In this document: positions 1 to 64,000 of the stretch, one piece after another | How the letters are laid out: each line of letters begins with the position of its first letter | Position numbering within the stretch: the stretch's first letter is position 1 | From: Sinorhizobium saheli | GTDB lineage: Bacteria; Pseudomonadota; Alphaproteobacteria; Rhizobiales; Rhizobiaceae | Direction: 5' to 3' | Assembly: GCF_001651875.1 (NCBI RefSeq) | Contig: NZ_LNQB01000083.1 | Coordinates: forward strand, 377,130-441,129 | DNA length: 64,000 nucleotides | Position numbers and translations under genes: made by a program | The notes under the pieces: generated by a model | What the model was told of the DNA's origin: nothing | The model's database searches: none | The model's input: only the letters and a program-made list of their open reading frames with translations

Positions 1-126
1 GCAACGCCATCATAGTCATGGCCGGGTTGCATGCCTCGGCTGCGCTTTTTGAAAGTTGGCACCTCAAGGAAAACCTCATATGGTCCATGATCACGGGCCG
101 CAAGAGGGCCTGACCCTGGAAACCAG

Positions 127-801
127 ATGCGCTTGCTCCTCGTCGAAGACAGTCCCCGCCTCATCGAGCTCGTGAGCGAGACCATGCATGAGGCGGGCTG
201 GCGGCTTGACGCGGTGTCGACCCTTCGCGACGCCGAAGCCGCGATCGCCTCCCGGGAGCATGATCTCGTACTTCTCGATCTCGGGCTTCCCGATGGCGAC
301 GGACTCGGCCTGTTGAAGTGGCTCCGACAGGAGCATGCCGGCTTGCCGGTGCTGATCATCACGGCGCGCGGCTCGGTCGACGAACGGATCGAGGGACTCG
401 ATGCCGGCGCCGACGACTATCTCGTCAAGCCCTTCCATCATCGTGAGCTCCTGTCGCGGTGCCGGGCGATGCTGAGGCGCAATCCCCAGGCGATCCAGCC
501 GGTGCTGGAGGCGGGTTCGCTGCGCTACGACCCGGCGACGGCGGATCTCACCTGCGGCGGCGAAGTCGTGCCGCTGCCGCCGCGCGAGCGTTCGTTGATG
601 GAGATATTGATGCGCGAGGTCGGGCGCGTCGTCCCCAAGCGTCGGCTTGAGACGGCACTTTCGGAATACGGGCAGGAACTGAGCTCGAACGCGCTTGAGC
701 TCGCCGTTTCACGGGTGCGCAAGAAGCTGCAATCGCTGAAGACCGGCGTGCAGATCGAGACCGTTCGCGGCATCGGCTACCTGTTGCGGACGAATTCATG
801 A
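127..801 (+). CDS. OmpR-family two-component response regulator
   Basis: A 224-residue DNA-binding response regulator. The receiver domain covers about residues 1-115, with the acidic pocket at E7/D8, the phospho-acceptor D51 (in LVLLDLGLPDGDG), a switch residue near T79 and the conserved K101. A winged-helix C-terminal domain follows, at about 128-220. The receiver looks most like the QseB/TctD/PmrA group. The ATG at 127 is the natural start because the receiver begins there. The stop overlaps the start of the sensor kinase by 4 bp (ATGA), so the two form one operon. The target is unknown. The 126 bases before it hold no gene I can support. Confidence 0.93.
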   Translation: MRLLLVEDSPRLIELVSETMHEAGWRLDAVSTLRDAEAAIASREHDLVLLDLGLPDGDGLGLLKWLRQEHAGLPVLIITARGSVDERIEGLDAGADDYLVKPFHHRELLSRCRAMLRRNPQAIQPVLEAGSLRYDPATADLTCGGEVVPLPPRERSLMEILMREVGRVVPKRRLETALSEYGQELSSNALELAVSRVRKKLQSLKTGVQIETVRGIGYLLRTNS

Positions 802-2150
802 CGCGCGCCAACCCGTCGCTCATCGGCATCGTGGCGCGGCGCATCATCGCCTTCTCACTCTTTGCGATGCTGCTGCAGATCGGCGTGGTCTTCGCCGATT
901 ACTGGTTCGACGACGACAAGCTCAGCGTGATGATGCTGCAGCAAGAAATGGGACAATTGTCGCGCGGGATCACGAAAAACGACGGGGTTCTGACCTACCG
1001 GCCGGACCACGAACTGCGCGAGCGGTATCTCGACCTCCACGGCGCCGAGGGTGCGATCTATGTCAGGGTCCGCACCGCCTCCGGCTCCGTGCTCTTCTCC
1101 AACTGCTCGACAGATTGCGCGGCCCATTTCCTGCCGCTCAGCGTCAACCTGCCGAATTTCTGGAAACGCCTGATCGCGCCCGGCAAGCCTTTCAGCGTCG
1201 CCGGCGGCCAGTCCTTCGAGCGCGACGGCGAGGCGGTGCTCGTGGAACTCGCGATCCTCAAGGATCCAAACGGGTTCATGTACAGCGCTCTTCTTCACGA
1301 GATGTTCGATTCGATGATCGTGCCGATGACGCTGATGTTCTGCCTCGTCATCGGGGCGACGATCTGGTCGATCCGCAAGGCACTGAAGCCCGTGGCAATG
1401 GCGGTGCGAGCCGCCGATGCGCTCGACCCGCGCGACCGGGACGCCCGCCTGCCTTCGGCCCGCATGCCGCAGGAAGTCGAGCGCCTCGTCGCCGCCGTCA
1501 ACCGCCTGCTCATGCGCGTCGCCGACCTTATCCAGTCGCAGAAGGTCTTCGCCTCTTCGATCGCCCACGAAATCCGCACGCCGGTTTCGATTGCCAAGAT
1601 GGAATTGAGCCGCATCGCCGACCCCCGGGCGCGCAATGCCGAGCGCGACCTCGACGCGCTGACGCATATCCTCGAGCAATTGACCGCGCTCGCTCGTGCC
1701 GACGCGGTCGATCCGGCCGCCTATCAACGCTCCAGCCTTTCGCTGATCGGGGCCGAGGTGACGCAGGCGACGGCGCCGTTCGTCTTCGACCATGAGAAGT
1801 CGATCGAATTCGTCGACCATGGCACGCCGCCGGTGACGGTGATTCCGGCTCTCGTCGAGAACATGCTGCGCAACCTGATCGAGAATGCGGTGAAGCACAA
1901 TCTGCCCGGAACCCGCATCGTCGTGACCTGCGGGCCGGGCCCGCTGGTTGCGGTCGAGGACGACGGCAAGGGTCTCGTCGATCTGCCGGAGCACACCGAG
2001 GATCTCGGCTACGTCAAACACTCGGGCCAGATCGGACTGGGGCTCAGGATCGTCCACCGGATCGCCGAGCTTCACAAGGCGAAGATCGCACTCGATACGG
2101 CCCCCGGCAAGGGAACCAGGGTGGCGATCGACTTTGCCGCGGCGGCATAG
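798..2150 (+). CDS. Sensor histidine kinase, partner of the upstream OmpR-type regulator
   Basis: A 450-residue inner-membrane kinase. Membrane segments lie near residues 16-34 and 172-192 and enclose a periplasmic sensor of about 135 residues with no recognisable binding motif. A HAMP-like linker follows. The H-box reads FASSIAHEIRTP with the phospho-acceptor at H257. The N-box (NLIENAVKHN) and the G boxes (VEDDGKGL, GQIGLGL) are intact, so kinase activity is expected. The ATG overlaps the regulator's stop by 4 bp. The architecture resembles QseC/TctE kinases, but the signal cannot be predicted. The HPP-CBS gene downstream is a possible target by position only. Confidence 0.93.
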   Translation: MTRANPSLIGIVARRIIAFSLFAMLLQIGVVFADYWFDDDKLSVMMLQQEMGQLSRGITKNDGVLTYRPDHELRERYLDLHGAEGAIYVRVRTASGSVLFSNCSTDCAAHFLPLSVNLPNFWKRLIAPGKPFSVAGGQSFERDGEAVLVELAILKDPNGFMYSALLHEMFDSMIVPMTLMFCLVIGATIWSIRKALKPVAMAVRAADALDPRDRDARLPSARMPQEVERLVAAVNRLLMRVADLIQSQKVFASSIAHEIRTPVSIAKMELSRIADPRARNAERDLDALTHILEQLTALARADAVDPAAYQRSSLSLIGAEVTQATAPFVFDHEKSIEFVDHGTPPVTVIPALVENMLRNLIENAVKHNLPGTRIVVTCGPGPLVAVEDDGKGLVDLPEHTEDLGYVKHSGQIGLGLRIVHRIAELHKAKIALDTAPGKGTRVAIDFAAAA

Positions 2151-2508
2151 AGGCAAGGCGCTGGTTTCCCGCTAATGCAGCGTCGGAGGCCGCAAAGGGG
2201 CTTCCGGTCGAAGATCTCGAAACGATTCGCGGCGACACGCTGCGTCGAACGCGGATGCTGAAGAGCACACGTGACCCTATGGCGCGGTGGCGGTCTCCAG
2301 ACGCTATGTCGTCGCATAGAACCGCTCTCCCTTTCGCCGCCGGACAGAGCCTGCGCAGTTCGCCCATTCGATAGGCGCGATGCATATTTTTTAATCCGGC
2401 GCGTTTTCTTGGGTGTGCGTTTCGTGCCCACCGCGTGATCATGTGCTATTGCCGCGTGCAATTTCCGCCGCCCCCAGCTCTTCCGCCCCGACCCTCCTGC
2501 GAGCATCC
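2151..2508. other. Intergenic region before the HPP-CBS gene
   Basis: About 358 bases without a convincing gene. A short AT-rich patch near 2385-2396 could form part of a promoter for the HPP-CBS gene. I see no strong hairpin, repeat or small ORF with a ribosome binding site. Confidence 0.4.
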
Positions 2509-3681
2509 ATGACCAAAGCCACGGCCTTCTTCCGGCGCCTCCTCCCGTCGCTTGCGCCGATCAGCCATTGGGAACGCCTGCGCGCATCCTGCGGCGCGCT
2601 CGTCGGAGTGCTGTCGACCGGCTTCATCAGCACGGTGGCCGTCGGCGCCGACGCGAGCCTGCCGCTGCTCATCGCACCGATGGGCGCCTCGGCCGTGCTG
2701 CTCTTCGCCGCGCCGTCGAGCCCGCTTGCCCAGCCCTGGTCGATCATGGGCGGCAATATCGTTGCGGCGACCGTCGGCGTGACCTTCGCCTTGCTCATCC
2801 CCAATCCGGTGGTGGCGGCCGCCGTCGCCGTCGCCGTGGCGATCGGCATGATGCTGCTCCTCGGCTGCCTGCACCCGCCGAGCGGTGCCGTCGCCCTCAC
2901 CGCCGTTCTCGGCGGTCCCGTCATCCGCGACGCCGGCTATGGCTTCGTACTCTCGCCCGTCGCCATCAATTCGCTGGTCATCGTCATCGCCGCGCTGGTC
3001 TTCAACAATCTCACCGGACGGCGCTATCCGCACCTGGCGCCGGCAGCAAACCCGCACCAAACGCAGGATCCGCTGCCGAGCCAGCGCCTCGGCGTCGTGC
3101 CCGAAGACCTGCAGGCCGTGCTGGCGCAATACGGCGAGGTCGTCAGCGTGAGCCCGGAGGAACTGGACGCGTTCATCCACCAGGCGCAGACGCGCGCCTT
3201 TACCCGGCGGTCGGGCGAGACCACCTGCGCGGAGATCATGTCGCGCGACGTCCTGACGGTCGCCCCGGATGCGCCGCTGCGCAAGGCCTGGAGGATGCTG
3301 CTCGAACACCGCATCAAGGCGCTGCCGGTGGTCACGGATGCCGACGGCCTGGTCGGCATCGTCACCCAGACGGATTTCATGAAGCATCTCGCCATGGCGC
3401 CCGACGGCCGGCTGCAGGTCGGCCTGCGGGAGCGCCTCGGCAATATCATCGGGCTTCGCGCCAAATCGCCCCGCCTCGTTTCCGACATCATGACGCGACG
3501 CGTGCAGTCCGCCTTGCCGGAAACGATGATCGCGAAGCTGGTGCCGCCCATGGCCGACATGGGGCTCCATCACATGCCCGTCGTCGACGCCGACAACCGT
3601 GTCATCGGGATCGTCACACAGTCGGACCTCATCGCAGCCCTCTTCCAGCGTCGCCTCGAGGCCGCGCGAAAGGTCGCCTGA
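2509..3681 (+). CDS. HPP-family membrane protein with C-terminal CBS pair
   Basis: A 390-residue protein. The N-terminal half has several membrane helices and the family signature LHPPSGA at about residues 121-127. The C-terminal part, about 240-385, holds two CBS domains (starting near AEIMSRDVLTVAPDAPL and SDIMTRRVQSALPE), which usually bind adenine nucleotides. HPP proteins have been linked to nitrite transport in plastids and cyanobacteria; the role here is unknown. An in-frame start exists upstream at 2413, but the residues it adds are low-complexity and unlike a membrane protein. ATG 2509 begins just before the first conserved helix and is preferred, although its ribosome site is weak. 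Confidence 0.85.
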   Translation: MTKATAFFRRLLPSLAPISHWERLRASCGALVGVLSTGFISTVAVGADASLPLLIAPMGASAVLLFAAPSSPLAQPWSIMGGNIVAATVGVTFALLIPNPVVAAAVAVAVAIGMMLLLGCLHPPSGAVALTAVLGGPVIRDAGYGFVLSPVAINSLVIVIAALVFNNLTGRRYPHLAPAANPHQTQDPLPSQRLGVVPEDLQAVLAQYGEVVSVSPEELDAFIHQAQTRAFTRRSGETTCAEIMSRDVLTVAPDAPLRKAWRMLLEHRIKALPVVTDADGLVGIVTQTDFMKHLAMAPDGRLQVGLRERLGNIIGLRAKSPRLVSDIMTRRVQSALPETMIAKLVPPMADMGLHHMPVVDADNRVIGIVTQSDLIAALFQRRLEAARKVA

Positions 3682-3800
3682 CCCGCTTCCTTGGGGAGGC
3701 CCGTCCATCGTTTGGTGAGACCAGCCCAAAGGAACGGCCGAACGCGCCAACCGCCTTCGGACGCCCGTTGTCTCTTGTCGAACGCATTTCATTCTTTCGA

Positions 3801-3829
3801 TTGACTTATTCGATCGAATGGCGTAGTGT
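3801..3829 (+). promoter_or_regulatory. Candidate promoter and operator of the CecR-type repressor
   Basis: A TTGACT box at 3801-3806 and a TAGTGT box at 3824-3829 are separated by 17 bp. The spacer contains a perfect 12-bp palindrome, ATTCGATCGAAT, at 3808-3819, placed where a TetR-type repressor would block polymerase. The predicted transcription start, about 7 bp past the second box, falls on the ATG at 3836. No Shine-Dalgarno sequence precedes that ATG, which suggests a leaderless mRNA. All of this is inferred from sequence. Confidence 0.5.
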
Positions 3830-3835
3830 CGATTT

Positions 3836-4540
3836 ATGGCAAGAAACAACGACAGATCCCCACAGCTTCGGCCCGACCGCGGTGACGCGACACGGGAGAA
3901 GCTTCTGAACACCGCCATCGACGTCTTCGGGCGCTATGGTTTCGACGGCGCGACAACCCGGAAGCTCGCCGATGCGGCGGGCGTCAACCTTCAGGCGATC
4001 CCCTATTATTTCGGCGGCAAGGAAGGGCTTTTCATTGCCGCGGCCGAACACCTCGCCTCGATCATCGGCGGCCATGTCGGCGACCTGCGCGCGGCGATCC
4101 TCACCCGTTTCGCGGAGCTCGACGCCGACGGCGCAAAGATGACCGCCGCGGAGGCGCGGCAGTATCTCACCCTGATCGTCCAACGGATGGTTGTCCTCTT
4201 CGTCAGCGAGGAATCCGAAAGCTGGGCGCGGTTCATCATTCGCGAGCAGATGGAGCCGACCGAGGCGTTCAGGCGCATCTACGGCCATATCATGCGACCG
4301 ATGATCGAGATGGCGCGGCGGCTGATCGGCACGATCCTGGACGACGACCCGGCCTCGGAACACATAGGCCTGAGGACGCTCTCCTTCGTCGGAAGCATTC
4401 TGATCTTCCGTACGGCCCATGCCGCAGTCTACGCGCAGCTCGAATGGGAAACCGCGGGCCCGCGCGAAATCGAGATATTGCAGCGTCATGCCGCCGAACT
4501 CGTCGCCGTGCTCGGCGCGGAGAAGGACCGCCAATCATGA
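3836..4540 (+). CDS. cecR: TetR/AcrR-family regulator, CecR (YbiH) type
   Basis: A 234-residue repressor. The N-terminal helix-turn-helix occupies about residues 15-60 ([20 protein letters not shown], then [11 protein letters not shown]). The rest matches the CecR-type C-terminal ligand domain. In E. coli, cecR heads the ybhGFSR operon and controls it together with rhlE in response to antibiotics. The same gene order here, with a 4-bp overlap to the YbhG-like gene, makes autoregulation of the efflux operon likely. No ribosome binding site is visible before the ATG (see the promoter entry). The inducing ligand is unknown. Confidence 0.88.
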
Positions 4541-5538
4541 GGAAAATCGCGATCTTCGTCCTTCTCGTCGCCGCGGCGCTCGCCGGCGGCTGGTGGTTCG
4601 ACGTGCCGGCGCGCCTCGGCTTCGCGCGTGAGGACCGGCGGGCCGTGCTCTACGGCAATGTCGATATCCGCCAGGTGTCGCTCGGCTTCCGCGTCAGCGG
4701 TCGCATTGCGGAACTCCGCGTCGACGAGGGCGATACCGTAAAGGCAGGCGACGTCATGGCACGGCTCGACGCCGAACCGTTCCAGCAGGCGCTCGATGCC
4801 GCCGCGGCGGAGGCGGAGGCACTGAAGGCGACGCTGGCAAAGCTCAAGGCCGGCGCCCGCGCCACCGAGATCGCCCAGGCGCGTGCCACGCACGAGGAGC
4901 GTCTTGCCGAACTCCGGAATGCCGACCTCGCCTACCAGCGTGCGAAGCAGTTGCGGCCGAACGGCACGATCTCGCAGGCCGAGCTCGACCAGACGAGCGC
5001 CAGCCGCGCCGCCGCCGTCGCCCGCGCCGCCGTCGCCCGCGAGGCCCTGGCGCTTCTCGAAGAGGGCAACCGCGTCGAGGACATAGCCGCGGCAGAGGCC
5101 CAGCTCAATGCCGCCACCGCCAAGGTCGCGAGCGCCAGGACCTCGCTCAAGGATACCGAGCTCCTTGCCCCGAGCGCCGGCGTCGTTCTCTCGCGCGTGC
5201 GGGAAACGGGCGCAATCGTCTCGCCATCCGATACGGTCTATGTGCTTTCGCTGACCGAACCCGTCTGGGTCCGCGCCTATGTCGCCGAGCCGGATCTCGG
5301 CCGCGTTCACCCGGGCATGAAGGTCAAGGTGACCTCCGACACCGCGCCCGCCCGTGCCTATGAGGGAACGGTCGGCTTCATCTCGCCGGTCGCGGAGTTC
5401 ACGCCGAAATCGGTGGAGACGCCGGAACTCAGGACCGACCTCGTCTACAGGCTGCGCGTCGTGATCCGCGATCCGGGTCCGGATCTTCGCCAGGGCATGC
5501 CGGTCACCGTGCATCTGCCGCAGGCGGAGGAAAGCTGA
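4537..5538 (+). CDS. ybhG: HlyD/YbhG-family membrane fusion protein
   Basis: A 333-residue periplasmic adaptor anchored by an N-terminal membrane helix (residues 3-20). A first lipoyl half follows ([25 protein letters not shown]). A long alpha-helical hairpin rich in Ala, Glu and Arg runs from about 85 to 215. The second lipoyl half is [20 protein letters not shown], and beta-barrel domains end the protein. It should link the YbhFSR ABC exporter to an outer-membrane channel; no outer-membrane factor is encoded nearby, so a shared TolC homologue is presumed. ATG 4537 overlaps the cecR stop by 4 bp and starts exactly at the signal anchor. Confidence 0.9.
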
Positions 5539-7289
5539 TGACCGCAAGCGCCAAAGCCGAGCCGGCTCCCTTTGTTCGGCTGACGGCCGTCACCAAGCGG
5601 TTCGGCACCGCGGCCCCTGCCCTCGACGCCATCGAAGGCGTCATCATGGGGGGCCGGATCACCGGCCTCGTCGGCCCGGACGGCGCCGGCAAGACGACGC
5701 TGATCCGGCTGATGACGGGCCTCATGCTCCCGGACCAAGGCAGCGTCCAGGTGCTCGACTACGACACGCGCCGGAATCCGGGCGCGATCCAGGCGGCGAT
5801 CGGCTACATGCCGCAGCGCTTCGGCCTTTACGAGGACCTTTCGGTCCAGGAGAATCTCGACCTCTATGCCGACCTGCGCGGGCTGCCGAAGAGCGAGCGC
5901 CGCCGCACCTTCAGCGAGCTGCTCGAGTTCACCGATCTCGCCCGCTTCACGACGCGCCTTGCCGGCAAGCTCTCCGGCGGCATGAAGCAGAAGCTCGGGC
6001 TTGCCTGCGCACTTCTGCGCAAGCCCCGCCTGCTCCTCCTCGACGAGCCGGGGGTGGGCGTCGACCCGATTTCGCGGCGCGACCTCTGGAAAATGGTCGA
6101 GAACCTGACGGCGGAAGGCATCGGCGTCGTCTGGTCGACCGCCTATCTCGAGGAAGCCGAGGCCTGCGATCATGTCTTTCTGTTGAACCAGGGCAGGCTG
6201 CTCTTCTCCGGTCCGCCGCAGGAGATGACCGGCCGCGTCGAGGACCGCGTCTATCGGCTCTCCGGCATCGACGGGAGGCGTCGCGAAAGGCTCGCGCGCT
6301 TTCTCGACCATGAGGGGGTCGTCGACGGCGTCATCCAGGGCGAGGCGATCCGCCTGGTGATGAAGTCGGGGGCCGTGCCTCCGCCGCTCGGCAAGGGCGA
6401 CGGCACGTCGTCCGCTCGCGCCGCCGTCACGCCGCCGCGCTTCGAGGACGCCTTTGTCGACATGCTCGGCGGGGGCCCGGGCGGCCGCTCGCGGCTTGCC
6501 GAAACGCAAAGGACTTTCGCCGGCGACGCCGGCCGGCCGGTCATCGAGGCGCGGGGACTGACGAAGCGCTTCGGCGATTTCACCGCCGCCGACGGCATCA
6601 CCTTCGATATTCCGCGCGGCGAGATTTTTGGACTGCTCGGGCCCAACGGCGCCGGCAAGTCCACGACCTTCAAGATGCTGTGCGGGCTCCTGAAACCTAC
6701 CGCCGGCGAAGGCCGGGTCGCCGGCTTCGACTTGCGGCGCGATGCGCCCGAGGCCCGCAACCGGCTCGGCTACATGGCGCAGAAATTCTCGCTCTACGGC
6801 GACCTGAGCGTCATTCAGAACCTGAATTTCTTTGCCGGCGTCTACGGGCTTTCCGGCGCGAAGAAGCGGGAACGGATCGTTCTCATGACGGAGATCTTCG
6901 ATTTCCGCCCGATCCATGACATGTCCTCCAAGGACCTGCCGCTCGGCCTGAAGCAGCGCCTCGCGCTTGCCTGCGCGGTGCTGCACGAGCCGGAGGTGCT
7001 TTTCCTCGACGAGCCGACCTCCGGCGTCGACCCGATCACGCGGCGCGAGTTCTGGACCCATATCAACGGGCTCGTGGAAAAGGGCGTGACCGTTCTCGTC
7101 ACCACCCACTTCATGGACGAGGCGGAATATTGCGACCGTATCTCGCTCATCTATCGCGGCCGGTCGATCGCGCTCGGCTCGCCGGACGAGATGAAGGCGC
7201 GTGTCGCAAGCAAGGACCTGCCCGATCCGACGATGGAGGACGCCTTCGTCGCACTCGTCGAGGGCTCGGAGGCGAGGGAGGCAGCATGA
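5538..7289 (+). CDS. ybhF: YbhF-like tandem ABC transporter ATPase
   Basis: A 583-residue protein with two complete ATPase domains in one chain, as in YbhF. Domain 1 has Walker A GPDGAGKTT near residues 49-57 and signature LSGGMKQKLG. Domain 2 has Walker A GPNGAGKST near 372 and a degenerate signature, DLPLGLKQRLAL, in place of LSGGQ. Both Walker B regions end in LLDEP or FLDEP. It powers export through the two permeases that follow. The ATG shares one base with the ybhG stop. The weakened second signature is usual in this family and may make the two sites functionally unequal. Confidence 0.92.
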   Translation: MTASAKAEPAPFVRLTAVTKRFGTAAPALDAIEGVIMGGRITGLVGPDGAGKTTLIRLMTGLMLPDQGSVQVLDYDTRRNPGAIQAAIGYMPQRFGLYEDLSVQENLDLYADLRGLPKSERRRTFSELLEFTDLARFTTRLAGKLSGGMKQKLGLACALLRKPRLLLLDEPGVGVDPISRRDLWKMVENLTAEGIGVVWSTAYLEEAEACDHVFLLNQGRLLFSGPPQEMTGRVEDRVYRLSGIDGRRRERLARFLDHEGVVDGVIQGEAIRLVMKSGAVPPPLGKGDGTSSARAAVTPPRFEDAFVDMLGGGPGGRSRLAETQRTFAGDAGRPVIEARGLTKRFGDFTAADGITFDIPRGEIFGLLGPNGAGKSTTFKMLCGLLKPTAGEGRVAGFDLRRDAPEARNRLGYMAQKFSLYGDLSVIQNLNFFAGVYGLSGAKKRERIVLMTEIFDFRPIHDMSSKDLPLGLKQRLALACAVLHEPEVLFLDEPTSGVDPITRREFWTHINGLVEKGVTVLVTTHFMDEAEYCDRISLIYRGRSIALGSPDEMKARVASKDLPDPTMEDAFVALVEGSEAREAA

Positions 7290-8440
7290 ACGTCATGCGC
7301 AAGATCGACCTCGAGGCGGAGCGGGCCGGCCGGGCACGGCGCTTCGCCGCCCTGGTCCGCAAGGAAAGCTATCAGATCGTGCGCGATCCGAGCAGCATCC
7401 TGATCGCCTTCATCCTGCCGATGATCCTTCTCTTCCTCTTCGGCTATGGCGTTTCGCTCGACACGACGCGGACACGCGTCGCCCTCGTCGTCGAGGAGGC
7501 GACGCCGCTGACGCGCGATCTTGCCGCGAGCTTCGAGGCCTCGCGCTACTTTTTTGTCGTCAGCGGCCGTGACCGGCGCGAATTCGAGGACGATCTCGCT
7601 CTCGGCCGCGTCCGCGGCATCCTGGTCATCCCCGCAGGCTTTGCCGCCGACCATGCGGCGGGGCGTCATCCGTCCGTGCAGGTGATCGTCGACGGCTCCG
7701 ATCCGAACACCGCCAATTTCGTGCAGAACTATGCGCAAGGCGCAGTTGCCAATTGGGAGCGTCAGCGCGCCAACGAGGGGCGGAGCCCGCAACCGGCGAT
7801 CGCCGCCGAACAGCGCTTCTGGTTCAACCCTGAGCTGACGAGCCGCAACTTCCTCGTTCCGGGCTCGATCGCCATCGTCATGACGCTTGTCGGGACGCTG
7901 CTCACCTCGCTTGTCGTGGCGCGCGAATGGGAGCGCGGCACGATGGAGGCGATGATGGCGACGCCGGTTTCGGCCGCCGAGCTCCTGGCCGGCAAACTGC
8001 TCCCCTATTTCGTCCTCGGCCTGACCTCGATGACGCTTTGCGTCTTGCTCGCCGTCTTCCTCTTCGGCGTGCCTTTCCGCGGCTCGGTCGCGGCGCTCTA
8101 CGCGCTTTCGGCAACGTTCCTGATGCCGGCCCTCGGGCAGGGCCTGCTGATCTCCGCCGCCACCAAGAACCAGTTCCTCGCCTCGCAGCTCGCGCTGATC
8201 TCGGCCTTCCTGCCGGCCTTCCTCCTGTCTGGCTTCCTTTTCGAGATCAATTCGATGCCGACCGTCATCCAGTGGCTCACCTATTTCGTCCCGGCACGCT
8301 ACCTGATCCCCAGCCTGCAGATGGTGTTCCTCGCCGGCGACATCTGGCCGATGTTCGCCAGGGCGATCGCGGTGATGTTCCTGATCGGCTGCGTCTTCTT
8401 CGCGCTTGCGGCGCGCAGCACCAGAAAGAGGATCGGCTGA
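7286..8440 (+). CDS. ybhS: ABC-2 type permease, YbhS-like
   Basis: A 384-residue inner-membrane permease of the ABC-2 family. One membrane segment lies near residues 38-58 (ILIAFILPMILLFLFGYGVS), followed by a periplasmic domain of about 150 residues. A C-terminal bundle of five or six helices begins near residue 195. The ATG at 7286 overlaps the ybhF stop by 4 bp; longer in-frame extensions run back inside ybhF and are rejected. It pairs with the next gene to form the heteromeric channel. Homologous E. coli YbhFSR acts on some antibiotics and has been reported to export Na+/Li+; the substrate here is unknown. Confidence 0.9.
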   Translation: MNVMRKIDLEAERAGRARRFAALVRKESYQIVRDPSSILIAFILPMILLFLFGYGVSLDTTRTRVALVVEEATPLTRDLAASFEASRYFFVVSGRDRREFEDDLALGRVRGILVIPAGFAADHAAGRHPSVQVIVDGSDPNTANFVQNYAQGAVANWERQRANEGRSPQPAIAAEQRFWFNPELTSRNFLVPGSIAIVMTLVGTLLTSLVVAREWERGTMEAMMATPVSAAELLAGKLLPYFVLGLTSMTLCVLLAVFLFGVPFRGSVAALYALSATFLMPALGQGLLISAATKNQFLASQLALISAFLPAFLLSGFLFEINSMPTVIQWLTYFVPARYLIPSLQMVFLAGDIWPMFARAIAVMFLIGCVFFALAARSTRKRIG

Positions 8441-8442
8441 GC

Positions 8443-9555
8443 ATGTGGTGGACGCGACTGAAAGCGCTGATCGTCAAGGAGCTGCTGGCGGTGCTGCGCG
8501 ATCCGAAGGCGCGGCTGATCCTGGTCGGTCCGCCGATCGTCCAGCTTCTCGTCTTCTCCTATGCGGCAACGCTCGAGGTGAAGAACGTCGATCTGATGGT
8601 GCTCGATCGCGACAATGGTCACTGGAGCCAGGAGCTCATCCAGCGGATCGGCGGATCGCCGACCTTCCGCAGCGTCACGCTGGCCGCCAGCCCGGCGGAA
8701 GTCCGTCTCGCCATCGACACCCAGAGCGTGCTCGCGGCACTGGAAATCGGTCCAACCTTCTCCCGCGATATCGAAGCGGGGCAGCCGGCCGAGGTGCAGG
8801 TGATCCTCGACGGGCGGCGCTCCAATGCCTCGCAGATCGTTTCCGGCTATCTCGGCCGCATCGTCGGCACGCTCGCCGCCGAAACGCCCGCCGGCAAGCG
8901 CACGGGCTCCGAGGCGATCCGGATCGAGCCGCGCAACTGGTTCAACCCCAATCTCACCTATCAGTGGTTCATGGTGCCGAACCTCGTCGCGAGCATCGCG
9001 CTCCTGATCGGGCTCATCGTCACCGCCCTCTCCGTCGCCCGCGAGCGGGAGCTCGGCACCTTCGACCAGTTGATCGTCTCGCCCTTGCGCACGCACGAGA
9101 TCCTGCTCGGCAAGCTCATCCCGCCGATGATGATCGGGCTCTTCCACATCAGCATCTATATCCTTGCGGCGGTCTTCATCTTCGGAGTGCCGCTGCGCGG
9201 CTCGCTCCTGCTCCTCTACGGCAGCGCGGTGTTCTATCTCGCCGCGGTCGTCGGCGTCGGCCTCTTCATCTCCGCGCTATCCATGACGCAGCAGCAGGCG
9301 ATCCTCGGCGCCTTCCTCTTCATGGTGCCGGCAATGCTGCTCTCCGGCTTCGCGACACCGATCGAGAACATGCCGGCATGGCTGCAGCCGGTGACGCTCA
9401 TCAATCCGCTGCGCTACTTCCTGGTGATCGTAAAGGGAGTATTCCTCAAGGATATCCCGCTCGCCGAGGTAATCCGCCAGACCGTGCCGCTCTGCCTGAT
9501 CGCCATCGTCACGCTCTCCGCCGCCGCCTGGCTCTTCCGCCGCCGGCTGGAGTGA
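8443..9555 (+). CDS. ybhR: ABC-2 type permease, YbhR-like
   Basis: A 370-residue ABC-2 permease with the same plan as its neighbour: a first helix near residues 25-45, a large periplasmic loop, then a helical bundle from about 180 (LVASIALLIGLIVTALSVAR). It starts two bases after the ybhS stop, closing the five-gene cecR-ybhGFSR operon. The stop lies only three bases from the convergent hydrolase stop, so there is no room for a separate terminator. Assignment to YbhR rather than YbhS rests mainly on gene order. Confidence 0.9.
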   Translation: MWWTRLKALIVKELLAVLRDPKARLILVGPPIVQLLVFSYAATLEVKNVDLMVLDRDNGHWSQELIQRIGGSPTFRSVTLAASPAEVRLAIDTQSVLAALEIGPTFSRDIEAGQPAEVQVILDGRRSNASQIVSGYLGRIVGTLAAETPAGKRTGSEAIRIEPRNWFNPNLTYQWFMVPNLVASIALLIGLIVTALSVARERELGTFDQLIVSPLRTHEILLGKLIPPMMIGLFHISIYILAAVFIFGVPLRGSLLLLYGSAVFYLAAVVGVGLFISALSMTQQQAILGAFLFMVPAMLLSGFATPIENMPAWLQPVTLINPLRYFLVIVKGVFLKDIPLAEVIRQTVPLCLIAIVTLSAAAWLFRRRLE

Positions 9556-9558
9556 AGT

Positions 9559-10161
9559 TCACGCGCTCACGAACCGCTCGGCCGCAGCAATCTCGTTCTG
9601 GCGGATCTCGTGGCCGCCGGAATGCCACTCGAGGGCGACGGTCGCCTTCTGCGCCTTGAAGTAATCGGCGAGCGTCTGCGTCAGCGGTGCCGGACAGATC
9701 GGGTCGCGTTCGCCGGCGGTGATCAATATCCGGCGGCCCGCGAGCGCCGGATTGTCCCCCGGCCGGAAAGGGATCAGCGGGTGCATGAGCACAGCCCTGT
9801 CGAAGACCCCTTCCTCGATCAGCACGTTGGCAAGGATATTGGCGCCGTTCGAGTAACCGACGCCGATGATCTCCGAGGCTTCGTGCTCGCGGGCAAGGGT
9901 TTTCACGAAGTTAGTCATCTTCTGCGTGGCGCGGGAAAGGTCCGCCATGTCATAGACCCCCTCGCCGGTTCGCCGGAAGAAGCGGGCGGCCCCGCGCTCG
10001 GATACGTCACCGCGCGGCGAGACGACCGTCGCTTGCGGAAGCAACCCCGTGCCGAGATCGAAGAACTGCGTCTCGTCCCCGCCCGTGCCGTGGAGAACGA
10101 AGAGGATCGGACGGCCGGGCTCGCCGGCCTTCAACTTGTAAACATAACCATGATCGACCAT
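9559..10161 (-). CDS. Alpha/beta hydrolase of the MhqD/carboxylesterase type
   Basis: A 200-residue cytosolic hydrolase. The oxyanion region is LFVLHGTGGDE, the nucleophile elbow GVGYSNGA, and the acid and base are in GERDPICP and WHSGGHEI, giving a full Ser-Asp-His triad. ATG 10161 is chosen because a clear AAGGAG lies six bases upstream (complement of 10168-10173); an in-frame start at 10182 lies upstream of that site. It follows a ring-cleaving-dioxygenase-like gene on the same strand, the same pairing as MhqO/MhqD, which acts on methylhydroquinone-type stress in Bacillus. The substrate is inferred from context only. Confidence 0.82.
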   Translation of the reverse strand: MVDHGYVYKLKAGEPGRPILFVLHGTGGDETQFFDLGTGLLPQATVVSPRGDVSERGAARFFRRTGEGVYDMADLSRATQKMTNFVKTLAREHEASEIIGVGYSNGANILANVLIEEGVFDRAVLMHPLIPFRPGDNPALAGRRILITAGERDPICPAPLTQTLADYFKAQKATVALEWHSGGHEIRQNEIAAAERFVSA

Positions 10162-10251
10162 GGAATTCTCCTTTATCATCAACTGGTCAGACGACGACTA
10201 TCTCATTTGACTTTAAGACCTTTCGCCTCAGGAAGATGCCTCTACTACGGC

Positions 10252-11184
10252 CTAGTCCTCGAGTTTCTGCAAATGGCTTTCGAGGATCGGCCGCAGGTGC
10301 TTGTGCTGCTGCGGCAGCTTCAGCGCCGAGCCGAGATGGGCGACATCCTCGTCGCGGTCGAAGCCCGGTTCGTTGGTGGCGACCTCGAAGAGCACGCCAC
10401 CGGGCGTGCGGAAGTAGATCGCCCAGAAGTAATCGCGATCGATGACCGGTGTCACATGGTAACCGGTGTCCATCAGCGCCCTGCGCACCTCGAGCTGCTT
10501 CTCGCGGTTGTCGACGGCGAAGGCGACATGGTGCACGGAGCCCGCGCCTTGCGCGGCACGGTTGACGTTCGGCAGCGTCTCGAGGTCGACGAGGCTCGCG
10601 CCATTGCCGTCCGGCACGATGAGCCGCGTGACGCCGTCCTTGCGGTCGAGCTCCTGGTAACCCATGAACTTGAGCAGTTCCGCCGTCGCGCCCTCGTCGC
10701 GCAGCCGCATGGCGACCGAGTGGAAACCGCGGATCGCGTGGTCCTCGGAAATGCCGCCCGCGGTCCAGGGCGTGCGCGGATCATTCCTGACCTCGACGAG
10801 CGCGAATCCGTCACCATCGGGGCCGGCAAAGTACAGCCGTTTCTCGCCGAAGGTCTCCTCTTCCTTGAGACCGGTCACGCCGAGCGCGTGAAGCCGATCG
10901 CGCCAGAAACCGAGCGAGCCTTCCTGAACGGAAAAGACCGTCGTGCCCACCTCGCCCGTCCCGGCACGCCCGCGCGGCATCTGCGGAAACGGAAAATAGG
11001 TCATCACCGTGCCCGGCGTGCCGATTTCGTCGCCATAGTAGAGATGGTAGACATCCGGCGAGTCGAAGTTCACGGTCTTCTTGACCCGGCGAAGGCCGAG
11101 CGTGTTGGTGAAGAAATGGTTGTTCATACGGGCGTCGTCCGCCATCGACGTTACGTGATGCAAGCCTTTGATCTGGTCGAGCAT
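10252..11184 (-). CDS. Ring-cleaving dioxygenase of the VOC superfamily, MhqO-like
   Basis: A 310-residue protein with two vicinal-oxygen-chelate modules. Module 1 begins IKGLHHVTSMADD and module 2 begins FHSVAMRLRDEG, followed by GSVHHVAFAVDN. The C-terminal half ends with GGVLFEVATNEPGFDRDED, where the glutamate is the expected metal ligand alongside the two histidines. MhqO/MhqA-type enzymes are thought to open hydroquinone or catechol rings. A purine-rich GAGGTAG lies before the ATG. It is transcribed ahead of the hydrolase, with 90 bp between them. Many such genes are annotated only as glyoxalase family, so the substrate remains unproven. Confidence 0.84.
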   Translation of the reverse strand: MLDQIKGLHHVTSMADDARMNNHFFTNTLGLRRVKKTVNFDSPDVYHLYYGDEIGTPGTVMTYFPFPQMPRGRAGTGEVGTTVFSVQEGSLGFWRDRLHALGVTGLKEEETFGEKRLYFAGPDGDGFALVEVRNDPRTPWTAGGISEDHAIRGFHSVAMRLRDEGATAELLKFMGYQELDRKDGVTRLIVPDGNGASLVDLETLPNVNRAAQGAGSVHHVAFAVDNREKQLEVRRALMDTGYHVTPVIDRDYFWAIYFRTPGGVLFEVATNEPGFDRDEDVAHLGSALKLPQQHKHLRPILESHLQKLED

Positions 11185-11435
11185 GGTTGGCTACCTCTCT
11201 GCCCCGCGTCGATGCGGGCGCTGCTGCCGATTAGATGCGCTCTCGACGCCGATTGCGAAAGGCCGCTGTGGACAACGCATTGTCAACGCCGCATTGACGA
11301 CTTCTCTTCGCCGTTGAGCACGGCCGCTACGGCTTGCCACGGCTCGGGCCGCCTTTTACGATCTGAGCGCAAGCGCCGTCGGCGCCACGCGCAGACTTTC
11401 GGAAAGACGCGAGGGAGGAGGAGCCCGGGCATCCC

Positions 11436-13259
11436 GTGAAATACCGTTTCCTGCTCGTGCTCTCACTCCTGCCGATCGCCGCGACGATGGTCGCCGTGCA
11501 GGGAACGGCGCTCGCCACGCGCAGCTACATGCAGGAGGCATCGGCGCAGGCGAATACGGCGCTCAGGCTCGCCGTTTCCGCCCTCAGCGGCCATCTCAAC
11601 CGCTATCAGGCCCTGCCGGCGCTGATCGCCGACCATGACGATGTCAAGGAACTGGTCACGCGTCCGCGCGACCGCCGGCTGCGCGCGGCCGTCAACGATT
11701 ATCTCAAGGAGATCAACGGGCTCCTCAGATCCTCCGACATCTACGTCATCACGCCGGATGGCGACACGATCGCCGCCAGCAACTATGACGGCCCGGCAAG
11801 CTTCATCGGTGAGAACTTCAGCTACCGGCCCTATTTCCAGGATGCGCTGCGCGGGGAGCAGTCCCGCTTCTATGCGCTCGGCACGACCTCGCTGAAGCGC
11901 GGCTACTATTTCGGCTCGCCGGTCCGCGTCGGCGGCGAGATCCGCGGCGTCATCGTCTTCAAGGTCGACATCGAAACCATCGAGGCGTCCTGGCGGGGCG
12001 GCGAATACAGGATCTTCGTCTCCGATCCGGAAGGCATCATCTTCATGAGCGGAAACCCGGAATGGCTCTATGCCGGGATCCTGCCGCTGACGCCGGATCG
12101 CCTTGCCCGCACCGAAGCCTCGCGCCGTTATGCCAATGCCGTTCTCCACCCGCTGCCGGCGGCGCGAAGCGTGCTTTCCGGGCACCGGTTGATGACGATC
12201 AACACCGGCGGCGAACGCGAATACCTCGTCCTCTCGCACTACATGCCCGAAGCGGACTGGACCGTGAACGTGCTCACCGACACCGCCTCCGTCCGGACGC
12301 AGGCGCTGACCACCGTTGCAGCCGCGATGCTGTTCCTCTGCCTTGCCGGCCTTGCCGTCGCGATCATCGTCCAGCGGCGGACGCGGCTCCGCGAGCGCAT
12401 CCTGATGCAGGAGCAGGCCCAGGAGGAACTCGAGCGCCGGGTCGAGGAACGCACCGCCGACCTCGCGCGCGTCAACGTCCGGATCGAGGCGGAGGTCGCC
12501 GAGCGGCGGCTTACCGAGCAGCAGTTGCGCCAGACCCAGGCGGACCTTATCCAGGCGGGCAAGCTCGCCGGACTGGGCCAGATGTCGGCGGCGCTTTCGC
12601 ATGAATTCAACCAACCTTTGGCGGCGGCCAAAACCTATGCCGACAGCGCCGCCCTGCTGATCGAGCGCGGGCGCACCGCCGAGGCGAGCGACAATGTCCG
12701 GCGCATTTCCAGCCTCATCGACCGCATGGCGTCGATCAGCCGGCACCTGCGCAATTTCGCCCGCAAACCCAACGAGAAGCTCGGCGCCGTTCGCGTCGAG
12801 GAGGTGATGCGCGACACGGTGGAGATCGTCGCCGCGCGCCTGAAGGCGGCAGGCGCGACGCTGGACATCGATCTCGGGGCCGAGCCGCTCATCGTCCAGG
12901 CCGGTTCGGTCCGCCTGCAGCAGGTGCTCGTCAACGTCATCTCCAACGCCGCGGACGCCGTCGAGGGGCTCGACGATCGCCGCATCTCGGTCGAGGCGCG
13001 GCGCGAAGACGAAAGGGCCGTCCTGACGGTGCGCGATCACGGCCCCGGCGTCGCAGCCGCAATCGCCGAACGGATATTCGATCCGTTCTACACGACCAAG
13101 GGCGTCGGCAAGGGGCTCGGCCTCGGTCTTTCGATTTCCTACAACATCGTCAAGGACTTCGGCGGCAGCCTGGCGGTATCGAACCATCCCGAAGGAGGCG
13201 CCGTGTTCCGCATCGAACTGCTCATCACCGACCCGGCCGAACGAGAGGCCGCCGAATGA
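11436..13259 (+). CDS. DctB-like sensor histidine kinase
   Basis: A 607-residue kinase. Membrane helices at about residues 5-27 and 290-312 enclose a double-PDC (dCache) periplasmic sensor. That sensor contains RFYALGTTSLKRGYYFGSPV near 144-163, close to the carboxylate-binding stretch of DctB. A coiled coil follows (about 320-370), then the H-box ALSHEFNQPL with H389, and intact N and G boxes (NVISNAADAVE, GLGLGLS). The start is GTG 11436, with a purine-rich GGAGGAGGAG somewhat far upstream. The stop overlaps the regulator start by 4 bp. A dicarboxylate or related organic acid is the likely signal, but no dctA lies nearby, so I leave the symbol blank. Confidence 0.88.
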   Translation: MKYRFLLVLSLLPIAATMVAVQGTALATRSYMQEASAQANTALRLAVSALSGHLNRYQALPALIADHDDVKELVTRPRDRRLRAAVNDYLKEINGLLRSSDIYVITPDGDTIAASNYDGPASFIGENFSYRPYFQDALRGEQSRFYALGTTSLKRGYYFGSPVRVGGEIRGVIVFKVDIETIEASWRGGEYRIFVSDPEGIIFMSGNPEWLYAGILPLTPDRLARTEASRRYANAVLHPLPAARSVLSGHRLMTINTGGEREYLVLSHYMPEADWTVNVLTDTASVRTQALTTVAAAMLFLCLAGLAVAIIVQRRTRLRERILMQEQAQEELERRVEERTADLARVNVRIEAEVAERRLTEQQLRQTQADLIQAGKLAGLGQMSAALSHEFNQPLAAAKTYADSAALLIERGRTAEASDNVRRISSLIDRMASISRHLRNFARKPNEKLGAVRVEEVMRDTVEIVAARLKAAGATLDIDLGAEPLIVQAGSVRLQQVLVNVISNAADAVEGLDDRRISVEARREDERAVLTVRDHGPGVAAAIAERIFDPFYTTKGVGKGLGLGLSISYNIVKDFGGSLAVSNHPEGGAVFRIELLITDPAEREAAE

Positions 13260-14599
13260 ACGACAGCCGTGTCCTGCTCGTCGACGATGAAGAAGAACTG
13301 CGCCGCTCGAGCGCGCAGGCGCTGGAGCTTGCGGGCTTCCGCGTCGACACCTTCGCGAGTGCGGAACACGCGCTGGAACTGATCGGCTTCAGCTTCCCCG
13401 GCGTCGTCATCAGCGATATCCGCATGCCCGGCATGGACGGGATGACCTTCCTGCAGCGCATCCGCGAAATCGATGCTGAGGTGCCGGTGATCCTGGTGAC
13501 CGGCCACGGCGACGTCCAGCTCGCGGTCCGGGCGATGCGCGAGGGCGCCTATGATTTCGTCGAGAAGCCCTTTACCGCACAGGCGCTCGCCGGGACCATC
13601 CGCCGCGCGCTCGACTGGCGCGGCCTCGTCCTCGAAAACCGCCGCCTGAGGGCCGTCGCGGGCAAGCGGGACGACATCGAACACCGCCTGCCGGGACGCA
13701 GCCAGGTGATGGTCGATCTGCGCTACCGGGTGCGGGCCATCGGCGCATCGGACGCCGACACGCTGATCATCGGCGATACGGGCGTGGGCAAGGAGGTGGT
13801 CGCCCGCGCGCTCCATGATCTGAGCAGCCGTGCCAGCGGCCCCTTCATCGCCATCAATTGCGCCGCGCTTCCGGAAAACCTGATCGAGAGCGAGCTCTTC
13901 GGCCACGAGCCCGGTGCCTTTCCGGGGGCGATGCGGCCACGCTACGGCAAGTTCGAGCATGGCCGCGGCGGCACGATCCTGCTCGACGAGATCGGCTCCA
14001 TGCCCTTCGATCTGCAGGCGAAGTTCCTGCGCGTGCTGCAGGAGCGAGTAATCACCCGGCTCGGCTCCAACGAGACCGTGCCGCTCGACGTGCGCTTCAT
14101 CGCCACCAGCAAGGTGGACCTGGAACGCGAGGTCGCGGCCGGCCGCTTCCGCGCCGACCTGCTCTACCGCCTCAATGTCGCGACGCTGCGCGTGCCGCCG
14201 CTTTCCCAGCGCCGCTCCGACATCCCTCTCCTCTTCATGCAACTCGTGCGCGAATCCGCCGCGCGCTACGGCCGCGGCGAGATCGAGGTCTCGCCGTCGC
14301 TTGCCTCAGAAATGGCAGCCCGCGACTGGCCCGGAAATGTGCGCGAACTGCGCAACGCCGCCGAGCGGCTGGTGCTCGGCCTCGATGTAGAACGGGACGA
14401 GGTCTTGCCGCCGGCCGATACCCAGCGCCTCGCCGACAAGGTGGCCGCCTTCGAAAAAAGCGTCATCGCCAGCGCGCTCGCAGCCCATGGCGGAGCGCTG
14501 AAGCCCGTCTACGAAACGCTCGGCATTTCCCGCAAGACGCTCTACGAAAAGATGCAGAAGTTCGGGCTCGACAAGAGAGCACTGACGGACGAGCCGTGA
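13256..14599 (+). CDS. DctD-like NtrC-family activator with a GAFPGA loop
   Basis: A 447-residue regulator. The receiver has phospho-acceptor D54 and K104. The AAA+ domain has Walker A GDTGVGKE (173-180) and Walker B GGTILLDEIGS (238-248). A Fis-type helix-turn-helix sits at about 398-440 (VYETLGISRKTLYEKMQKFG). The sigma-54 contact loop, normally GAFTGA, reads GAFPGA at residues 220-225; the proline codon is CCG at 13922-13924. The threonine is important for sigma-54 contact in studied activators, so dependence on sigma-54 is uncertain. The rest of the ATPase looks intact. It is co-transcribed with the DctB-like kinase; its targets are unknown. Confidence 0.88.
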   Translation: MNDSRVLLVDDEEELRRSSAQALELAGFRVDTFASAEHALELIGFSFPGVVISDIRMPGMDGMTFLQRIREIDAEVPVILVTGHGDVQLAVRAMREGAYDFVEKPFTAQALAGTIRRALDWRGLVLENRRLRAVAGKRDDIEHRLPGRSQVMVDLRYRVRAIGASDADTLIIGDTGVGKEVVARALHDLSSRASGPFIAINCAALPENLIESELFGHEPGAFPGAMRPRYGKFEHGRGGTILLDEIGSMPFDLQAKFLRVLQERVITRLGSNETVPLDVRFIATSKVDLEREVAAGRFRADLLYRLNVATLRVPPLSQRRSDIPLLFMQLVRESAARYGRGEIEVSPSLASEMAARDWPGNVRELRNAAERLVLGLDVERDEVLPPADTQRLADKVAAFEKSVIASALAAHGGALKPVYETLGISRKTLYEKMQKFGLDKRALTDEP

Positions 14600-14664
14600 G
14601 TGGCGGATCGTGGCAAGGCGGCCCAAGCCATCGGGTTTGGGATGACGAGGCGCCGCCGCGAGTG

Positions 14665-14716
14665 CCTTCTCCCCATTCACGATGGGGAGAAGGTGCCGGC
14701 AGGCGGATGAGGGGCG
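14665..14716. repeat. Palindromic intergenic repeat, copy 1
   Basis: A perfect 12-bp inverted repeat (CCTTCTCCCCAT, 5-base loop, ATGGGGAGAAGG) at 14665-14693 is followed by a conserved tail, CCGGCAGGCGGATGAGGGGCG. A second copy with nearly the same tail lies at 57946-57996. It sits between two convergent operons and could serve as a two-way terminator or RNA-stabilising hairpin. Repeats of this type are common between genes in Rhizobiales. Confidence 0.75.
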
Positions 14717-14739
14717 CTCGCCGGTGAAAACGAACCGAC

Positions 14740-16341
14740 TTACACGTGGAACGCCGCGCCGATCAGCGTCCTCGTATAGGTCTCCTTGGGTGCCTCGAAG
14801 ATCGCGTCCGTTTCCCCTTCCTCGACGATGCGGCCGTTCTTCATCACGATCACATAGTCCGACATCGCCTTGACGACCGAAAGGTCGTGGCTGATGAAGA
14901 TGTAGGAGAGGCCGTGCTTTTGCTGCAGGTCGCGCAGGAGTTCGATCACCTGCCCCTGCACGGAGCGATCGAGCGCCGAGGTCGGCTCGTCGAGGATCAC
15001 CACCTTGGGCTTCAGGATCATCGCGCGGGCGATCGCGATGCGCTGGCGCTGACCGCCGGAAAATTCGTGCGGATAGCGGTTGCGCGAAGCGGGATCGAGG
15101 CCGACCTCCTTCAGTGCGGCGATCGCCCGCCGGTCGCGCTCGGCGCGGCCGAGGTCCGGCTCATGCACATAGAGGCCCTCGGTGATGATCTCGCCGACCG
15201 TCCGGCGCGGCGACAGGGAGCCGTAGGGGTCCTGGAAAACGAGCTGGAGTTCGCGACGCAGCGGCCGCATCGCACCCCGATCGAAACCGGAAATGTCCGT
15301 CGCGCCGAAACGGTAATGGCCGCTGCTCGGCAAGAGCCTCAGCAGCGCCCGTCCAAGGGTCGATTTACCCGAGCCGGATTCGCCCACGATGCCGATTGTC
15401 TGGCCTTGCCTGAGGCGCAGATTGACACCGTCGACCGCCCGGAAGACGGAAGCGGCGCCGCGGAAGAGTCCACCGGGGATGCTGTAGTCCACGGCCACGT
15501 TGCGCCCCTCGAGGATGATCGGCGCGTGGTCGGCGGGCGGCGCCTTGCGGCCGCTCGGCTCGGCCGCGAGCAGCATCCTCGTGTAATCGGCCTTCGGTCG
15601 CTCGAAAATCTCCGCGGTCGTCCCCTCTTCGACGATCTCGCCGCGGCGCATGACCGCGACCCGGTCGGCGAAATGCTTGACGATGCCCAGATCATGCGTG
15701 ATCAGCACGATCGCCATGCCGAAGCGCTTCTGCAGCGATTTCAGCAATTCAAGGATCTGCGCCTGGATGGTGACGTCCAGCGCCGTCGTCGGCTCGTCGG
15801 CGATCAGGATGTCCGGTTCGTTGGCGAGCGCCATGGCGATCATGACGCGCTGCCGCTGGCCGCCGGAAAGCTCGTGCGGATAGCTGTCGATACGCCGCGC
15901 CGGCTCCGGAATCCCGACGAGTTCCAGGAGTTCGAGGACGCGCTTCCTCGCCTCCTTTGACGTGCTGTTGCGGTGGTGCACGATCGGCTCGGCGATCTGG
16001 CGGCCGATCGTGTAAAGCGGATCGAGCGAGGTCATCGGCTCCTGGAAGATCATCGTGATCTTCGAGCCGCGCACCTTGTTCAGCGCCTTCGGCGCCAGGC
16101 CGACGAGTTCCTGGCCGCGATACCGCGCCGAACCGACGACGCGGCCGTTCTTGGCCAAGAGCCCCATGATGCCCATCATGGTCTGGCTCTTGCCGGACCC
16201 GGATTCGCCGACCACGGCCAACGTCTCGCCGGAGCGCACGTCGAGGTCTATGCCCTTGACCGCCTCGACCGTTCCGTCCGGCGTCGAGAAATCGACCTTG
16301 AGGCCACGCACGGCCAGGATGGAATCGTTGATCTCTGTCAT
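14740..16341 (-). CDS. Fused dual ABC ATPase for oligopeptide uptake (OppD-OppF type)
   Basis: A 533-residue protein joining two peptide-transporter ATPases. The first has [10 protein letters not shown] near residue 40, LSGGQRQRV and ADEPTTALD. The second has [10 protein letters not shown] near 320, [14 protein letters not shown] and LDEPTSALD. The fused form is typical of YejF-like and rhizobial peptide importers. ATG 16341 is one base beyond the permease stop; an in-frame upstream start would lie inside that permease. It is the last gene of the oppA-B-C-DF operon and ends facing the DctD-like gene across a repeat-bearing spacer. Confidence 0.93.
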
Positions 16342-16342
16342 G

Positions 16343-17473
16343 TCAGCGGTCCTTCGGGTCGAGCGCATCGCGCAGGCCGTCGCCGACGAAATTCAGCGAG
16401 AACAACGTGACGACGAAGAAGATGGCCGGGAAGATCAGGAGCCATGGCGCCGACTGGATATTGTTTGCCCCTTCGGAGATCAGCGCGCCCCAGCTCGTCA
16501 GCGGCGCCTGCACGCCGAGGCCGAGGAACGACAGGAAGCTCTCGAGCAGGATGACTTTCGGCACGACGACGGTGACGAAGACGATCACCGGGCCGATCGT
16601 GTTCGGGATGATGTGCCGGCGGATGATCTGCCAGTCGGTCAGGCCGAGCGCCTGCGCCGCGCCGACGAATTCGCGCCGTTTCAGGGCCAGCGTCTGGCCG
16701 CGCACGATGCGCGCCATGTCCAGCCATTCGACTGCGCCGATCACCAGGAAGATCAGGATGAAGCTGCGGCCGAAGAAGACGACGAGCACCACGACGAGGA
16801 AGACGAAGGGCAGCGAATAAAGGATCTCGACGAGGCGCATCATGACATTGTCGATGCGCCCGCCGATATAGCCGGAGGTCGCGCCGTAGACGACGCCGAG
16901 GCCGAGCGAAACGAGGCTCGCGAGCAGGCCGACGGCGATCGAGATCTGCCCTCCCAGCATGACGCGGACCAGCAAGTCGCGGCCGTTGGAATCGGTGCCG
17001 AACGGGAAATATTCGCGGTCGACCTGGCCCTCGACCCTCAGCCTGCGGCCGTCATCCTCGGTGGCGACGACCTTGGTGTTCTCGAATTCGTTCGCCCGGT
17101 CGAAATAGCGCGTGGCCCGCGGGTCGATCGGCTGCTCGGACGTCACGGTGGCGGTGAAGGTTTCGCCTTCGACATTGAACTCCTGCAGCGTCACGCGGGC
17201 ACGTGTCGCCACGCCCTCCATCACGTCCCGGAGCGTCGAGGTATCCGGCCGCGGCTCGAGGCTCGGGCCGATCGAGACATAGGACGGGAAGACCTGGTCG
17301 TAGGTATGCGGCGAGAAGAACGGCCCGATGAAGGAGAAGAGCGCGATCAGCGCCAGCATCACGCAGCCGGCCATGGCGGCACGGTTGCGGCGGAAGCGAA
17401 GTGCTGCAAGCTGGAAGAGGCTGCGGCCCCTAGTTTCGGGCGCCGATACGGGGGTCTGGACGATCTCAGTCAT
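16343..17473 (-). CDS. oppC: Oligopeptide ABC transporter permease, OppC-like
   Basis: A 376-residue inner-membrane permease. The first helix is near residues 34-56, then a periplasmic insertion of about 100 residues, then five helices. The binding-protein-dependent transport motif appears as EFVGAAQALGLTDWQIIRRHIIPN. The extended periplasmic region between helices 1 and 2 is characteristic of OppC/YejE proteins. Its start overlaps the OppB stop by 8 bp, which indicates translational coupling. Confidence 0.92.
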   Translation of the reverse strand: MTEIVQTPVSAPETRGRSLFQLAALRFRRNRAAMAGCVMLALIALFSFIGPFFSPHTYDQVFPSYVSIGPSLEPRPDTSTLRDVMEGVATRARVTLQEFNVEGETFTATVTSEQPIDPRATRYFDRANEFENTKVVATEDDGRRLRVEGQVDREYFPFGTDSNGRDLLVRVMLGGQISIAVGLLASLVSLGLGVVYGATSGYIGGRIDNVMMRLVEILYSLPFVFLVVVLVVFFGRSFILIFLVIGAVEWLDMARIVRGQTLALKRREFVGAAQALGLTDWQIIRRHIIPNTIGPVIVFVTVVVPKVILLESFLSFLGLGVQAPLTSWGALISEGANNIQSAPWLLIFPAIFFVVTLFSLNFVGDGLRDALDPKDR

Positions 17474-18389
17474 GGCGAACCCTCGGATCGAGCAGGCCGT
17501 AGAGAATATCGACCACGAGATTGAAGACGATGACGAAGATGGCGATGAGGATGACGGTGCCCATCACCAGTGTGTAGTCGCGGTTGATCGCGCCCAGAAC
17601 GAAATAGCGGCCGACCCCCGGAATGGTGAAGATCGTCTCCACCACGGCCGAACCGGTGAGAAGGGCCGCGGCGCAGGGCGCCAGGTAGGAGACGACCGGC
17701 AGGAGCGCGCCGCGCATCGCATGCGTCACCACGACGGCCCGCGGCGGCAGGCCGTAGGCACGCGCCGTACGGATATGGTCGGTATTGAGCGCCTCGATCA
17801 TCGAGCCGCGGGTAAGCCGCGCGAACACGGCGAGCTGCGGCAGGGCGAGCGCGATCATCGGCAGGATCAGGAAGCGCAACGATCCGTCTCCCCAGCCGCC
17901 GGCGGGCAGCCAGGCGAGCACGATGGCAAAGACGAGGGTCAGCACCGGGCCAACGACGAAGTTCGGGACGGTGACGCCGATCGTCGCCACCGACATGATC
18001 GTGAAGTCGAGAAAGCTGTTCTGCCGAAGCGCCGCGATGGTGCCGGCGACGACGCCGCCGACCACGGCCAGGACCAGCGCGTAGAAGCCGAGCTCCATGG
18101 AATAGGGCAGGCCCTTGCCGATCAGCTGCGCGACATTGTTGTCATGGTAGATGTAGCTCGGACCGAAGTCGCCCGTCACCGCATTGCTGAGATAGGTGAT
18201 GTATTGGCGCCAGAGCGGCTGGTCGAGGTGATAGGTCCTCATCAGGTTCTCCATCGTGGAGGGGGGGAGAGGACGCTCGAGATTGAAGGGGCCGCCGGGC
18301 GCAAAACGCATCAGGAAGAAGGATATGGTGACGACGATGAACAGCGTCGGCACCGCGCTCGCCAGTCGGCGAAGGATGAAGGCGATCAT
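17466..18389 (-). CDS. oppB: Oligopeptide ABC transporter permease, OppB-like
   Basis: A 307-residue permease with the usual OppB/DppB start, MIAFILRRLASAVPTLF, about six membrane segments, and the ATPase-contact loop IEALNTDHIRTARAYGLPP. Length and topology are normal for the family. It follows oppA after 57 bp and overlaps oppC by 8 bp. Together with OppC it forms the channel of the importer. Confidence 0.93.
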   Translation of the reverse strand: MIAFILRRLASAVPTLFIVVTISFFLMRFAPGGPFNLERPLPPSTMENLMRTYHLDQPLWRQYITYLSNAVTGDFGPSYIYHDNNVAQLIGKGLPYSMELGFYALVLAVVGGVVAGTIAALRQNSFLDFTIMSVATIGVTVPNFVVGPVLTLVFAIVLAWLPAGGWGDGSLRFLILPMIALALPQLAVFARLTRGSMIEALNTDHIRTARAYGLPPRAVVVTHAMRGALLPVVSYLAPCAAALLTGSAVVETIFTIPGVGRYFVLGAINRDYTLVMGTVILIAIFVIVFNLVVDILYGLLDPRVRHD

Positions 18390-18446
18390 GGACTTGCTCC
18401 GGAAACGACGCGCGGGAACCGGTGCCCCGCGCGTCGCTTCAGTTCG

Positions 18447-20042
18447 TTATTCGGCGATCGACAGGAACTTGCTCAAGTGCGCGTTCGGCGCATTGTCCTG
18501 CCAGCCCTTGACGCGGTCCGAGACGAGCCAGAGGTCCGCCTGGGTCAGGAACGGCGCAATCGGCTGTTCCTTCATCAGGAGGGCTTCGGCCTCGTGCAGG
18601 ATCTTCGCGCGTGCCGCCGGATCCTGTTCCTCATAGGACTTCTTCATCAACGCGTCGTATTCGGCGTTTTCGAAGTGGCCGTAGTTGAAGGTCTTGTTGG
18701 TGCTGAGGCTCAGCGCCAGGAAGTTCTCGGCGTCGGCATAGTCGGCCACCCAGCCGGCGCGCGCGACGTTGAACTTGCCGCCTTCCTGCAGGTAGGCATA
18801 GTGCGAGGAGACGTCGAGGTTCACGAGCGAGACCTTGGCGCCGAAGGTGTTCTTCCACATGTCGGCTACCGCCGTCGCAACGCGCTCGTGGTTCGGGTTG
18901 GTGTTGTAGCGGATTTCGATGTTGAGCGGCTTGCCGCCCTCGCCGTAGCCCGCTTCCTTCATCAGCTCGATCGCCTTGTCCTCGCGGTCGAGCTGCGACA
19001 TGTCTGCAAAGTCGGCCTTGGCGGGTTCGCCGTAGCTTTCGATGCCCGGCGGGACCATCGAGTAGGACGGCAGCTGCGAGCCGCTGTAGATCTCCTTGGC
19101 GAGGAAGTCGCGGTCGACCGCCATCGAGAGCGCGCGGCGGACGCGGACGTCGCTATAGGGCTCCTGGCGCGTGTCGAAGGCGTAATAATAGGTGGCGAGC
19201 GTCGGCGAGACGTGCACCTGGTCGTTATAGGACTTGCGCAACCGGTCGATCTGGTCGGCCGAGAAGTTGTAGACGAGGTCCATCTCCTTCGCTTCGAAGC
19301 GACGCACCGAGGCGGCCTGGTCGTCGATCGGGTAGAAGATTACCTTGTCGAGCTTGACGTTGGCCGCGTCCCAGTAGTTCGTGTTCTTCTCGACCGTCAG
19401 GCTGTCGTTCGGCACATGCGCCATCAGCTTGAAGGCGCCGTTGGAGACCATAACGCCCGGCTTGACGAAGTCGGCGCCATTCTTTTCGACGCTCGCCTTG
19501 CTGACCGGAAGCGCGGTCTGGTGCGCGAGCAGCTCGAGGAAGAACGGTGTCGGGCGCTCGAGGGTGACCTCCAGCGTCTTCTCGTCGACGGCCTTGACGC
19601 CGAGCTGGTCGACCGGCAGCTCACCCTTGTTGACCTTTTCGGCATTCTTGATCGGGAAGAGGATGTTGGCGTATTCGGCGGCCGTCTTCGGGTCCTCGAC
19701 GCGGCGGAACGAGAAGGCGAAGTCCTCGGCCGTCACCGGCGAGCCGTCGGACCACTTGGCATCGGCGCGCAGCTTGAACTTGTAGACGAGGCCGTCATCC
19801 GAGAGTTCCCAGGTTTCGGCCGCACCGGGCACGATCTTGCCGGCGGCGTCGTAGATCGTCAGGCCCTCATAGAGGTCTTTGAGGATGAACTCCTCGATGT
19901 TGATCGAGGTGTGCGCCTGGTCGAGCGTCTGCGGCTCGCCGGCATTGCCGCGATGAAGCACGTTCTCGGCGAGTGCCGGGCTTGCGCCGACGAGCAGCGA
20001 GCCGATGAGCGCGGCGCTGAGTGTGAGTTTCAGTGAAGCCAT
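18447..20042 (-). CDS. oppA: Periplasmic oligopeptide-binding protein, OppA/SBP family 5
   Basis: A 531-residue solute-binding protein. The signal peptide, about residues 1-23, ends in an ASPALA cleavage site. The mature part has the family 5 hallmarks VPGAAETWELSDDGLVYKF and KWSDGSPVTAEDFAFSFRR. ATG 20042 is chosen over an in-frame start at 20114 because it begins at the signal peptide and has AAGGAG seven bases upstream. It captures peptides, possibly murein peptides, for OppBC-DF. As first gene it carries the operon promoter, probably in the AT-rich stretch near 20130-20155. Confidence 0.92.
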   Translation of the reverse strand: MASLKLTLSAALIGSLLVGASPALAENVLHRGNAGEPQTLDQAHTSINIEEFILKDLYEGLTIYDAAGKIVPGAAETWELSDDGLVYKFKLRADAKWSDGSPVTAEDFAFSFRRVEDPKTAAEYANILFPIKNAEKVNKGELPVDQLGVKAVDEKTLEVTLERPTPFFLELLAHQTALPVSKASVEKNGADFVKPGVMVSNGAFKLMAHVPNDSLTVEKNTNYWDAANVKLDKVIFYPIDDQAASVRRFEAKEMDLVYNFSADQIDRLRKSYNDQVHVSPTLATYYYAFDTRQEPYSDVRVRRALSMAVDRDFLAKEIYSGSQLPSYSMVPPGIESYGEPAKADFADMSQLDREDKAIELMKEAGYGEGGKPLNIEIRYNTNPNHERVATAVADMWKNTFGAKVSLVNLDVSSHYAYLQEGGKFNVARAGWVADYADAENFLALSLSTNKTFNYGHFENAEYDALMKKSYEEQDPAARAKILHEAEALLMKEQPIAPFLTQADLWLVSDRVKGWQDNAPNAHLSKFLSIAE

Positions 20043-20777
20043 TTTTCTTCTCCTTCCCCTCGTTTTGCGTGTGGTTGATTGCAGGAGAGAAGTGCAATTT
20101 CGCAGGAAAGGCAAGGCGATTTCTGCACCCTCCTTTATAAAACGAAATTCTGATTAGCGCTATGGTTGCGGCTCCTTCGCGACGATTTCCAGACGAGGGG
20201 GACCGGAGAATTATGCGCCCTGCGCGGCCAACTGCAACGTTTTAGATTTTTTCGAACGGTCACGCCGCGGCTCCCCCGAATGCGATGGTCAGGCTGTCAT
20301 GCAAACATCATGAAGGGAATCGGCACTTTACGTAATATGCAGAAAAATTCGCCGCCTCTTTCGCAATGATTTTGCGATCCGGGGCTGCGCACGTCTTGAG
20401 CCACGACCCGCCGCAGGATCGATCCCGGCCATTTCCGCGACGTCTGGCTCCGCCGAATTTTTCCGTTGGCGAGCACTTCGCGGAAGTCCGACGCCACCAA
20501 CCAGAAAGCGAGTAGGGCAATCTTCAACGGAACGGCTTTTCATCCACAGCAATTCCGCTGACGCACGTTCATCAACGACACGGCCCCTGCCCGGCGCCGG
20601 TTGCCAAAAGGCTTCCATAGATTATTGTGCCCTTGACTTGGGTCCGGCGCACCGGTTTCAGAGGCACTCGAGCGCGTTCACACGCCTCCTCGGGGCCGGT
20701 GCGCGGCCCGCTTACCGGCGGCGTCGACCGCTCATCTTGGCGCCTGGAGTGGGCGCGCAGCATCAGGGAGATTTCGA
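20043..20777. other. 735-bp divergent intergenic region between oppA and the aldolase gene
   Basis: This is the longest non-coding stretch in the window. It must carry the oppA promoter (minus strand) and the aldolase promoter (plus strand; a TTGACT lies at 20634-20639). Short ORFs of 60-96 codons occur on both strands, but none has a convincing ribosome site or recognisable protein. I see no clear terminator or palindromic repeat. Its length leaves room for a small RNA. Confidence 0.4.
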
Positions 20778-21821
20778 ATGGCATTGATCACATTGCGGCA
20801 ACTGCTCGACCACGCGGCGGAGAACAATTTCGCGCTTCCGGCCTTCAATGTGAACAATCTCGAATACATCCAGGCCGTCATGCGGGCGGCGGACGCGACC
20901 GACTCTCCCGTGATCCTCCAGGCAAGCCGCGGTGCGCGCGCCTATGCCGGCGATGCCTTCCTGCGCCACCTGATCCTCGGCGCGGCCGAGGAATATCCGC
21001 ATATCCCCGTCTGTCTCCATCTCGATCATGGCGATCAGCCGTCGACCTGCATCTCCGCCATCACCAACGGCTTCACCTCGGTGATGATGGACGGCTCGCT
21101 CGAAAAGGACGGCAAGACCGTCGCGAGCTATGAATACAATGTCGCCGTCACCGCCGAGGTGGTGAAGATCGCGCATGCGGCGGGTGTTTCGGTCGAGGGC
21201 GAGCTCGGCTGCCTCGGCAACCTCGAAACGGGCGCCGGCGACAAGGAGGACGGGCACGGCTTCGAAGGCAAGCTGTCGCGCGAGGAATTGCTGACCGATC
21301 CCGACCAGGCCTTCGATTTCGTCTCCAAGACCGGCGTCGACGCCCTTGCGGTGGCGATCGGCACCAGCCACGGCGCCTACAAGTTCACGCGCGAACCCGA
21401 CGGCGAGATCCTGTCGATCGAGACGATCGCCAAGATCAACAGACGCCTGCCGAACACGCACCTCGTCATGCACGGGTCGTCTTCGGTGCCGGCCGACCTG
21501 CAGGAGCTCTTCAATGCCTATGGCGGCAAGATGAAGAAGACCTGGGGCGTGCCGGTCTCGGAAATCCAGAAGGCCATTCCGCTCGGCGTGCGCAAGGTCA
21601 ACATCGACACCGACCTGCGCCTCGCCTTCACCGGCGAAATCCGCAAGCATCACCTCGAGCATCCGGAGAATTTCGATCCGCGCAACTATCTGAAGCCGGC
21701 GATCGCCCACATGACGGAGGTCTGCAAGGAGCGCTTCGAGGCCTTCCGCGCCGCCGGCCAGGCATCGAAGATCCGGGTGCTGAGATTGCCGGAAATGGCG
21801 AAACGCTACGCGGCCGCCTAA
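20778..21821 (+). CDS. fba: Class II fructose-1,6-bisphosphate aldolase, Calvin-cycle subtype
   Basis: A 347-residue zinc aldolase that interconverts fructose-1,6-bisphosphate with dihydroxyacetone phosphate and glyceraldehyde-3-phosphate. The catalytic and metal region is [13 protein letters not shown] (D83, H84), followed by [20 protein letters not shown] and [14 protein letters not shown]. Its length and the Q-P-S loop fit the Calvin-cycle subtype (CbbA/FbaB) rather than the E. coli FbaA type. A GGGAGA lies before the ATG. It is monocistronic, with no other Calvin or glycolytic gene nearby. Its TAA stop lies at the very edge of a RIME-like repeat. Confidence 0.95.
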
Positions 21822-21922
21822 AGCATTTTGCAGTCAGGCGGAATCACCCGACGTCGCACAAATGCGGCCAAAACAAGCAGATAGAGCGGTGGCGCGAACA
21901 CATGCGGGCGCATCCCGCTCTA
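21822..21922 (+). repeat. RIME1-like intergenic mosaic element, copy A
   Basis: An element of about 100 bp made of two palindromic halves. The left half centres on GCAGTCAGGCGGAATCACCCGACGTCGC (positions 21830-21857), a decayed palindrome. The right half runs from AGATAGAGCGG (21879) to CCGCTCTA (21922). It matches copy C (34210-34316, inverted) over its full length and copy B (33571-33626) over the right half. Size and two-palindrome structure fit the RIME1 elements described in rhizobia. Confidence 0.8.
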
Positions 21923-21938
21923 GGTCTTTGTTTCTTAC

Positions 21939-21983
21939 GCATGTCGTTGTCGCAAAACCGCTGAACACTTTTGCGCGACATGC
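21939..21983. repeat. Second palindromic element next to the RIME copy
   Basis: A long interrupted palindrome. GCATGTCG at 21939-21946 pairs with CGACATGC at 21976-21983, and CGCAAAA at 21951-21957 pairs with TTTTGCG at 21969-21975. It resembles another class of rhizobial intergenic repeat and could fold into a stable stem. Confidence 0.65.
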
Positions 21984-22020
21984 CTGATGCATGTCGCCTC
22001 AGGCAAACGACAAGCGATTG

Positions 22021-22056
22021 CGAGCGCGGTGTACCCGGATGGGTGCACCGCGTTCG
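22021..22056. terminator. Strong hairpin between convergent genes, possible terminator
   Basis: CGAGCGCGGTG at 22021-22031 pairs with CACCGCGTTCG at 22046-22056, and the inner ACCC pairs with GGGT across a GGAT loop. The stem is very stable but lacks a long T-tract on either strand, so intrinsic termination is only probable. It separates the aldolase gene from the convergent polysaccharide operon. Confidence 0.55.
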
Positions 22057-22081
22057 CCTTTGCGCGTCCTAACTCCTGGCC

Positions 22082-23875
22082 CTAACCCTGCCGCTCCATC
22101 CGCGTCTCGTGCTCGTAGAGCTGATCCATGCTGAGGGAGGCGACATCGGCGAGCGACGCCCGGCCTTTGACGCGGCCGGAGCCGAGGACAACGACGTCGT
22201 CGCAGAACGAAATCGTGCTGCGGTGATGGCTGATGACGATGGTCGTGCGGCGGCCGGCCCTCAATCTCAGCGTCTCGACGATCGCCGCTTCGGAAAGCCC
22301 GTCGACCGCATTCGTCGCCTCGTCGAGGATCAGGATTGCCGGATCACGCACGAGGGCTCTGGCGAGCGCGATCCGCTGCCGCTGCCCGGCCGAGAGGCTT
22401 GCGCCCCGGTAGCCGACCACCGTCTGATAGCCTTGCGGCAGTTTTTCGATGAAGCCGTGCGCCTCCGCCAGCCTCGCCGCGCGCTCGGCTTCCGCAAGGG
22501 TCGCGCTCTGACCGTAGGTGATGTTCTCCAGGATGCTGCCGTCCACCAGTTCGAGATCCTGGCTCGCGACCGCGATCTGGCGCCGCCACGCCCCAGGATC
22601 GATCTGGTCTAGCGGCACTCCGTCGATCAGAATGCGCCCCTCGTCGGGCTCGACGAAGCGGCAGAGCATATTGACGATCGTGGTCTTGCCGGCGCCCGAG
22701 CGGCCGATGATCGCCGTCGAACGACCGCTGAGGACGTCGAAGCTCACCTCGCGCAGCACCACGGGACGCGCCTCCGATCCGGGATAGCGGAACGTCACGC
22801 GATCGAATTTGATGCCCTCGCCCAGGCCGTCGACCGGTTCGCTGCCCGAAGGCGGCTTCGGCTTGTCGGACGAATCCAGCAGCCACCGCACCTCTTCGAG
22901 CGAACCGCTCCAGCCCTGGATCTGGCTCCACGACATCTGCAGGGCCCGCATGTGCGGCTGCAGGCGATAGAGCAGCACCACGAAAGCGACGATCACCGGG
23001 AAGCTCACGCCGGAGAGCCAGGCGCCGACCACCGCCGCCAGGAACAGCGCGGAATGGAGCACCTCCGTCATCGGCGGCAGGGCGCCCTGGCGGGCCTGCA
23101 AGGCAAAGCCCGCACGGCGAACCGCGTCCGAGGCTCCATCGAAGGTGGCCTTCTCGCGTGCCTCCTGGCCGAACACCCGAATGAGCCGCCCGGCATGGAC
23201 AAGATGCAGCATCCTGGCGGCGAGCTCGCCATTGAAGGACGTCACCTCACGGCTCGGACGCCTGAGCGTTGCCGAGACTGCGGCATGGGCGAGCTGGACG
23301 AGAACGAGGCCCAAGGCGACGAACAGGGTCATCTGCCACGACAGGAGAAGCAGGAAAGAAAGCAGGATGACGGCAGCCGAGCCGTGCACGATCGCCGCGA
23401 GCACGGTCTGGATCGCGTCGGAGGCGCGCCATGACTCGTTGGAGATGATGTTGAGCAGGCGGCCGGGGCTATGCTGCAGGAAAAACGGATAGCCGATCCG
23501 CAGGAGCTGATCCGAAAGGGCGCTGCGGATGGAATGGCTCGCCTTGCCGTAGATGAAGGTCGTAAGCAGCGTGTTGGCGAAGGCGAGCACATTCTTGAGC
23601 GTGATCAGCGCCAGGACGGCAGCGGCGATCACGAGCAGGCGCTCGCCGTCGCCCAGCCCTTCGCCGATCTGCTGGAAGACCGCGGAAATCCCGCTCAGGC
23701 CGGCCGGCTGGTCATCGCCGGCGATGATCCCGAGCATCGGGATGATGAGGCCGATGCCGGCGCCCTCGAGCGCGGCGCTGGCAAGACCCAGCACGACCAC
23801 CGCCGGCAGCAGGCGCAATTGCCGCCCCAGCGCGTCGCGCAGCAGTTGCAGACCGGGCACCAGGAATTTGAGCAT
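22082..23875 (-). CDS. msbA2: ABC exporter (fused permease-ATPase), MsbA2-like
   Basis: A 597-residue half-transporter. A six-helix export domain lies at about residues 20-320. The ATPase domain at about 350-590 has Walker A GRSGAGKTT, signature LSAGQRQR (Ala in place of the usual Gly) and Walker B ILILDEATNAVD. ATG 23875 is preferred over an in-frame start at 24121 because the extra 82 residues lie inside the upstream glycosyltransferase. It is the last gene of an acyltransferase-GT-GT-exporter operon, so a surface glycan or glycolipid is the likely cargo. S. meliloti msbA2, needed for symbiosis, has this setting as I recall; the symbol rests on that recollection. Confidence 0.85.
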   Translation of the reverse strand: MLKFLVPGLQLLRDALGRQLRLLPAVVVLGLASAALEGAGIGLIIPMLGIIAGDDQPAGLSGISAVFQQIGEGLGDGERLLVIAAAVLALITLKNVLAFANTLLTTFIYGKASHSIRSALSDQLLRIGYPFFLQHSPGRLLNIISNESWRASDAIQTVLAAIVHGSAAVILLSFLLLLSWQMTLFVALGLVLVQLAHAAVSATLRRPSREVTSFNGELAARMLHLVHAGRLIRVFGQEAREKATFDGASDAVRRAGFALQARQGALPPMTEVLHSALFLAAVVGAWLSGVSFPVIVAFVVLLYRLQPHMRALQMSWSQIQGWSGSLEEVRWLLDSSDKPKPPSGSEPVDGLGEGIKFDRVTFRYPGSEARPVVLREVSFDVLSGRSTAIIGRSGAGKTTIVNMLCRFVEPDEGRILIDGVPLDQIDPGAWRRQIAVASQDLELVDGSILENITYGQSATLAEAERAARLAEAHGFIEKLPQGYQTVVGYRGASLSAGQRQRIALARALVRDPAILILDEATNAVDGLSEAAIVETLRLRAGRRTTIVISHHRSTISFCDDVVVLGSGRVKGRASLADVASLSMDQLYEHETRMERQG

Positions 23876-23880
23876 GGCCC

Positions 23881-24915
23881 TCACCTCGGTTTTGCCGCTG
23901 CCTGGTCGATCGGACAGGCTTCTGCCCGCGGCGCCGGCCCGGTCATGGCAAGGCGCACGAAACGGGCGGCGCCGAGCAGGTTCATCGAAACGATCGGCCA
24001 GTGCGACAGTTGCAGTTCGGGGTCGAATCTCGCTCCGCCGCAGGCTTGGCAGCAGGCCGATCTCACCGTCCAGCAGAAATGCTTTAAAAGCCAGGGCGCG
24101 GTGAAAAGATGCTTCAGGCACAATCCGCCATTGCCGAGACTATAGTCGCGGTGAAGCCTTTCGATTGCCGCGCGCGCCCGCCGGCCGTGGTGATGATGGA
24201 CGAGCATGTCCGGTACGTATTCGACCGGGATGCCGAGATTATAGGCGCGCACCAGGTAATCGGTGTCCTCCGCCGCTTTCAGCGGTGCGCCGGCGCCGAA
24301 GCGTGTGTCAAAGGGGCCGATGAGTGCGGCCACGTCGCGGTGCATGGTCATGTTGCATCCAAGCACGAAACCGCCGGGATGGATATCCGGGCTCAGACGC
24401 GCCGCCACTCTCGACCGTTTGACGGTGAACGGCAGGTCCAGGGAATTGCCGAGTTCGACGCGACCGCCGCGGATGACGCGCTCTTCGCCGTGGCCGTAGT
24501 GCCGCTGCAGGTCGGCGAGGTAGTGTGCGTCCACCTCGCAGTCGTCGTCAATGAAGACCAGCACTCGGCCGCGTGCCCGCGCCATGCCGGCGTTGCGCGC
24601 CCCGGCCAGTCCCGGGCGCGGCTCGGCGACGAGGGCGACGGCAATCGGCGACGCGGCTGCGATGCGCACCAGTGCCTCCGCAGTGCCGTCCGTCGAACCG
24701 TTGTCGACGATCACGAGCTCGCTCATGACGGCCGGGTGGGCGCGACATGCGGCCTCGATCGAGCGGATGCAGGCTCGAAGCGCAGACACGCGGTTGCGCG
24801 TGCAGACGATGAAGCTCGCGAACGGCCGTGAGCCGCTCGACACGGCAGCGACCGAGACCGGCCGCGCGGCCGTCGGCTCCCTTCGCCTTTGCGTTGTTGC
24901 GGGATGATCAATCAT
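23881..24915 (-). CDS. Glycosyltransferase family 2 protein
   Basis: A 344-residue GT-A fold enzyme. The nucleotide-sugar site begins FASFIVCTRNR near residue 33 and the acidic motif is VFIDDDCEVD near 140. The acceptor-side region has AAEDTDYLVRAYNLGIPVEYVPD, with the ED pair usual for the catalytic base. A short hydrophobic C-terminal segment may associate with the membrane. It lies five bases upstream of the exporter and one base after the previous glycosyltransferase, so it is firmly part of the operon. Sugar and linkage cannot be predicted. Confidence 0.88.
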   Translation of the reverse strand: MIDHPATTQRRREPTAARPVSVAAVSSGSRPFASFIVCTRNRVSALRACIRSIEAACRAHPAVMSELVIVDNGSTDGTAEALVRIAAASPIAVALVAEPRPGLAGARNAGMARARGRVLVFIDDDCEVDAHYLADLQRHYGHGEERVIRGGRVELGNSLDLPFTVKRSRVAARLSPDIHPGGFVLGCNMTMHRDVAALIGPFDTRFGAGAPLKAAEDTDYLVRAYNLGIPVEYVPDMLVHHHHGRRARAAIERLHRDYSLGNGGLCLKHLFTAPWLLKHFCWTVRSACCQACGGARFDPELQLSHWPIVSMNLLGAARFVRLAMTGPAPRAEACPIDQAAAKPR

Positions 24916-24916
24916 T

Positions 24917-26020
24917 TCAGGTTGAGCCTGTCCTGGAAAGCACGCTCGCGGCGGGCACGGATCGCAGGTAGCGCGCCAGGCGATCCACCCGCTGCGCCGC
25001 CGCCAACGAAAGGCGGCTGCACCAGGGCGCGCGCGCGCCCGCGAACAGTCCGTATCGTTCGCGGCGGCGGATGAGGCCCCACCGTCCCGTCCGCGTCAGG
25101 AACAAGTGCGTCAGTTGCGGCCGCCCCTCATCGGCGATGAGCTGGTAGAGGAAATAGAAGAAACACCGAGCGCCCTCCTCGTAGACGCGGCGCAGCTCAC
25201 TCGGCCGCGACGCGATCTCCCGCTCGAGCGCGAGCACCCACTCGGCGGCGCACTCGACCGTCTCCTTCGTTACCGCGAAACCTATTTCGTCGAGCGCGCC
25301 GGTATCGTCGAGGAGGCCGTCCCGCTCCAGGTTTTCCGCCACGATGCGCAAATGGGTGCGGCGCATCTGCCGCTTGTGCTTGTTGGTGACGCTGCCGTCG
25401 TGGATCCGGTAGGCGACCAGCGCATCGTCGATCATCGCGGCCGGGAAGCGATCGGTGATCCGCCTGAAGAGGTCGAAATCTTCCGCGTGCACATAGTTCG
25501 CGTCGTAGCGGAGCAAGGCCTCCGGTATCACTCTCCGGTCGTAGACGACGGTCGGATGCATGAAGACGGTGAAGAACATCGACAAAATGCGCAGGCTGCC
25601 CAGCCGGTAGATCGGGTTGGGCTCGCCGCGGACGATGCGGTTGCCGATCAACATATCGACGCCGCTGCCGCAGAGCGCGAGGCCGGGTTGCTCGGAAAAG
25701 AGCGCGACCTGCCGCGACAGGCGCGACGGATAGGCGATGTCGTCGGCATCCATGCGGGCCACGAGTTCGCCGCTTGCGAGCTCCAGGCCCTCGTTCAGGG
25801 TCGCTATGAGACCACGGTTCTCCCGGGAAACGATCAAGACGCGGCGATCGGACTTGCCATAGCGCTCGAGGATGCCGAGCGAGCCGTCGGTCGAGCCGTC
25901 ATCGATCGCGATCACTTCCAGGCGTTCATGGTCCTGCCGCAGGATGCTTTCGAGCGCGGCGGCCAGATAGGGTTCCGCGTTGTAGATCGGCAGCAGGACG
26001 GAGACGAGTGGTATCGGCAT
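24917..26020 (-). CDS. Glycosyltransferase family 2 protein
   Basis: A 367-residue GT2 enzyme starting directly with the family signature VSVLLPIYNAEPYLAAALES. It has VIAIDDGSTDGS and the metal-binding ARMDADDIAYPSRL near residue 90. The acceptor region contains YVHAEDFDLFRRI with the expected ED. It is the second gene of the polysaccharide operon, 15 bp after the acyltransferase and one base before the next transferase. It is likely cytoplasmic, acting on a lipid-linked intermediate. Confidence 0.9.
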   Translation of the reverse strand: MPIPLVSVLLPIYNAEPYLAAALESILRQDHERLEVIAIDDGSTDGSLGILERYGKSDRRVLIVSRENRGLIATLNEGLELASGELVARMDADDIAYPSRLSRQVALFSEQPGLALCGSGVDMLIGNRIVRGEPNPIYRLGSLRILSMFFTVFMHPTVVYDRRVIPEALLRYDANYVHAEDFDLFRRITDRFPAAMIDDALVAYRIHDGSVTNKHKRQMRRTHLRIVAENLERDGLLDDTGALDEIGFAVTKETVECAAEWVLALEREIASRPSELRRVYEEGARCFFYFLYQLIADEGRPQLTHLFLTRTGRWGLIRRRERYGLFAGARAPWCSRLSLAAAQRVDRLARYLRSVPAASVLSRTGST

Positions 26021-26035
26021 GGTTCGGCTCCCGCG

Positions 26036-27193
26036 CTATTGAAGGTCCGAGGTGCGGAAGGATTTGCCGCCGCCGACCGGATCGCCGAGATAGGCGGCGT
26101 AGCGATCCGCGCGCGCCTCTCTTCCGAGGATCGGACGGACATAGGGAAAATGGCGCTTCAGGGCATTGAGCGGCTTTTCGAAGAAGAGCCATGACAGGCA
26201 AGCGACGACCAGCGTCAGCGCTCCGGCGACGACGAACCGCCCGATGCCCTGCTGCGAGACATTGACGGGAATGAAGCGCTGCGCCTCGACGACAAGGGCG
26301 AGGATCACCGCATGAAAGAGATAGACGCCATAGCTGATGCGTCCGAGCGCCGTCAGCGGCGGCAGCTCGATCAGTCGTCCGAGCGACCCGCCACGCCCCC
26401 TGGAACAGGCGCCGACCAGCATCGCGAGCGGCAGGATCGGAAAAACCTCCAGTCCGACCCATGCGAGCCATGCCAGCGACGGCGTCATGGCAGCGGGTTT
26501 AAGCCACAGCAGGGCGAGTGAGAGGAGCGACAGCGGCAACCAAGAGAGCTGCGCCCAGCGCGGCCAGCCCTTGCGCCAGGACGGACTGGCAGCCAGGAGC
26601 GCGCCGGCGCCGAGCGCATCCATCGAGGCCGGAGGCAGGAGGTCGCGTGCGAGCGACGGCGTGGCCGTGAGCGGCCAATAGAGGCGGAAGGCAAGCGAGC
26701 AGGCGATGACGCCGACGCAAATCCGGGCGATCGACCGGCGCGGCGCCAACAGGATGATGAGCGGCCAGGCGAGGTAGAACTGCTCCTCTATGCTGAGGCT
26801 CCAGGTGTGACAGAGAACCCAGGGCACCCATTCGTTTTGCAGCGCGTACCAGAAGTTCGAGAGGTAGAGCGCGTGCCACGCCAATACCTTTTCGGAGCGC
26901 TCGAGATCGAGGAGCCAGACGAGGCCCAGGACCAGGAAATAGGGAGGAAAGATGCGCAATGCCCGGCGGATGTAGAAGGCCTTCAGCACGGTCCCCGATT
27001 CAAAGGGGGCGGCATCCCGCGCGTCGAGCAGCAGCCGGGTAATCAGGAAACCGCTCAGGACGAAGAACAGCCGCACGCCGATGTGGCCCCAATGCGAGCC
27101 GTCGACCGCCAGGAAATGCGCGTAGAGCACCAGCATGACGGCGACGGCTCTCAGGCCATCCAACTGGCGGTCGCGCAAAATCCGCATGGTCAT
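26036..27193 (-). CDS. Acyltransferase 3 family membrane protein
   Basis: A 385-residue integral membrane acyltransferase with about ten helices. It starts DRQLDGLRAVAVMLVLYAHF, the typical first helix with the catalytic histidine (about residue 26). LFFVLSGFLITRLLL follows, then WSLSIEEQFYLAWPLIIL. Such enzymes (OafA/ExoZ type) add acetyl or other acyl groups to surface sugars. A purine-rich GGGGAGAGGGG lies before two possible starts, ATG 27193 and ATG 27187; I annotate the longer. It heads the polysaccharide operon, so its product probably decorates the same glycan. Confidence 0.9.
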   Translation of the reverse strand: MTMRILRDRQLDGLRAVAVMLVLYAHFLAVDGSHWGHIGVRLFFVLSGFLITRLLLDARDAAPFESGTVLKAFYIRRALRIFPPYFLVLGLVWLLDLERSEKVLAWHALYLSNFWYALQNEWVPWVLCHTWSLSIEEQFYLAWPLIILLAPRRSIARICVGVIACSLAFRLYWPLTATPSLARDLLPPASMDALGAGALLAASPSWRKGWPRWAQLSWLPLSLLSLALLWLKPAAMTPSLAWLAWVGLEVFPILPLAMLVGACSRGRGGSLGRLIELPPLTALGRISYGVYLFHAVILALVVEAQRFIPVNVSQQGIGRFVVAGALTLVVACLSWLFFEKPLNALKRHFPYVRPILGREARADRYAAYLGDPVGGGKSFRTSDLQ

Positions 27194-27551
27194 CCCCTCT
27201 CCCCGTCAATCATCGCGGGGTCCTCTGCGACGGCGCCTGAAACAGCGATGCCTCGCCGGGTTCTCTCTGGCAAAAGGCCGTGGACCGGGTAGGTGAAAGA
27301 ACGCTTAAACGTCGTAAAGGTAAATCGGGCTAAACTTTGGCCGCCCGATCACAAGCATTTCCCACCCGCGCGGAAGGCGATGCATGTGTGCCTCTTTGGC
27401 AATACGACATGACAAATGCCGATCGACTTGAACGCCGCGCCCGGCGATCATCCGCATTAGTTGTATTAAATGTGGAACTACATCAAAAAGACTGCAATCG
27501 GAGAGAAGTAATTCAGTTCGATTGCGCGCCGCAAGCGCCCCGTATCGCTTG
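27194..27551. other. Intergenic region between the acyltransferase operon and the MerR-XRE-cupin gene
   Basis: About 358 bases with a patch of unusually low GC at roughly 27455-27525. That patch may hold the promoter of the acyltransferase operon on the minus strand, giving a leader of some 270 bases. Overlapping short ORFs have no ribosome site and no recognisable product. Confidence 0.4.
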
Positions 27552-28376
27552 CTAAAAGGTCGGCGGCGTGTTGATCCACAACAGGACCGTCTCGCCGTCA
27601 TGCCTGTTCGACCAGGCATGGCGGCGGCGGCTCTCGAAATAGAGAGAGTCGCCCGGATTTAGATCGTAGAACTGATCGCCATCGAGCACGAACTCCACAT
27701 GGCCGGAGAGCACATAGACGAATTCCTCGCCCTCGTGCCGGTAGGCGCCCTCGCTCGAGGCGCCGGGTGCCAGCACGAAGCGATGGCAATCCATCTGGTT
27801 GTTGCCTTCGGCAAGCAGCTGCACCGTGACGCCGGGCGTCGTGCGCGGCCAATTGTGCCATTCGCCGGCACGGACGAGCGCCCGCACTTGCGGCTGCTCT
27901 TCCCCGGAGAGGCTCGACACGGTCGTTCCGAAATATTCCGCGAGGTTGTGCAAGACGGCGACGGAGACACCCTGGGAGGTCCGCTCTAGCGTCGACAGGA
28001 CCGATGCGGCGATTCCGACGTCACCCGCCACCTGCTCCAGCGTCTTGCCCGCCGCATGCCTGAGGCTGCGCAGCTTCCGCCCGACCTGCACGTCGGCGCT
28101 GTTTTCCGGCGCTGCTGCCGCGTTGTTCTCGTCGGCTGCACTTTCCGCTTCGAGCGCCTGCCGTATCGCCGCCGGGTTCAGGCCGCGTTCGGCACGGAAC
28201 CAGGAGATGCGCTTCAGGCGCGCGAGATCGGCCTCGGTATATTGCCGGTGGCCGGTCGCCGAGCGCTCGGGCACGACGAGTCCCTGCGCTTCCCACAGCC
28301 GAAGCGTCGAGGCCGATACGCCGGCGAGCCTTGCCGCCTCGGCAACCTTGTAGCGTACGGTATCGGCACCGCTCAT
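27552..28376 (-). CDS. MerR-XRE-cupin three-domain transcriptional regulator
   Basis: A 274-residue protein with three modules. A MerR-type winged helix covers residues 8-75 (YKVAEAARLAGVSASTLRLWEAQG). An XRE helix-turn-helix covers about 97-155 (VGRKLRSLRHAAGKTLEQVA). A C-terminal cupin covers about 190-270, with PGASSEGAYRHEGEEFVYVLSGHVEF and a matching second motif. XRE-cupin regulators such as PuuR control amine and GABA catabolism in other bacteria; an additional MerR domain is uncommon. It is divergent from gabT, with 259 bp between starts and a palindrome in the spacer, so control of gabT-gabD is the simplest inference. Confidence 0.88.
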   Translation of the reverse strand: MSGADTVRYKVAEAARLAGVSASTLRLWEAQGLVVPERSATGHRQYTEADLARLKRISWFRAERGLNPAAIRQALEAESAADENNAAAAPENSADVQVGRKLRSLRHAAGKTLEQVAGDVGIAASVLSTLERTSQGVSVAVLHNLAEYFGTTVSSLSGEEQPQVRALVRAGEWHNWPRTTPGVTVQLLAEGNNQMDCHRFVLAPGASSEGAYRHEGEEFVYVLSGHVEFVLDGDQFYDLNPGDSLYFESRRRHAWSNRHDGETVLLWINTPPTF

Positions 28377-28536
28377 TTTTTCCTGTCCTCATTCCGGCTT
28401 CGGGTGCGACGCGGTTCGGAGCCCCCTGTCGCTGCCCGGCAATCTACCCGTGCGGCTCGCCGCTTTACAAGGAGCGCCCGACGGCTTCGGCTCTCATTAG
28501 CTCTGCCTCGCATTAGCCTCGGCTGTGTCCCGATCA

Positions 28537-28551
28537 GCAAATTTGATTTGC
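28537..28551. promoter_or_regulatory. Palindrome in the divergent gab promoter region
   Basis: A perfect inverted repeat, GCAAAT-TTG-ATTTGC, in an AT-rich stretch 99 bp before the gabT start and 161 bp before the regulator start. Its symmetry and position suit an operator for the MerR-XRE-cupin protein. Confidence 0.45.
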
Positions 28552-28635
28552 ATTCCATTCCAAAAGATGTACCACTTCCGAGGAAAAGTTGCAGAAAAAA
28601 TGCAAACTATTCCTCTCGAAAACAGGACGACGACG

Positions 28636-29904
28636 ATGACGAGCCTCCCCGATCGCAAGAACGCAGCCATCTCCCGCGGCGTTGGAATGACCACGCAGAT
28701 TTACGCCGAGCGCGCCGAAAACGCCGAGATCTGGGACAAGGAAGGCAACCGCTACATCGATTTCGCCTCCGGCATCGCCGTCGTCAACACCGGCCACCGC
28801 CATCCGAAGGTGATCGCCGCCGTCAAGGCGCAGCTCGACCGCTTCACCCACACCTGCCATCAGGTCGTTCCCTACGAGAACTACGTTCACCTGGCGGAGC
28901 GCCTGAACGCGCTCGCGCCCGGCAAATTCGCGAAAAAGACGATCTTCGTCACGACCGGCGCCGAGGCCGTGGAAAACGCGGTGAAGATCGCCCGCGCCGC
29001 GACGGGGCGCCAGGCGATCGTCGCCTTCGGCGGCGGCTTCCACGGCCGCACCTTCATGGGCATGGCGCTGACCGGCAAGGTCGTGCCCTACAAGGTCGGG
29101 TTCGGCGCGATGCCGGGCGACGTCTTCCATGCCCCCTTCCCGATCGAGCTCCACGGCGTCACCGTCGAGCAGTCGCTGGCGGCATTGAAGAAGCTCTTTG
29201 CCGCCGACGTCGACCCTGCCCGCGTCGCTGCGATCATTCTCGAACCCGTCCAGGGCGAAGGCGGCTTCTATCCGGCGCCGACCGCCTTCATGAGGGCGCT
29301 GCGCGAAATCTGCGACCAGCATGGCATCCTGCTCATCGCCGACGAGGTGCAGACCGGCTTTGCCCGCACCGGCAAGCTCTTCGCCATGGAGCACCATGAC
29401 GTCGCGGCGGACCTGATGACGATGGCGAAGAGCCTCGCTGGCGGTTTCCCGCTTGCCGCCGTGACCGGACGCGCCGAGATCATGGATGCACCCGGACCGG
29501 GCGGACTTGGCGGCACCTATGGCGGCAACCCGATCGGCATCGCCGCCGCCCATGCCGTGCTTGACGTCATAGAGGAGGAGAAGCTCTGCGAGCGCGCCAA
29601 CCAGCTCGGCAACCGGCTGAAGCAGCGCCTCGCCGCCATTCGCGAAAAGGCGCCGGAGATCGCCGACATTCGCGGCCCGGGCTTCATGAATGCCGTCGAA
29701 TTCAACGACGCGACGACGAACCTGCCGAGCGCCGAATTCGCCAACAAGGTCCGCCTGATCGCCCTCGACAAGGGTCTCATCCTGCTCACCTGCGGCGTCC
29801 ATGGCAACGTCATCCGCTTCCTGGCGCCGATCACCATCCAGGACGGGGTCTTCGCCGAGGCGCTCGACATCCTCGAGGCATCGATCCTTAAAGCCCGCGG
29901 TTGA
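28636..29904 (+). CDS. gabT: 4-aminobutyrate aminotransferase
   Basis: A 422-residue PLP enzyme converting GABA plus 2-oxoglutarate to succinate semialdehyde plus glutamate. The phosphate-binding stretch TTGAEAVENAVK is near residue 106. D236 (LIADEVQTGFARTG) should contact the PLP pyridine and K265 (MTMAKSLAGGFP) forms the Schiff base. Length matches GabT. ATG 28636 begins where homologues usually begin, with AGGACG upstream. ATG 28600 is possible, with a good GAGGAAAAG before it, and would add 12 residues. It is followed by gabD on the same strand after 127 bp. Confidence 0.93.
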   Translation: MTSLPDRKNAAISRGVGMTTQIYAERAENAEIWDKEGNRYIDFASGIAVVNTGHRHPKVIAAVKAQLDRFTHTCHQVVPYENYVHLAERLNALAPGKFAKKTIFVTTGAEAVENAVKIARAATGRQAIVAFGGGFHGRTFMGMALTGKVVPYKVGFGAMPGDVFHAPFPIELHGVTVEQSLAALKKLFAADVDPARVAAIILEPVQGEGGFYPAPTAFMRALREICDQHGILLIADEVQTGFARTGKLFAMEHHDVAADLMTMAKSLAGGFPLAAVTGRAEIMDAPGPGGLGGTYGGNPIGIAAAHAVLDVIEEEKLCERANQLGNRLKQRLAAIREKAPEIADIRGPGFMNAVEFNDATTNLPSAEFANKVRLIALDKGLILLTCGVHGNVIRFLAPITIQDGVFAEALDILEASILKARG

Positions 29905-30031
29905 CGGCGGGCCGGACGGCCGCTATCGCGGTCGTCCGATGCCCAGGGGGCGCCCACGATGCGGCGCGCTCCCAACACAACAGAAAAGAAGCGAGGCTTG
30001 CGGCCGCGGCAGGCGTCGCCGGAGGACGCTG

Positions 30032-31507
30032 ATGGCCTTGACGCCCGCACTGACCAAGCATCTCAGGGCTGCCGAGCGCTTCGCTGCGCTCGACCGTGTC
30101 ACCCGGCCCGCCGGCGATTGGTCCGGTGCAACCTTCGACGTCTTCAATCCGTCGACCGGCGAATTGCTGGCGACGCTTCCCGACATGGGGATCAACGACG
30201 CACATCGTGCGATCGAAGCCGCTGCCAAGGCCCAGCCGCTGTGGGCGGGCAAGCCCGCCAAGGACCGCAGTGCCATCCTGCGCCGCTGGCACGACCTGAT
30301 CGTCGAGCACGCCGACGATCTCGCCGCCATTCTGACGGCCGAAATGGGAAAGCCGCTCGGCGAGGCCAGGGGCGAGGTCCTCCATGCCGCCTCTTACGTC
30401 GAGTGGTATGCGGAAGAGGCCAAGCGCGTCTACGGCGAGACCTTTCCGGCGCCGGCCAATGACCGCCGCATGCTCGTCATCAAGCAGCCGGTCGGCGTCG
30501 TCGGCACCATCACGCCGTGGAATTTCCCGGCCTCGATGGTCGCGCGGAAGATTTCGCCGGCGCTCGCCGCGGGCTGCACGGTCGTGCTGAAGCCGGCGGA
30601 GCAAACCCCGCTCGTGGCCGGCGCGATGTTCGTGCTTGCGCAAGAAGCGGGGTTCCCGGAGGGCGTCCTCAATCTCGTCTACGCCTCGGAAGGTGCGCCG
30701 ATCGGACGCGAGCTCTGCAGCAACCCCAAGGTGCGCAAGATCAGCTTCACCGGATCGACCGAGGTCGGCCGGCTGCTGATGCGGCAATGCTCCGACCAGA
30801 TCAAAAAGGTGAGCCTCGAACTCGGGGGCAATGCCCCCTTCATCGTTTTCGACGACGCGGATATCGACGAGGCCGTCGACGGCGCGATCCAGGCGAAGTT
30901 CCGCAACGCCGGCCAGACCTGCGTCTCGGCGAACCGCATTTACGTGCAGGCGGCGGTTCATGATGCTTTCGCCGAGAAGTTCGTGGCCGAGGTGCGCAAA
31001 CTCACCGTCGGCGACGGCTTCTCCCCCGGGATCACGATCGGCCCGATGATCGACAGCCATGCGATCGAGAAGATCGAGGCGCATGTCGCCGACGCGCTTG
31101 CCAAGGGCGGCAGGCTGCGCTGCGGCGGCAGGCGGATCGGAACGAACGGCACGTTTTTCGAACCGACCGTGCTCACCGGCATCACGCATGACATGCGCGT
31201 CGCCCAGGAAGAGACCTTCGGCCCGATCGCCCCGATCATCCGCTTCGAAAGCGCCGAGCAGGTGGTGGCCGAGGCGAACGACACGATCTACGGCCTGGCC
31301 GCCTATTTCTACGCCGAGAACCTGAAGCGGGTCTGGCACGTCGCCGAGGCGCTGGAATACGGCATGGTCGGCATCAACACCGGTCGCATGTCCTCCGAGG
31401 CCGCCCCCTTCGGCGGCATCAAGCAATCCGGCATCGGCCGCGAGGGCTCGCGCCACGGTCTCGAGGATTATCTCGAGATGAAATATCTCTGCATGGGGAA
31501 CATCTGA
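30032..31507 (+). CDS. gabD: Succinate-semialdehyde dehydrogenase
   Basis: A 491-residue aldehyde dehydrogenase. The cofactor region is TPWNFPASMVARKISPALAAGCTVVLKPAEQTP, interrupted here only for reference. The conserved FTGSTEVGR precedes the general base E263 (SLELGG), and the nucleophile is C297 (NAGQTCVSANR). Sequence and context point to oxidation of succinate semialdehyde to succinate, completing the GABA shunt begun by gabT. A strong GGAGG lies six bases before ATG 30032; in-frame starts further upstream run into the gabT 3' end and are rejected. The NADP+ preference usual for GabD is assumed. Confidence 0.93.
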   Translation: MALTPALTKHLRAAERFAALDRVTRPAGDWSGATFDVFNPSTGELLATLPDMGINDAHRAIEAAAKAQPLWAGKPAKDRSAILRRWHDLIVEHADDLAAILTAEMGKPLGEARGEVLHAASYVEWYAEEAKRVYGETFPAPANDRRMLVIKQPVGVVGTITPWNFPASMVARKISPALAAGCTVVLKPAEQTPLVAGAMFVLAQEAGFPEGVLNLVYASEGAPIGRELCSNPKVRKISFTGSTEVGRLLMRQCSDQIKKVSLELGGNAPFIVFDDADIDEAVDGAIQAKFRNAGQTCVSANRIYVQAAVHDAFAEKFVAEVRKLTVGDGFSPGITIGPMIDSHAIEKIEAHVADALAKGGRLRCGGRRIGTNGTFFEPTVLTGITHDMRVAQEETFGPIAPIIRFESAEQVVAEANDTIYGLAAYFYAENLKRVWHVAEALEYGMVGINTGRMSSEAAPFGGIKQSGIGREGSRHGLEDYLEMKYLCMGNI

Positions 31508-31653
31508 GCGCCCGACGTCGATCAGCTCTTACGGCCACGGATCTCGCAGGCCAGGCACGCCGGCATCCTCGCATCGAAGCCGCAACGCGACCCTTGAAAT
31601 TCAGGCTGCGGCTTGCCAACTGGGGGCAAATATCAAAGGAGGTCCGCAACACG

Positions 31654-33543
31654 ATGAGCGAAGTCGAAATGTCCGTCGAGAAACATGTCTTTGAAGCCGA
31701 TGTGGCGAAGCTGCTCCATCTCATGGTGCACTCGGTCTATTCCGACAAGAACGTCTTTCTCCGCGAACTGATTTCGAACGCGGCGGACGCCTGCGAGAAG
31801 CTGCGCTACGAGGCGATCGTCGCACCCGAGCTGCTCGGCAGCGATCCGGCCCCCCGCATCACGCTGACGCTCGATGAAGAAAACGCCCGCCTCATCGTCG
31901 AGGACAACGGCATCGGCATGAGCCGCGACGAGCTGGTCGAATCGCTCGGGACGATTGCGCGCTCCGGCACGCGGGCCTTCATGGAGCGGATCGAGGCGGC
32001 GCAGGGCAAGGACGGCGCGCAGCTCATCGGTCAGTTCGGCGTCGGCTTCTATTCCGCCTTCATGGTCGCCGACAATGTCGACGTCGTTTCCCGCCGCGCC
32101 GGCACGGACAAGGCCTGGCACTGGGCATCGGACGGCAAGGGCAGCTACACCGTCTCCGCGGTCGAGCTTGCCGATGCGCCGGCACGCGGCACCCGCATAA
32201 CGCTGCATCTGATGGACGACGCCAAGAACTACACGTCGCGTTGGACGGTCGAGCGCATCGTCAAGGATCAGTCCGGCCATGTGCCCGTCCCGATCTCGAT
32301 CGTCGAGAAGCCCGGCGCCGAGCCGGCCCAGGTCGCCGACGGCACCGCCCTCTGGACGAAGCAGAAGAGCGACATCAGCAAGGAGGACTATGCGGATTTC
32401 TACCGCGGCGTTGCCGGGCAATATGACGAACCGGCATTGACGGTGCACTTCCGCGCCGAGGGCCGCCACGAATACACCGCGCTTGCCTTCGTGCCCGGCT
32501 CCAAGCCCTTCGACCTTTTCGACCCCGACCGCAAGGGGCGGATGAAGCTCTACGTCAAGCGCGTCTTCATCACCGACGAGGCGGAATTGCTGCCGCGCTA
32601 CCTGCGCTTCGTGCGCGGCCTCGTCGATACGGCCGATCTGCCGCTCAACGTCTCGCGCGAGATGATCCAGGAAAGCCCGCTCCTCGCCAGCATTCGCAAG
32701 GGACTGACGAACCGCGTCCTGACGAGCATCGAGAAGCTTGCGGAAAGCGACCCGGACACCTTTGCCAAGCTCTGGGACAATTTCGGCAGCGTGATCAAGG
32801 AGGGCATCTACGAGGATTTCGAGCGCCGCAACCAGCTGCTGGCGCTGTCGCGCTTCCGTACGACCGCCGCAGATGACAAGCCGCGCGCCTTGAACGACTA
32901 CGTCAAGGCGATGAAGGACGGCCAGACGGCGATCTACTATCTGACGGGCGACAACCTCGCGCAGTTGCAAGCCTCGCCGCAGCTCGAGGGTTTCCGCGCG
33001 CGTGGCATGGAGGTGCTGCTGCTGACCGACCCGGTCGACAGTTTCTGGGTGACGACGGCGCCCGATTTCGAAGGCAAGCCGTTCAAGTCGATCACACAAG
33101 GGACAGCCGATCTCGCCGGCATCGCCAAGGAGGATGGTGCGTCTGCCACCGAGCCCGAAGCGGCCGCCTCGGTGACCGAATTCGTGAGCTTCGCCAGGAC
33201 GACCCTTGGCGAGGCGGTGTCGGACGTCAGGGCCTCCGATCGTCTCACGGAAAGCGCCGTCTGCCTGGTCGCGCCGGAACACGGTCCCGACCGCCAGCTC
33301 CAGAAGATGTTGCAGGGCGCCGGGCGCATCGACAGCGCGGCGAAGCCGGTTCTCGAGATCAATCCCGGCCACCAGCTGATCGCCGCGCTCGCCGCATGCC
33401 CGGCGGAGGACAAGACCTTCCGCGAGGACGCGGTGAAACTGCTGCTTGACCAGGCGCGCGTTCTCGACGGCGACAAGCCCGAGGACCCGCGTGCATTCGC
33501 CGAGCGGCTATCACGTGTCTTCGACCGGGCCTTGAAGGGCTGA
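31654..33543 (+). CDS. htpG: HSP90-family chaperone HtpG
   Basis: A 629-residue cytosolic chaperone. The GHKL ATPase domain has FLRELISNAADACEKLR near residue 37, DNGIGMSRDEL and IGQFGVGFYSAFMVAD. The middle domain includes VKRVFITDEAELLPRYLRFVRG and DLPLNVSREMIQE, and the C-terminal dimerisation domain is present, so length is normal. The start ATG 31654 has an excellent AAGGAGGT ten bases upstream; the longer in-frame start at 31594 lacks this. It follows gabD by 146 bp. Its stop is followed directly by a partial RIME-like repeat. Confidence 0.95.
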   Translation: MSEVEMSVEKHVFEADVAKLLHLMVHSVYSDKNVFLRELISNAADACEKLRYEAIVAPELLGSDPAPRITLTLDEENARLIVEDNGIGMSRDELVESLGTIARSGTRAFMERIEAAQGKDGAQLIGQFGVGFYSAFMVADNVDVVSRRAGTDKAWHWASDGKGSYTVSAVELADAPARGTRITLHLMDDAKNYTSRWTVERIVKDQSGHVPVPISIVEKPGAEPAQVADGTALWTKQKSDISKEDYADFYRGVAGQYDEPALTVHFRAEGRHEYTALAFVPGSKPFDLFDPDRKGRMKLYVKRVFITDEAELLPRYLRFVRGLVDTADLPLNVSREMIQESPLLASIRKGLTNRVLTSIEKLAESDPDTFAKLWDNFGSVIKEGIYEDFERRNQLLALSRFRTTAADDKPRALNDYVKAMKDGQTAIYYLTGDNLAQLQASPQLEGFRARGMEVLLLTDPVDSFWVTTAPDFEGKPFKSITQGTADLAGIAKEDGASATEPEAAASVTEFVSFARTTLGEAVSDVRASDRLTESAVCLVAPEHGPDRQLQKMLQGAGRIDSAAKPVLEINPGHQLIAALAACPAEDKTFREDAVKLLLDQARVLDGDKPEDPRAFAERLSRVFDRALKG

Positions 33544-33570
33544 GGGACGTCTCCGCCCATAGCCGGCGCG

Positions 33571-33626
33571 GCAAAGACAAACAGATAGAGCGGTGGCGCG
33601 AATGCATGTGAGCGTATCCCGCTCTA
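33571..33626 (+). repeat. RIME1-like element, copy B (right half only)
   Basis: The right palindrome (AGATAGAGCGG at 33583 to CCGCTCTA at 33626) and a short flank match copies A and C. The left palindrome is missing or too diverged to see. It lies between htpG and the nucleotidyltransferase-like gene, facing opposite to copy C on the gene's other side. Confidence 0.72.
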
Positions 33627-33670
33627 TAGGAGTTCCGGGGGCGGCGGCTTCGCCGCCGGCATCGTGCCAG

Positions 33671-34180
33671 ATGAGCGATAGATATCGGATGGAGCTCGTT
33701 GCCGCCCGATCCTACGAGCCGCTGACGCCGGCGGATCTCGAAGCGATCGCTGCCGTCGCAGTGCGCACGCTCGCCGACATCTTCGATCGTGCGCCGGTCG
33801 CCGGTCTCTATCGCGATCGCCTCGTCCTGCTGGCGCTGGCCCAAGGCAGCGCCCTTCACTATCTCGACGGCAAGAGCGGGATCAAGGACTTCGACGTCTG
33901 GGCCTTCTTCGAAGGCGGGCCGCCGAAACCGTTCCCGCATCGGAAGCGATGGTCCGTCGATCTCGGGCCCTCGCGTTTCGGCCGACACCCGGACGATAGA
34001 GGCTATTCCGGCCGTCGCCTGGACATCATGGGCCGCTCGATCGCCGTCATCGGCGGCGAGGCGGCGGAAGATGCCGTGCGGCGCTGGCTGGGTTCCCGCG
34101 CGAAGTCGGCCATTGCCCTTCGCAGGAAGCCGATGTTCTGCCTTCTCCCCCACCGCGCCTTCGGTGAACGGATCATTTGA
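33671..34180 (+). CDS. Small nucleotidyltransferase-like protein
   Basis: A 169-residue soluble protein with LALAQGSALHYLDGKSGIKDFDVWAFF near residues 54-80. The G-S and D73-x-D75 pattern resembles the metal-binding core of nucleotidyltransferase-fold proteins. There are no membrane segments or further domains. ATG 33671 is chosen because upstream in-frame codons fall in repeat DNA; ATG 33689 is an alternative. The gene is enclosed by RIME-like elements in inverted orientation (33571-33626 and 34210-34316). Its function is unknown; toxin-antitoxin or RNA-modifying roles would be guesses. Confidence 0.65.
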   Translation: MSDRYRMELVAARSYEPLTPADLEAIAAVAVRTLADIFDRAPVAGLYRDRLVLLALAQGSALHYLDGKSGIKDFDVWAFFEGGPPKPFPHRKRWSVDLGPSRFGRHPDDRGYSGRRLDIMGRSIAVIGGEAAEDAVRRWLGSRAKSAIALRRKPMFCLLPHRAFGERII

Positions 34181-34209
34181 GCGTGACCGAAGCGCAAGCG
34201 CGCTTCAGT

Positions 34210-34316
34210 TAGAGCGGGATGCGCTCACATGCGTCCGCGCCATCACTCTATCTATTTGTTTCGGCGGCATTGCGACGTCAGGTGGTTCCACCTGACTGCA
34301 AAAATGCTCTAATCGC
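34210..34316 (-). repeat. RIME1-like element, copy C (full, inverted)
   Basis: On the minus strand this reads like copy A: an AGCATTTTTGCAG end, a palindromic half around CAGGTGGAACCACCTG (34280-34295), then AGATAGAG to CCGCTCTA (34253 back to 34210). It fills most of the spacer between the convergent nucleotidyltransferase-like and pentapeptide genes. Confidence 0.8.
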
Positions 34317-34324
34317 GACGCGCT

Positions 34325-35071
34325 TCAGTCATCCTCATGCTGGCACGGCCATTTGGCCGGCGTCGAAAGGCCGGCCGGCAGTTTGGTCGCCGCATCGCCG
34401 CAGGCAAGGTCGACCTGTTCTTGCGTGAGACCGGTCGCGGCCGAGAGGTCGAGGCCCTCGATCCGTGTCAGGAAAAGGAAAGCCCGGTCGAAGCCGATCG
34501 GCCCTTCAAAGACGGCGCCGCTCAGGTGGGCGCGCGAGAGATTGGCCATGGAAAACCGCGTGCCGGTCAGGACCGCCCTGGTAAAATCGGCGCGGCCGAG
34601 TTCCGCTTTCTCGAAATCGGCACCGGTCAACCGTGCACCGGTGAAGTTCGTGCGCTGCAGTTCGGCACTGACGAAGGAGGCGTTTTCGGCCGAAATCGCC
34701 GAAAAGTTGCCGCGATAGGCCTCGACCCTGGTGAAGTTCGCCTTGTTGGCCTGGGCGCCGGCGAGCGAAGCGCGCACCAGCGTCGCCTTTTCGAGATCTG
34801 CCGAGGTGAGATCGGCACCGCGCAGGTCCGTCATCGTAAAATCCGTGTTTACCAGATTGCTCCCCTGCAGATCGCTTCCGCCGAGCATCAGCTGCCTCTT
34901 GTTGCAATCGTGCCAGTCGGTTTCCGGTCGCGACGAACTCTTGCAGTCCGCGGCATCGGCGGCGCTGCCGGCGAAGGCGGTTACTGCGATTGCCACCGCG
35001 AAGCCCGCGGCGCCGAGCGTGAAAGACGTCGTGCCGATCGAACCATGCCCTGCCCTGCCAGGCTTCCTCAT
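34325..35071 (-). CDS. Exported pentapeptide-repeat protein
   Basis: A 248-residue protein. Residues 1-41 look like a signal peptide with a hydrophobic core (FTLGAAGFAVAIAVTAFAG) and an ADAADC region that could be a cleavage or lipid-attachment site. About 25 tandem pentapeptide repeats of the A(D/N)LxX type follow, from about 63 to 195 (for example TDLRGADLTSADLEKATLV). They should fold as a right-handed beta-helix. The C-terminal 50 residues are not repetitive. Periplasmic location argues against a Qnr-type gyrase-protection role. The gene is single, convergent with the upstream gene, and its function is unknown. Confidence 0.82.
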   Translation of the reverse strand: MRKPGRAGHGSIGTTSFTLGAAGFAVAIAVTAFAGSAADAADCKSSSRPETDWHDCNKRQLMLGGSDLQGSNLVNTDFTMTDLRGADLTSADLEKATLVRASLAGAQANKANFTRVEAYRGNFSAISAENASFVSAELQRTNFTGARLTGADFEKAELGRADFTRAVLTGTRFSMANLSRAHLSGAVFEGPIGFDRAFLFLTRIEGLDLSAATGLTQEQVDLACGDAATKLPAGLSTPAKWPCQHEDD

Positions 35072-35292
35072 CTCATCGCTCCCCGGCTCCCAGCACCGGT
35101 CTGCCCTAAAGGAACCGTCCTTGATTTCAATATGTTACGTCGCCGACGCGACTCTGAAAAGAGCCGCAAAGCCCCGCACCGTCAAGATCCGGCCCGTGCG
35201 ATTCACCCTTGAAGATGGCGTCGGAACAAGGACAAGGGCGAGCCGGCCCTCGCTCACAGGAAAGGGACACGCGCCTCCCGCACCCCGTCGGG

Positions 35293-36291
35293 TCAAACAG
35301 CCGTGCCCTGGATGGCCGAAACCTGCCAGTCCGTACCGGGCTTGCGCTGGAAAGTCCAGACCTCAACCGCTTCGGTCAGCCTGTCCGCCTCGCCGCTGAC
35401 GACGCGCCCGGTCGCCCGCTCGCGCATCACGTCGACGCTTTCGTAGCGCATGGCGACGGTCGCGTAATCGGCACCGTTCTCCCTCCAGGCCTCGGCCACG
35501 TCGCCCTGGACGAGATGGACGTCGCGCACTTCGTTCTTGAGCCCCCTGGTCGCGTTCTCGCTTAGTTCCTCCGCGAGATAGGACATGGCCTCAGGCGTCG
35601 TCAGCCGGCGCAGCGCCGCATAGTCTTCTGCTCCATAGGCCGCCTGCACCTCCTTCAACATCGCCTCGAAACGGTCGAGGTCGCGCTGGTCGATGCCGAT
35701 TTCCTCCGCCCCGCCCACGGCGGCCGAGGTCGCCGTCGCAGCCGCAGCCGCTCCGCCGATCCCCTCGCCGATGCGCGGGATTCGGAAAGACGGCGCCCCG
35801 CTGGTCGCGGCCGACGAGCGCGGCGATCCCGACGGCGCCGAATAGGCCGGGCTCCCGCTGCGGCCGAAGAACCGCATCGCAAACGAAATCAGCAGGACGA
35901 CAAGCCCGACCTGCAGCAGCAGGCCGAGGAAGCCGATGCCGCCCCCGAGACCATGGCCAAGCAGCATGCCGACGAGCCCGCCCATCAAGAGGCCGCCCAG
36001 CATGGAGCCGCCGAACCCGTTGAAGAAGCCCGGTCGCGGACCGGTCGGCCGGTTCTGCGCTGCCGGATTCGTGATTCCCGGTTGCCCGCTGTTCGGCCGC
36101 GGCGTCATGGTTCGATCGATCGGCGCAGCCGGCGCCGGCGCCGTGCGGGTCACCGGCGGCGTCGAAAAGGTCCGGCTCCCGCGCGAACCGAAACCGCCAC
36201 CCGCGCGCCTTGCCTCGGCGACATCGACCACCGTCAACATCACCATGAGACCTACCGCCACTGTCGCCAGAACCCGTCCGAAACGCTGCAT
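35293..36291 (-). CDS. Membrane-anchored Tim44-like domain protein
   Basis: A 332-residue protein. A signal peptide or anchor at about residues 5-27 ends at VAEARR. A Ser/Pro/Arg-rich low-complexity stretch follows. A glycine-rich double membrane segment (GGLLMGGLVGMLLGHGLGGG and LLLQVGLVVLLISFAMRFF) spans about 98-145. The C-terminal Tim44-like domain lies at about 200-332 (ERFEAML-type start, WRENGADYATVAMRYESVD, ending KPGTDWQVSAIQG). ATG 36291 has GAGGGAA about ten bases upstream; ATG 36312 is also possible. Bacterial Tim44-like proteins are found near the envelope, but their role is not settled. Confidence 0.82.
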   Translation of the reverse strand: MQRFGRVLATVAVGLMVMLTVVDVAEARRAGGGFGSRGSRTFSTPPVTRTAPAPAAPIDRTMTPRPNSGQPGITNPAAQNRPTGPRPGFFNGFGGSMLGGLLMGGLVGMLLGHGLGGGIGFLGLLLQVGLVVLLISFAMRFFGRSGSPAYSAPSGSPRSSAATSGAPSFRIPRIGEGIGGAAAAATATSAAVGGAEEIGIDQRDLDRFEAMLKEVQAAYGAEDYAALRRLTTPEAMSYLAEELSENATRGLKNEVRDVHLVQGDVAEAWRENGADYATVAMRYESVDVMRERATGRVVSGEADRLTEAVEVWTFQRKPGTDWQVSAIQGTAV

Positions 36292-36416
36292 TCCATCAAT
36301 TCCCTCTATCATTCCCGGCCGCAAGCAGCCGCCAGGGGCATATAGAGCTTGCGGCGCGGAAGTTTAAGGGCACGGCGGGATTAATTGCTTGTACCGGAGC
36401 GCGACCCGGCCACCGG

Positions 36417-37262
36417 CTAAAGCCTTCCGAGAATGTAGTAACCAGTCTTGCGTCGGGCGTCGTTCCAGCACATGAGCCAAAAGCGCGAGCGCCCATACCA
36501 GGACATCGGCGGCAGCCTGTCGCGGAGCCGGTAGCAGCCCATGGTATAGATCCAGCGCTGCTGCAGCTTGTCCCGCAAGGTTTTGGCTGCATGAATATTT
36601 TCAGAACCGGAACCGGCGAAGAAGTGGTAGGCGGGCCCGTCGACATAGGCGGCGAGGTCGCGAATGACGAATTCGGCAATGGTGTAGGAGGCCGCGCACC
36701 ACGCGCGTCCGAGTTCCCGCCATCGTCTCATAAGGATTTCCGTCGCGCCGTTGGAGCGGAAGAGCCCGTATAGCCATTCGGCCGGAAACGTCAGGTTGCG
36801 CGGCAATTGGCCGGAGGCGGCCTTCTGCGCAAAGTCGAAGATGTTTCCGTTCGGCTTTACGAGCCGGACATCGTCGCCATCGATCCGCTTCGTCGCGCCA
36901 GCCGCCAGCATTTTCGAAGGCTGCGCCTCGAGGGCAGCAAGAAGCTTCGACAGGTAGTCGGGCGTCGACAGGTCATCGCAAGCCCTGAGGCAGAAATATT
37001 CGCCGCGCTCGCTCGCAAGCGTGATCGCATTTGCGAAATTATCGAGCGCGTTTAGATGTTTGGAGTTTTCGATGATCTCGAACCTGTCATCCTTCTCACA
37101 AAAGGCTCGGGCGACTTCGAGGGTGTTATCGGTCGACTTGTTTTCGACGATAATGGCGCGAAAGTCCCTATAGTCCTGATCGGCGATGCATTGCAGGCTC
37201 TGTTCGAGCGTCCTTGCACCGTTATAGACAGGAAACGCCACGACCAGTTTGCATTTCGTCAT
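36417..37262 (-). CDS. Glycosyltransferase family 2 protein
   Basis: A 281-residue GT-A enzyme starting KLVVAFPVYNGARTLEQSLQ. The motif FRAIIVENKSTDNT follows near residue 35 and CLRACDDLSTPDYLSKL near 95; the acidic pair DD takes the metal-binding role. ATG 37262 is preferred; a GTG at 37271 would add three residues. It lies 51 bp after the upstream glycosyltransferase and is the last gene of a three-gene set with a Stf0-type sulfotransferase, which suggests sulfated surface sugar synthesis. Base composition looks slightly more AT-rich than in flanking genes. Confidence 0.85.
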   Translation of the reverse strand: MTKCKLVVAFPVYNGARTLEQSLQCIADQDYRDFRAIIVENKSTDNTLEVARAFCEKDDRFEIIENSKHLNALDNFANAITLASERGEYFCLRACDDLSTPDYLSKLLAALEAQPSKMLAAGATKRIDGDDVRLVKPNGNIFDFAQKAASGQLPRNLTFPAEWLYGLFRSNGATEILMRRWRELGRAWCAASYTIAEFVIRDLAAYVDGPAYHFFAGSGSENIHAAKTLRDKLQQRWIYTMGCYRLRDRLPPMSWYGRSRFWLMCWNDARRKTGYYILGRL

Positions 37263-37313
37263 TGTGTCCACCCCAAAGGCCGCGATCTCGCGTTTCCGAA
37301 CTGCTTCTCCATA

Positions 37314-38387
37314 TCACCGCCTGTTCGCCTCGGCGAAGGCAATGGGCGCGATAAAACCCAATTCGCGCAATTGCTCAGACCCCGAAAATCGCAGCGAATG
37401 CTCGTTGGCGAAATCGAATTCACCGGTCTTCTGCAGATCCTCGAGCATCTTGCGATAAGCGGCGGCGCCGTCGAAATATTGTCCGTCGACCACCGCCTGC
37501 TCGATCTTTTCCTTGTAGTCGGAGAAGAACTTGAAGTGCAGCAGCACCCCGGAGACGGCGAGGAAGTTTCTTTCGCACGGCAGCGGCTGGTGGATGCTGA
37601 CGCTGAGGCTGCAGTCCTTGTCCCAGAAGATCACGGGATATTTGATAAGTTCCAGCTCATGCGCGAACTTGCGCTTGCGCGGGCCGCCCGTGATGCTGAT
37701 TGCCCGCTTCGTATAGGTTATCTCGTATCCGGAACCGTCGAAATGGTCGGCAATTTCCCACGGCATGCGCTGGTCGTCATCGTCGAGCGTCGCCGCACCG
37801 AGCGACCCGACCGGGTACATGTCGAGCATCGGCGCCGCCAGCCGCCTCTCGCCGCGGCTCTCCAGAGCCTGGAGAAGGTCCCTGAGCGGCCGACGCTCAC
37901 AATCCTCGTAGATCAGGAATTCGTCGGAATCGACGTTGAGATACCACCGATCGGTGCCGTAGCGCCCGAAGAGGGCCTCGCGCCATTCCCGCCCGCGCCG
38001 GGCATCGCGATAGCGAAGCGGCGAGCTCCACACGTCGACGTCCGCTTGCGAGAGCAGATATTCGCGCGTGCCATCGGATGAAATGTCGTCGACGCAGATG
38101 AAGCGGGACACCCCGAGCCTGCGGTAGTGCGCCAGAAACGACGGCAGGAGCTTCCGGTCGTTGCGCGTATTGAACACGAGCGGGATATCTTCCGGGCCGA
38201 GCGGCCGCTGTCCGCCTTCCGTCAGGCACGTCATTTCGATCGCGCGCTTCCGCTTGCGGACGCGTGCCTGCAGCTTGTAGGTCTCGTATCGCGTTATCAG
38301 TCGATCGAGAACCCCCCTGCGGACCCACCCACTCTCGATTTCCGAAAGGCGAAAAGGGTAATGTAGCTCTTTCAAAATGCGCTCCAA
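37314..38387 (-). CDS. Glycosyltransferase family 2-like protein (PF13704 type), start uncertain
   Basis: About 357 residues. The conserved core begins PLVFNTRNDRKLLPSFLAHYRRLGVSRFICVDDISSDGT and contains YLNVDSDEFLIYED, the acidic motif typical of this group of putative glycosyltransferases. Conserved-looking sequence (RILKELHYPFRLSEIESGWV) lies upstream of the first in-frame ATG at 38234. I therefore place the start at TTG 38387, preceded by a GGCGG sequence. Longer frames would overlap the sulfotransferase gene. It is the middle gene of the Stf0-GT-GT set; its sugar is unknown. Confidence 0.72.
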   Translation of the reverse strand: MERILKELHYPFRLSEIESGWVRRGVLDRLITRYETYKLQARVRKRKRAIEMTCLTEGGQRPLGPEDIPLVFNTRNDRKLLPSFLAHYRRLGVSRFICVDDISSDGTREYLLSQADVDVWSSPLRYRDARRGREWREALFGRYGTDRWYLNVDSDEFLIYEDCERRPLRDLLQALESRGERRLAAPMLDMYPVGSLGAATLDDDDQRMPWEIADHFDGSGYEITYTKRAISITGGPRKRKFAHELELIKYPVIFWDKDCSLSVSIHQPLPCERNFLAVSGVLLHFKFFSDYKEKIEQAVVDGQYFDGAAAYRKMLEDLQKTGEFDFANEHSLRFSGSEQLRELGFIAPIAFAEANRR

Positions 38388-38478
38388 TCGACCGCCGCGA
38401 AGCTCGCGTTTATCGGCACCAACGCGGGAATTCAACTCTGCAAAAGGGCGTTCCGGTCGCCGCTTGGCCGCGGCGATC

Positions 38479-39249
38479 TCAAAATGCGAAAGGATATCGC
38501 GGCTGGAGGCTCCGGGTCGCCAGCTTGTAGAAGTTCTTGATCTTTCCGGGTATGTGCTCGCGGCGGTCGTAGGCGCCAAGCAGATCCGCCGATCGGCTAT
38601 CCTGACGAAAGCGGGCGATCCATTCCTCGGTCAATTCGTCGCGCTGCACCGCCATCGACGTTCGCAATTCCGCCGGAGGCGCTACCTGCAGATGTTCGGC
38701 TATGTGGCCAACGAAAGGAGAAGGGTCTGCAACGAGATCCTCGTAGACGAATTGGGCGAACGGAAGCCCGGTCAGTTCCAGATAGCTCTGCCAGAAGACG
38801 TAGCTGTCGCGAATGTAGAAGAAGCATCGCGCGATCTGTTCGAAATCATATACCGGCTCAGCCTTGCCCCCGATATGCGCGGCAAAGCTGCGCGTTTGCC
38901 TCGCGCGCGCATAGGAAATGGCCTGCCTCAGCGTGTCGCTGCGCCGCAGGAAGACGAGCGCCACGTCATGGACGGAAAGGCAATGTCGAATAAAGTCCTT
39001 TCCATAGATTTCGCGCGTCAGGAAGAGGTGGTTCGGAAATATCTTCGAGCCGAAGTTGCCATTTGGCGTGGAGCTCTTCTTGATGATTTCGGCGAAGAAT
39101 GCCTCCCACGACAGGGCGCTCATATCGAGACAATGGATCTTCGGCGACAGCCATTCGCTCGATTGACCCATGTTCCCCGCATGATTGATGAGCGAACCCA
39201 ACCAGTTGGACCCGCTTCTCGCTTCGGTCAGAAGTAAATAGCCGCGCAT
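38479..39249 (-). CDS. Stf0-family sulfotransferase
   Basis: A 256-residue PAPS-dependent sulfotransferase. The N-terminal phosphosulfate loop is LLTEARSGSNWLGSLI. DVALVFLRRSDTLRQAISYARA follows, as in Stf0 and related LPS or glycolipid sulfotransferases, and FVYEDLVADP lies in the C-terminal half. An ATG with CGGAG five bases upstream begins exactly at the nucleotide-binding strand. It heads a three-gene set with two glycosyltransferases. Sinorhizobium is known for sulfated Nod factors, LPS and capsule; this enzyme probably modifies a surface glycan, but which one is not shown. Confidence 0.85.
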   Translation of the reverse strand: MRGYLLLTEARSGSNWLGSLINHAGNMGQSSEWLSPKIHCLDMSALSWEAFFAEIIKKSSTPNGNFGSKIFPNHLFLTREIYGKDFIRHCLSVHDVALVFLRRSDTLRQAISYARARQTRSFAAHIGGKAEPVYDFEQIARCFFYIRDSYVFWQSYLELTGLPFAQFVYEDLVADPSPFVGHIAEHLQVAPPAELRTSMAVQRDELTEEWIARFRQDSRSADLLGAYDRREHIPGKIKNFYKLATRSLQPRYPFAF

Positions 39250-39335
39250 AGATTCTCCGCTCGGTCTGCCCCTGCCCAGCCGAACGGTTCGTTAGAGAGG
39301 AATATGGGCCTTTTTTAGCGCTAAATAAGCATCCT

Positions 39336-40526
39336 CTATTTCTCCCTGCTCGCGGACCCTGCCATGCCGATCTCCGCCAGCACCTCGGCGGTATGCTCGC
39401 CGAGCCGCGGAACGCCGCGCTCGATCGCCAGGGAAGCTCCGGAGAAGCGGACGGGAGTCCTGACCCCGGGGGAAGTACCGTTTGCCGCGCCGGTATGAGG
39501 CGTATCCACCCGCATCTGCCGGTGCAGGATCTGCGGATCGGCGAAGACATCGGCTACCGTATTGATCGGACCGCCCGGCACGCCGGCCGCCTCGAGCTTC
39601 GCAAGCAGCACATCCCGCTCGAACTTCGCCGTCTCCGCCGCGAGTTCCGGCGTCAGGCTGTCCCGGTGCTGCACGCGCCCGGCATTGGTGCGGTAGCGCT
39701 CGTCGGCGGCGAGGTCCGCGCGGCCGAGCACGTCGCAGAACTTCGCGAATTGCCGATCGTTGCCGACTGCGACGATCAGGTGGCCATCGGCAGCCGGGAA
39801 AACCTGGTAAGGCGCAATGTTCGGATGGGCATTGCCAAGGCGGCGCGGCGCCTTGCCGGAGACGAGGAAATTCAATGCCTGGTTGGCAAGCACGCCGGTC
39901 ATGCAGTCGAGGAGTGCCATGTCGATCTGCTGCCCGCGGCCGGTGCGTTCGCGCTGCGCCAGCGCTGCCTGCACGGCGATCACGCCGTAGAGACCGGTGA
40001 AAATATCGGCGAAGGCAACGCCGATCTTCTGCGGCTCTCGGTCCGGCTCGCCGGTCAGGTCCATGATGCCGCTCATGCCCTGGATGATGTAGTCGTAGCC
40101 TGCCCGGCTCGCATAGGGTCCGTCCTGGCCGAAGCCGGTGACGGAGCAATAGATCAGCCGCGGATTGATCTTTCTCAGGCTCTCGTAGTCGAGCCCGTAT
40201 TTGGCGAGGCCGCCGACTTTGAAGTTTTCGAGCAGCACATCGGATTGCGCCGCCAGCCGGCGCACGGCCTCCTGCCCCTCCTCCGTGGTGAAATCGAGGA
40301 CGACCGAGCGCTTGCCGCGGTTGCAGGCGTGGAAATAGGCGGCATCGAGCTTCTTGCCGCCTTCCCCTTCCACGAAGGGCGGCCCCCAGCTCCTCGTGTC
40401 GTCGCCGGCCGGGCTCTCGACCTTGACAACGTCGGCGCCGAGGTCGGCGAGCGTCTGGCCGATCCAGGGCCCGGCGAGAATGCGGGCGAGTTCGAGGACG
40501 CGGATACCCTTGAGCGGCGCTTCCAT
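39336..40526 (-). CDS. Family III (CaiB/BaiF) CoA-transferase, probably glutarate CoA-transferase
   Basis: A 396-residue enzyme with the interlocked CaiB fold. It starts LKGIRVLELARILAGPWIGQTLADLGADVVKVE and carries GYDYIIQGMSGIMDLTGEP. The catalytic aspartate is D174 in IGVAFADIFTGL. Enzymes of this family move CoA between carboxylic acids through an Asp-CoA intermediate. It sits 11 bp after a glutaryl-CoA dehydrogenase gene on the same strand, as with human SUGCT-type enzymes, so succinyl-CoA:glutarate CoA transfer is the best guess. That would activate free glutarate from lysine degradation. Confidence 0.87.
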   Translation of the reverse strand: MEAPLKGIRVLELARILAGPWIGQTLADLGADVVKVESPAGDDTRSWGPPFVEGEGGKKLDAAYFHACNRGKRSVVLDFTTEEGQEAVRRLAAQSDVLLENFKVGGLAKYGLDYESLRKINPRLIYCSVTGFGQDGPYASRAGYDYIIQGMSGIMDLTGEPDREPQKIGVAFADIFTGLYGVIAVQAALAQRERTGRGQQIDMALLDCMTGVLANQALNFLVSGKAPRRLGNAHPNIAPYQVFPAADGHLIVAVGNDRQFAKFCDVLGRADLAADERYRTNAGRVQHRDSLTPELAAETAKFERDVLLAKLEAAGVPGGPINTVADVFADPQILHRQMRVDTPHTGAANGTSPGVRTPVRFSGASLAIERGVPRLGEHTAEVLAEIGMAGSASREK

Positions 40527-40537
40527 CGTCGTGCCGC

Positions 40538-41725
40538 TCAGAAGAAGGCCTGCAGCCCGGTCTGGGCGCGGCCGAGGATCAGCGCATGGACGTCATGCGT
40601 GCCTTCGTAGGTATTGACCGTCTCCAGATTCAGCATGTGGCGCATGACCTGGTACTCCTCCGAAATGCCATTGCCGCCGTGCATGTCGCGGGCCTGCCTC
40701 GCGATGTCGAGCGCCTTGCCGCAATTGTTGCGCTTGACGATCGAGATCATTTCCGGCGCCATCCGTCCCTCGTCCATGAGCCGGCCGACACGCAGCGAGC
40801 CCTGCAGCCCGAGCGCGATCTCGGTCTGCATATCGGCGAGCTTCTTCTGGAAGAGCTGGGTCTGGGCAAGTGGCCGGTTGAACTGCTTGCGATCGAGGCC
40901 GTATTGACGCGCGGCATGCCAGCAGAATTCGGCAGCGCCAAGCGCACCCCAGGAGATGCCGTAACGGGCGCGGTTGAGGCAGCCGAAGGGACCTTTCAGG
41001 CCTTCGACATTCGGCAGCAGCGCCTCCTCTCCCACCTCGACATTGTCGAGCACGATCTCGCCGGTGATCGAGGCGCGCAGCGAAAGCTTGCCGACGATCT
41101 TCGGTGCCGAAAGCCCCGCGAGCCCCTTCTCGAGCACGAAGCCGCGAATGGCGTTGCCGTGCGCCTCCGACTTCGCCCAGACGACGAAGACATCGGCGAG
41201 CGGCGCGTTCGAGATCCACATCTTCGAGCCGATCAGGCGATAGCCGCCCTCGATCTTCACCGCCCGCGTCTTCATGCCCGCCGGATCGGAGCCGGCATCG
41301 GGCTCGGTAAGCCCGAAGCAGCCGATCCATTCGCCGCTGATGAGCTTCGGCAGGTATTTCCGCTTCTGCTCCTCCGAGCCATAGGCGAAGATCGGGTGGA
41401 TCACGAGCGAGGATTGCACGCTCATCATCGAGCGATAGCCGGAATCGACGCGCTCGACCTCGCGGGCAATGAGCCCATAGGCGACGTAGGAGGCGCCGAC
41501 GCCGCCATAGGTTTCGGGCACGGTGACGCCGAGCAGGCCGAGATCGCCCATCTCGCGGAAAATCGCCGGATCGGTCTTCTCCTCGCGATACGCTTCGATC
41601 ACCCGCGGCTGCAGCTTTTCCCGGGCATAGGCGCGCGCCGTGTCGCGGATCATCCGCTCGTCCTCGGTCAGTTGATCCTCTATGAGGAACGGATCGTCCC
41701 ACTGGAATTGGCTCTTGCCGCCCAT
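40538..41725 (-). CDS. gcdH: Glutaryl-CoA dehydrogenase
   Basis: A 395-residue FAD acyl-CoA dehydrogenase that oxidises and decarboxylates glutaryl-CoA to crotonyl-CoA. Family motifs are [17 protein letters not shown] (near 135-151), [35 protein letters not shown], and the C-terminal [18 protein letters not shown] with [10 protein letters not shown], whose glutamate is the catalytic base. The NRARYGI stretch is characteristic of glutaryl-CoA dehydrogenases. It is the first gene of a two-gene operon with the CoA-transferase, and the 335-bp divergent spacer holds its promoter. Confidence 0.93.
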
Positions 41726-42060
41726 GTCTCTCTCCCGTCGGAATTTCGCACCCTTGTTATCGCAAGCCGACTCCAGGCTTTCAAACGAAATTGAGACACT
41801 GCCTCATGCGTGGGGGGAATGGACCTTGCGGCCCGCTCGCCCGCGCCCCGCGAAAATGTCGCCCGACTTTTGCTTTTGATCTTGATGGTTGTCTTCATTT
41901 TCGACAGCATCTCGAACGCGTGCCGATCGCCCTTGCGGGGTGGCGGCATTTTGCGCGGCCGATCATGATGTTGTCACGCGAATCGGATAGCTCGCGCATC
42001 TTGCCCCTCGATTGGCCGAGCAGCCGCATCGGCGGCCTGGCTGGAAAGAAAGTGAGACCC
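41726..42060. other. Divergent intergenic region between gcdH and the phn genes
   Basis: About 335 bases that should contain the promoters of the gcdH operon (minus) and the phosphonate genes (plus). I looked for a Pho box before the phn genes; a single GTTGTCAC near 41970 is too weak to claim. In-frame extension of the phn gene into this region has no family-like sequence. Confidence 0.4.
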
Positions 42061-42768
42061 GTGCGCTACGCAATCTACTTCGCGCCGCCGGCGGATGATC
42101 GGCTGTCGCAGACCGCGGCGCGTTGGCTCGGTCGGGACGCCTTCAATAACGGCGCGCTCGCATGGCCGGAAAGCCCCGCGCTCGAGCGTGAACGGCAGAT
42201 GGCGCTTACGGCCGAGCCTCGCCGCTACGGCTTTCACGGAACGTTGAAGGCGCCGTTCGAGTTGGCGGCCGGGCGAAGCGAAGGCGATTTGATCGCAGCC
42301 TTCGACGAATTCGCGGCGGAGATCGAGCCTTTCGAAGTGCCGGAGATCACGCTCAGTGAGATTGGGCCCTTCTTCGCGCTCGTGCCGACCCGGTATTCTG
42401 CGCCGCTGCAGGAGCTGGCGGAGCAGGCGGTTCGCCGTTTCGAACCATTTCGCGCGCAACTCGCGGAGACCGACATCGCCCGCCGCAATCCCGAAAGGCT
42501 GACGCTGCGTCAGCGCGAGTACCTTACGGCATGGGGCTACCCTTATGTCTTCGAGGAATTTCAGTTTCACCTGACGCTGACCGGCCCGGTGCCGGACGAT
42601 ATGCGCAGCATCATGCGAAGGACGCTCGAAGCCGCCTTCGATGATTTCATCGGCAAGCCGCTTGCCGTTTCCACGGTTGCGCTTTTCGTCGAGCCGCATC
42701 GCGGCGCCCCCTTCACCGTCCGTTCCCTGCTGCCGCTTGGCAGCGCGTCCACACGAAAGATAGCGTGA
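42061..42768 (+). CDS. DUF1045 2H-phosphoesterase of phosphonate metabolism
   Basis: A 235-residue protein beginning RYAIYFAPPADDRL, as DUF1045 proteins do. Two H-x-T motifs, H59-G-T (YGFHGTLKAPFE) and H170-L-T (FQFHLTLTGPV), mark it as a 2H phosphoesterase. In phosphonate clusters it probably replaces PhnP in opening the cyclic ribose phosphate released after C-P lyase action. The start is GTG 42061, with GGAAAG upstream; GTG 42052 is also possible, while the ORF open from 41791 is not supported. It stops one base before phnM. Confidence 0.83.
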   Translation: MRYAIYFAPPADDRLSQTAARWLGRDAFNNGALAWPESPALERERQMALTAEPRRYGFHGTLKAPFELAAGRSEGDLIAAFDEFAAEIEPFEVPEITLSEIGPFFALVPTRYSAPLQELAEQAVRRFEPFRAQLAETDIARRNPERLTLRQREYLTAWGYPYVFEEFQFHLTLTGPVPDDMRSIMRRTLEAAFDDFIGKPLAVSTVALFVEPHRGAPFTVRSLLPLGSASTRKIA

Positions 42769-42769
42769 C

Positions 42770-43909
42770 ATGAGCAGCGAACAGGTTCTGACCAACGCCC
42801 GCATCGTTCTCGAAGACCGTATCGTCGACGGCTCGGTGCAAATCCGCGACGGCAGGATTGCCGACATCTCGGAAGGGACAAGCCGCGCCGGCGAGGACTT
42901 CGAGGGCGACTATCTCTTGCCCGGGCTGGTCGAACTCCACACCGACCATCTGGAGGCCCACTACTCTCCGCGCCCCGGCGTCCGCTGGCTGAAGATCGCG
43001 GCCATCCAGGCCCATGACGCCCAGGTCGTCACCTCCGGCATCACCACCGTGTTCGACTGCCTGCGTCTGGGCTCGGACGCGGACAGCGGCTTCCCGAAGG
43101 GCGAGATGCGCAGCATGGCCGACGCGCTGGCCCAGGCCAAGGACGAAGGCCGCCTACGGGCCGACCACTTGATCCACCTGCGCTGCGAGGTTTCCACTGC
43201 CGACGTTCTGGAGCATTATGAGGACTTTCGTGACGATCCGCAGGTGCGTCTCGTCTCGCTGATGGACCACGCGCCCGGGCAGCGCCAGTTCCAGACGATG
43301 GATCAGTACACGCTCTACTACAAAATCAAGCGCGGTCTCTCGGACGAAGCCTTCGCTGCCTTCATCGAGCGTCAGCAGGCGCTTTCCGCTCGCTACGCCA
43401 CGCCGCACCGCCGGGCGCTCGCCGAGGCCTGCGCCGAACGCGGCATCACCATCGCCAGCCACGACGACGCCACGCTCGCGCATGTCGAGGAGTCGATCGG
43501 CTACGGTATCCGGCTGGCGGAGTTTCCGACGAGTTTCGAGGCCGCCGAGGCGTCGCACCGCGCCGGCTTGAGCGTTCTCATGGGAGCGCCGAATGTCGTG
43601 CGCGGCAAGTCGCATTCCGGCAATATCGCCGCGCGCGACCTCGCCAGTCGCGGCGTCCTCGACGTCCTTTCCTCCGATTATGTTCCCTTCAGCCTGATTC
43701 ATGCGCCCTTCATTCTGGCGGACGAGGTCGAGGCGATCGATCTTCCCGCGGCGATCGCCATGGTCACCGCGACGCCGGCGCGCACCGTCGGGCTCGACGA
43801 CCGCGGCCGGATCGCCGTCGGCCTGCGCGCCGATATCGCGCGCGTCCATCGGCCCGAAGGCATTCCGGTCGTCCGCTCCGTGTGGCGCGAAGGGCGGCGT
43901 GTCGCATGA
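42770..43909 (+). CDS. phnM: Alpha-D-ribose 1-methylphosphonate 5-triphosphate diphosphatase
   Basis: A 379-residue amidohydrolase-superfamily enzyme. The metal motif LVELHTDHLEAHYSPRPG contains H57 and H60. Further residues lie in HLRCEVS, ASHDDATLAHVEE and VLSSDYVPFSL. It removes diphosphate from the triphosphate intermediate made by PhnGHIL. The 4-bp overlap with phnN and one-base gap from the 2H phosphoesterase indicate a tight operon. The C-P lyase core genes are not in the window, so the enzyme depends on loci elsewhere. Confidence 0.93.
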   Translation: MSSEQVLTNARIVLEDRIVDGSVQIRDGRIADISEGTSRAGEDFEGDYLLPGLVELHTDHLEAHYSPRPGVRWLKIAAIQAHDAQVVTSGITTVFDCLRLGSDADSGFPKGEMRSMADALAQAKDEGRLRADHLIHLRCEVSTADVLEHYEDFRDDPQVRLVSLMDHAPGQRQFQTMDQYTLYYKIKRGLSDEAFAAFIERQQALSARYATPHRRALAEACAERGITIASHDDATLAHVEESIGYGIRLAEFPTSFEAAEASHRAGLSVLMGAPNVVRGKSHSGNIAARDLASRGVLDVLSSDYVPFSLIHAPFILADEVEAIDLPAAIAMVTATPARTVGLDDRGRIAVGLRADIARVHRPEGIPVVRSVWREGRRVA

Positions 43910-44493
43910 CGGCGCGCGATGAGACGCCGGGCACGCTCATCGTCGTCGTCGGGCCGAGCGGGGCCGGCAAGGACAGCGTCATGGGCTTTGCCGCCCGTCA
44001 TTTCGTTGAACAGCCGGACATCCTCTTCGTCCGACGGGTAATCACGCGCCCCTCGGACGCCGGCAGCGAGGTGCACGAAAGCGTGTCCGCTGCCGAGTTC
44101 GAGGACATGCGCCGCGCCGGAGCCTTTGCCATTTCCTGGCAGGCACATGGCTTGAGCTACGGCATTCCGGTCGAGATTGCCGGCAAGGTCGCGAGCGGCA
44201 TGACGGCGATCGTGAACGGCAGCCGCGCCGCGCTGCCCGCCATTCGCGCGGCGTTTGGCGACATCGCTGTCGCAGTGATCACCGCTGACACGCTGGTCTT
44301 GGCGAGGCGCCTTGCCCAGCGCGGGCGGGAGAGCGAGGAGGAGGTGCTGCGCCGGCTCACACGGCAGACGCCCGATATCCTCGCCGGCCCCGACGTGACC
44401 CTGATCGACAATAGCGGCCGACTGGACATCGCCGGGCGCGACTTCATCGCACTCGTCGAACGCCATCGCGCGAAGACCCATCACTCCGCCTGA
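43906..44493 (+). CDS. phnN: Ribose 1,5-bisphosphate phosphokinase
   Basis: A 195-residue P-loop kinase of the guanylate kinase-like fold, with Walker A VVGPSGAGKDSVM near residues 14-26 and FVRRVITRPSDAGSEVHESV near 43-62. It phosphorylates ribose 1,5-bisphosphate to PRPP, recovering the ribose from phosphonate breakdown. ATG 43906 overlaps the phnM stop by 4 bp; an earlier in-frame start at 43882 lies inside phnM. It ends the operon, 29 bp before a strong terminator. Confidence 0.92.
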   Translation: MTARDETPGTLIVVVGPSGAGKDSVMGFAARHFVEQPDILFVRRVITRPSDAGSEVHESVSAAEFEDMRRAGAFAISWQAHGLSYGIPVEIAGKVASGMTAIVNGSRAALPAIRAAFGDIAVAVITADTLVLARRLAQRGRESEEEVLRRLTRQTPDILAGPDVTLIDNSGRLDIAGRDFIALVERHRAKTHHSA

Positions 44494-44522
44494 GTGCATG
44501 TCTTTCGCATTATTCATGTGAG

Positions 44523-44549
44523 CCCCGGACCGGCGGTCCGGGGTTTTTT
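44523..44549 (+). terminator. Intrinsic terminator after phnN
   Basis: A 9-bp perfect GC-rich stem (CCCCGGACC / GGTCCGGGG) with a 3-base loop at 44523-44543 is followed by six T at 44544-44549. It cleanly separates the phn operon from hut. Confidence 0.9.
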
Positions 44550-44606
44550 CGTTCCGCTTGCTGGCGGTTGCAAGCGCGTTACCTCACCGGTGCCGCGATT
44601 TTTTGC

Positions 44607-44635
44607 TTGTCACCCCGAATATTATGTATATACAT
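44607..44635 (+). promoter_or_regulatory. hut operon promoter with HutC-like operator
   Basis: TTGTCA at 44607-44612 and TATACA at 44629-44634 lie 16 bp apart. A perfect palindrome, ATGTATATACAT, at 44624-44635 covers the second box. Its TGTATA half-site resembles operators of HutC, the GntR-family repressor that responds to urocanate. No hutC gene is in the window, so the regulator would come from elsewhere. Confidence 0.6.
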
Positions 44636-44659
44636 TATCTTCAATGAAAGGCGGAGCGG

Positions 44660-45904
44660 ATGAACGGAAACGACACCTTCAACGGCGAACGGACCAGCCT
44701 CTGGCGCAATGCGCGGCTTGCAACGCTCGAGGATCTGGGGTCGCTCGGGATTGTCGAGAAAGCTGCGGTCGCAATCCGTGGGGAACGGATCGTCTTCGCG
44801 GGCGCTGAGAGCGAGCTGCCCGCCGACCTCGCCAAGGCCGACCAGGTGATCGACTGCGACGGCCGCTGGATCACGCCGGCGCTGATCGACTGCCACACTC
44901 ATCTCGTTCACGGCGGCAACCGAGCCCGTGAATTCGAGCTGAGGCTCGAAGGGGCGACCTATGAGGACATCGCCCGCGCCGGTGGCGGCATCGTATCGAC
45001 GGTAAAGGCGACCAACGCGCTCTCCGTAGACGAACTGGTGCAAGCCGCGCTTCCGCGGCTCGATGCGCTGCTTGCCGAGGGCGTCTCGACGGTCGAGATC
45101 AAATCGGGCTATGGCCTCAACATCGAGGCCGAGTTGAAGATGCTGCGCGCCGCACGCGTCTTGGGACACGTCCGCCCCGTCCGCGTCGTCACGAGCTATC
45201 TCGCCGCCCACGCGACGCCGCCGGAATATAAGGGCCGTCACGGCGATTACATCGCTGACGTCGTTCTGCCGGGCCTCGCCCGGGCGCATGCCGAAGGCCT
45301 CGTCGACGCCGTCGACGGTTTTTGCGAAGGCATTGCCTTCTCGCCGGCCGAGATCGCCACTGTCTTCGACAGGGCCAGGTCGCTCGGCTTGCCGGTGAAG
45401 CTCCATGCCGAACAGCTTTCCAACCTCGGCGGTGCCAGGCTTGCCGCCTCCTACGGTGCGCTTTCGGCCGATCATCTCGAATATCTCGACGCCGAGGGCG
45501 CAGCGGCGATGGCAAAGGCCGGGACGGTCGCCGTGCTCCTGCCCGGCGCCTTCTACACGCTCCGGGAAAAGCAATTGCCGCCGGTCGAGGCGCTGCGGAC
45601 GGCCGGAACGCGGATCGCCGTCGCCACGGACTGCAATCCGGGCACCTCGCCGCTGACCTCTCTGCTCATGACCATGAACATGGCGGCGACGCTCTTCCGG
45701 CTGACGCTGGAGGAATGCCTCGCCGGCGTCACCCGTGAGGCCGCCCGCGCGCTCGGCATACTCGACCAAACCGGCACGATCGAACCGGGCAAGTCGGCGG
45801 ATCTGGCGATCTGGGACATCGAGACGCCGGCGGAACTGATCTACCGCATCGGCTTCAACCCACTCTCCGAGCGGATTTTCAAGGGCAAAAGGATTCCCCG
45901 ATGA
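44660..45904 (+). CDS. hutI: Imidazolonepropionase
   Basis: A 414-residue amidohydrolase that converts imidazolonepropionate to N-formimidoyl-glutamate. The metal motif is [20 protein letters not shown] (H79, H81). [28 protein letters not shown] and [12 protein letters not shown] follow, the usual sites of metal and substrate ligands. GGCGGAG lies seven bases before the ATG. It is first in the hut operon, behind the palindromic operator, and overlaps hutH by 4 bp. Confidence 0.95.
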
Positions 45905-47436
45905 CCATTGTTCTCAAACCCGGTTCCGTTCCGCTCAAGGATCTGGAAACGATCTACTGGACGGGAGAGCCGGCGCGGCTCGACCCCGCCTTCGACGCCG
46001 GCATCGAAAGGGCCGCGGGGCGCATCGCCGAGATCGTCGCGGGCGATGCGCCCGTCTACGGCGTCAACACCGGCTTCGGTAAGCTCGCCTCGATCAAGAT
46101 CGACAGCGCCGATGTGGCGACCCTCCAGCGCAACCTCATCCTCTCCCATTGCTGCGGCGTCGGACAGCCTCTGCCGGAGAACGTCGTGCGCCTCATCCTG
46201 GCGCTAAAGCTGATCTCGCTCGGGCGCGGCGCCTCCGGCGTGCGCCTCGAACTCGTGCGCCTGATCGAGGCGATGCTGGAAAAAGGCGTCGTCCCGCTGA
46301 TCCCGGAAAAGGGCTCCGTCGGGGCTTCCGGCGACCTCGCGCCGCTTGCCCATATGGCCGCCGTGATGATGGGGCACGGCGAAGCCTTCGTCGCCGGCGA
46401 GCGCATGAAGGGCGAGGCCGCCCTGGACGCCGCCCGACTGTCCCCGGTCACGCTCGCCGCCAAGGAAGGCCTGGCACTGATCAACGGCACCCAGGTTTCG
46501 ACGGCGCTGGCGCTCGCCGGCCTCTTCCGCGCGCATCGTGCGGCGCAGGCGGCGCTCATCACCGGCGCGCTCTCGACCGATGCGGCCATGGGCTCATCCG
46601 CCCCGTTCCATCCCGATATCCATACGCTGCGCGGCCATCGCGGGCAGATCGACACGGCCGCCGCCCTGCGCCGGCTGCTTGAACACTCGGCGATCCGCGC
46701 CAGCCACATCGAAGGCGACGAGCGGGTGCAGGACCCCTATTGCATCCGTTGCCAGCCGCAGGTCGATGGCGCCTGCCTCGACCTGCTGCGGTCCGTCGCC
46801 GCGACGCTGACGGTCGAAGCCAACGCCGTGACCGACAATCCGCTGGTGCTCTCTGACGACGCCGTCGTCTCCGGCGGCAATTTCCACGCCGAGCCGGTCG
46901 CCTTCGCAGCCGACCAGATCGCGCTTGCGATTTGCGAAATCGGGGCCATCGCGCAGCGTCGCATCGCGCTGCTCGTCGACCCGGCTCTGAGCTACGGCCT
47001 GCCGGCCTTCCTTGCAAGGAAGCCCGGCCTCAATTCGGGACTGATGATCGCCGAGGTCACCTCGGCCGCGCTGATGTCGGAGAACAAGCAGCTCTCGCAT
47101 CCCGCTTCCGTCGACTCGACGCCGACCTCGGCAAACCAGGAAGACCACGTGTCGATGGCCTGCCATGGCGCCCGCCGCCTCCTGCAGATGACCGACAACC
47201 TGTTCTCGATCGTCGGCATCGAGGCGCTCGCCGCCGTGCAGGGCATCGAATTCCGCGCACCGCTTGCGACCAGTCCGGAGCTCCAGAAAGCTGCGGCCGC
47301 GGTGCGGGCGGTCGTCCCGGCACTCGAGGAAGACCGGTATATGGCCGACGATCTCAAGGCGGCGGGCGCGCTCGTCGCCTCCGGCCGTCTCGCTGCCGCC
47401 GTCTCGAGCGGAATCCTCCCGGGCCTGGAGCGCTGA
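45901..47436 (+). CDS. hutH: Histidine ammonia-lyase
   Basis: A 511-residue lyase that removes ammonia from L-histidine to give trans-urocanate. The self-forming MIO cofactor comes from A142-S143-G144 in [14 protein letters not shown]. Other family signatures are [12 protein letters not shown] near 53-64, [13 protein letters not shown] and [14 protein letters not shown]. Length is normal. It overlaps hutI by 4 bp and is followed one base later by hutG. Confidence 0.97.
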
Positions 47437-47437
47437 G

Positions 47438-48253
47438 ATGGCTGTCGTCGAAGTCCGGCAAGGCACCTCGCCCGTCATTCTCGGCTTTCCGCACACGGGC
47501 ACCGACGTGCCCGCGACGATATGGGAGCGGCTGAACGATAACGGCCGCTTGCTTGCCGATACCGATTGGCAAATTCACGAGCTCTATGAAGGCCTGTTGC
47601 CGGAGGCGACCACCGTCCGCGCGACCTTCCACCGCTACGTCATCGACGCCAACCGCGACCCGGCAGGCATCAGCCTCTACCCCGGCCAGAACACGACCGG
47701 TCTCGTGCCGGAGACGGACTTCGACGGCGTGTCGATCTGGAAGGAGGGCGAAGGCCCGATGGCGGCCGACATCGCCGCAAGGCTCAGGGACTTCCACGCC
47801 CCCTATCACGCGGCGCTTGCCGCCGAGATCGCCCGCGTCAAGGCGATCCATGGCGTGGCCGTGCTCTATGATTGCCACTCGATCCGCTCGCGCATTCCCT
47901 TCCTCTTCGAGGGCAGGCTGCCGGACTTCAATATCGGCACTGATATGGGCAGGACCTGCGCACCGGCGATCGAAAAGGCAGCCGTCGAAATCGCGGCAAA
48001 TGCAGATGGTTACAGCCACATCCTCAACGGTCGCTTCAAGGGTGGCTGGACGACGCGCCACTATGGCCGGCCGCAGGAAGGCATGCACGCGATCCAGATG
48101 GAACTGGCGCAATCGACCCATCTCGCAAGCGAAGCGCCACCCTTCGCGCTCGATGCGGTCAAGGCCGAACGGCTGCGCCGTCATCTCAGAGGCATTCTCA
48201 AAGCCATCGAAACACAGGCATTCGACCTAAAACGGACAGGAAGCGAGGCATGA
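47438..48253 (+). CDS. hutG: N-formylglutamate deformylase
   Basis: A 271-residue metal-dependent hydrolase of the N-formylglutamate amidohydrolase family. It starts [18 protein letters not shown] and contains [25 protein letters not shown] and [15 protein letters not shown]. It splits N-formyl-glutamate into glutamate and formate. Its presence means the two-step HutF-HutG route is used rather than the arginase-like formiminoglutamase. HutF, which makes its substrate, is not in the window. ATG 47438 is one base after hutH; the longer frame lies within hutH. Confidence 0.93.
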
Positions 48254-49929
48254 ACATGGACAACCCGCGCCACAATATCCGCGAAGTGCGCAGCCCGCGC
48301 GGAACCGAGCTCAGCGCCAAGAGCTGGCTGACCGAAGCGCCGCTCAGGATGCTGATGAACAATCTCGACCCGGACGTCGCCGAGAATCCGCACGAGCTCG
48401 TCGTCTATGGCGGCATCGGCCGGGCCGCCCGCACCTGGGCGGATTTCGACCGGATCGTCGCGACGCTGAGGGACCTCAACGAGGACGAAACGCTTCTCGT
48501 CCAGTCCGGCAAGCCGGTCGGCGTCTTCCGCACCCACAAGGATGCGCCGCGCGTCCTCATCGCCAATTCCAACCTGGTGCCGCACTGGGCGACCTGGGAC
48601 CACTTCAACGAGCTGGATAGGAAAGGTCTTGCCATGTACGGCCAGATGACCGCCGGCTCCTGGATCTATATCGGCACGCAGGGCATCGTCCAGGGCACCT
48701 ACGAGACCTTCGCCGAGGCCGGCCGCCGGCATTATGGCGGCAACCTCAAGGGCAAGTGGATCCTGACCGGCGGTCTCGGCGGCATGGGCGGCGCGCAGCC
48801 GCTCGCGGCCGTCATGGCCGGCGCCTGCTGCCTGGCGGTCGAGTGCAATCCCGACTCGATCGACTTCCGCCTGCGCACCCGCTATCTCGACGAAAAGGCG
48901 GAAACGCTCGACGAGGCCCTCGCCATGATCGACCGCTGGACCAAGGCCGGCGAGGCGAAGTCCGTCGGTCTCCTCGGCAATGCCGCGGAGATCCTGCCGG
49001 AAATGGTTCGTCGCGGCATCCGCCCGGATATCGTCACCGACCAGACCTCCGCGCACGATCCGATCAACGGCTACCTTCCGAAGGGCTGGACGATCGCCGA
49101 ATGGAAGGCGAGGCGCGAGAGCGATCCGAAGGCGGTCGAAAAGGCGGCACGCGCCTCGATGCGCGACCACGTCGAAGCGATGCTCGCCTTCTGGGATGCC
49201 GGCATCCCGACGCTCGACTACGGCAACAACATCCGCCAGGTGGCGAAGGACGAGGGCCTGGCCCGCGCCTTCGACTTCCCGGGCTTCGTCCCGGCCTATA
49301 TCCGCCCGCTCTTCTGCAAGGGGATCGGCCCGTTCCGCTGGGCGGCGCTCTCCGGCGATCCGGAGGATATCTACAAGACCGACCGCAAGGTGAAGGAACT
49401 GCTGCCCGACAACGAGCACCTGCACAACTGGCTCGACATGGCGCGCGAGCGCATCGCCTTCCAGGGCCTGCCGGCGCGCATCTGCTGGGTCGGTCTCGGC
49501 GACCGCCACCGCCTCGGCCTCGCCTTCAACGAGATGGTGCGCACCGGCGAATTGAAGGCGCCGATCGTCATCGGCCGCGATCATCTCGACTCGGGCTCGG
49601 TGGCCTCGCCGAACCGCGAGACCGAAGCGATGCAGGACGGCTCGGATGCGGTTTCCGACTGGCCGCTCCTCAACGCTCTCCTCAACACCGCCTCGGGCGC
49701 TACCTGGGTGTCGCTCCACCACGGCGGCGGCGTCGGCATGGGCTTCTCGCAGCATTCCGGCATGGTGATCTGCTGCGACGGCACCGACGATGCGGCCCGG
49801 CGTATCGAACGCGTGCTCTGGAACGATCCGGCAACCGGCGTCATGCGCCACGCGGATGCGGGCTACGACATTGCGCTCGGCTGCGCCAGGGACAAGGGAT
49901 TGCGGCTGCCCGGCATTCTCGGAAACTGA
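48250..49929 (+). CDS. hutU: Urocanate hydratase
   Basis: A 559-residue NAD+-dependent enzyme turning urocanate into imidazolonepropionate. Family regions include [15 protein letters not shown] near 52-66, [32 protein letters not shown] (the NAD-binding glycine-rich loop), [16 protein letters not shown] and [17 protein letters not shown]. Size and motifs are complete. ATG 48250 overlaps the hutG stop by 4 bp; ATG 48256 is also possible. It is the last gene of hutIHGU. Confidence 0.96.
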
Positions 49930-49936
49930 CAAGAGC

Positions 49937-49985
49937 GCTGCATGTCACCTCAAATCGACCCTGGTTCAGGGGCAAGACATGCAGC
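49937..49985. repeat. Inverted repeat after hutU
   Basis: GCTGCATGTC at 49937-49946 pairs perfectly with GACATGCAGC at 49976-49985. An inner CCCTG/CAGGG stem lies between them. It resembles a palindromic intergenic repeat seen in rhizobia and may also shape the 3' end of hut mRNA. Confidence 0.55.
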
Positions 49986-50008
49986 AATCCCAAAGTGCTG
50001 CAGCGACC

Positions 50009-50041
50009 TCCCGCACTTGTTCAAATGCAATTAGTGCGGGA
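50009..50041. repeat. Nine-bp hairpin with a 15-base loop
   Basis: TCCCGCACT at 50009-50017 pairs with AGTGCGGGA at 50033-50041. There is no strong T-tract, so it is either a weak terminator of hut or part of the leader of the small membrane protein gene 74 bp downstream. Confidence 0.5.
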
Positions 50042-50114
50042 GAGTCTTTCCTTTGGACATTCCCTCCATAGTTAAAGCCTTGTGGCCGCAAGGCATTCAT
50101 GGGAGTGGGGATAA

Positions 50115-50276
50115 ATGTCCGTATTGATCAGCATACTGATTACGTTTCTGGTCGTCGTTCTGGTGCTTTACCTCGTCAACCGCCTGCCGATGGACGGCCG
50201 CACCAAGCAGATCGTCCAGGTCATCGTCATCATCATCGGCATCCTCTCGCTGCTGAGATATCTCGCCGTATTCTGA
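50115..50276 (+). CDS. Small two-helix membrane protein (Thivi_2564-like)
   Basis: A 53-residue protein with two hydrophobic segments (about residues 3-20 and 34-52) joined by the polar turn NRLPMDGRTKQ. The pattern fits the small, widely spread Thivi_2564-family membrane proteins of unknown function. Purine-rich GGGAGTGGGG stands five bases before the ATG. It lies 185 bp after hutU with hairpins between, so it probably has its own promoter. The stop is 12 bp from the convergent M81 gene. Confidence 0.78.
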   Translation: MSVLISILITFLVVVLVLYLVNRLPMDGRTKQIVQVIVIIIGILSLLRYLAVF

Positions 50277-50288
50277 TCAGGAGAACAT

Positions 50289-51722
50289 TCAGGTCCAGCG
50301 CGCCGAAAGCCGTGCGCGCGGCTGAAAATCGAAATCCCGATCGAAGGGAAAGACCGGTCGCCGCCGGCGCTCGCTCGGCAGGTGCTCGATGTCCTGATTG
50401 ACGACACCTTCGGTCAGCGCCATCAGGTTGGGGTTGGCGATCGGCGCGAGTTCCGGCGAAAGATAACCGGACTTGACGACGAGCAGGCGCACACTCTCCG
50501 GGTCGAGACCGAGGCGGCGGAAGTCGTCGATAGCGTGATAGGGGCGCCGCCGCGCCGCCAGCACGGCGACGATGCCGCCGACTTCAACCACGGCCTGGCG
50601 TTCGGCCGCTGGTCCCGGATCGTCGAGGCGGATGACCTTTGCCGTGACGTCCACGGCCGGGCTCGACGGGTCGAGACTGCCGCCAATTCTCAACGTCAGC
50701 GATCCCCCCGCGCCACTCGCGAAGCATGCCTCGACCGCCGGCCGGTCGGTAATGCCGGCGATCAGCGCATCCCTCCAGCCGCGACTGATGAGCGCCTTCA
50801 GCACATCGGCGCGGTCGCCGACGCCGCCACCCGTCGGGTTGTCGCCGGAATCGGCGAGGATGACGGGCTTGGTCGTCGCCCGTTCGGCGACATCGAGCAT
50901 GGCGTCGAGCGATCCGGCCACCGGCCCGAAACGGAATTTTTCCCGTGCATTCCAATAGGCTGCGGCAATTTCCTCCGCCGCTTTCGAGGCTGCCGCCATG
51001 TCCGTTCCGGTCACGACAGCAGCGGCCGTCGCCCGCGGCTCGTCCGCCCAAACATAGCCCACCATCAGGCTTGCATCGAGAATGCCGGGGCGGCGGTCGA
51101 ATTCCGGCAGGGCGAGGTAAAGGCTCTTCGCCGGCTCGTCCTCGGTCGAGGTGCGCTCGCCCGGCAGAAGCAGCGGCACGGGCACCCAGGCGATACCGGG
51201 CCGCGTGCCGGTGCGCAGCGCCTCGACGACCATCGACCATGCCCGAACCATGGTTTCGTGCGTATCGATATGCGGCGCAGTGCGGTAGGCGGTGAAGATG
51301 TCGATCTGGTCGATGATCCGCTGACTGACATTGCCATGGAGATCGTAGCTGACCGCCAATGGACAATCCGGCCCGACGACGGCGCGCGCGGCCGAGATCC
51401 AGTCGCCCTCGGCGTCGTCCATGCCATCGACCTTCACCGCTCCGTGCATGGCGAGATAGAGCCCGTCGAGCGGCAGGGCTGCCTCCAGCAAGGCAAGGAA
51501 CTCCGCCTTGAAGGCGTCGTAGGCGGCGCGCGAGACCGGCCCGCCCGGAACGGCGCGCGCATGAAGGAGCGGAACAGGCTCGATCGCCTCCGCCGACAGA
51601 AAGCTGAAGTAGTCCGACCTCAGGAGGTCGCTCCCTTCAAGAACCCGGAAATCGTCGACCGTCATCAGGACGGGCGAATAGGTGCTGCATTCCGTATGGA
51701 TTCCGCCGACGGCGATCCGCAT
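50289..51722 (-). CDS. M81-family (MlrC-like) metallohydrolase, copy 1
   Basis: A 477-residue protein of the MlrC/DUF1485 family. Features in order: MRIAVGGIHTECSTYSP (1-17), YLAMHGAVKVDGMDDAEGDW, SYDLHGNVSQRII, TAPHIDTHETMVRAW, and ADSGDNPTGGGVGDRADVL, with the His and Asp residues expected to bind zinc. The named enzyme, MlrC, cleaves linear microcystin, but most family members have unknown amide or peptide substrates. ATG 51722 starts at the first conserved strand. It is the last gene of the RidA-RpiR-SDR-hexosaminidase operon, 11 bp after the hexosaminidase. A second member lies at 56353-57834. Confidence 0.87.
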   Translation of the reverse strand: MRIAVGGIHTECSTYSPVLMTVDDFRVLEGSDLLRSDYFSFLSAEAIEPVPLLHARAVPGGPVSRAAYDAFKAEFLALLEAALPLDGLYLAMHGAVKVDGMDDAEGDWISAARAVVGPDCPLAVSYDLHGNVSQRIIDQIDIFTAYRTAPHIDTHETMVRAWSMVVEALRTGTRPGIAWVPVPLLLPGERTSTEDEPAKSLYLALPEFDRRPGILDASLMVGYVWADEPRATAAAVVTGTDMAAASKAAEEIAAAYWNAREKFRFGPVAGSLDAMLDVAERATTKPVILADSGDNPTGGGVGDRADVLKALISRGWRDALIAGITDRPAVEACFASGAGGSLTLRIGGSLDPSSPAVDVTAKVIRLDDPGPAAERQAVVEVGGIVAVLAARRRPYHAIDDFRRLGLDPESVRLLVVKSGYLSPELAPIANPNLMALTEGVVNQDIEHLPSERRRRPVFPFDRDFDFQPRARLSARWT

Positions 51723-51733
51723 GGTTCTGCGCC

Positions 51734-53653
51734 TCACAGCATGGGGCCCAGGGGCGCGATTGCGGCGAAGCGCAGCCAATCCTTCTGCGCCTTCGGCGTC
51801 CAGGCCGCCTCGGCGATCGCCGGCAGGCGGGGGAAGACCAGGCGGTTGAAATAGTCGCGCGACAGGAAATGCTCCGACCAGATGCAGGCCTGCACGCCCT
51901 TCATGCGGCTCTTCAGTTCTTCCGGGAACTCACCCTCCGCCTCGTAAGCGTAGGTATGCTCCGGCGTCGCCGTGCCGGCCCAGCTGGCACCCGGCTCCTG
52001 CCAGGCATCGGCCTGCGCCATATCGAGGTAATAGGCCTGGCCCGGCGTCATCACCACGTCGTATCCCTCGCGCGCGAGTTCGATCCCGACCCTGGGGTTC
52101 TCCCAGGCCATCAGCAGCGTGTCCTCGGTGCCGACGCCGCCGCCATGGGCGACCTCGTTCCAGCCGACGAGCTTGCGGCCGCGCGCCGTCAGCATCTGCT
52201 TCACCTTCTTCAGGAAGTGGGATTGCAGCGCGAAGGTGCCGGAAATGCCCTGCACTTCCATGAGCTTGCGCGCCAGCGGCGAAGCAAGCCATGAACCATT
52301 GGCCACCTCGTCGCCGCCGACATGGACGTAGCGGCTCGGGAAGAGCGCGACCATTTCGTCGAAGACCTTTTCGAGGAACTCGTAGGTAAACGGCACCGCA
52401 GGATTGAGCGCATTGTTGGGGTAGCCCTGGACCGAATGGTAGCTCTCCGGCGCCTCCTGCCCGTCCGCAAGCTCGGGAAGCGCCACGAGGGCCGCGGTGC
52501 TGTGGCCGGGAATGTCGATCTCCGGAACCACCTCGACATTGAGTGCTGCGGCATGGGCGACGATCGCCTTGACCTCCTCCTGGGCGTAGAAGCCGCCGAC
52601 CGGCGCGGCGCCATTGCCGAGTTGCGGCAGCAGCGGCTCGTCCGGCCCGCGCATGACGCCGAGCGTCGTCAGCGTCAGAAAGGCCTTGATCTCCAGCCGC
52701 CAGGCCTCGTCATCCGTCAGATGCCAATGGAAGACGTTGAGCTTGAACCAGGCAAGGATGTCGATCAGCCGCATCACGTCGGCGGTCGGATAGAATTGCC
52801 GCGCAACGTCGAGATGGCAGCCGCGCCAGCCGTAGCGCGGCTGATCGGCGATCGTGCCCGCGGCGGGAAAGCGGAACCTCGCCGCATGACGGCGGGCGCC
52901 GTCGAGAAGCTGCGCGAGCGTCGTCAACCCATATTGCCGTCCGGCGGCTTGACCGTATTCGAGCCGGATTTCCCGGCCCGAGAAGGCAAGCCTGTAGGCT
53001 TCGCCACCAAGCTCACCGCTCTTGGCGAAGACGATCGGCCGGCCCTGCCCGGACGGTGCCAGGCTGAAGGGGGCGTGGCCGGCGGGGAAAAGGCGATGGT
53101 GGAGCGCGAGCACATTGTCGATCGCCTCCATATCCTCTGCGCTGCTTCCGGCGGCCGGAAAGAGCACGTCGGGCAGGCCTTCTCCGGCCACCGCATCGAT
53201 CTTCGCCGGCCAGGGCTGCAACGCGAAGGGCAGACCGACCCGCCCCTCCGGCAGCCGCGCCGGCGGCGGCTCGCTCGTGGCTCCTTCCAAACGCAGGTCC
53301 GACACGGCGACCGGCACGTGCCGCCCATCGGAAAGCGTCAGATAGGCCGATTTCGCCCCGTCGGTGCAGTGCCTCGCCTCCCGGTTCAGGCCGCTGACGG
53401 AGAAGGTCCAGCTCTCCCCGCGCGCAAGAACCAACCCTTCAGGCGGCGCGAACTCATGGAAATTGGCGTTGCGGCGCAGGAAGGTTGCATTCTGGCAGGC
53501 GGCGGGATCAACGACGCGGGTGAGCGAGGTGTAGACCAGGCGGAAGCCGCTGAGGGGCAGTTCCGAAAGGTTGAAGAGCACGAAGGTGAGGCGCCCTTTG
53601 GGGCCGCCCTCCGGCTGCCACGCGGATTCAAGGCGATAAGAGACCGGCTGCAT
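51734..53653 (-). CDS. Beta-N-acetylhexosaminidase, GH20
   Basis: A 639-residue glycoside hydrolase. The N-terminal 120 residues form an extra beta domain, then comes the GH20b domain (about 125-270). The catalytic barrel begins at RYGWRGCHLDVARQFYP. NVFHWHLTDDEAWRLE and the catalytic pair D448-E449 in YVHVGGDE are present, so substrate-assisted cleavage of terminal GlcNAc or GalNAc is expected. No signal peptide is visible, which suggests action in the cytoplasm on imported oligosaccharides. GGGAGGATT precedes the ATG. It sits between the SDR and M81 genes of one operon. Confidence 0.92.
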   Translation of the reverse strand: MQPVSYRLESAWQPEGGPKGRLTFVLFNLSELPLSGFRLVYTSLTRVVDPAACQNATFLRRNANFHEFAPPEGLVLARGESWTFSVSGLNREARHCTDGAKSAYLTLSDGRHVPVAVSDLRLEGATSEPPPARLPEGRVGLPFALQPWPAKIDAVAGEGLPDVLFPAAGSSAEDMEAIDNVLALHHRLFPAGHAPFSLAPSGQGRPIVFAKSGELGGEAYRLAFSGREIRLEYGQAAGRQYGLTTLAQLLDGARRHAARFRFPAAGTIADQPRYGWRGCHLDVARQFYPTADVMRLIDILAWFKLNVFHWHLTDDEAWRLEIKAFLTLTTLGVMRGPDEPLLPQLGNGAAPVGGFYAQEEVKAIVAHAAALNVEVVPEIDIPGHSTAALVALPELADGQEAPESYHSVQGYPNNALNPAVPFTYEFLEKVFDEMVALFPSRYVHVGGDEVANGSWLASPLARKLMEVQGISGTFALQSHFLKKVKQMLTARGRKLVGWNEVAHGGGVGTEDTLLMAWENPRVGIELAREGYDVVMTPGQAYYLDMAQADAWQEPGASWAGTATPEHTYAYEAEGEFPEELKSRMKGVQACIWSEHFLSRDYFNRLVFPRLPAIAEAAWTPKAQKDWLRFAAIAPLGPML

Positions 53654-53677
53654 GGGAATCCTCCCGAAAGGGATTGG

Positions 53678-54472
53678 TCAATAATGGCTGGATTGCGAGA
53701 AGGTGCGGGCGATTTCCGCCTGGCCGGCGGTCAGGCCGCAATCGACCGGCAGGCAGACACCGGAAATGGCGCTCGCCTGCGGGCCGGCCAGGAAGTGAAC
53801 GGCATTGGCAACGTCCTCCGGATCGACGATGCGCTCGAGCGGATACCAGCGCTTCGCCTCATCGAAGACCTGCGGATTGGCCGCCGCACGCGCCTTCCAG
53901 GCCTGCGTGCGGACCGTGCCCGGCGCAACCGCATTCGCGCGGATGCCGAACTTGCCGTATTCGACGGCGATCAGCCGCGTCAGATGCAGGAGCCCCGCCT
54001 TGGCGGCGCTGTAGGCCGGGTGGCCAAAGACGGCCATGCCGTTGACGGAGGCGATGTTGACGACCGAACCCCGGCTCCGCTTCAGCATCTCCTCGACCGC
54101 TCGGAAGCAGAGGAAGGCCGCCTCGAGATTGAGCGCATTGTCCATGCGCCAGATCTCCGGCGTCGTATCGTGCAGGCTGACGGCGCGTGCCGCTCCGGCA
54201 TTGTTGACGAGCGTGCGGACGAGGCCGCGCGACGAGGCCGCCTCCGCCATCGCCGCGACGCTACGGGCATCCGTCACGTCGCAGGCAACGGCGACAAAAC
54301 GCGCCTCGTCCCCGAGATCGCGCGCCGCCCTTTCCGCGGCCCCGCCATCGATGTCGGCGAGCACGACGACGTCGTGCCCCTCGGCGAGGCGCCTGGCAAT
54401 GGCGCGGCCGATATCCCCGGCGGCCCCGGTGACGATCGCGATGGCTTTGGGCGCAGGCGTTTCCTGTGGCAC
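53678..54472 (-). CDS. Short-chain dehydrogenase/reductase
   Basis: A 264-residue SDR. The cofactor loop TGAAGDIGRAIARRLAEG lies at about residues 15-32, VVLADIDG follows the second strand, NNAGAA is present, and the catalytic serine and YSAAK stand in NIASVNGMAVFGHPAYSAAK. LNLEAAFLCFRAVEEML matches sugar- and polyol-type SDRs. I choose GTG 54472, one base after the RpiR stop and with GGAG upstream; longer frames would overlap RpiR. It probably oxidises a sugar derivative, but the substrate is not readable from sequence. Confidence 0.87.
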   Translation of the reverse strand: MPQETPAPKAIAIVTGAAGDIGRAIARRLAEGHDVVVLADIDGGAAERAARDLGDEARFVAVACDVTDARSVAAMAEAASSRGLVRTLVNNAGAARAVSLHDTTPEIWRMDNALNLEAAFLCFRAVEEMLKRSRGSVVNIASVNGMAVFGHPAYSAAKAGLLHLTRLIAVEYGKFGIRANAVAPGTVRTQAWKARAAANPQVFDEAKRWYPLERIVDPEDVANAVHFLAGPQASAISGVCLPVDCGLTAGQAEIARTFSQSSHY

Positions 54473-54473
54473 G

Positions 54474-55337
54474 TCAGTCTCCGAGTAGCTGGCGATCGTC
54501 GCCGTCCCTGTGCACGACGAGCTGCTGCTTGATCCGCCGGAGCGTCGCCGTCGCCTGCGGCTGGACGCGGTAGGCGACGAGGCTCGCGACGATATCGAGC
54601 AGCGCCACATAGGCGATGCGGGTGGAGGTCGGTCGATAGATGTTGTTGCCTTCCGGCAGGTCGACCGGAACGGTGATATCGGCGGCGCCGGCGACGGGAC
54701 TGCCGCTCTGCGTCAACGCGATCGTCGGCACCTGTGCCTCGCGGGCGAGCGTGAAGGCGCGCACCAGTTCCGTGTTGCGGCCCGAAAACGACGAGCCGAT
54801 GATGACATCGGCGGGCCTGGCCGCCGCCGCCATCATCAACTGCATGCTGTGGTCGGAACTGGCGGTGATGCGCAGCCCCAGGCGGAACAGCCGGTTCTGC
54901 AATTCCCCGGCGATCATCGAGGAATTGCCGCCGGAACCGAAGGCGTAGATCATTTCCGCCTGCGCCAGCCGGTCGGCCGCCTGCTCGATCGCCGCGAGGT
55001 CGAGCGAGCGGTGAAGCAGAAAGAGTGCGTTCTGCGCCTTGGTGATGATGTCCTGCGCCACGTCGCCGGGCTCCTGGCTCTTCGGCTCGGGCTTCAGGTA
55101 GCGCATGCCGATATACGGCGTGCGCGCCAGTCGAACCTTGAAGTCGGAAAAGCTTTCGCAGCCGAGCCGCCGGCAGAAGCGCGTGACCGTCGGCGGCGAG
55201 ACATCGGCCTTGGCCGCGAGCTCGATGATCGATGCATTGACGGCGAACTCGAAATCATTGAGCAGGATGTCGGCGATGCGGCTTTCAGATGGGGACAGCC
55301 GCCCCTTCTCCTCCTGCAAGGTCGCGAAAATATCCAT
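54474..55337 (-). CDS. RpiR-family transcriptional regulator with SIS domain
   Basis: A 287-residue regulator. The N-terminal RpiR helix-turn-helix covers about residues 1-77 (LSPSESRIADILL, then IIELAAKADVSPPTVTRFCRRLGCESFSDFKVRLA). The SIS phosphosugar-binding domain is at about 120-260 (IYAFGSGGNSSMIAGELQNRLFRLG, DVIIGSSFSGRNTELVRAF). Relatives include MurR (MurNAc-6-P) and regulators of amino-sugar uptake. It lies 20 bp after the RidA gene. It probably binds the near-palindromes at 55760-55774 and, further away, 63900-63914 and 63972-63986. Confidence 0.9.
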   Translation of the reverse strand: MDIFATLQEEKGRLSPSESRIADILLNDFEFAVNASIIELAAKADVSPPTVTRFCRRLGCESFSDFKVRLARTPYIGMRYLKPEPKSQEPGDVAQDIITKAQNALFLLHRSLDLAAIEQAADRLAQAEMIYAFGSGGNSSMIAGELQNRLFRLGLRITASSDHSMQLMMAAAARPADVIIGSSFSGRNTELVRAFTLAREAQVPTIALTQSGSPVAGAADITVPVDLPEGNNIYRPTSTRIAYVALLDIVASLVAYRVQPQATATLRRIKQQLVVHRDGDDRQLLGD

Positions 55338-55357
55338 CGAACGGCGCCCCTCTTCCC

Positions 55358-55747
55358 TCAGGCGTCCTTCGGCTTGTAGGCGACGCAGTCGATCTCCACC
55401 TTGCAGTCGACCATCATGGAAGATTGCACGCAGGCGCGTGCCGGTGGATGAGCTCCGAAATATTCCTGATAGATCCTGTTGAAGCTCCAGAAATCGCGCG
55501 GATCGTCCAGCCAGACGCCAACTCTTACCACGTGCTCGACACCGTAGCCGGCCTCCTTCAAAATGGCCAGAACATTGCCGATCGCCTTGTGCGTCTGCAC
55601 CACGATGTTGCCGTCGATGACCTCGCCATTTTCCATCGCCACCTGTCCGGAGACGTGGAGCCAGCCGCCCGCCTCGACGGCACGCGCGAATGGCAGTGCT
55701 TTTCCGCCCGCGCCAGCCTGTTCGGCGCCATAGCGTTTGATCGACAT
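55358..55747 (-). CDS. RidA (YjgF/YER057c) family protein
   Basis: A 129-residue RidA-superfamily protein. The conserved arginine R104 in PPARACVQSSMM, needed for imine or enamine deamination in RidA, is present, and VSGQVAMENGEV near residue 32 matches the family. Conserved positions fit, but it may belong to an Rid2-7 subgroup rather than archetypal RidA. As first gene of a catabolic operon it may clear reactive enamines made by amino-sugar or amino-acid enzymes. The promoter upstream contains a candidate RpiR site. Confidence 0.88.
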   Translation of the reverse strand: MSIKRYGAEQAGAGGKALPFARAVEAGGWLHVSGQVAMENGEVIDGNIVVQTHKAIGNVLAILKEAGYGVEHVVRVGVWLDDPRDFWSFNRIYQEYFGAHPPARACVQSSMMVDCKVEIDCVAYKPKDA

Positions 55748-55759
55748 GAGAGCCTTCTC

Positions 55760-55774
55760 TGCAAATTATTTTCT
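55760..55774. promoter_or_regulatory. Candidate RpiR operator before the RidA operon
   Basis: The minus strand reads AGAAAATAATTTGCA, close to CGAAAATAAATTACG (63900-63914) and TGAAAATGAATTTCA (63972-63986). Together they suggest a NGAAAATRAWTTNCR pattern. A weaker relative, TGAAAAGAATTTAAA, lies at 55833-55847 before the divergent gene. Placed between the divergent starts, these could serve both directions. Confidence 0.5.
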
Positions 55775-55859
55775 TTATCCGTTGACAAGTCACCACAGAA
55801 CGCGGAATTTTGCCAGAGAAAATCCTGATTTATGAAAAGAATTTAAATCCGGCGGACAC

Positions 55860-56351
55860 ATGCGCGATCCCTTCCACAATCCCTTTCCCGCAGCGGACAC
55901 GGCCCGGCACTCGATCTGGGAAATGCTGGTGACGCGGGATATCGACGCCTTCCTGGCCGCCGACTGGTCGATGGTGGCCGGCGATTTCATCGAAGAGGGC
56001 TTCATCGGCATCGACGGAAGAGCGGAGACAAGCCCGGATGAATGGCGGCTGGCCTTCCCCTCGCTCGCCGCCTATCGTGACGAGTGGCTGCGCCAGGCGC
56101 GCGACTTCGCCGGGGAGTCCTTTGCCGAGGATCCAAGGGCGGCGATTTTCAAGACCACCAGGCTCGAGGACATCGAAATCAATGGGGAGCGCGCGCTTGC
56201 CCGCAAGAAGTTCGACGGGGGCCTCAGGAAATCGGACGGCACTTTCGTCGCCATGAAGTGGCAGACGGTCTATTATTGCCGCTTGCAGGAAGGCCGCTGG
56301 AAGATCTGCGGCTTCACCGGCTATCTCCCGAACCCGATGGGGTCGAACTGA
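55860..56351 (+). CDS. NTF2-like (SnoaL-type) protein of unknown function
   Basis: A 163-residue soluble protein. Its pattern (IWEMLVTRDIDAFLAADWSMVAGDF, AYRDEWLRQAR, then FVAMKWQTVYYCRLQEGRWKICGFTGYLP at the end) fits the NTF2-like fold of small ligand-binding or hydrolytic proteins. There is no signal peptide. It is divergent from the RidA operon and stops one base before a second M81 gene, so the two form an operon. A TTGACA at 55782-55787 may be its promoter's upstream box. The function is unknown. Confidence 0.7.
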   Translation: MRDPFHNPFPAADTARHSIWEMLVTRDIDAFLAADWSMVAGDFIEEGFIGIDGRAETSPDEWRLAFPSLAAYRDEWLRQARDFAGESFAEDPRAAIFKTTRLEDIEINGERALARKKFDGGLRKSDGTFVAMKWQTVYYCRLQEGRWKICGFTGYLPNPMGSN

Positions 56352-56352
56352 G

Positions 56353-57834
56353 GTGAAGGGAAAGCCATTGCGCATCTTCACCGCGGCGCTCGCGACCGAA
56401 ACCAACACCTTCTCCCCGATCTGCATCGACCGGCGCGCCTTCGAGGCCTCGCTCTACGCGCCGCCCGGCAAGCATCCGCAAACGCCGACGCTCTGCACCG
56501 CGCCGATCACCGTCGGCCGGCGCGTGGCGGCGAAAAAGGGCTGGCAACTGATCGAGGGCACGGCCGCCTGGGCGGACCCGGCCGGCCTCGTCAACCGGCA
56601 GACCTACGAAGACCTGCGTGACGAGATTCTCGGTCAACTCCGCGCAGCGCTGCCCATCGATGCCGTCGTTCTCGGCCTGCACGGGGCGATGGTCGCGGAC
56701 GGATACGAGGATACCGAAGGCGACCTGCTTCAGCGCGTGCGCGAGATCGTCGGTCCGGAGGTGCTCGTCTGCGCCGAACTCGACCCGCACAGCCACCTCA
56801 CTGAGAAAAGAGTCGCGGCAGCGGATTTCTTCGTCTTCTTCAAGGAATTTCCGCATACGGATTTCGTCGATCGCGCCGAAGACCTCTGGCGGATCGCGGT
56901 CGACACGCTCGAGGGTCGGGCCACACCGGTGATGTCGATTTTCGATTGCCGCATGATCGACGTCTTCCCGACATCGCGCGAGCCGATGCGCAGCTTCGTC
57001 GACAAGCTCGTGCGACTGGAACGGGACGACCCCGATCTGCTGTCGCTCTCGGTCGTGCACGGCTTCATGGCCGGCGACGTGCCGGAGATGGGCACGAGGA
57101 TGCTCGTCGTCACCAACGGCAAGGCCGAGAAAGGCGAGGCGCTCGCCCGCGAATTGGGACTCGAGCTCTTCGCCGGACGCGGCACCTATCGCATGCCGGA
57201 AATCGACGAGCGCCGGGCCGTCGCGCAAGCGATCGCTGCGCCGGCAGGCCCGGTGGTGATCGCCGACATGTGGGACAATCCGGGCGGCGGCACGGCGGGC
57301 GATGCCACCGTGGTGCTGGAAGAGCTGCTCGCCAACAACGCCACCGATGCGGCGATCGGCACCATCTGGGACCCGATGGCCGTACAGATCTGCATGGCCG
57401 CCGGCGAAGGGGCGGAAATCCCCTTGCGCTTCGGCGCGAAGTCGGCGCCCGACACCGGCCGGCCGATCGACGGCATCGTCAGGGTCGTCAGGCTCGTGCG
57501 CAATGCCGAGATGCGCTTCGGAGAAAGCTTCGCCCCCTTCGGCGATGCCGCGCATATCAAGTTCCGCGGCATCGACATCATCCTGAACACGACGCGCGCC
57601 CAGAGCTTCGACCCCAGCCTTTTCTCGGTCATGGGCATCGACCCGCTGTCGAAGAAGATCCTCGTGATCAAATCCACCAACCACTTCTTCGCTTCGTTCT
57701 CGAAGATCGCCTCCGAGATCATCTATTGCTCGGCGGGAACCCCCTACCCCAACGACCCGGCGAGGACGCCCTATCGGCGGGCAAGACGCGACATCTGGCC
57801 GATGGTCGCCGACCCGCATGGGGCGGAGCGCTGA
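56353..57834 (+). CDS. M81-family (MlrC-like) metallohydrolase, copy 2
   Basis: A 493-residue protein with the M81 landmarks: LRIFTAALATETNTFSP (6-22), GLHGAMVADGYEDTEGDLL, CAELDPHSHLTEKRV, FKEFPHTDFVDRAEDLW and ADMWDNPGGGTAGDATVVLEELL. It differs strongly from copy 1 (50289-51722), so it is not a recent duplicate. I annotate GTG 56353, one base after the previous stop. TTG 56368, which starts at the conserved strand with GAAGGGA upstream, is a serious alternative. Substrate probably has an amide or peptide bond; this is inference from MlrC. Confidence 0.86.
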   Translation: MKGKPLRIFTAALATETNTFSPICIDRRAFEASLYAPPGKHPQTPTLCTAPITVGRRVAAKKGWQLIEGTAAWADPAGLVNRQTYEDLRDEILGQLRAALPIDAVVLGLHGAMVADGYEDTEGDLLQRVREIVGPEVLVCAELDPHSHLTEKRVAAADFFVFFKEFPHTDFVDRAEDLWRIAVDTLEGRATPVMSIFDCRMIDVFPTSREPMRSFVDKLVRLERDDPDLLSLSVVHGFMAGDVPEMGTRMLVVTNGKAEKGEALARELGLELFAGRGTYRMPEIDERRAVAQAIAAPAGPVVIADMWDNPGGGTAGDATVVLEELLANNATDAAIGTIWDPMAVQICMAAGEGAEIPLRFGAKSAPDTGRPIDGIVRVVRLVRNAEMRFGESFAPFGDAAHIKFRGIDIILNTTRAQSFDPSLFSVMGIDPLSKKILVIKSTNHFFASFSKIASEIIYCSAGTPYPNDPARTPYRRARRDIWPMVADPHGAER

Positions 57835-57891
57835 GGGCTTGAGGATCGCCCCTGACGTGCAGAATCTCAATGGTTTAAAGAGCTCCGCCCC

Positions 57892-57996
57892 CTCCCCGCA
57901 CGCGGCCGCACGCGGGGAGAGGGAGTCGAGCGGCGCCGCGACTCTCCTTCGCCCCGCTTGCGGGGAGAAGGTGGCCGGCAGGCCGGATGAGGGGCG
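57892..57996. repeat. Composite palindromic intergenic repeat, copy 2
   Basis: Three hairpins in a row: CTCCCCGC/GCGGGGAG (57892-57919), GAGTCG/CGACTC (57923-57944) and CCTTCGCCCCGC/GCGGGGAGAAGG (57946-57971, one mismatch). The tail CCGGCAGGCCGGATGAGGGG is shared with the copy at 14665-14716. It lies between convergent genes. Confidence 0.75.
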
Positions 57997-58012
57997 ATCG
58001 CGCGTCCGCCAG

Positions 58013-58513
58013 TCAATTGACGATGCGCTTCGCCATCAGCACATCGTCGACTTCCCGGCCGTCACGAATGCAGCCGCCCGGGATGCGGCCAATTTCGGTA
58101 AAGCCCATCCGCTGATAGAACCGGATCGCAGCCTCATTCTCCGCGCTTGCGGCAAGCTCCAGCTGCCGGACGCCGATCTCTCGCGCATGATCCGTGGCGG
58201 CGTCCAGGAGACGCGAGGCGAGGCCGCTGCCGCGCAAGTCGCGGCGTACATAGACCATGACCAGCGTCGCGCGGTGCGCCATTTTGCTCGGCCGCTGGCG
58301 CAGCAGGCCCATGAGGCCGACCGGGACCTCGTCATCAAGGGCCACGAAGACGGGATTGTCGAGCATCCGCCGCCGCCATTCGTCCTCCGGCAGGCTTTCC
58401 CAATCTTCGGCACTGCTGGCAAAGGAATCGGGTTCGGCCCTGAGCGATTCCAGCCGGATAGCACGAAAGGTGTCGAGATCGCCGAGACCGAGCAGCCGGA
58501 TGGTTGCAGCCAT
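58013..58513 (-). CDS. GNAT-family N-acetyltransferase
   Basis: A 166-residue acetyltransferase. The acetyl-CoA loop is VRRDLRGSGLASRLLDAA (about residues 97-114), with MVYVRRDLR as strand 4 and AIRFYQRMGFTEIGRIPGG as the C-terminal motif. ATG 58513 lies two bases after the ATPase stop; the longer frame runs into that gene. It is the last gene of the sugar-transporter operon and may acetylate an amino sugar or the imported compound, but GNAT substrates cannot be read from sequence. Confidence 0.87.
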   Translation of the reverse strand: MAATIRLLGLGDLDTFRAIRLESLRAEPDSFASSAEDWESLPEDEWRRRMLDNPVFVALDDEVPVGLMGLLRQRPSKMAHRATLVMVYVRRDLRGSGLASRLLDAATDHAREIGVRQLELAASAENEAAIRFYQRMGFTEIGRIPGGCIRDGREVDDVLMAKRIVN

Positions 58514-58515
58514 GA

Positions 58516-59649
58516 TCAAGCCACCGCCGGATCGAACAGGCTCATGTCGAGGTCCGTCATCTTCACCCGACGCTCGAACGCGGTGCCGTTTTCGTCGAAG
58601 AGGTGGCAATCGCCGGCGCGGATGCCGGTCAGGACCTGCTGGTCGGCGCGGATGGCGATATTCCCCGGCAGCATGGCGCAATAGTTCTCGCCTTCACCGC
58701 CAAGCGAAGCATAGGCAACGGTGTGCGCGCCTAGGCGCTCGATCACCGAGGGCGTCACCGTCAGCGTCAGGTCGGCGGCGCCCGTCTGGACGTGCTCGGG
58801 CCGGACCCCGAGCGTCAGCGTGCGGCCGGCCATGCTGCCGCGCGGGACGACCGGAATGCGTGCGGTGTGACCGCGATAGTCGACCTCAACCCCGGCATCG
58901 TTCACGCCGGTGCAGACGACCGGAAGGAAATTCATCTTGGGATGGCCGATGAAGCCGGCGACGAAGACATTGGCCGGCTTGTGGTAGAGTTCGAGCGGCG
59001 CTCCCGTCTGGGCGATCTCACCGGCATTCAGAACGACGATCCGGTCCGCCATCGTCATCGCCTCGACTTGGTCGTGCGTGACGTAGATCATCGTCGCCTT
59101 CAACTGCCGGTGCAGTTTCGCAAGCTCGATGCGCATGTCGGCACGCAGCGCCGCGTCCAAGTTCGAGAGCGGCTCGTCGAAGAGGAAGATCTTGGGCTCG
59201 CGCACGATCGCCCGGCCGATCGCCACGCGCTGGCGCTGGCCGCCCGACAGCATGCCCGGTTTCTGCTGCAGGCGCTGGTCGAGATGCAGGATGCGTGCTG
59301 CATGCTCGACCCTGGCCTTGAGCTTATCCTCAGGCATCTTCTCGACCCTGAGCGGAAAAGCGATGTTCTCGAATACGCTCATATGCGGATAAAGCGCATA
59401 GGACTGGAAGACCATGGCGATGCCGCGCTTTACCGGCGGCAGGTCGTTGACGCGCTTGCCGTCGATGACGATGTCGCCCGCCGTCGTCTCGTCGAGGCCG
59501 GCGATCATCCGCAAAAGCGTGGACTTGCCGCAGCCGGAGGGGCCGACGAAGACGACGAACTCGCCGTTCTGCACCTCGAGCTCGATGCCCTTCAGCACCT
59601 CGTAGGTGCCGTAGAATTTCTGAACCTTGCTGAGTTTGAGCTGTCCCAA
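58516..59649 (-). CDS. Sugar ABC transporter ATPase, UgpC/MalK type
   Basis: A 377-residue ATPase. Walker A GPSGCGKST is near residue 37, signature [15 protein letters not shown] near 134, Walker B IFLFDEPLSNLDA, and switch histidine in YVTHDQVEAM. The C-terminal TOBE regulatory domain (about 240-360) is present, as in MalK/UgpC subunits that can serve several CUT1 transporters. It follows the binding-protein gene by 61 bp and completes the importer. The annotation ugpC is often given to this group, but glycerol-3-phosphate is not supported here. Confidence 0.92.
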   Translation of the reverse strand: MGQLKLSKVQKFYGTYEVLKGIELEVQNGEFVVFVGPSGCGKSTLLRMIAGLDETTAGDIVIDGKRVNDLPPVKRGIAMVFQSYALYPHMSVFENIAFPLRVEKMPEDKLKARVEHAARILHLDQRLQQKPGMLSGGQRQRVAIGRAIVREPKIFLFDEPLSNLDAALRADMRIELAKLHRQLKATMIYVTHDQVEAMTMADRIVVLNAGEIAQTGAPLELYHKPANVFVAGFIGHPKMNFLPVVCTGVNDAGVEVDYRGHTARIPVVPRGSMAGRTLTLGVRPEHVQTGAADLTLTVTPSVIERLGAHTVAYASLGGEGENYCAMLPGNIAIRADQQVLTGIRAGDCHLFDENGTAFERRVKMTDLDMSLFDPAVA

Positions 59650-59710
59650 GAACTGTCTCCGGCAACACAGGAGGGGACCGCGAGCCGTCCCGCTCGCGGT
59701 CCCTATCGGT

Positions 59711-60925
59711 TTACTTATACTGCTCGAGGTCGGCGGCCGCCTTCTTCAAGGCGTCGGCCGGCTCGGCCTTGCCGGTGACGACCGACTGGACCATTTCGAT
59801 CATGGTATTCTGCAGGCCCTTGTAGTCGGTGAAAAGCGGCTCCGGCCCGCCGAAGGAAATGCCGTCGATGAACGGCTTCCAATAGGGATTGGCGGCGACC
59901 ATCTCGTCGACGGCCTTGCCCGGACGCAGCGGCGTCAATCCTTCCTGTGCCTCGTAGATCGGCTGGTTCTCCGGATTGGTCAGGAACTTGGCGAACTCGA
60001 TCGCCTTTTCCTCGACGCCGGTGCCGCTGAAGACGGCAAGGCTGTCGGTGATCAGGAGCGTGCCCGGACCCTTGGCGCTCGGACCGAGCGGCAGCGGCGC
60101 GACGCCCCATTCGATCTTGGTTTCCTTCAAGCGGTTCACCGCGCCGACCGACGCATGGATCATGCCGAGCTTGCCGTCGAGGAAGATCGCACGCACCTCG
60201 TTCTGCTCGTAGGAGGTCGGGCCCTCCTCGGCATAGGGCGTGATGTCCTTCAGCGCCGTCAGCGCCTCGAGGTTCTCCTTGCTGTCGAGGGTGATGTTGC
60301 CTTCGGCGTCGATCACCGAACCGTTGTTCGTGTAAACCCAGTGCAGGAACTGGTGCATCGTGTTGTCGAAGGTCTTGGCGACCACGCCGAAACCCGGAAT
60401 GCCGGTCTTCTCCTTGATGATCCTGGCGTATTCGAGCTCCTCCGCCCAGGTCTGCGGCGGCTTTTCCGGGTCGAGACCGGCCTGCTTGAACAGCGCCTTG
60501 TTCCAATAGAGCGACTTGGTGGAGAAGGCGACCGGCACGCCCCATTGCTTGCCGTCGGACGTCACCGTGTCCATGATGTAGGGATAATAGGATTTCTTCT
60601 CCTCGTCCGTGAAGGGGATCGGCACGATCAGCTCGTTCTCGGCAAATTCCTTGAGCGTGCGCGAGCCGACATAGGCGAGCGCCACCGGCGTGCCGGAGGC
60701 GGCAAGCGTCGTCACCTTGTCCTGGCACTGGCCCCAGCCGACCACTTCCGAGGCGATCTTGTAGCCCGGATTGGCTTCCTCCCATTTCTTGATGAACTCG
60801 GCGTGCGCCGGCTGCATCTTGTCGCCGCAGGCGAGGAAGGTGATTTCGGTGTCGGCGAGCGCCGGCAGTGCGGTCGTGGCGAATAGCGCAAAAGTCCCGG
60901 CAATCAATGAGGCATGCTTTGTCAT
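59711..60925 (-). CDS. Sugar-binding periplasmic protein, SBP family 1
   Basis: A 404-residue solute-binding protein. The signal peptide covers residues 1-24 and ends in [36 protein letters not shown] starts the mature lobe, and [33 protein letters not shown] is the classic CUT1 signature. It is transcribed after the two permeases, 36 bp downstream of the second. The ligand is likely a di- or oligosaccharide or sugar derivative; aromatic residues near the pocket suit a sugar, but identity is unknown. Confidence 0.92.
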   Translation of the reverse strand: [404 protein letters not shown]

Positions 60926-60961
60926 GGTTATTCCCCTCGCTTGTGAAGCTCGTTGTTGCGG

Positions 60962-61819
60962 TTACTGTTTCACGGCGCCGGCGGTCAGGCCCGCGACGAG
61001 ATAGCGTTGCATCAGGAAGATGAGAATGACGGCCGGCGCGATGCCGACGAAGCTTGCCGCCATCAGTTCGTTCCAGATCACTTCCTGCCTGCCGAAATAG
61101 GCGTAGAGCCCGATCGGCAGCGGCATGTATTCGGTCTTCGAGTTGAAGGTCAGCGCAAAGATGAACTGCTGGGCATAGGAGCCGATGAAGGTGGTGATCG
61201 CGACCACGGTGATGCCGGGCATGGCGATCGGCAGGATCACCCGGCGCAGCGTGTAGAAATGGCTGGCGCCATCGACGAAGGCGGCCTCGTCGAGCTCGCG
61301 CGGGATGCGCATCATGTAGGTGCGCAGCAGCCAGATCGCCGACGGGATGAGAAAGGCGACGCCCGGCACGATCATCGCGAAATAGGTGTTGAGCACGCCC
61401 ATGCTGCGCATCAGCCGGAAGAGCGGGATGAGAAGCACGGCGCCGGAAAACATGTTGACCGCCAGGAAGGCCGCCAGCAACGCGCCGCTGCCGCGGAATT
61501 GGAAGCGGGCAAAGGCGTAAGCCGACGGCACCACCAGCACCAGCACCACCGCCGTGACGATGGTTGAGATGAAGAAGGAGTTGAAGATATAGCGGGCAAA
61601 GCCCGGCACGCTGACCCACATGGTGCGGTAGGCCTCGAAGGAGCCGTTCTCCGGCCAGAACCGGTAGGGCGAGGAAAACAGCAGCCCCAGCGGTTTCAAC
61701 GACACCGAGAAGCCTTCGACGAAGGGGGCAAGGATGAAGGCCAGGAAGACGAAGATGCCCGCATAGATGCCGACGAGTTCGTACCAGCGATAGCGGTTGA
61801 TCATGGCGGGCTGGCTCAT
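60962..61819 (-). CDS. Sugar ABC transporter permease, MalG-like
   Basis: A 285-residue CUT1 permease with about six helices. The ATPase-contact loop is IPRELDEAAFVDGASHFYTLRRVILPIAMPG (EAA motif), and it shows typical MalG topology with an N-terminal helix near 13-35. The ATG at 61819 overlaps the upstream permease stop by 4 bp; ATG 61804 is an alternative. It pairs with the next-upstream gene to form the channel. Confidence 0.92.
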   Translation of the reverse strand: MSQPAMINRYRWYELVGIYAGIFVFLAFILAPFVEGFSVSLKPLGLLFSSPYRFWPENGSFEAYRTMWVSVPGFARYIFNSFFISTIVTAVVLVLVVPSAYAFARFQFRGSGALLAAFLAVNMFSGAVLLIPLFRLMRSMGVLNTYFAMIVPGVAFLIPSAIWLLRTYMMRIPRELDEAAFVDGASHFYTLRRVILPIAMPGITVVAITTFIGSYAQQFIFALTFNSKTEYMPLPIGLYAYFGRQEVIWNELMAASFVGIAPAVILIFLMQRYLVAGLTAGAVKQ

Positions 61820-62700
61820 CGGCTTTCCCCGGAGGCGAGGCGATGGGTGACGCGGAAATAGACGATGCAGAAGATCGACAGGAAGATGCAGATGAGCACG
61901 GCCCGGGCGGCGCCCTCGCCGTATTTCTTCGAGCCGATCGCGGTCCGGTAGGTGTCGATGATCATCGTCGTCGTGTCGCCGTTCGGGCCGCCCTGGGTCA
62001 GGATCCAGATGATGTCGAAGGAGTTGAAGGTGGCGATCAGCGACAGCATCGACATGGTGATCATCGCCGGCACGAGCAGCGGCAGGGTGATGCGGCGGAA
62101 CCGGTAGAAGCGCCCTGCCCCGTCCGTCCAGGCGGCCTCGTAGAGGTCCTGCGGGATCGCCTGCATGGAGGCGAGCATATAGAGCGTCACCATCGGCACG
62201 CCGATCCAGACGTCGGTGATGATCGTCGCCCAGAAGGCGGTGGAGCCGTGGGCGAGGAAGGCGACGGGGCCATCGACGAGGCCCCAGTTCTGGAGCATGC
62301 CGGAGATCATCCCGAACTGGCCGTTATACATCCAGCCCCACATGAAGATGCCGATCGCCATCGGCACGATCCAGGGCGGCATGGTGAGCACGCGGAAGAG
62401 CGCCCGCCCGGGCACGGCGGCGTTGAGCATGACGGCGCCGAAGGTGCCGATGATCATCTTGATCGCCACCGAAAAGGCGGTCCAGACGAAGGTTCGGATG
62501 ATGACTTCGGCAAAGGTGGCGTTGAAGATCTTGTCGTAATTCGCCGTGCCGACCCATTTGGTGGTCTTCTTGAGCGAGGCATCGGTGAAGGAGAGGATGA
62601 GCGTATCGACCAGCGGATAGGCGACGATCACCGTCACATAGAGAACGGCTGGAAAGAGAAGGATCCAGGCGAAGACGACGGTGCTGCGCCGAACACTCAT
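61816..62700 (-). CDS. Sugar ABC transporter permease, MalF-like
   Basis: A 294-residue CUT1 permease. The N-terminal helix ILLFPAVLYVTVIVAYPLVDTLILSF and the EAA loop QDLYEAAWTDGAGRFYRFRRITLPLL are diagnostic, and FNSFDIIWILTQGGPNGDT marks the final helices. It lies 11 bp after the oxidoreductase gene and overlaps the MalG-like gene by 4 bp. Confidence 0.92.
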   Translation of the reverse strand: MSVRRSTVVFAWILLFPAVLYVTVIVAYPLVDTLILSFTDASLKKTTKWVGTANYDKIFNATFAEVIIRTFVWTAFSVAIKMIIGTFGAVMLNAAVPGRALFRVLTMPPWIVPMAIGIFMWGWMYNGQFGMISGMLQNWGLVDGPVAFLAHGSTAFWATIITDVWIGVPMVTLYMLASMQAIPQDLYEAAWTDGAGRFYRFRRITLPLLVPAMITMSMLSLIATFNSFDIIWILTQGGPNGDTTTMIIDTYRTAIGSKKYGEGAARAVLICIFLSIFCIVYFRVTHRLASGESR

Positions 62701-62711
62701 GCCCCTCCCCC

Positions 62712-63872
62712 TCAGGCCGCCCGGGCGTGCAATGCTTCGTCGAAGCTATCCCAGAGCGGCCTGAGATCGACGACCGCCTTCTTCGTCCGCGCCTCGTCCA
62801 TGGAGAGCGCCAGGATGCCGGCCTCCAGCGCATCGAGCGGCGAGACCGGCAGCGGACCGCCATCCCTCACGTGGGCAATGATCTCCGCCGCCATCTGTTC
62901 ATCGGCGCCGTAATGCTGCGAGAGCGCCGTCTCCTTGACGTAGCGCTTCTCGACGACCCTCCTGCCCGAGAGCGCCTCGTGCACGTCGAGGTAACCGCGG
63001 ATGAAATCGCCCTCCGCCATGCCGCGCGAACCGATCACGCAGAAGCGGCGGAACTGGTCCGGCACGTTGAGATTGGTGTGGAAGTTCATGGCGACGCCGT
63101 TGGCGTATTCGATGAGCGCGACCTGGTAGTCGATGATGTCGCCGTCGCTGTCGAAGACCTTGTCCGTGGCATTCCAGCCGCTCGGCTTGCGGTGGAAAAG
63201 CTCCAGGTCGTTGATGCCCTCGCGGGCCGGATCATTGGCCGGGGTGAAACTCTTGCGGCCGCCGAAGCTCGCCACCCGCTCGGGCCTCGCGCCGACGACG
63301 CCGTTGTAGAGGTCGAGGTCATGGCAGCATTTCTCGAGCATGAAGCTGCCGGCGTAGCGCCCGTAGCGGCGCCAGTCGCGCATGAAGAAGGCACCGTGAT
63401 AGGGTTCGATGTGCTCGGCCGCCTCGATCGAAACGATCTCGCCGAGCGTCCCCGCCGCCTGGGCGGCACGAAGGTCGCGATACATCGGTGCGTAGCGCAG
63501 CACGAGGCCGACCATCAGCCGGTCGTGGCCATGTTTCGCGAGCAGCGCCGCGAGCTCCAGGCTCTGCTCGATGGTGCTGACGATGGGCTTCTCGCAAAAA
63601 ACCTTCAGCCCCGCCTCGAGACCGATGCGGATATGGTCGAGATGCATGTGGTTCGGCGAGCCGATCATCAGGAGATCGAGCTTCTCGTTGGCAATCAGTT
63701 CCTGGGGCGAGGCATAGGCTTTGCCGGCGGAGATGCCCTTGTCCGCGAGCGTCGAAAGACCGGCCGGCGCCGGGTCGACATAGCCCGCGACCTCGAAACC
63801 CTCATCGATCGCCTTGAAGACATATCCCAGATAGCCCAGGCGGAATCCGAGTCCGATTATCCCGACTCTCAT
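62712..63872 (-). CDS. Gfo/Idh/MocA-family oxidoreductase
   Basis: A 386-residue NAD(P)-dependent dehydrogenase. The Rossmann loop is MRVGIIGLGFRLGYLGYVF. DLLMIGSPNHMHLDHIRIGLEAGLKVFCEKPIVST carries the EKP catalytic-lysine motif near residue 95, and the C-terminal substrate domain includes SFMLEKCCHDLDLYNGVVG. Members oxidise or epimerise free or derivatised sugars such as inositols, GlcNAc derivatives and sugar acids. It is the first gene of the importer operon, so it probably handles the imported sugar. Two candidate RpiR sites lie in its promoter. Confidence 0.9.
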   Translation of the reverse strand: MRVGIIGLGFRLGYLGYVFKAIDEGFEVAGYVDPAPAGLSTLADKGISAGKAYASPQELIANEKLDLLMIGSPNHMHLDHIRIGLEAGLKVFCEKPIVSTIEQSLELAALLAKHGHDRLMVGLVLRYAPMYRDLRAAQAAGTLGEIVSIEAAEHIEPYHGAFFMRDWRRYGRYAGSFMLEKCCHDLDLYNGVVGARPERVASFGGRKSFTPANDPAREGINDLELFHRKPSGWNATDKVFDSDGDIIDYQVALIEYANGVAMNFHTNLNVPDQFRRFCVIGSRGMAEGDFIRGYLDVHEALSGRRVVEKRYVKETALSQHYGADEQMAAEIIAHVRDGGPLPVSPLDALEAGILALSMDEARTKKAVVDLRPLWDSFDEALHARAA

Positions 63873-63899
63873 GCTCTCGCTGTCCCCTTGCCTTTTTGG

Positions 63900-63914
63900 C
63901 GTAATTTATTTTCG
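63900..63914. promoter_or_regulatory. Candidate RpiR operator, importer operon, proximal
   Basis: The minus strand reads CGAAAATAAATTACG, matching sites at 55760-55774 and 63972-63986. It lies 28 bp before the oxidoreductase start, where a bound repressor would block transcription. Confidence 0.5.
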
Positions 63915-63971
63915 TAGACTGAGATAGAATTCGCGCTGCGTCAACCGCAATCCGAATATTTCGGCAAAATG

Positions 63972-63986
63972 TGAAATTCATTTTCA
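63972..63986. promoter_or_regulatory. Candidate RpiR operator, importer operon, distal
   Basis: TGAAA and TTTCA half-sites separated by five bases make the most symmetric version of the motif (minus strand TGAAAATGAATTTCA). A TTGACG box lies between it and the proximal site, so the two sites flank the likely promoter. Confidence 0.5.
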
Positions 63987-64000
63987 TGGCCCTTGCGTCA

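Follow-up and report, generated by a model that had tools for sequence, protein, structure and literature searches.

A MerR-XRE-cupin fusion protein and a candidate operator at the gabTD genes of Sinorhizobium saheli and related rhizobia

The gabTD genes of Sinorhizobium saheli are probably controlled by a local repressor of composite build. A single protein joining a MerR winged helix-turn-helix (HTH), an XRE-type HTH and a cupin domain is encoded divergently from gabT, and it likely acts as a dimer on an inverted repeat with a 7-bp centre (N7); the MerR module may read the DNA, and a ligand of the cupin would bring about release. Comparison of sequences across genomes documents the architecture of this protein, its linkage to gabT, a candidate operator and the association of that operator with the regulator.

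The window analysed here is a stretch of 64,000 nucleotides from a genome of 5.99 Mb in 102 contigs. The regulator gene occupies 27552..28376 on the minus strand as an open reading frame of 274 residues with its start at 28376. A preliminary description of the region had called the product a MerR-XRE-cupin triple fusion, and three Pfam domains above cut-off in the one chain confirm this: a MerR winged-HTH module at residues 8-76 (28149..28355, minus strand; MerR_1, 1.8e-21), an XRE/Cro-type HTH module at residues 96-152 (27921..28091, minus strand; HTH_31, 7.2e-15) and a cupin core, the presumed sensor, at residues 198-267 (27576..27785, minus strand; Cupin_2, 2.6e-20). MerR_1 reaches 76 bits against a cut-off of 21.6, and HTH_31, HTH_3 and Cupin_2 all exceed theirs, as expected of an XRE-cupin protein. 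The protein is neither PuuR nor HspR by the corresponding equivalog models: NF007408 for PuuR matches residues 93-273 with 56 bits against a cut-off of 211, and HspR, the best NCBIfam match of the MerR part, yields 56.6 bits, below its cut-off of 105. TnrA is among the PDB sequence matches, though not the first of them.

An alignment of 28 orthologues shows the recognition helix of the MerR module (V20, S21, S23, T24, L25, R26, L27, W28, E29) and its wing (R38, G42, H43, R44, Q45, Y46) to be invariant, with W28, R44 and Y46 present in 28/28; so are S125, L127, S128, T129, E131, R132, T133 and S134 of the XRE module. Judged by sequence, therefore, both HTH modules keep their key residues, and the loss of DNA-contact residues that the preliminary description had named as an argument against its reading is not seen. 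The cupin has five residues that are the same in 28/28 (Y212, H214, E218, H253, N257). The first metal ligand of the cupin motif is usually a histidine; here the position is an invariant tyrosine, Y212. A structure model of moderate quality (pLDDT 69.6, pTM 0.39) places MerR helices at 11-18, 22-30, 48-64 and 68-83, followed by a low-confidence stretch at 80-96, five XRE helices between 97 and 156, and a beta barrel at 174-270. The long C-terminal coiled-coil helix through which MerR proteins dimerise appears to be missing from this model. In a fold search the model came closest to 1y9q, a regulator of the HTH_3 family; given the moderate quality of the model, this match is no more than supportive.

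Across a spacer, on the plus strand, lie gabT for 4-aminobutyrate transaminase (28636..29904; NF005692, 868 bits against a cut-off of 724, the name coming from PRK07495, above cut-off) and gabD for succinate-semialdehyde dehydrogenase (30032..31507; TIGR01780, 688 bits against a cut-off of 646), the presumed targets and presumably one operon. The divergent arrangement with gabTD was correctly described beforehand, and since the regulator starts at 28376 and gabT at 28636, the limits given for the spacer, 28377-28635, are right as well. The arrangement recurs widely. The regulator stands divergently beside gabT in 25/25 loci of a first pass through the genus and in 24/28 further loci from a family search (two of the 28 congeneric), and gabT followed by gabD is divergent from it in 80/80 loci of named genomes, these being the best 80 of at least 571. 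Neighbours were examined in 35 of the 45 regulator-bearing genomes of the family, namely 30 plus G046, G088, G123, G138 and G136. gabT adjoins the regulator in four of these five extra members; the one in G136 (39% identical) lies among other genes, with gabT not adjacent, which counts against the favored model.

The fusion is widespread in rhizobia and no local oddity. It occurs in 33/33 genomes of the genus sample (G030 with a partial match of 151 residues only), in 45/247 genomes and 20/109 genera of the family sample (E <= 1e-50), and, with a diverged orthologue as query, in 10/297 genomes of the order sample (E <= 1e-45). Six of those ten lie outside the family, and one of the six (family f41) also has the gene beside gabT. 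A scan of named genomes with an alignment of 12 proteins confirmed at least 571 relatives among 595 candidate stretches, of which the best 80 were kept; Sinorhizobium and Ensifer are the closest among the named matches listed. Matches fall in 119 plasmid records. The 30 listed span 1.5-2.5 Mb; one of them calls the relative a 'MerR family transcriptional regulator', and in the other 29 it is unannotated. The added MerR module had been called unusual at the outset, which holds for the literature searched and fails for genomes, as the architecture occurs throughout the genus sample and is frequent among rhizobia.

Other members of the protein family have other neighbours. A homologue from family f5 (L244, genome G365), 45% identical over 266 residues and with all three domains, is transcribed away from an ABC-transporter operon that includes a solute-binding protein gene (by Pfam), and the spacer between them carries a related site, TTACAGAAACAATGTAA, at 4314-4330. 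A MerR-XRE-cupin paralogue, 42-46% identical, is found in L128, L129 and L130 (G023, G022 and G008), where its neighbours are etfBA-, purU-, folD- and ETF-QO-like genes, an SSADH-like gene and a DMGDH-like oxidoreductase. Family search identified the regulator and one etf gene; the other names were given by eye. At the etf genes, G022 (L120) alone has a near-match to the same consensus close to etfB, some 40 bp before it; in the second genome the site is 1.56 kb upstream, the third has none, and no site is claimed.

The best-conserved element of the spacer between the regulator and gabT is TTGCAGAAAAAATGCAA at 28589..28605 (plus strand), a TTGCA-N7-TGCAA inverted repeat that occurs once in the 64-kb window against 0.03 expected. 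This candidate, operator A, is likely the operator, and it is distinct from the palindrome proposed in the preliminary description. The alignment of spacers left out L016 and L035, with their unusual spacer lengths, and four loci lacking an adjacent divergent gabT; it also places a second candidate, operator B, at 28556..28572 (plus strand), its core 33 bp upstream of that of A. Copy B is degenerate in the genus: Sinorhizobium keeps an A-tract and the right half ATGTAC, and the left half is lost. Each of the 33 genus genomes carries the operator with no more than two mismatches, and in each of them one such match is within 300 bp of the regulator; the total is 70 such matches, against 10 for a reversed control. 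Among the named genomes, 63/80 spacers hold the operator within three mismatches and the other 986 kb of the same loci hold none. The remaining 17/80 hold none at that threshold; in most of them a TACAGAAAAAATATA-type copy is all that is left, and they count against the favored model. The relaxed pattern TRCA-N7-TRYA is found in 80/80 named spacers (118 hits, 5.6/kb versus 0.015/kb in the flanks), a contrast that is partly by construction because relaxed patterns were derived from the very loci in which they are counted. The pattern is also present in 24/24 family-search spacers with an adjacent gabT and, in a further 5/5 loci where the regulator is adjacent, upstream of gabT. In 36/80 named loci the motif stands in tandem, the copies 32-34 bp apart and 33 bp being the commonest distance. 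The earlier idea of a two-part operator thus survives as a single motif present twice at a distance of 33 bp, with no sign that the HTH modules read different parts. Rfam has no match in the window.

The palindrome first proposed, GCAAAT-TTG-ATTTGC at 28537..28551 (plus strand), is a less promising site. It had been called perfect; it consists of 6-bp arms around a 3-bp centre and is not a perfect 15-mer. Its arm pair GCAAAT/ATTTGC is found once in the window against 0.01 expected, and a 6-bp inverted repeat turns up in 8% of shuffled spacers with a loop of exactly 3 bp and in 49% with any loop of 0-10 bp. A role as operator, either whole or as half of a two-part one, would accord with the conservation of the block CAAATTTGATTTG in 27/27 genus spacers (counted in 27 of the 33 genomes) and with a likeness to Pararhizobium spacers. 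What is conserved, however, is sequence and not symmetry. Only 10/27 retain the outer G-C pair; the core is retained in Sinorhizobium and Ensifer and partly in Pararhizobium, and the palindrome as such is absent from the Rhizobium and Shinella spacers examined, which keep both regulator and gabT. The shared part amounts to TTG and AT-rich DNA at a -35 position: the right arm overlaps a -35-like TTGCAT, the putative -35 of gabT (28548..28553, plus strand), and the conserved element begins 37 bp after the palindrome. We therefore rejected the palindrome as the operator, a role that now seems highly improbable; the simplest reading is that it marks a conserved promoter region.

If the N7 repeat is the binding site of the fusion protein, it should be found where the protein is. 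The exact form TTRCAGAAAAAATGYAA is present in 14/247 family genomes, all 14 among the 45 with the regulator and 0/202 without it (Fisher 7e-12). By genus, the figures are 8/20 with the regulator versus 0/89 without (p 3e-7), and the reversed pattern gives 0 in the family genomes. Of 15 exact sites, 13 are at the regulator-gabT spacer, and one (G248) precedes a gabT about 177 kb away from the regulator. One exact site in another place (L075, G260:C11:27488-27504) lies 77 bp before an SBP_bac_8 solute-binding protein gene and about 4.3 kb from the regulator; this gene is probably an extra target in that genome. Allowing one mismatch, in the slightly altered pattern TTGCAGAAAAAATRCAA, weakens the contrast to 21/45 genomes with the regulator versus 18/202 without (p 2e-8), and the reversed control gives 4 hits in 247 genomes. 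Eight of those 18 regulator-less genomes are under 3 Mb. At least five of the 21 one-mismatch hits are not at the regulator, so a near-match is no proof of a target. A hit in the source genome itself (G000:C44:15198) was set aside, being inside a reading frame.

The loci in which the genes have parted offer a natural comparison. The regulator is apart from gabT in 4/28 family-search loci (G208, G137, G265, G248), and the four separated gabT genes (L134, L220, L221, L222) keep TTGCA-N7-TGCAA 59 to 147 bp upstream; no site with up to three mismatches is found in the 12-kb stretches around the four separated regulator genes (L124-L127). In regulator-less genomes, two gabT orthologues (82% identical) lack TRCA-N7-TRYA in 300 bp. 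The element thus belongs to gabT and tracks the regulator rather than merely the gene order, on a separated set that is small (four cases, three from one genus, in draft assemblies). The link of the regulator to gabT that had been suggested is upheld by these comparisons even where the genes are not neighbours. For the earlier interpretation as a whole, as for the observations behind it, the fusion, the HTH residues, the gabTD genes, their link to the protein and the spacer have stood, and the perfect palindrome and its role as operator have not. In three of the separated loci (L220, L221 and L222, all of genus g106), gabT directly follows a replication protein C gene, assigned by Pfam in L222 and by eye from similar proteins in L220 and L221, and its place is probably a repABC replicon origin, apart from the presumed regulator.

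It could still be that the N7 palindrome belongs to another factor controlling gabT, the association with the regulator being a phylogenetic coincidence. A second conserved site between eamA and cspA and the near-matches in 18/202 regulator-less genomes would fit such a factor. We think it very unlikely, given that exact sites number 0/202 without the regulator, that the sites stay at gabT in the four genomes with the genes apart, and that the 45%-identical homologue from another family has a related site in its spacer to the ABC-transporter operon. The second site (often TTGCAGAAAAAATACAA) is found in 15 alignable loci (L104-L113, L115, L117-L119 and L123), downstream of an EamA transporter gene and about 500 bp before a cold-shock protein gene, where it is conserved inside diverging DNA; the genes were family-searched in L115 and L105 only. 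The copy in the source genome is TTACAGAAAAGATGCAA at G000:C68:128149-128165, and Rfam has no match in three of the loci. A purely local gab repressor does not account for this recurrent site, which counts against the favored model.

The position of the two copies suggests how binding would act on transcription. A scan of 28300-28700 for sigma-70 consensus promoters found nothing, so the promoter positions are taken from conservation. Other genera have TTG nine bases upstream of the core of copy B in 41/41 distinct contexts and TAGG after copy B in 40/41, the A of the -10's TA, and TAGG for lone B copies, being set by construction of the pattern and TTG not. The flanks of copy B read as a putative promoter, -35 TTGcaa, 16 bp, -10 TAGGAa. 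The corresponding -10-like hexamer in the window, TACCAC at 28570..28575 (plus strand; TAGGAa in other genera), is weak, and this poor hexamer together with the degenerate copy B counts against the favored model.

The mechanism we infer, from dimerisation and repression to the promoter positions, the class of ligand and the part played by the MerR module, would run as follows. A dimer of the regulator would bind the 17-bp inverted repeat TTGCA-N7-TGCAA, which in many relatives has two copies 33 bp, or about three helical turns, apart. Copy B would fall between the -35 and -10 positions, and copy A a little past them in what is likely the transcribed leader, and the bound regulator would block RNA polymerase or its escape. 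The MerR module, lacking a coiled coil as in TnrA/GlnR, would read the palindrome, and the XRE-cupin part would provide dimerisation and sensing; release would follow when the cupin takes up a small molecule from GABA/polyamine catabolism. GABA, succinate semialdehyde or a polyamine are guesses at this ligand, made from the target genes.

An activator at or near the promoter, working by MerR-like remodelling or by recruitment, is an alternative that we regard as unlikely. The N-terminal module belongs to the MerR family, and copy B in other genera is between the -35 and -10 positions, the classic position of a MerR operator. MerR-activated promoters, however, have an over-long spacer of 19-20 bp, and the spacer around copy B in other genera appears to be 16 bp, with promoter positions assigned by conservation. 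The copy that is intact in S. saheli lies 33 bp further downstream, a repressor-like place; site II of GlnR, downstream of its promoter, represses (PMC6191146, in the part available), and the XRE-cupin factors studied in Pseudomonas are inhibitors according to the accessible portion of PMC7901475. Repression thus remains the reading we prefer.

Which of the two HTH modules reads the site is harder to say, and that it is the MerR module is close to an even call. TnrA/GlnR, a branch of MerR that dimerises without a coiled coil, binds TGTNA-N7-TNACA (PMC6191146, part of the text), and HspR binds CTTGAGT-N7-ACTCAAG (PMC6102357, likewise in part). Three loci (L228, L229 and L231) have XRE-cupin-only genes directly upstream of gabT genes of about 60% identity, with no MerR domain by Pfam in the three proteins. 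About 60 bp before gabT, in the same place in all three, is TTGCTCA-N5-TGAGCA, which is probably the operator of the XRE-cupin-only type of regulator. Given the N7 spacing here and the N5 sites there, the MerR module is favored as reader, a preference that draws on the spacing and on only three XRE-cupin loci.

The same regulator and operator could also work with the XRE dimer as the reader, the MerR module being an accessory that stabilizes the dimer or touches flanking DNA; we hold this to be quite possible, if somewhat short of probable. Known XRE-cupin factors have palindromic sites that are taken to be bound by dimers (PMC7901475, as far as that source is available), and helix-3 residues S128 and E131 are present in 28/28, within an LST-ERTS block strongly conserved in operator-bearing orthologues. 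Several observations speak against it: the three XRE-cupin-only gab loci use another half-site and another spacing, TnrA/GlnR and HspR sites share the N7 spacing, and the paralogue, 80-90% identical over ten helix-3 residues, carries no TRCA-N7-TGYA in the 300 bp before its own gene. A further step, more tentative and in our view doubtful, is that DNA reading has moved from an ancestral XRE domain to a captured MerR module without a coiled coil, leaving the XRE pair for dimerisation or bridging, in a protein that controls rhizobial GABA catabolism. If so, the N7 operator, with its TnrA/GlnR geometry, would be the signature of this change, replacing the N5 of XRE-cupin gab regulators; the XRE pair would serve dimerisation or bridge the two operators 33 bp apart, giving one dimer with four DNA-binding heads, and the second conserved site near cspA may point to a wider regulon.

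Parts of this system have counterparts among known regulators. The XRE-cupin repressors PuuR, PauR, PsdR and ErfA likewise have an XRE HTH followed by one C-terminal cupin, and for PauR, PsdR and ErfA the likeness would extend to a palindromic site and to local control of an adjoining catabolic operon, predicted here (PMC7901475, partial text). The characterized Pseudomonas XRE-cupin factors act, in the same partial source, as local repressors, and where a motif has been derived the site is a palindrome (PMC7901475). The regulator of S. saheli differs from them in its extra N-terminal MerR winged HTH, and its putative N7 operator differs from the TTGCTCA-N5-TGAGCA of the three XRE-cupin-only gab loci. 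With TnrA/GlnR it shares, by its structure model, a MerR winged HTH without a long coiled coil (PMC6191146, in part), and with both TnrA/GlnR and HspR an inverted repeat with a 7-bp centre, here known from sequence alone. The half-site is another one, XRE and cupin domains are added, and the cupin replaces the flexible C-terminal sensor of TnrA/GlnR. GabR, of the MocR type, has the same target genes, gabTD, and MocR genes often stand divergent to the genes they control (PMC5320631, in the portion available); yet GabR combines a GntR HTH with an aminotransferase-like domain, and protein and operator are unrelated to those described here. GabR is described for Firmicutes and for beta- and gammaproteobacteria in what is available of that source (PMC5320631).

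The literature searched, with subscription papers outside its scope, contained no paper that joins MerR, cupin, XRE and gabT, and the fusion was not found described among the matches listed; nor did the search find the control of this gabTD operon. The fusion is real, conserved and ordinary in genomes, though not found described in that literature. In legume nodules the breakdown of GABA is important. A gabDTR cluster, which may not be the cluster studied here, is strongly up in pea bacteroids of Rhizobium leguminosarum (PMC6421345, from the part available), and in bacteroids of S. meliloti arginine is converted to succinate by way of GABA (PMC7268258, also in part). The analysis names a concrete candidate pair of regulator and operator for these genes. 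The fusion also offers a natural case for asking what two types of HTH do in one chain.
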